Origin: Candidatus Hydrogenedentes bacterium CG07_land_8_20_14_0_80_42_17
GTDB lineage: Bacteria > UBA8481
Length of the DNA stretch: 10,683 nucleotides
Direction of reading: 5' to 3'
Assembly (NCBI GenBank): GCA_002780065.1
Contig: PEWQ01000131.1
Coordinates: forward strand, 1-10,683
The translations under genes and the position numbers were made by a program. A model generated the notes under the pieces. It did not search any database and was not told the origin of the DNA. It was given only the letters and a program-made list of their open reading frames with translations. Below are positions 1 through 10,683 of the stretch, in pieces (within the stretch, counting starts at the first letter, position 1; the number at the start of each line of letters is the position of its first letter).

Positions 1-19
1 TAAAATAATTGAAAAATGA

Positions 20-60
20 AAATTGGAAAAATAAAATTTTCAATTTGCACTTTCCAATTT
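20..60. repeat. AT-rich inverted repeat
   Basis: The arms AAATTGGAAA (20-29) and TTTCCAATTT (51-60) are exact reverse complements separated by 21 nt. The spacer itself carries CAATTTGCA, which recurs at 55-63. The structure could be a weak terminator for an upstream transcript or part of a dispersed intergenic repeat. Nothing in the sequence decides between these, and in such AT-rich DNA a 10-bp arm has modest significance. Confidence 0.45.
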
Positions 61-86
61 GCAATTTCAAATATTATAACTCGTCA

Positions 87-102
87 TGGCGGTGCGGGTG
101 CT
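87..102 (+). promoter_or_regulatory. Weak sigma54-like -24/-12 element
   Basis: The 16-mer TGGCGGTGCGGGTGCT has GG (88-89) and GC (100-101) separated by exactly 10 nt, with TGGC at the -24 side and TGC at the -12 side. This matches the invariant GG-N10-GC core of RpoN promoters, although the -12 element lacks the usual TT. The site lies about 137 nt upstream of the hpf start. It is suggestive because this gene cluster often sits beside rpoN, but one such match can arise by chance in a GC-rich patch. Confidence 0.2.
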
Positions 103-143
103 CCGAGTCAATAGCCGCCTCGCTTGTGCTTGCAACTTTTCTA

Positions 144-172
144 TTGCATATTGATTACGTATTCGATATTAT
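144..172 (+). promoter_or_regulatory. Putative sigma70 promoter for hpf operon
   Basis: A -35-like TTGCAT (144-149) is followed after 17 nt by a -10-like TATTAT (167-172). The predicted transcription start is about 179, giving a leader of roughly 60 nt before the ATG at 239. The hexamers match the consensus reasonably and the spacer is optimal. The placement also argues against the TTG at 176 as the translation start, since that codon would sit upstream of the predicted transcript start. Confidence 0.45.
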
Positions 173-238
173 CTTTTGACTCATTCAAAAACACAGATTG
201 AGTTGCATCAAAAATTTGGATTTGGAGATAATTATAAA

Positions 239-790
239 ATGCAGATTGTCACAACATTTCGGCAGATGCCGACTTCAAAGCCGTTGAGGGATTATGCAGA
301 GCTGAAGATATCAAAGCTCGAAAAATATCATCAAGGTATTATCGAAGCAAAGATAACGTTCTCTTCAGGTAAGACCTCGCACAATGCGGAAGTGACTCTG
401 ATAGCTTCAGGCACAACGATAAGAGCATCAGAATCTTCATCTGACGCTTATTCGGCGCTTGATCTCGTGGTAGATAAGCTGTCGCGACAGCTCTGTAAGT
501 TTCAAGACAAGTTGAAGACTCACAAAGCTGCGAAGAACGCAGTTAGCGCCGACGAACTGCTCGAAGCAGTTTCCAAAAAGAAAGAGAAGATAAAAAAGAG
601 AACAGGAAAGCCCAGGATAATCGATTATCTCACATTCCAGATGAAACCTCTTTTTCCTGATGACGCGATGCTTCAGCTTGATCAAGCAGGTGATGATTTC
701 CTTGTATTTATCAATGCCGAGTCATACGATGTGAACGTAATTTTCAGAAGACCGGACGGCCATTACGGCTTAATAGTTCCGGATAGATAA
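239..790 (+). CDS. hpf: Ribosome hibernation promoting factor, long form
   Basis: This 183-residue protein has the two-domain layout of long HPF. The N-terminal HPF/RaiA (S30AE) domain spans about residues 1-100, beginning MQIVTTFR and including the LRDYAELKISKLEKY helix. A charged linker rich in Lys (about 100-125) follows, then the C-terminal dimerisation domain (about 125-183) with FVF-like FLVFINAES and the ending RRPDGHYGLIVP. In this family the N-domain binds the 30S decoding region and the C-domain pairs two ribosomes into inactive 100S dimers in stationary phase or starvation. I chose ATG 239 because GGAG (224-227) lies 11 nt upstream and the family normally begins at this residue. 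A longer frame from TTG 176 has no homology-like extension. The gene opens the PTS operon, with ptsN 29 nt downstream, the same order as E. coli hpf-ptsN. Confidence 0.93.
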   Translation: MQIVTTFRQMPTSKPLRDYAELKISKLEKYHQGIIEAKITFSSGKTSHNAEVTLIASGTTIRASESSSDAYSALDLVVDKLSRQLCKFQDKLKTHKAAKNAVSADELLEAVSKKKEKIKKRTGKPRIIDYLTFQMKPLFPDDAMLQLDQAGDDFLVFINAESYDVNVIFRRPDGHYGLIVPDR

Positions 791-819
791 ATAAGCATAT
801 AAATGCAGAGGTGAATATG

Positions 820-1287
820 ATGAAGCTTTCGGAATTAATCAATGAAGCCGGGATATCGGTTTCGTTGCAGGCAAAAGACAAAAAGGGAATTATCGAGGAA
901 TTAATTGATTTGCTGGCAAACTCTACCGGTTCAGTTAAAGATAAAGAAGCGGTTTTAAAGGCTGTTTGGGACAGAGAAGAGTTGATGTCCACGGGCATAG
1001 GGCAAGGAGTAGGAATACCTCATGCTAAAACTAATTCAGTTGACCGTCTTTACGCTGTTTTTGGAAAATCGGAAGCTGGAGTTAACTTTGCCGCGCTTGA
1101 TTCAAAGCCGGTTCATCTCTTCTTCCTTTTGGTGGCGCCTGAAGATCAGTCAGGTCCTCACGTAAAAGCTCTCGCTCGAATTTCGCGGCTCCTGAAGCAA
1201 TCGTATTTCAGGCAGGCGCTTCTTGACGCAAAGAAGAGCGAAGAGATTTTAGCCATCATCAGAGAAGAGGAATTGAAAAGCGCCTGA
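820..1287 (+). CDS. ptsN: PTS EIIA-Ntr (nitrogen-regulatory) protein
   Basis: This 155-residue cytoplasmic single-domain EIIA belongs to the fructose/mannitol family. The phosphorylation motif GVGIPHAK places the active His at residue 68. The N-terminus MKLSELINEAGI and the helix WDREELMSTGIG are typical of PtsN. In the family it receives phosphate from HPr or NPr and regulates partner proteins (potassium transport and stress sensors in E. coli) instead of transporting sugar. No cognate EIIB/EIIC of the fructose type is adjacent, which supports a regulatory role. The near-perfect Shine-Dalgarno AGAGGTGA (807-814) favours ATG 820. ATG 817 and GTG 811 are alternative in-frame starts, the latter lying inside the SD. 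hprK begins 14 nt after the stop. No ptsP-like Enzyme I with a GAF domain is in the window, so the HPr encoded downstream is the obvious donor. Confidence 0.92.
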   Translation: MKLSELINEAGISVSLQAKDKKGIIEELIDLLANSTGSVKDKEAVLKAVWDREELMSTGIGQGVGIPHAKTNSVDRLYAVFGKSEAGVNFAALDSKPVHLFFLLVAPEDQSGPHVKALARISRLLKQSYFRQALLDAKKSEEILAIIREEELKSA

Positions 1288-1301
1288 GCGGAGTTCGTGA
1301 T

Positions 1302-2249
1302 ATGGAATCAGGCAATGAAGTTCTGGTTCAAGATTTATTTGAAACTTTAGGTGAAGATTTGGATTTTGCTGTTGTAGCAGGCAAAGTCGGATTAAAAAAC
1401 TCGATTCATGCTCCTGAGGTTCAGCGGCCCGGACTTGCTTTAGCAGGTTTTTTGGATTACTTCGATTCAAAGAATATTCAAATAATAGGTCAGACAGAAT
1501 TGGCTTACATGTCAGCTCGGCCTGAAGCCGTTATGATTCGCAATTGGTCTGCATATCTTTCACATCACCCACCGCTCGTTATCGTCACTCGCGAACTTTT
1601 TCTTGCTCCTGCATTATTGGAGATTGCCGACAGATTGGGCGTCTGCATTTTTTCTTCGCCAAAGAAGACCGACTTCTTGATTCATAAGATAGGCCTTTAT
1701 CTTGAAAGAGAATTAGCTCCTACGGAGATGATTCACGGAGTTCTAATGGATGTTTTCGGACTTGGAGTTTTAATACAGGGCGAGTCAGGAGTTGGAAAAT
1801 CGGAAACTGCCTTGGAACTCCTTCAGCGCGGCCATAGGCTTGTCAGCGACGATATTGTGGAAGTGAGAAAGATGCGTCAGGAAATTTTGAGAGGGAAGAG
1901 TCCTGATTTGACGAAGCATCATATCGAAATCAGAGGGCTTGGCATTTTGAACATTCGCCAGCTCTATGGAGCGTCAGCTGTTGTGGACGAAATGGATGTG
2001 TCAATGGTGGCGAAGATGGAGAGATGGAGAGAGGGCTATGAATACGACAGGCTGGGCCTTGATCAGGAGAAAACAATGATACTTGGAATTGAAATTCCAT
2101 CAATTTTGGTTCCTGTTCAGCCTGGAAGAAATATTGCGATCATAATAGAGGTGGGGGCAATGAATCAAAGATTAAAGAATATGGGAGTTCATGTGGCGGA
2201 GGAATTTAGTTTGAGATTGGAAAAAATATTGGAGGAAAAAAAGATATGA
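1302..2249 (+). CDS. hprK: HPr kinase/phosphorylase
   Basis: This 315-residue protein matches full-length HprK/P, with an N-terminal domain (about 1-135) and a C-terminal kinase domain. Visible motifs are HGVLMDVFG (catalytic-region His145), Walker A GESGVGKS (160-167) continuing into SETALELLQRGHRLVSDD, the family signature EIRGLGILNIRQLYGASAV (209-227), and a C-terminal PVQPGRN...EVGAMNQRLKNMG block. The enzyme uses ATP (or PPi) to phosphorylate HPr on a serine and removes it by phosphorolysis, linking PTS flux to metabolic state. Its target is present in the same operon (HPr Ser49 in GKSIMG). The usual PVRPGRN appears as PVQPGRN, a conservative change of uncertain effect. ATG 1302 has GGAG (1290-1293) 8 nt upstream. 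The stop overlaps the next start as ATGA (2246-2249). Confidence 0.96.
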   Translation: MESGNEVLVQDLFETLGEDLDFAVVAGKVGLKNSIHAPEVQRPGLALAGFLDYFDSKNIQIIGQTELAYMSARPEAVMIRNWSAYLSHHPPLVIVTRELFLAPALLEIADRLGVCIFSSPKKTDFLIHKIGLYLERELAPTEMIHGVLMDVFGLGVLIQGESGVGKSETALELLQRGHRLVSDDIVEVRKMRQEILRGKSPDLTKHHIEIRGLGILNIRQLYGASAVVDEMDVSMVAKMERWREGYEYDRLGLDQEKTMILGIEIPSILVPVQPGRNIAIIIEVGAMNQRLKNMGVHVAEEFSLRLEKILEEKKI

Positions 2250-2674
2250 ATCCTCCTCTCTTGATTGTAGCGTCGCATGGCAATATGGCATCGTCCGCAA
2301 TTGAAAGCACTTTTCAGATTTTTGGGCGGTTCGACAATGTTATTGCGATTGGGCTTGATCAGAACGGAAGGCTTGATGAATTCGAACTGTCTATTTTGGA
2401 CGCGCGTAAAAATTTCGGCTCCGACAGGCCGACATTGCTACTTGTGGACCTTTTTGGAGGTTCATGTTCGAATGTCGGAGCAAAGCTGTTGAAGAAGCAA
2501 AAGGAGACTGACTTTCCTTTGAGAATTATTGCAGGATTCAATCTTGCGATGCTGATCGAGTTTGCATTTTCGAGAGACAAATACGATTTTGATCAGCTCG
2601 TCGACAGAATTCTTGAGGCGGGTAAAAAAGCGTGTCTCGATGTAAATGCTAAATTCAAGGTGATGAGCAGATGA
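2246..2674 (+). CDS. PTS mannose-family EIIA component
   Basis: This 142-residue single-domain EIIA of the mannose/fructose/sorbose (ManX-type) family would take phosphate from HPr and pass it to EIIB. The phospho-acceptor is His11 in IVASHGNMASSAIES. The second active-site segment LLLVDLFGGSCSNVG contains Asp68, and GFNLAMLIE corresponds to the family NLPML(L/I)E segment. Cys and Ala replace the usual prolines in these last two motifs, which appears tolerable. The start ATG is embedded in the hprK stop (ATGA), with GGAGG (2231-2235) 10 nt upstream, so translation should be coupled to hprK. Unlike E. coli ManX, EIIA and EIIB are separate polypeptides here. A purely regulatory EIIA is conceivable, but the complete B, C and D genes that follow favour a role in uptake. 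Confidence 0.93.
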   Translation: MNPPLLIVASHGNMASSAIESTFQIFGRFDNVIAIGLDQNGRLDEFELSILDARKNFGSDRPTLLLVDLFGGSCSNVGAKLLKKQKETDFPLRIIAGFNLAMLIEFAFSRDKYDFDQLVDRILEAGKKACLDVNAKFKVMSR

Positions 2675-2700
2675 AGTTTGATTCGAAAAAAGGCTGTTGA
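2671..2700 (+). other. Nine-codon minigene bridging EIIA and EIIB
   Basis: An ATG at 2671 overlaps the EIIA stop as ATGA and opens a 9-codon frame (MKFDSKKGC) that ends at TGA 2698-2700. That stop lies only 3 nt before the EIIB ATG at 2704. The frame is the same as that of EIIB. The arrangement would carry terminating ribosomes across a gap that has only a weak Shine-Dalgarno (AAGG at 2690-2693). It may be a translational relay, or the remnant of an older EIIB start cut by a stop. No protein function is claimed. Confidence 0.35.
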
Positions 2701-2703
2701 GTT

Positions 2704-3192
2704 ATGATACTTTTAGCCAGAATTGATGACAGATTAATTCACGGACAAGTGACGGTCGGCTGGTCTCGATTTCTCAACATAGAAAAAATCGTCGTCATTT
2801 CAGATGAATACGCGGAAGATGAAATGCAACGCCAATTTTTAGCCTTTGCAGTGCCTGAATCAACAGAGTTCGATCTCTGCTCTGTCGCAGATGCGGCTAA
2901 AAATTTGAGCGACAATAATTACACGAAAAAACGAACTCTTCTTCTTTCCGCGTCTCCGCAAGAATATAGGGCTCTTGTATTAGAACACAAAGTTGATCTG
3001 AAGGAGATTAATGTCGGCGGTCAGAGATATGAAGACGGAAAGCATGTAGTATGCGAAGGAGTAAGGCTGACAGATAAAGCTCTTGAAGACCTCAAAGCGT
3101 TGAGTGATGCGGGAGTGAAAATAGAAGTAAGATTGATACCGTCTAATGAAAAGAAAGATCTCTTCGATCTTTTCGAAGCCGCGCAGAAATGA
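2704..3192 (+). CDS. PTS mannose/sorbose-family EIIB component
   Basis: This 162-residue protein has the normal length for PTSIIB of the sorbose/mannose family. It begins with the diagnostic MILLARIDDRLIHGQVTVGW segment, where His13 is the phospho-acceptor that receives phosphate from EIIA and delivers it to sugar bound by EIIC/EIID. The later VGGQRYEDGKH and RLTDKALEDLKAL regions also fit the family. The substrate (mannose, fructose, sorbose, amino sugars or others) cannot be read from the sequence. ATG 2704 is the first possible start after an in-frame TGA (2698-2700) and gives the family-typical N-terminus. The stop overlaps the EIIC start as ATGA (3189-3192). Its own Shine-Dalgarno is weak, so expression may depend on re-initiation from the upstream minigene. 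Confidence 0.94.
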   Translation: MILLARIDDRLIHGQVTVGWSRFLNIEKIVVISDEYAEDEMQRQFLAFAVPESTEFDLCSVADAAKNLSDNNYTKKRTLLLSASPQEYRALVLEHKVDLKEINVGGQRYEDGKHVVCEGVRLTDKALEDLKALSDAGVKIEVRLIPSNEKKDLFDLFEAAQK

Positions 3193-3869
3193 CAATTACT
3201 TCTCTGCTTTCTGCGGCATTTGTAGCTGGAATTCTGGCGCTGGACAATGTTCAGATTATGCAATGGATGCTCTCCAGACCTATTGTATCAGGAACTATTA
3301 TCGGAGCAATTCTTGGCGACACTGCGACGGGAATGCTGTGCGGCGCATGGATTGAATTGATTTGGCTCGGAGTTTTGCCGATAGGAAATTATACTCCGCC
3401 TGATGCGCACATTACTGCAGTTTGCTCCGCAGTTGCCGCTCACGCATGGGGCGGAAGCGTTTCCGCGGCTGTGCTCGCTACATCTTGCTGTGTTCCAATC
3501 GGAATCATTTCGAGAAAATTCGATCATTTGTTGAGGATAGAGCTCTCCGCTAAGATGGAAGAGATGATGAAAAAGGAATCGCCTTTTGAACTGATTAGGC
3601 TCGTGGCTATGGGAATACTTCCAATTTTTCTTAAGGCTTTTTTTGCAGTTCTGATTACAGGCATTGCAGGATACATATTGGTTCCTGCAGTGACAAAAAT
3701 CATTAGCACTGATAAATTGATGAAGGCTCTTGAATTTTCTGCAACGCTGATTCCGGCTCTGGGTATGGTTCAGCTGGCAAGGTGCATAGGAGCAAAGAGC
3801 AGAAAAACATGGCTTGCCGCCGGAGCTATTTTTTCGATTGCATGCATTATTTTAGTGAAGATGTCATGA
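3189..3869 (+). CDS. PTS mannose/sorbose-family EIIC membrane component
   Basis: This 226-residue polytopic inner-membrane protein has the hallmarks of the sorbose-family EIIC, which forms the sugar channel with EIID. Conserved segments are the N-terminal LDNVQIMQWMLSRPIVSG (18-35), the LGDTATGMLCGAWIELIWLG stretch (42-61), and LPIGNYTPPDAHITAV (63-78) with the PPD signature. Further hydrophobic segments lie near 78-108, 136-168 and 182-223, separated by a charged cytoplasmic-type loop around 109-135. It is somewhat shorter than the roughly 250-265 residues of classical members, mainly through a short C-terminus. The N-terminus is complete, so I regard it as intact. Both ends are ATGA overlaps, with EIIB upstream and EIID downstream, which implies strict translational coupling and stoichiometric synthesis. 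Confidence 0.92.
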   Translation: MTITSLLSAAFVAGILALDNVQIMQWMLSRPIVSGTIIGAILGDTATGMLCGAWIELIWLGVLPIGNYTPPDAHITAVCSAVAAHAWGGSVSAAVLATSCCVPIGIISRKFDHLLRIELSAKMEEMMKKESPFELIRLVAMGILPIFLKAFFAVLITGIAGYILVPAVTKIISTDKLMKALEFSATLIPALGMVQLARCIGAKSRKTWLAAGAIFSIACIILVKMS

Positions 3870-4624
3870 AATTTTTAGAGAGGCTCGATATTTTTATCCG
3901 ACTTCATTTTCTGCAGGCGCTATGGAACTACAAAGGCATGCAAAATTTAGGATGCCTATTTGCAATCAGGCCTGTATTGAAACGGCTATATTCCGGCGAC
4001 AAATATGTTGAGGCTGAAAAAAGGCATACTCAATATTTTAATACTCATCCTTACTTTGCTCCAATTTGCATCGGCGTTGCCGCAAAATATGAGGAAGATT
4101 TGATGTCCGGTAATTTTTCCAAGCCTGAGATGATTCCGGTTTTAAAAAGCAGAATGAGCGGACCGCTCGCCGCTGTTGGTGACGCATTTTTTTGGGAAAC
4201 TGTGCGGCCTGTTATTGGAAGCCTTGCCGCTTTGAGCGTTTACGTGTCTAATCCCGGTTCTTCTTACTCAATTTACGCGCTGATTTTTTTGCTTTCTATT
4301 TACATCATTCCTGTTGAGTGGATTCGCTGGATGGGATTTGATTGGGGATACAATCACGGAATGAACGTAGTTGATATTTTAAAGAAGAGAGACTTTCACG
4401 GAAGCATGCGGAGAATAAGAAACATTGGCGCATTGATTATCGGGCTTGTCTCTGTTTTTTATGTTGCAGACGGTTTGCTCTTTTCAAACCGCCAAATGAT
4501 CTTTATTGCGATTAGAGCGGGATTTTTAGGACTGCTGATACTTGCAACTATGCGCAAGTGGTCTCCAACTTTCCTTTTTTATCTAACTGTAATTGGCGGC
4601 GGGATTGTCGGAGGTTCCCTATGA
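3866..4624 (+). CDS. PTS mannose-family EIID membrane component
   Basis: This 252-residue protein is the EIID partner of the mannose-family permease. Family features are the amphipathic N-terminus FLQALWNYKGMQNLGCLFAI, the HTQYFNTHPYFAPICIGVA segment (54-72), and SGPLAAVGDAFFWETVRP (98-114), the counterpart of GPLAGIGDSIFW. C-terminal hydrophobic stretches lie at about 115-150, 186-203, 211-229 and 236-250, typical of the membrane-anchoring end. The start ATG 3866 overlaps the EIIC stop as ATGA. An open frame extends back to 3782 inside EIIC, but its 28 extra residues do not resemble the family. The length is slightly below the usual 270-285. The gene ends in an ATGA overlap with HPr. Together with EIIC it should translocate sugar while EIIB phosphorylates it. 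Confidence 0.92.
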   Translation: MKFLERLDIFIRLHFLQALWNYKGMQNLGCLFAIRPVLKRLYSGDKYVEAEKRHTQYFNTHPYFAPICIGVAAKYEEDLMSGNFSKPEMIPVLKSRMSGPLAAVGDAFFWETVRPVIGSLAALSVYVSNPGSSYSIYALIFLLSIYIIPVEWIRWMGFDWGYNHGMNVVDILKKRDFHGSMRRIRNIGALIIGLVSVFYVADGLLFSNRQMIFIAIRAGFLGLLILATMRKWSPTFLFYLTVIGGGIVGGSL

Positions 4625-4896
4625 GTTTGAAACTGGAAAAAAAGTTTATAATCGAAAACAATGCCGGTCTTCATGCTCGCGCCGCTGCGCTTTTGGTGCA
4701 GTGCACATCGCGATTCAAATCTCACGTTGAAATAAAAAAAGACGACGAAACGGTGAACGGCAAATCAATCATGGGCGTAATGATGCTGGCTGCAGTTAAA
4801 GGAAGCGAGATTTTCGTCCAAGTAGAGGGCGAAGACGCTCAAATGGCAATGGATGCTCTGACTGACTTGATTGCCAGAAAGTTTGACGAGGATTGA
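4621..4896 (+). CDS. ptsH: Phosphocarrier protein HPr
   Basis: This 91-residue protein is a complete HPr. The active-site motif NNAGLHARAAALLVQ places the Enzyme I-phosphorylated histidine at His18. The regulatory serine motif NGKSIMGVMML gives Ser49, equivalent to Ser46 of Bacillus HPr, the target of HprK. Retention of this motif beside a co-encoded hprK supports a working Ser-phosphorylation switch. HPr transfers phosphate from Enzyme I to EIIA (His11), and potentially to PtsN (His68). ATG 4621 overlaps the EIID stop as ATGA and has a good GGAGG (4610-4614) 6 nt upstream. An in-frame extension from 4558 lies within EIID and is not HPr-like. Enzyme I starts at the HPr stop. The protein might also be called an NPr, but the intact GKSIMG site and full EIIABCD set favour general HPr. 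Confidence 0.95.
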   Translation: MSLKLEKKFIIENNAGLHARAAALLVQCTSRFKSHVEIKKDDETVNGKSIMGVMMLAAVKGSEIFVQVEGEDAQMAMDALTDLIARKFDED

Positions 4897-6650
4897 TGCT
4901 GATGAATATTTTCTACGGAACTCCGATATCGCCCGGCTTTGCAGAAGCACCGCCTCTTCTGGTGCAAGGAATGAAACTGAAGAGCGAAGAGCGGGCAATA
5001 TCGAGCAATGAAGTTGAGAAGGAATTCAAAAGATTTACAGATGCTATTGAAGCGACCAAAAACGAACTACTTGCAATCAGAGATAAGACAGCTGAAGAGA
5101 TAGGCGAAGATGAAGCGGAAATATTCGATGCTCATATTCTGGTTCTTGAAGATCCTCTGCTTCATGTAGAAGTTTCGCGCAAATTGGAATCGGAACAGAA
5201 GAACGTTGAAATAGTTCTTCAAATGGTCATCGATGATTTGGCAGAACGTTTTTCAAAGATAGAAGATGAGATGATGCGCGAACGAGCGACAGACATCGCC
5301 GATGTTGGGCAAATTCTTATTCGAAATTTGATGGGACGTCCTTCGGCGGCAATCAGAATTGATGAGCCATGCATTTTAGTTGCAACTGAAATTTCGCCGT
5401 CCACTGCCGCTAAACTTGATTCGGAGCTTGTATTGGGCTGTGTCACCGAGATAGGAAGCGTCACCTCGCATACCGCGATTATTGCTAGAGCTCTTGGAAT
5501 CCCAGCAGTCGTGGTTCCACCGGGCACTATAACAGAACTTCAAAACGCTAATACTATAATTGTTGACGGAATGGACGGCGCCGTAGTAGCTGATCCTGAT
5601 GAGAAAACTATAGAGGAATACGAAGAGAAAGAACAGAAGCGTCTTGAACGCGAAATTATGCTCCGCAGAAAAATCGGTTTGGATGCAGTAACGACGGATG
5701 GAGTTAAAATCGATATTTCGGCAAATATAGAAATGCCAATTGAGATTAAAATTGCAAAGGAAAACGGAGCGGAAGGAGTCGGACTTTACCGAACGGAATT
5801 TCTTTTTCTGAATCGCAAAGTACTACCAAGCGAGGAGGAGCAGTATCAGCATTACAGGCTCGCCGCGGAGGCATTTCCTCAAAATGATGTAATAATCCGA
5901 ACAATCGATGTTGGCGGCGATAAGTTTCTTTCCGGTTCAGGCATGCCTGAAGATGTCAATCCGTATCTTGGAGTCAGGGCTATACGATTTTCTCTTGTAA
6001 AACCTGACATATTTAATTCTCAAATCAGAGCTATAATTCGGGCATCCAGGCACGGAAAAGTTAAATTGCTTTTGCCGATGATTTCATGCATTGAAGAGAT
6101 AAGTTCAGCGATGGGATACATCGATGAATGCTGTAAGAAATTCGATCTGGATTCAGACTGCATTGAAGTTGGAATTATGATTGAAACTCCGGCCGCGGCG
6201 CTGAATACCAAGATTTTTTCCAATTACATGGATTTCTTTTCGATTGGAACCAACGACCTCATTCAATATACGATGGCGGCGGAACGCGGAAACAAGCAGT
6301 TGGATTATCTCCACCGACCCATGCAACCGACTATCATCAGACTTATTAAAGAAGTGACTGACAATGCAAAAGCAACAGGAATCGAACTTTCCGTTTGCGG
6401 CGAAATGGCCGGCGATTTAAGAATGATTCCGATTCTTGTCGGCTTGGGCATTACAAAGCTTTCCATGAACCCGAGGTCGATACCTGTTGCAAAGGAAATG
6501 ATTCGAAGAATTTCGTTTGAAGAGTCAAGTTCAGTTGCAAAAGAAATTGCTCAGTTGCTCTTTACAAAAGACGCAGTGGACAAAGTTGAAAAAACATTTG
6601 GCGAAAGAGTAAAGAGTCTCGAGATTAACGGCGCTCGTTTTCAAGATTGA
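4896..6650 (+). CDS. ptsI: PEP-protein phosphotransferase (PTS Enzyme I)
   Basis: This 584-residue protein has the full Enzyme I architecture and the usual length. An N-terminal HPr-binding domain (from GTPISPG) is followed by the phosphohistidine domain with [20 protein letters not shown] (active His192). The C-terminal PEP-binding barrel has [60 protein letters not shown] and [10 protein letters not shown] (Cys501). It autophosphorylates with PEP in the cytoplasm and charges HPr. It lacks the N-terminal GAF domain of PtsP/EI-Ntr, so it is a carbohydrate-type EI. The start is ATG 4896, sharing its A with the HPr TGA (TGATG). ATG 4902, six bases later and 10 nt from GAGG (4888-4891), is equally plausible and would give 582 residues. 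lepA begins 2 nt after the stop, so lepA is probably in the same transcript. Confidence 0.96.
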
Positions 6651-6652
6651 GT

Positions 6653-8467
6653 ATGCAGAGTTTCGATAAGGCATTCATACGTAATTTCTGCATAATAGCG
6701 CATATTGACCACGGCAAGTCGACATTAGCCGACAGACTTCTCGAAATTACAGGAACAATTGATAAGCGTGAGATGCAGGAGCAGGTGCTCGACGGAATGG
6801 ATCTTGAGCGCGAGCGCGGTATAACAATAAAAGCTCATCCGGTAAAGATGAGGTACCGTTCTAGCGCAGATTCGCCGGAGTTTCTTCTTCATCTCATTGA
6901 TACGCCCGGCCACGTTGATTTTAGATATGAAGTTTCGCGCGCGCTTGCGGCATGCGAAGGAGCTTTGCTTGTTGTTGACGCTTCGCAGGGCGTTGAAGCT
7001 CAAACACTTGCCAATATCGATCTTGCGTTTGAAGAAGACTTGACCTTAATTCCTGTGATTAACAAAATCGATCTGCCTGGAGCTGATATACCGCGCGTCA
7101 AGTCTCAGCTGAACGAACTTGGTTTTTTGGATGATGAAATTCTTCTTTGCTCCGCAAAAGAGGGCAAAGGTGTGAAAGAAATTCTCGATGCTTTGATCGA
7201 AAGGATTCCTCCTCCTATAGGTGATTCTGATGCTCCGTTTCGTGCTCTGATATTCGATTCACAATATGATTCTTATCTTGGAGCTGTTGCGTATGTGCGA
7301 GTCATTGACGGAACTGCCAAAAGAGGAGATATCGTAAGAATGGCATCGAGCGGAAAGCAAAATGAAGTGACTGAGGTCGGAGCTTTTGCTCCGCAGAGAG
7401 TGCCTATCGATGAACTGCAATCCGGATGCGTAGGCTACTTGACTGCATCTCTGAAACGAATCGATGGCATTCGAGTTGGTGATACTTTAACAGGAAATGT
7501 TGATGGAGTTGAGCCGCTGGAAGGTTATCGCGAACCGCTCTCAATGGTCTTTGCAGGCCTGTATCCGGTTGATGGAGATAGATACGATGATTTAAGAAAA
7601 TCGCTTGAGAAACTCCAGTTGAATGACTCGGCATTTAAATTCGAACCTGAGACTTCGGCGGCGCTAGGTTTTGGATTTAGGTGCGGATTTCTAGGATTGC
7701 TTCATCTTGAAATTGTTCAGGAGCGTTTGGAACGAGAATTCGGAATGGATCTTTTGACTACCGCACCTTCTGTTGAGTATAAGGCGCTAATGACAAATGG
7801 AGAGGTTGTGATTGTAGAAAACCCTTCGATGCTTCCGCCGATAGGTCAAATTCAAGAAATAGATGAACCTTACATTCGAGCTCGAATTTATACTCCTGAA
7901 GAATTTATCGGTCCAATAATGCAGTTGGGGCAGGATAAGCGCGGAACGTTTATCGACATGAAATTTATCTCCAAAGAAAAGGTCATTATCGAGTATGAAT
8001 TTCCGCTTGCAGAAGTTGTAATGGATTTTTTTGATAAGCTGAAATCCATATCGAAAGGATACGCATCGTTCGATTACGACTATATCGGTCATCGAGAAGG
8101 CGATCTCGTAAGACTCGACATCAAAGTGAATGAAGAGACAGTTGACGCTCTGACTATGATTGTTCACAGAGATAAGTCATATTTTGTGGGAAGAAAGCTA
8201 TGTGAGAAATTAAAGGAACTTATACCGAGACACCAATTCACTATTCCGGTTCAGGCCGCGATCGGCTCAAGAGTTATTGCGCGTGAGACGATACGCTCGC
8301 TTGCAAAAAATGTTATTGCAAAATGTTACGGCGGAGATGTGACGCGCAAACGCAAATTGCTGGAGAAGCAGAAAGAAGGCAAGAAGCGAATGAAGACAAT
8401 AGGCAGAGTCGATATACCTCAGAGCGCATTTATGGCTGTTCTGGAATTAGAGGGACACAATACCTAA
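6653..8467 (+). CDS. lepA: Elongation factor 4 (LepA GTPase)
   Basis: This 604-residue translational GTPase is full length for LepA/EF4, which acts on ribosomes during initiation/biogenesis and back-translocation under stress. G-domain motifs are AHIDHGKST (16-24), RGITIKAH (switch I), DTPGHVDF (83-90), NKID (137-140) and SAK (167-169). Domains II-V follow, with the family-specific C-terminal domain containing [20 protein letters not shown] and [18 protein letters not shown] replaces the usual RGITIKAQ, a small deviation. I chose ATG 6653, 2 nt after the ptsI stop, because the product then begins close to the family N-terminus. TTG 6647 is an in-frame alternative overlapping ptsI by 4 nt. No strong Shine-Dalgarno is seen, suggesting coupling to ptsI. 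The last codons (ELEGHNT-stop) lie inside a 27-bp palindrome (8444-8500), so the extreme tail may derive from a repeat insertion. Confidence 0.96.
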
Positions 8468-8500
8468 TTCACCGAATTAGGTATTGTGTCCCTCTAATTC
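8444..8500. repeat. Perfect 27-bp inverted repeat at lepA 3' end
   Basis: The left arm 8444-8470 and right arm 8474-8500 are exact reverse complements separated by ACC (8471-8473). Each arm starts with GAATTAG and ends with CTAATTC, so each arm also carries its own 7-bp terminal inverted repeat. As RNA the element would form a very stable 27-bp hairpin. It starts inside the lepA coding region and includes its stop codon (TAA 8465-8467). It could end or protect the operon transcript, although no strict U-tract follows (ATGGAATAAAAATTTATT). The GAATTAG...GTGTCCC composition resembles REP-like palindromes associated with RAYT/IS200-type transposases in environmental genomes; that link is from memory, and no transposase is present here. 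Confidence 0.9.
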
Positions 8501-8519
8501 ATGGAATAAAAATTTATTA

Positions 8520-8547
8520 TTGATTTCATCTTGAAAATAGTTATACT
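8520..8547 (+). promoter_or_regulatory. Putative sigma70 promoter for HU gene
   Basis: TTGATT (8520-8525) and TATACT (8542-8547) are separated by 16 nt and lie just upstream of the HU start at 8563. The predicted transcription start near 8554 would give a very short leader carrying GGTGA (8554-8558) as the Shine-Dalgarno. A nearer TTGAAA (8531-8536) is too close to the -10 to pair with it. The position downstream of the strong palindrome fits a new transcription unit. Confidence 0.4.
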
Positions 8548-8562
8548 TTTTTTGGTGATAAA

Positions 8563-8883
8563 ATGGTTAAAGAAGAATTGGTTGAAGAGATTGCAAAAAG
8601 TTTAAATCTGACGAAGTTCGAGGCTCATAATATTTTTGATGCCGCTATCGAGTCCATCAAGGAAATGCTCGAAGAAGGCAAAAAGATAGAAATTAGAGAG
8701 TTTGGAACTTTTTCGGCTGTTATGAGAAAACCTAAGTTAGGGAGAATCATTTCGACTGGCGGCACGGTGAAAATACCTGCGAGAATGGCTCCTAAGTTTT
8801 TGCCTGGGAAAATTCTTAAAGATCTTGTCAATCAAGGCATTTCTACAAAATCAGAAGTTATTAAGACTAGCTCTGAAAAGTAG
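8563..8883 (+). CDS. HU/IHF-family DNA-binding protein, atypical arm
   Basis: This 106-residue protein has the HU/IHF fold pattern. Helices 1-40 begin MVKEELVEEIAKSLNLTKFEA, followed by IEIREFGTFSAVMRKPKLGR, the DNA-binding beta-arm, and IPARMAPKFLPGKILKDLV at the C-terminal helix. The family bends DNA as dimers and organises the nucleoid or specialised complexes. The arm tip normally reads GRNPxTG, where the proline intercalates between base pairs. Here it reads GRIISTG (60-66), with Ile63 in the proline position. A tail of about 16 residues rich in Ser and Lys follows the usual end. These traits suggest a divergent HU paralogue, perhaps with altered bending. I cannot say whether it is HU or IHF-like, so no symbol is given. 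ATG 8563 follows GGTGA by 4 nt. The tRNA-Gly gene begins 15 nt after the stop and may be co-transcribed. Confidence 0.9.
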   Translation: MVKEELVEEIAKSLNLTKFEAHNIFDAAIESIKEMLEEGKKIEIREFGTFSAVMRKPKLGRIISTGGTVKIPARMAPKFLPGKILKDLVNQGISTKSEVIKTSSEK

Positions 8884-8898
8884 AATTTGTATTTTATT

Positions 8899-8972
8899 GC
8901 GGGAGTAGCTCAGTGGTAGAGCTCCAGCCTTCCAAGCTGGTTATGAGGGTTCGATTCCCTTCTCCCGCTCCA
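8899..8972 (+). tRNA. tRNA-Gly (anticodon UCC)
   Basis: The 74-nt sequence folds as a complete tRNA. The acceptor stem GCGGGAG (8899-8905) pairs perfectly with CTCCCGC (8962-8968). The D arm is GCTC-AGTGGTA-GAGC, and the anticodon arm is CCAGC-CTTCCAA-GCTGG with anticodon TCC, reading GGA glycine codons. The T arm is GAGGG-TTCGATT-CCCTT with one G-T pair. The discriminator base is T, as usual for bacterial tRNA-Gly, and CCA is encoded. A run of eight T (8975-8982) follows 2 nt after the CCA and may help end the transcript. No convincing promoter sits in the 15-nt gap after the HU gene, so processing from a shared transcript is likely. Confidence 0.97.
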
Positions 8973-9000
8973 TGTTTTTTTTCATTAGAATGGTATCCGT

Positions 9001-9030
9001 ATTCGAATTGGTTGCATTCGAATTGGTAGC
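9001..9030. repeat. 15-bp tandem repeat in purH leader
   Basis: Two adjacent 15-mers, ATTCGAATTGGTTGC (9001-9015) and ATTCGAATTGGTAGC (9016-9030), differ at one base. Each starts with the perfect 8-bp palindrome ATTCGAAT. This could be a pair of operator half-sites for a regulator of purH, or the edge of the REP-like element that follows immediately. No known regulator site is recognised. Confidence 0.6.
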
Positions 9031-9048
9031 CGTAGGCTTTAGCCTGCG
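9031..9048 (+). repeat. REP-like hairpin upstream of purH
   Basis: CGTAGGC (9031-9037) pairs with GCCTGCG (9042-9048) over 7 bp, with one T-G wobble and a TTTA loop. It sits between the tandem repeat and the purH Shine-Dalgarno (AAGGGTG, 9053-9059). The GTAGGCTTTAGCCTGC core looks like a REP/intergenic hairpin common in environmental genomes, by recollection only. In the mRNA it could affect translation initiation or transcript stability of purH. Confidence 0.5.
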
Positions 9049-9064
9049 AGGTAAGGGTGAGGGT

Positions 9065-10555
9065 ATGAAAAAATATGCTTTGATTTCTGTGACAGACAAA
9101 ACCGGTCTCGATCGTATCGCTGTGAGACTTTCACAACTTGGTTTTGGAATAATTTCGACCGGAGGCACTGCGAAGATATTGAAGAGCGCGGGGCTTGAAG
9201 TTATTGAAGCTGGTGAACTTTCCGGTTACGGAGAAATGCTTGGTGGAAGAGTAAAGACTCTTTCTCCTCCGATATTTGCCGGCATTCTTGCGCGGAGAGA
9301 TAATATCGAAGATATGCGTGAACTCGAAGAAAAGAAAATTCCATTAATTGATATCGTAATTTGTAATTTATACAAATTTGACAAAGACGCACCGAATAGG
9401 GAAGAGCTGATAGATATTGGTGGAGTATCATTGATTCGCGCGGCGGCGAAGAACAGCCGTTTTGTTTCTGCTCTGATAGATGCAGGCGATTACGATGGTT
9501 TTATTTCGAAGCTTGAATCAGCAGATGAGAAACTTTTGGACGTGGAACGCAAAAGACTTGCAGTCAAAGCGTGGGCTATGATTGAAGAATACGATAGCCG
9601 CATAGCATCGGCATTTTCCGATGATTCGGAAAAGAAGATCATCCGTCTTTCAAAGCATAGAAGTTTGAGATACGGCGAAAATCCTCACCAGTCTGCTGAT
9701 TGGTGGGTTTTGAATGGCGGTCACGGTTTGCATGAAGCTGTCACGAAAGAAGGAAAGGAACTTTCATATAACAATATTCTCGATCTTTCTGAGGCAATGG
9801 CTCTTGCATGCGATCTCGGAGAAAATGCAGTTGCAGTTATAAAACATCAAAACCCGTGCGGCGCGGCCAAGAAGAAGACTGTTTTAGAATCTCTGCAAAC
9901 AGCGATTAACTCGGACTCTTCTTCCGCTTATGGGGGTATCGTAGCAATCAACGGATTGTTCGACGAATCTTTAGCTTCAATTTTAAAAGGTTTTTTTATA
10001 GAAGTTATTGTTGCTAGAAAATTTTCTGAAGAGTCTTTGGAAATTTTGAAAAAGAGAAAACAGTTAAGAGTTTTAGAATGGCCGAATCCTGAATTTGAAA
10101 CCTTCGAGATGAAAAGCATTTCAGGTGGAGTTCTGACACAAACAAAAGATACCAAAACTGTTTATTTAGATGAAGCAGAGCTGAAAGTCGTATCAAAACG
10201 GGAGCCGACTGCCGAGGAACTTTCTGATCTTAAAATTGCCGATACGATAGCAAAACATGTTAAATCCAATGCGATAGTTTTGGTCAAAGACGGAGCAACG
10301 GTTGGAATCGGAGCAGGCCAGATGAATCGATCCGACTCAGTTAAGATTGCCGCTATGAAAGCCGGTGAGAGAATACAAGGTTCCGTAATGGCATCCGACG
10401 GTTTCTTCCCGTTTTCAGATGGAATTGAAAATGCGGCTGGCGTTACTGCAGTGATTCAGCCAGGCGGTTCAATCCGTGACAAAGAAGTAATATCAGCCGC
10501 CGATAGTTTAGGAATTGCATTGTGCATGACCGGAGTCAGACACTTTAAACACTGA
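9065..10555 (+). CDS. purH: Bifunctional AICAR transformylase/IMP cyclohydrolase
   Basis: This 496-residue cytoplasmic protein catalyses the last two steps of de novo IMP synthesis, formylating AICAR with 10-formyl-THF and then closing the ring. The N-terminal cyclohydrolase (MGS-like) domain has ISVTDKTGL, STGGTAK, GRVKTLSPP (Arg62, Lys64), and IDIGGVSLIRAAAKN (Asp117, Lys129). The transformylase domain has LRYGENPHQS, LSYNNILD, the catalytic KHQNPCGAA (Lys260, His261), KSNAIVLVKDG, GIGAGQMNR, ASDGFFPFSD, QPGGSIRD and terminal TGVRHFKH. The usual GRVKTLHPxxHGGIL reads GRVKTLSPPIFAGIL, so two common histidines are replaced while the Arg and Lys remain. ATG 9065 fits the family N-terminus and follows AAGGGTG. 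The frame is open back to the CCA of the tRNA (8972), but that part encodes the repeat-bearing leader and looks non-coding. Confidence 0.96.
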   Translation: MKKYALISVTDKTGLDRIAVRLSQLGFGIISTGGTAKILKSAGLEVIEAGELSGYGEMLGGRVKTLSPPIFAGILARRDNIEDMRELEEKKIPLIDIVICNLYKFDKDAPNREELIDIGGVSLIRAAAKNSRFVSALIDAGDYDGFISKLESADEKLLDVERKRLAVKAWAMIEEYDSRIASAFSDDSEKKIIRLSKHRSLRYGENPHQSADWWVLNGGHGLHEAVTKEGKELSYNNILDLSEAMALACDLGENAVAVIKHQNPCGAAKKKTVLESLQTAINSDSSSAYGGIVAINGLFDESLASILKGFFIEVIVARKFSEESLEILKKRKQLRVLEWPNPEFETFEMKSISGGVLTQTKDTKTVYLDEAELKVVSKREPTAEELSDLKIADTIAKHVKSNAIVLVKDGATVGIGAGQMNRSDSVKIAAMKAGERIQGSVMASDGFFPFSDGIENAAGVTAVIQPGGSIRDKEVISAADSLGIALCMTGVRHFKH

Positions 10556-10683
10556 GTTACCGGGCTCGTGCAAGCAGCATTTTTGAACCACGAAGACACA
10601 GAGACACAGAGACACGGAGATTTTTAAAATAATTTTTTATTTTATCTTTTTTACCTTGTCTCCAGCCTATCTTCCAAAGAACG
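10556..10683. other. Intergenic tail downstream of purH
   Basis: No gene start is supported in these 128 bases. The stretch contains a short GA/CA-rich tandem repeat (10595-10618) and then a strongly AT-rich segment (about 10620-10652). No clear intrinsic terminator follows the purH stop; the T5 run at 10580-10584 has no good GC stem before it. Confidence 0.6.
10595..10618. repeat. Three-copy 8-bp tandem repeat
   Basis: The unit GACACAGA occurs at 10595-10602 and 10603-10610, with a third copy GACACGGA at 10611-10618 (one mismatch), preceded by TTGAACCACGAA. Strings of the form GAACCACGAAGACACAGAG are familiar as dispersed intergenic repeats in many environmental bacterial genomes, which is recollection, not a search result. 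The unit length is not a multiple of three, which argues against coding. Confidence 0.75.

Follow-up and report, generated by a model that had tools for sequence, protein, structure and literature searches.

The lepA gene (EF4) of Candidatus Hydrogenedentes bacterium CG07_land_8_20_14_0_80_42_17 ends inside a perfect 57-nt palindrome, which is most probably a non-autonomous mobile element made of two inverted transposon terminal repeats of the TIRYT/RAYT type, REPIN-like in its layout and inserted at the 3' end of the gene. The window is the whole analysed stretch of 10,683 nucleotides (contig PEWQ01000131.1, forward strand), and the features under discussion are as follows.

6647..8467, + strand: lepA (EF4), an open reading frame of 606 aa (Pfam LepA_C, E 6e-49), with its last seven residues from the repeat
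8444..8470, + strand: left arm, GAATTAGAGGGACACAATACCTAATTC, reading ELEGHNT-stop in the lepA frame; 13 copies in its own genome
8452..8470, + strand: 19-nt family core, GGGACACAATACCTAATTC, common to several phyla
8471..8473, no strand: 3-nt loop, ACC; the second dimer of the genome (C169:5724-5780) has GCC
8474..8500, - strand: right arm, exact reverse complement of the left arm
8501..8509, + strand: putative pre-insertion end of lepA, ATG GAA TAA, based on the joined-flank translation and tail lengths in relatives
8563..8883, + strand: gene for an HU-like DNA-binding protein of 106 aa, 3' of lepA (Pfam Bac_DNA_binding, E 9.8e-26)

The two arms pair at 27 of 27 positions, as a preliminary description of two exact 27-nt inverted arms with a 3-nt loop at the end of lepA had stated. 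Both arms start with GAATTAG and finish with CTAATTC, so that this 7-mer occurs four times when both strands are counted, again as described. Translation of the lepA frame across the left arm (GAA TTA GAG GGA CAC AAT ACC TAA, with the stop TAA at 8465-8467) confirmed that ELEGHNT and the stop codon lie within the repeat. The LepA_C match covers residues 494-599 (profile positions 1-106 of 107), and only the seven arm-encoded residues extend beyond this domain. LepA was said to stop normally a few residues past the AFxAVL segment, and an alignment with the C-termini of relatives was advised; these tails were compared, and the first statement holds: the only same-order genome in the comparison (G001, LepA 68% identical) has a LepA ending in AFLAVLKRD and no palindrome, and more distant LepA proteins end in AVLKVE, AVLKVER, AVLKV, and similar tails. 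When the flanks are joined without the 57 nt, the codon CTG (8441-8443) continues in frame to give AFMAVL-ME-stop, which matches the usual tail length in relatives. A stop so near the joined flanks might be due to chance, and this sequence-based reading of an empty site is supporting evidence and not proof. The element would have been inserted directly after this CTG codon, with the left arm replacing the original end (probably Met-Glu-stop) by ELEGHNT-stop, and the insertion may have been tolerated because it is located past the folded LepA_C domain and supplies its own stop.

As RNA, the palindrome region folds at -49.3 kcal/mol (shuffled sequences, -16.9 ± 3.1; z = -10.6), and the DNA hairpin of the 57-mer has a folding energy of -27.8 (z = -15.5 against shuffles). 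Such a stable RNA hairpin over the stop codon, between lepA and the HU gene, could be read as an ordinary factor-independent terminator or mRNA 3' stabilizer that arose in situ in the lepA operon, and in the literature REPs lie mostly downstream of genes and have been proposed to act as RNA. However, there is no T-run after the stem, a terminator scan of positions 8200-9200 found none, and the same sequence recurs at ten other unrelated loci and across phyla, also as solo arms that fold weakly (only -2.2 kcal/mol). An origin in place as a terminator or stabilizer is quite unlikely, and the palindrome is not a canonical terminator; a secondary effect of the hairpin on mRNA stability is possible. 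In Rfam, the palindrome resembled nothing but models with long hairpins (those of microRNAs and a single sRNA), with scores far under the respective cut-offs, and a literature search with 10-11-nt strings of the repeat gave no relevant match among the papers listed.

With up to three mismatches allowed, the source genome (2.39 Mb in 207 contigs, 87% complete) contains 13 copies of the arm, distributed over 11 loci, whereas the reversed-pattern control gave none. This is far beyond chance, and the arm is therefore multi-copy, in keeping with the mobile repeat that had been proposed. Dimers are found at two of the 11 loci, namely the window and C169:5724-5780, the latter with arms that differ at three positions. 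The nine remaining loci have solo arms, and at eight of these the arm is succeeded by a different repeat, either TATATTTGAAATTGCAAATTGG or CAACTGAACCCGCTCATCC. A motif of the form GCAAATTGGAAAGTGCAAATTGAAAA was also observed 3' of most solo arms (G000 loci L007, L002, L008, L011, and L012, G000 being the source genome), suggesting that different repeats cluster as mosaics. The prevalence of solo arms with such followers would fit a single 27-nt arm as the mobile or repeated unit, a piece of a BIME-like mosaic, with the dimer arising by local inverted duplication and repair to perfection. Nevertheless, both dimers of the source genome have 3-nt spacings with near-identical loops, genome G105 alone has approximately 32 dimers, whose spacers are mostly related and 19-20 nt long, which indicates that dimers spread as units, and REP singlets are regarded in the literature as remnants of doublets. 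The single arm as the unit is accordingly an unlikely reading. It is very improbable that the palindrome was made by a misassembly joining repeat-bearing contigs: the assembly is fragmented and several contig ends lie close to arms, but the dimer recurs between other flanks at C169 and is also seen in 12 further genomes, and LepA is otherwise full length with joined flanks that stay in frame.

Named genomes of at least seven major bacterial groups carry the 19-nt core, in 23 stretches altogether, including Gammaproteobacteria, Alphaproteobacteria, Desulfobacterota, Omnitrophota, Elusimicrobia, Planctomycetota, and WOR-3. When 98 genomes were screened as relatives, the core turned up within one mismatch in the source genome and in just two more, so that the distribution is patchy. 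The viral contigs searched did not contain the core, nor did the 57-mer match plasmids or phages, and no mobile carrier is thus known.

The preferred reading, a mobile element derived from transposon termini, is linked to transposases by several observations. As the preliminary description had advised, genes for RAYT/Y1_Tnp proteins were sought in the source genome, which has four Y1_Tnp genes (RAYT-like Y1 transposases). One on contig C131 sits between GGGGTCAGGCTTGAACTTTTTTACTTTTT inverted repeats, another on C12 is flanked by inverted repeats that read GGTGCC(G/T)GTCTTATAGTTATATAGTTATT, and a third, on C2, has a sister of the window arm on its 5' side (GGGGACACATAACTTATTTC; AATCAGGGGACACATAACTTATTTC) and runs off the contig end. 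A complete unit is found in genome G041 (C46, L125), where the arm GGGACACCATACTTAATTC at position 470 (+) precedes a 224-aa Y1 (HUH) transposase (604-1278) and the inverted arm GGGACACCATACCTAATTC at 1272 (-) follows it. These arms differ by one base from the window core, and the GAATTAG of the right arm supplies the stop codon of the transposase itself. The C2 transposase of the source genome is 55% identical to that of G041, and both resemble the NCBI model for REP-associated tyrosine transposases, below its cut-off. Arms also adjoin Y1_Tnp matches on one side in G105 (C5) and G110 (C108). The source genome, at its 87% completeness, yielded no transposase flanked on both sides by exactly the window arm.

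Several other arrangements of repeats were observed in the source genome. Many contigs (C83, C87, and C149, at L148, L149, and L151, as well as C94, C103, C125, C26, C121, C167, and C176) terminate within GGGGACAC sister arms or shortly beyond them. On C83, C87, and C149, the right arm is joined to the 5' region of the transposase only (ATGGCAAGAAT), with C87 and C149 extending into a left-arm-like TTAATTC, and this structure is apparently a multi-copy miniature derivative from which the transposase has been deleted. Within a Y1_Tnp-like ORF at 1378-2019 of C205 (L040), the palindromic GTAGGGACAGGGCAC...CCCTGTCC is read in frame (GTGHRPVQ), which places GTAG-tagged repeats inside a transposase gene.

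The arms supply the ends of other genes as well. At five of the 11 source-genome loci, an ORF of more than 200 aa closes with a stop inside the arm (LepA, a PP2C phosphatase of 280 aa, a TPR protein of 421 aa, a methyltransferase of 215 aa, and a PorV-like protein of 459 aa), and we claim no statistical preference for gene ends, as five of 11 is not clearly above the residue left by selection against mid-gene insertion. The tail of the PP2C phosphatase is ELEGHNT, identical to the LepA tail in the same genome, and similar GHNT tails are present elsewhere. Dimers likewise adjoin or contain the ends of ACR_tran, 6PGD, GFO/IDH, HI0933-like, and aminotransferase genes in other genomes, and the domains of these genes are complete or nearly so. 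Two genomes, G103 (C26, L213) and G110 (C135, L216), have a dimer that is in frame and read through inside the gene of a chorismate-binding enzyme (RGTQYLIP..ELSIVSP), where in G103 it lies between the two domains. Elsewhere in the source genome, the terminal repeat of a different TIRYT family (GGGGTCAGGCTTGAAC; C131, L037, approximately 1000-1030) gives the adjoining gene its last residues and stop (RGQA-stop).

Arm symmetry is a property of the family. Across 30 dimers of G105, the arms mismatch at a mean of 0.53 of 25 positions, compared to 2.47 for shuffled partners (minimum 1.73 in 2000), and across 63 dimers from all genomes the means are 1.84 and 3.75, respectively. The lower number of mismatches within dimers indicates that the arms change together, as has been reported for REPINs. 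Perfect arm identity had been said to suggest recent insertion or active maintenance by gene conversion; recency does not follow, because symmetry is usual for this family and the identity of the window arms alone is no sign of youth. Insertion of dimers at the apex of existing hairpins was considered and set aside as a general rule, since extended flank symmetry was seen in a few G105 dimers and most others, including the window, have little flank symmetry.

We infer that the palindrome is mobile: a TIRYT (HUH, single-tyrosine) transposase would have moved it in trans via a single-stranded hairpin intermediate, and hairpin-templated repair would keep its arms identical.

Many arms have additional partial copies on their outer side. 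At least one extra copy of the outer 6-mer lies within 80 nt outside the arm in 50 of 184 arm instances from the loci analysed, which are not all independent since mirrored and tandem arms were counted separately. In total, 80 such copies occur outside the arms, compared to 4.9 expected from shuffles and six in the equal inner-side stretch. Each step of such a ladder is an arm prefix truncated at a variable point, as seen 5' of the C2 transposase (L038/L146, directly before the Y1_Tnp gene). Some G105 dimers have mirrored ladders, one on each arm; further ladders were observed at L056, L057, L147, L149, L151, L024, L178, L185, and L197. The window palindrome has no ladder. We propose that ladders may originate where the polymerase stalls and slips at the hairpin foot. 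In this tentative and rather doubtful reading, arms would grow at their outer edge: replication would repeatedly halt shortly after entering the hairpin, slip back, and copy the same bases again, and repair templated by the hairpin would then render the two arms symmetrical, in which case the palindromes would be recorders of replication stalling and a source of new protein tails. The prefix ladders may be the more novel part of these observations compared to the lepA palindrome.

Among known systems, the palindrome fits better with the terminal inverted repeats (TIRs) of TIRYT transposases than with classical, GTAG-tagged REPs. Repeats flanking TIRYTs were named TIRs, have the consensus GGGGWSAS, and often form dimers (Di Nocera et al., 2013, PMC3733652), and most TIRYTs belong to subclass 2.1, RAYT group 1 (PMC6006769). 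The left arm of C169 and the majority of arms from other genomes show the consensus as GGGGACAC, and the window arms fit it at seven of eight positions (AGGGACAC), the outer base being A. Like TIRs and TIRtrons, the arms are inverted near a Y1 transposase (on two sides in G041 and on one side in G110 and G105), are moderate in copy number, occur as dimers and singles, and overlap ORF ends, a likeness drawn from the published consensus and description; unlike them, one core is nearly unchanged over many phyla. REPINs (Bertels and Rainey, 2011, PMC3116915) likewise consist of two inverted short palindromic repeats in one hairpin, with compensatory arm changes, as a gene-less miniature unit. In contrast, the palindrome at lepA lacks the GTAG tag at the arm base, is low in copy number (two dimers in the source genome), and has a 3-nt loop. 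The GTAG tetranucleotide is absent in and beside both window arms, and the palindrome is therefore REPIN-like only, an inverted-doublet hairpin whose repeats are not GTAG REPs. The earlier suggestion that a REP-like mobile palindrome rewrote the LepA tail is supported by the 13 copies, the differing tails of relatives, and the Y1 transposases, with the refinement that the repeat is not a GTAG-tagged REP. Incorporation of palindromic repeats into proteins is also known from Rickettsia palindromic elements and intragenic REPs, and REPs are known to supply stop codons and to lie inside genes. Unlike these, the repeat in the window only terminates its protein; other members of its family are read through in G103 and G110, in the manner of a Rickettsia palindromic element.

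A transposase-linked palindrome thus appears to rewrite the C-termini of conserved genes, having given one seven-residue tail to both LepA and a PP2C phosphatase. The 19-nt core, nearly unchanged across several phyla, may offer a simple way to track TIRYT transposons and to examine how the identity of the arms is kept up.
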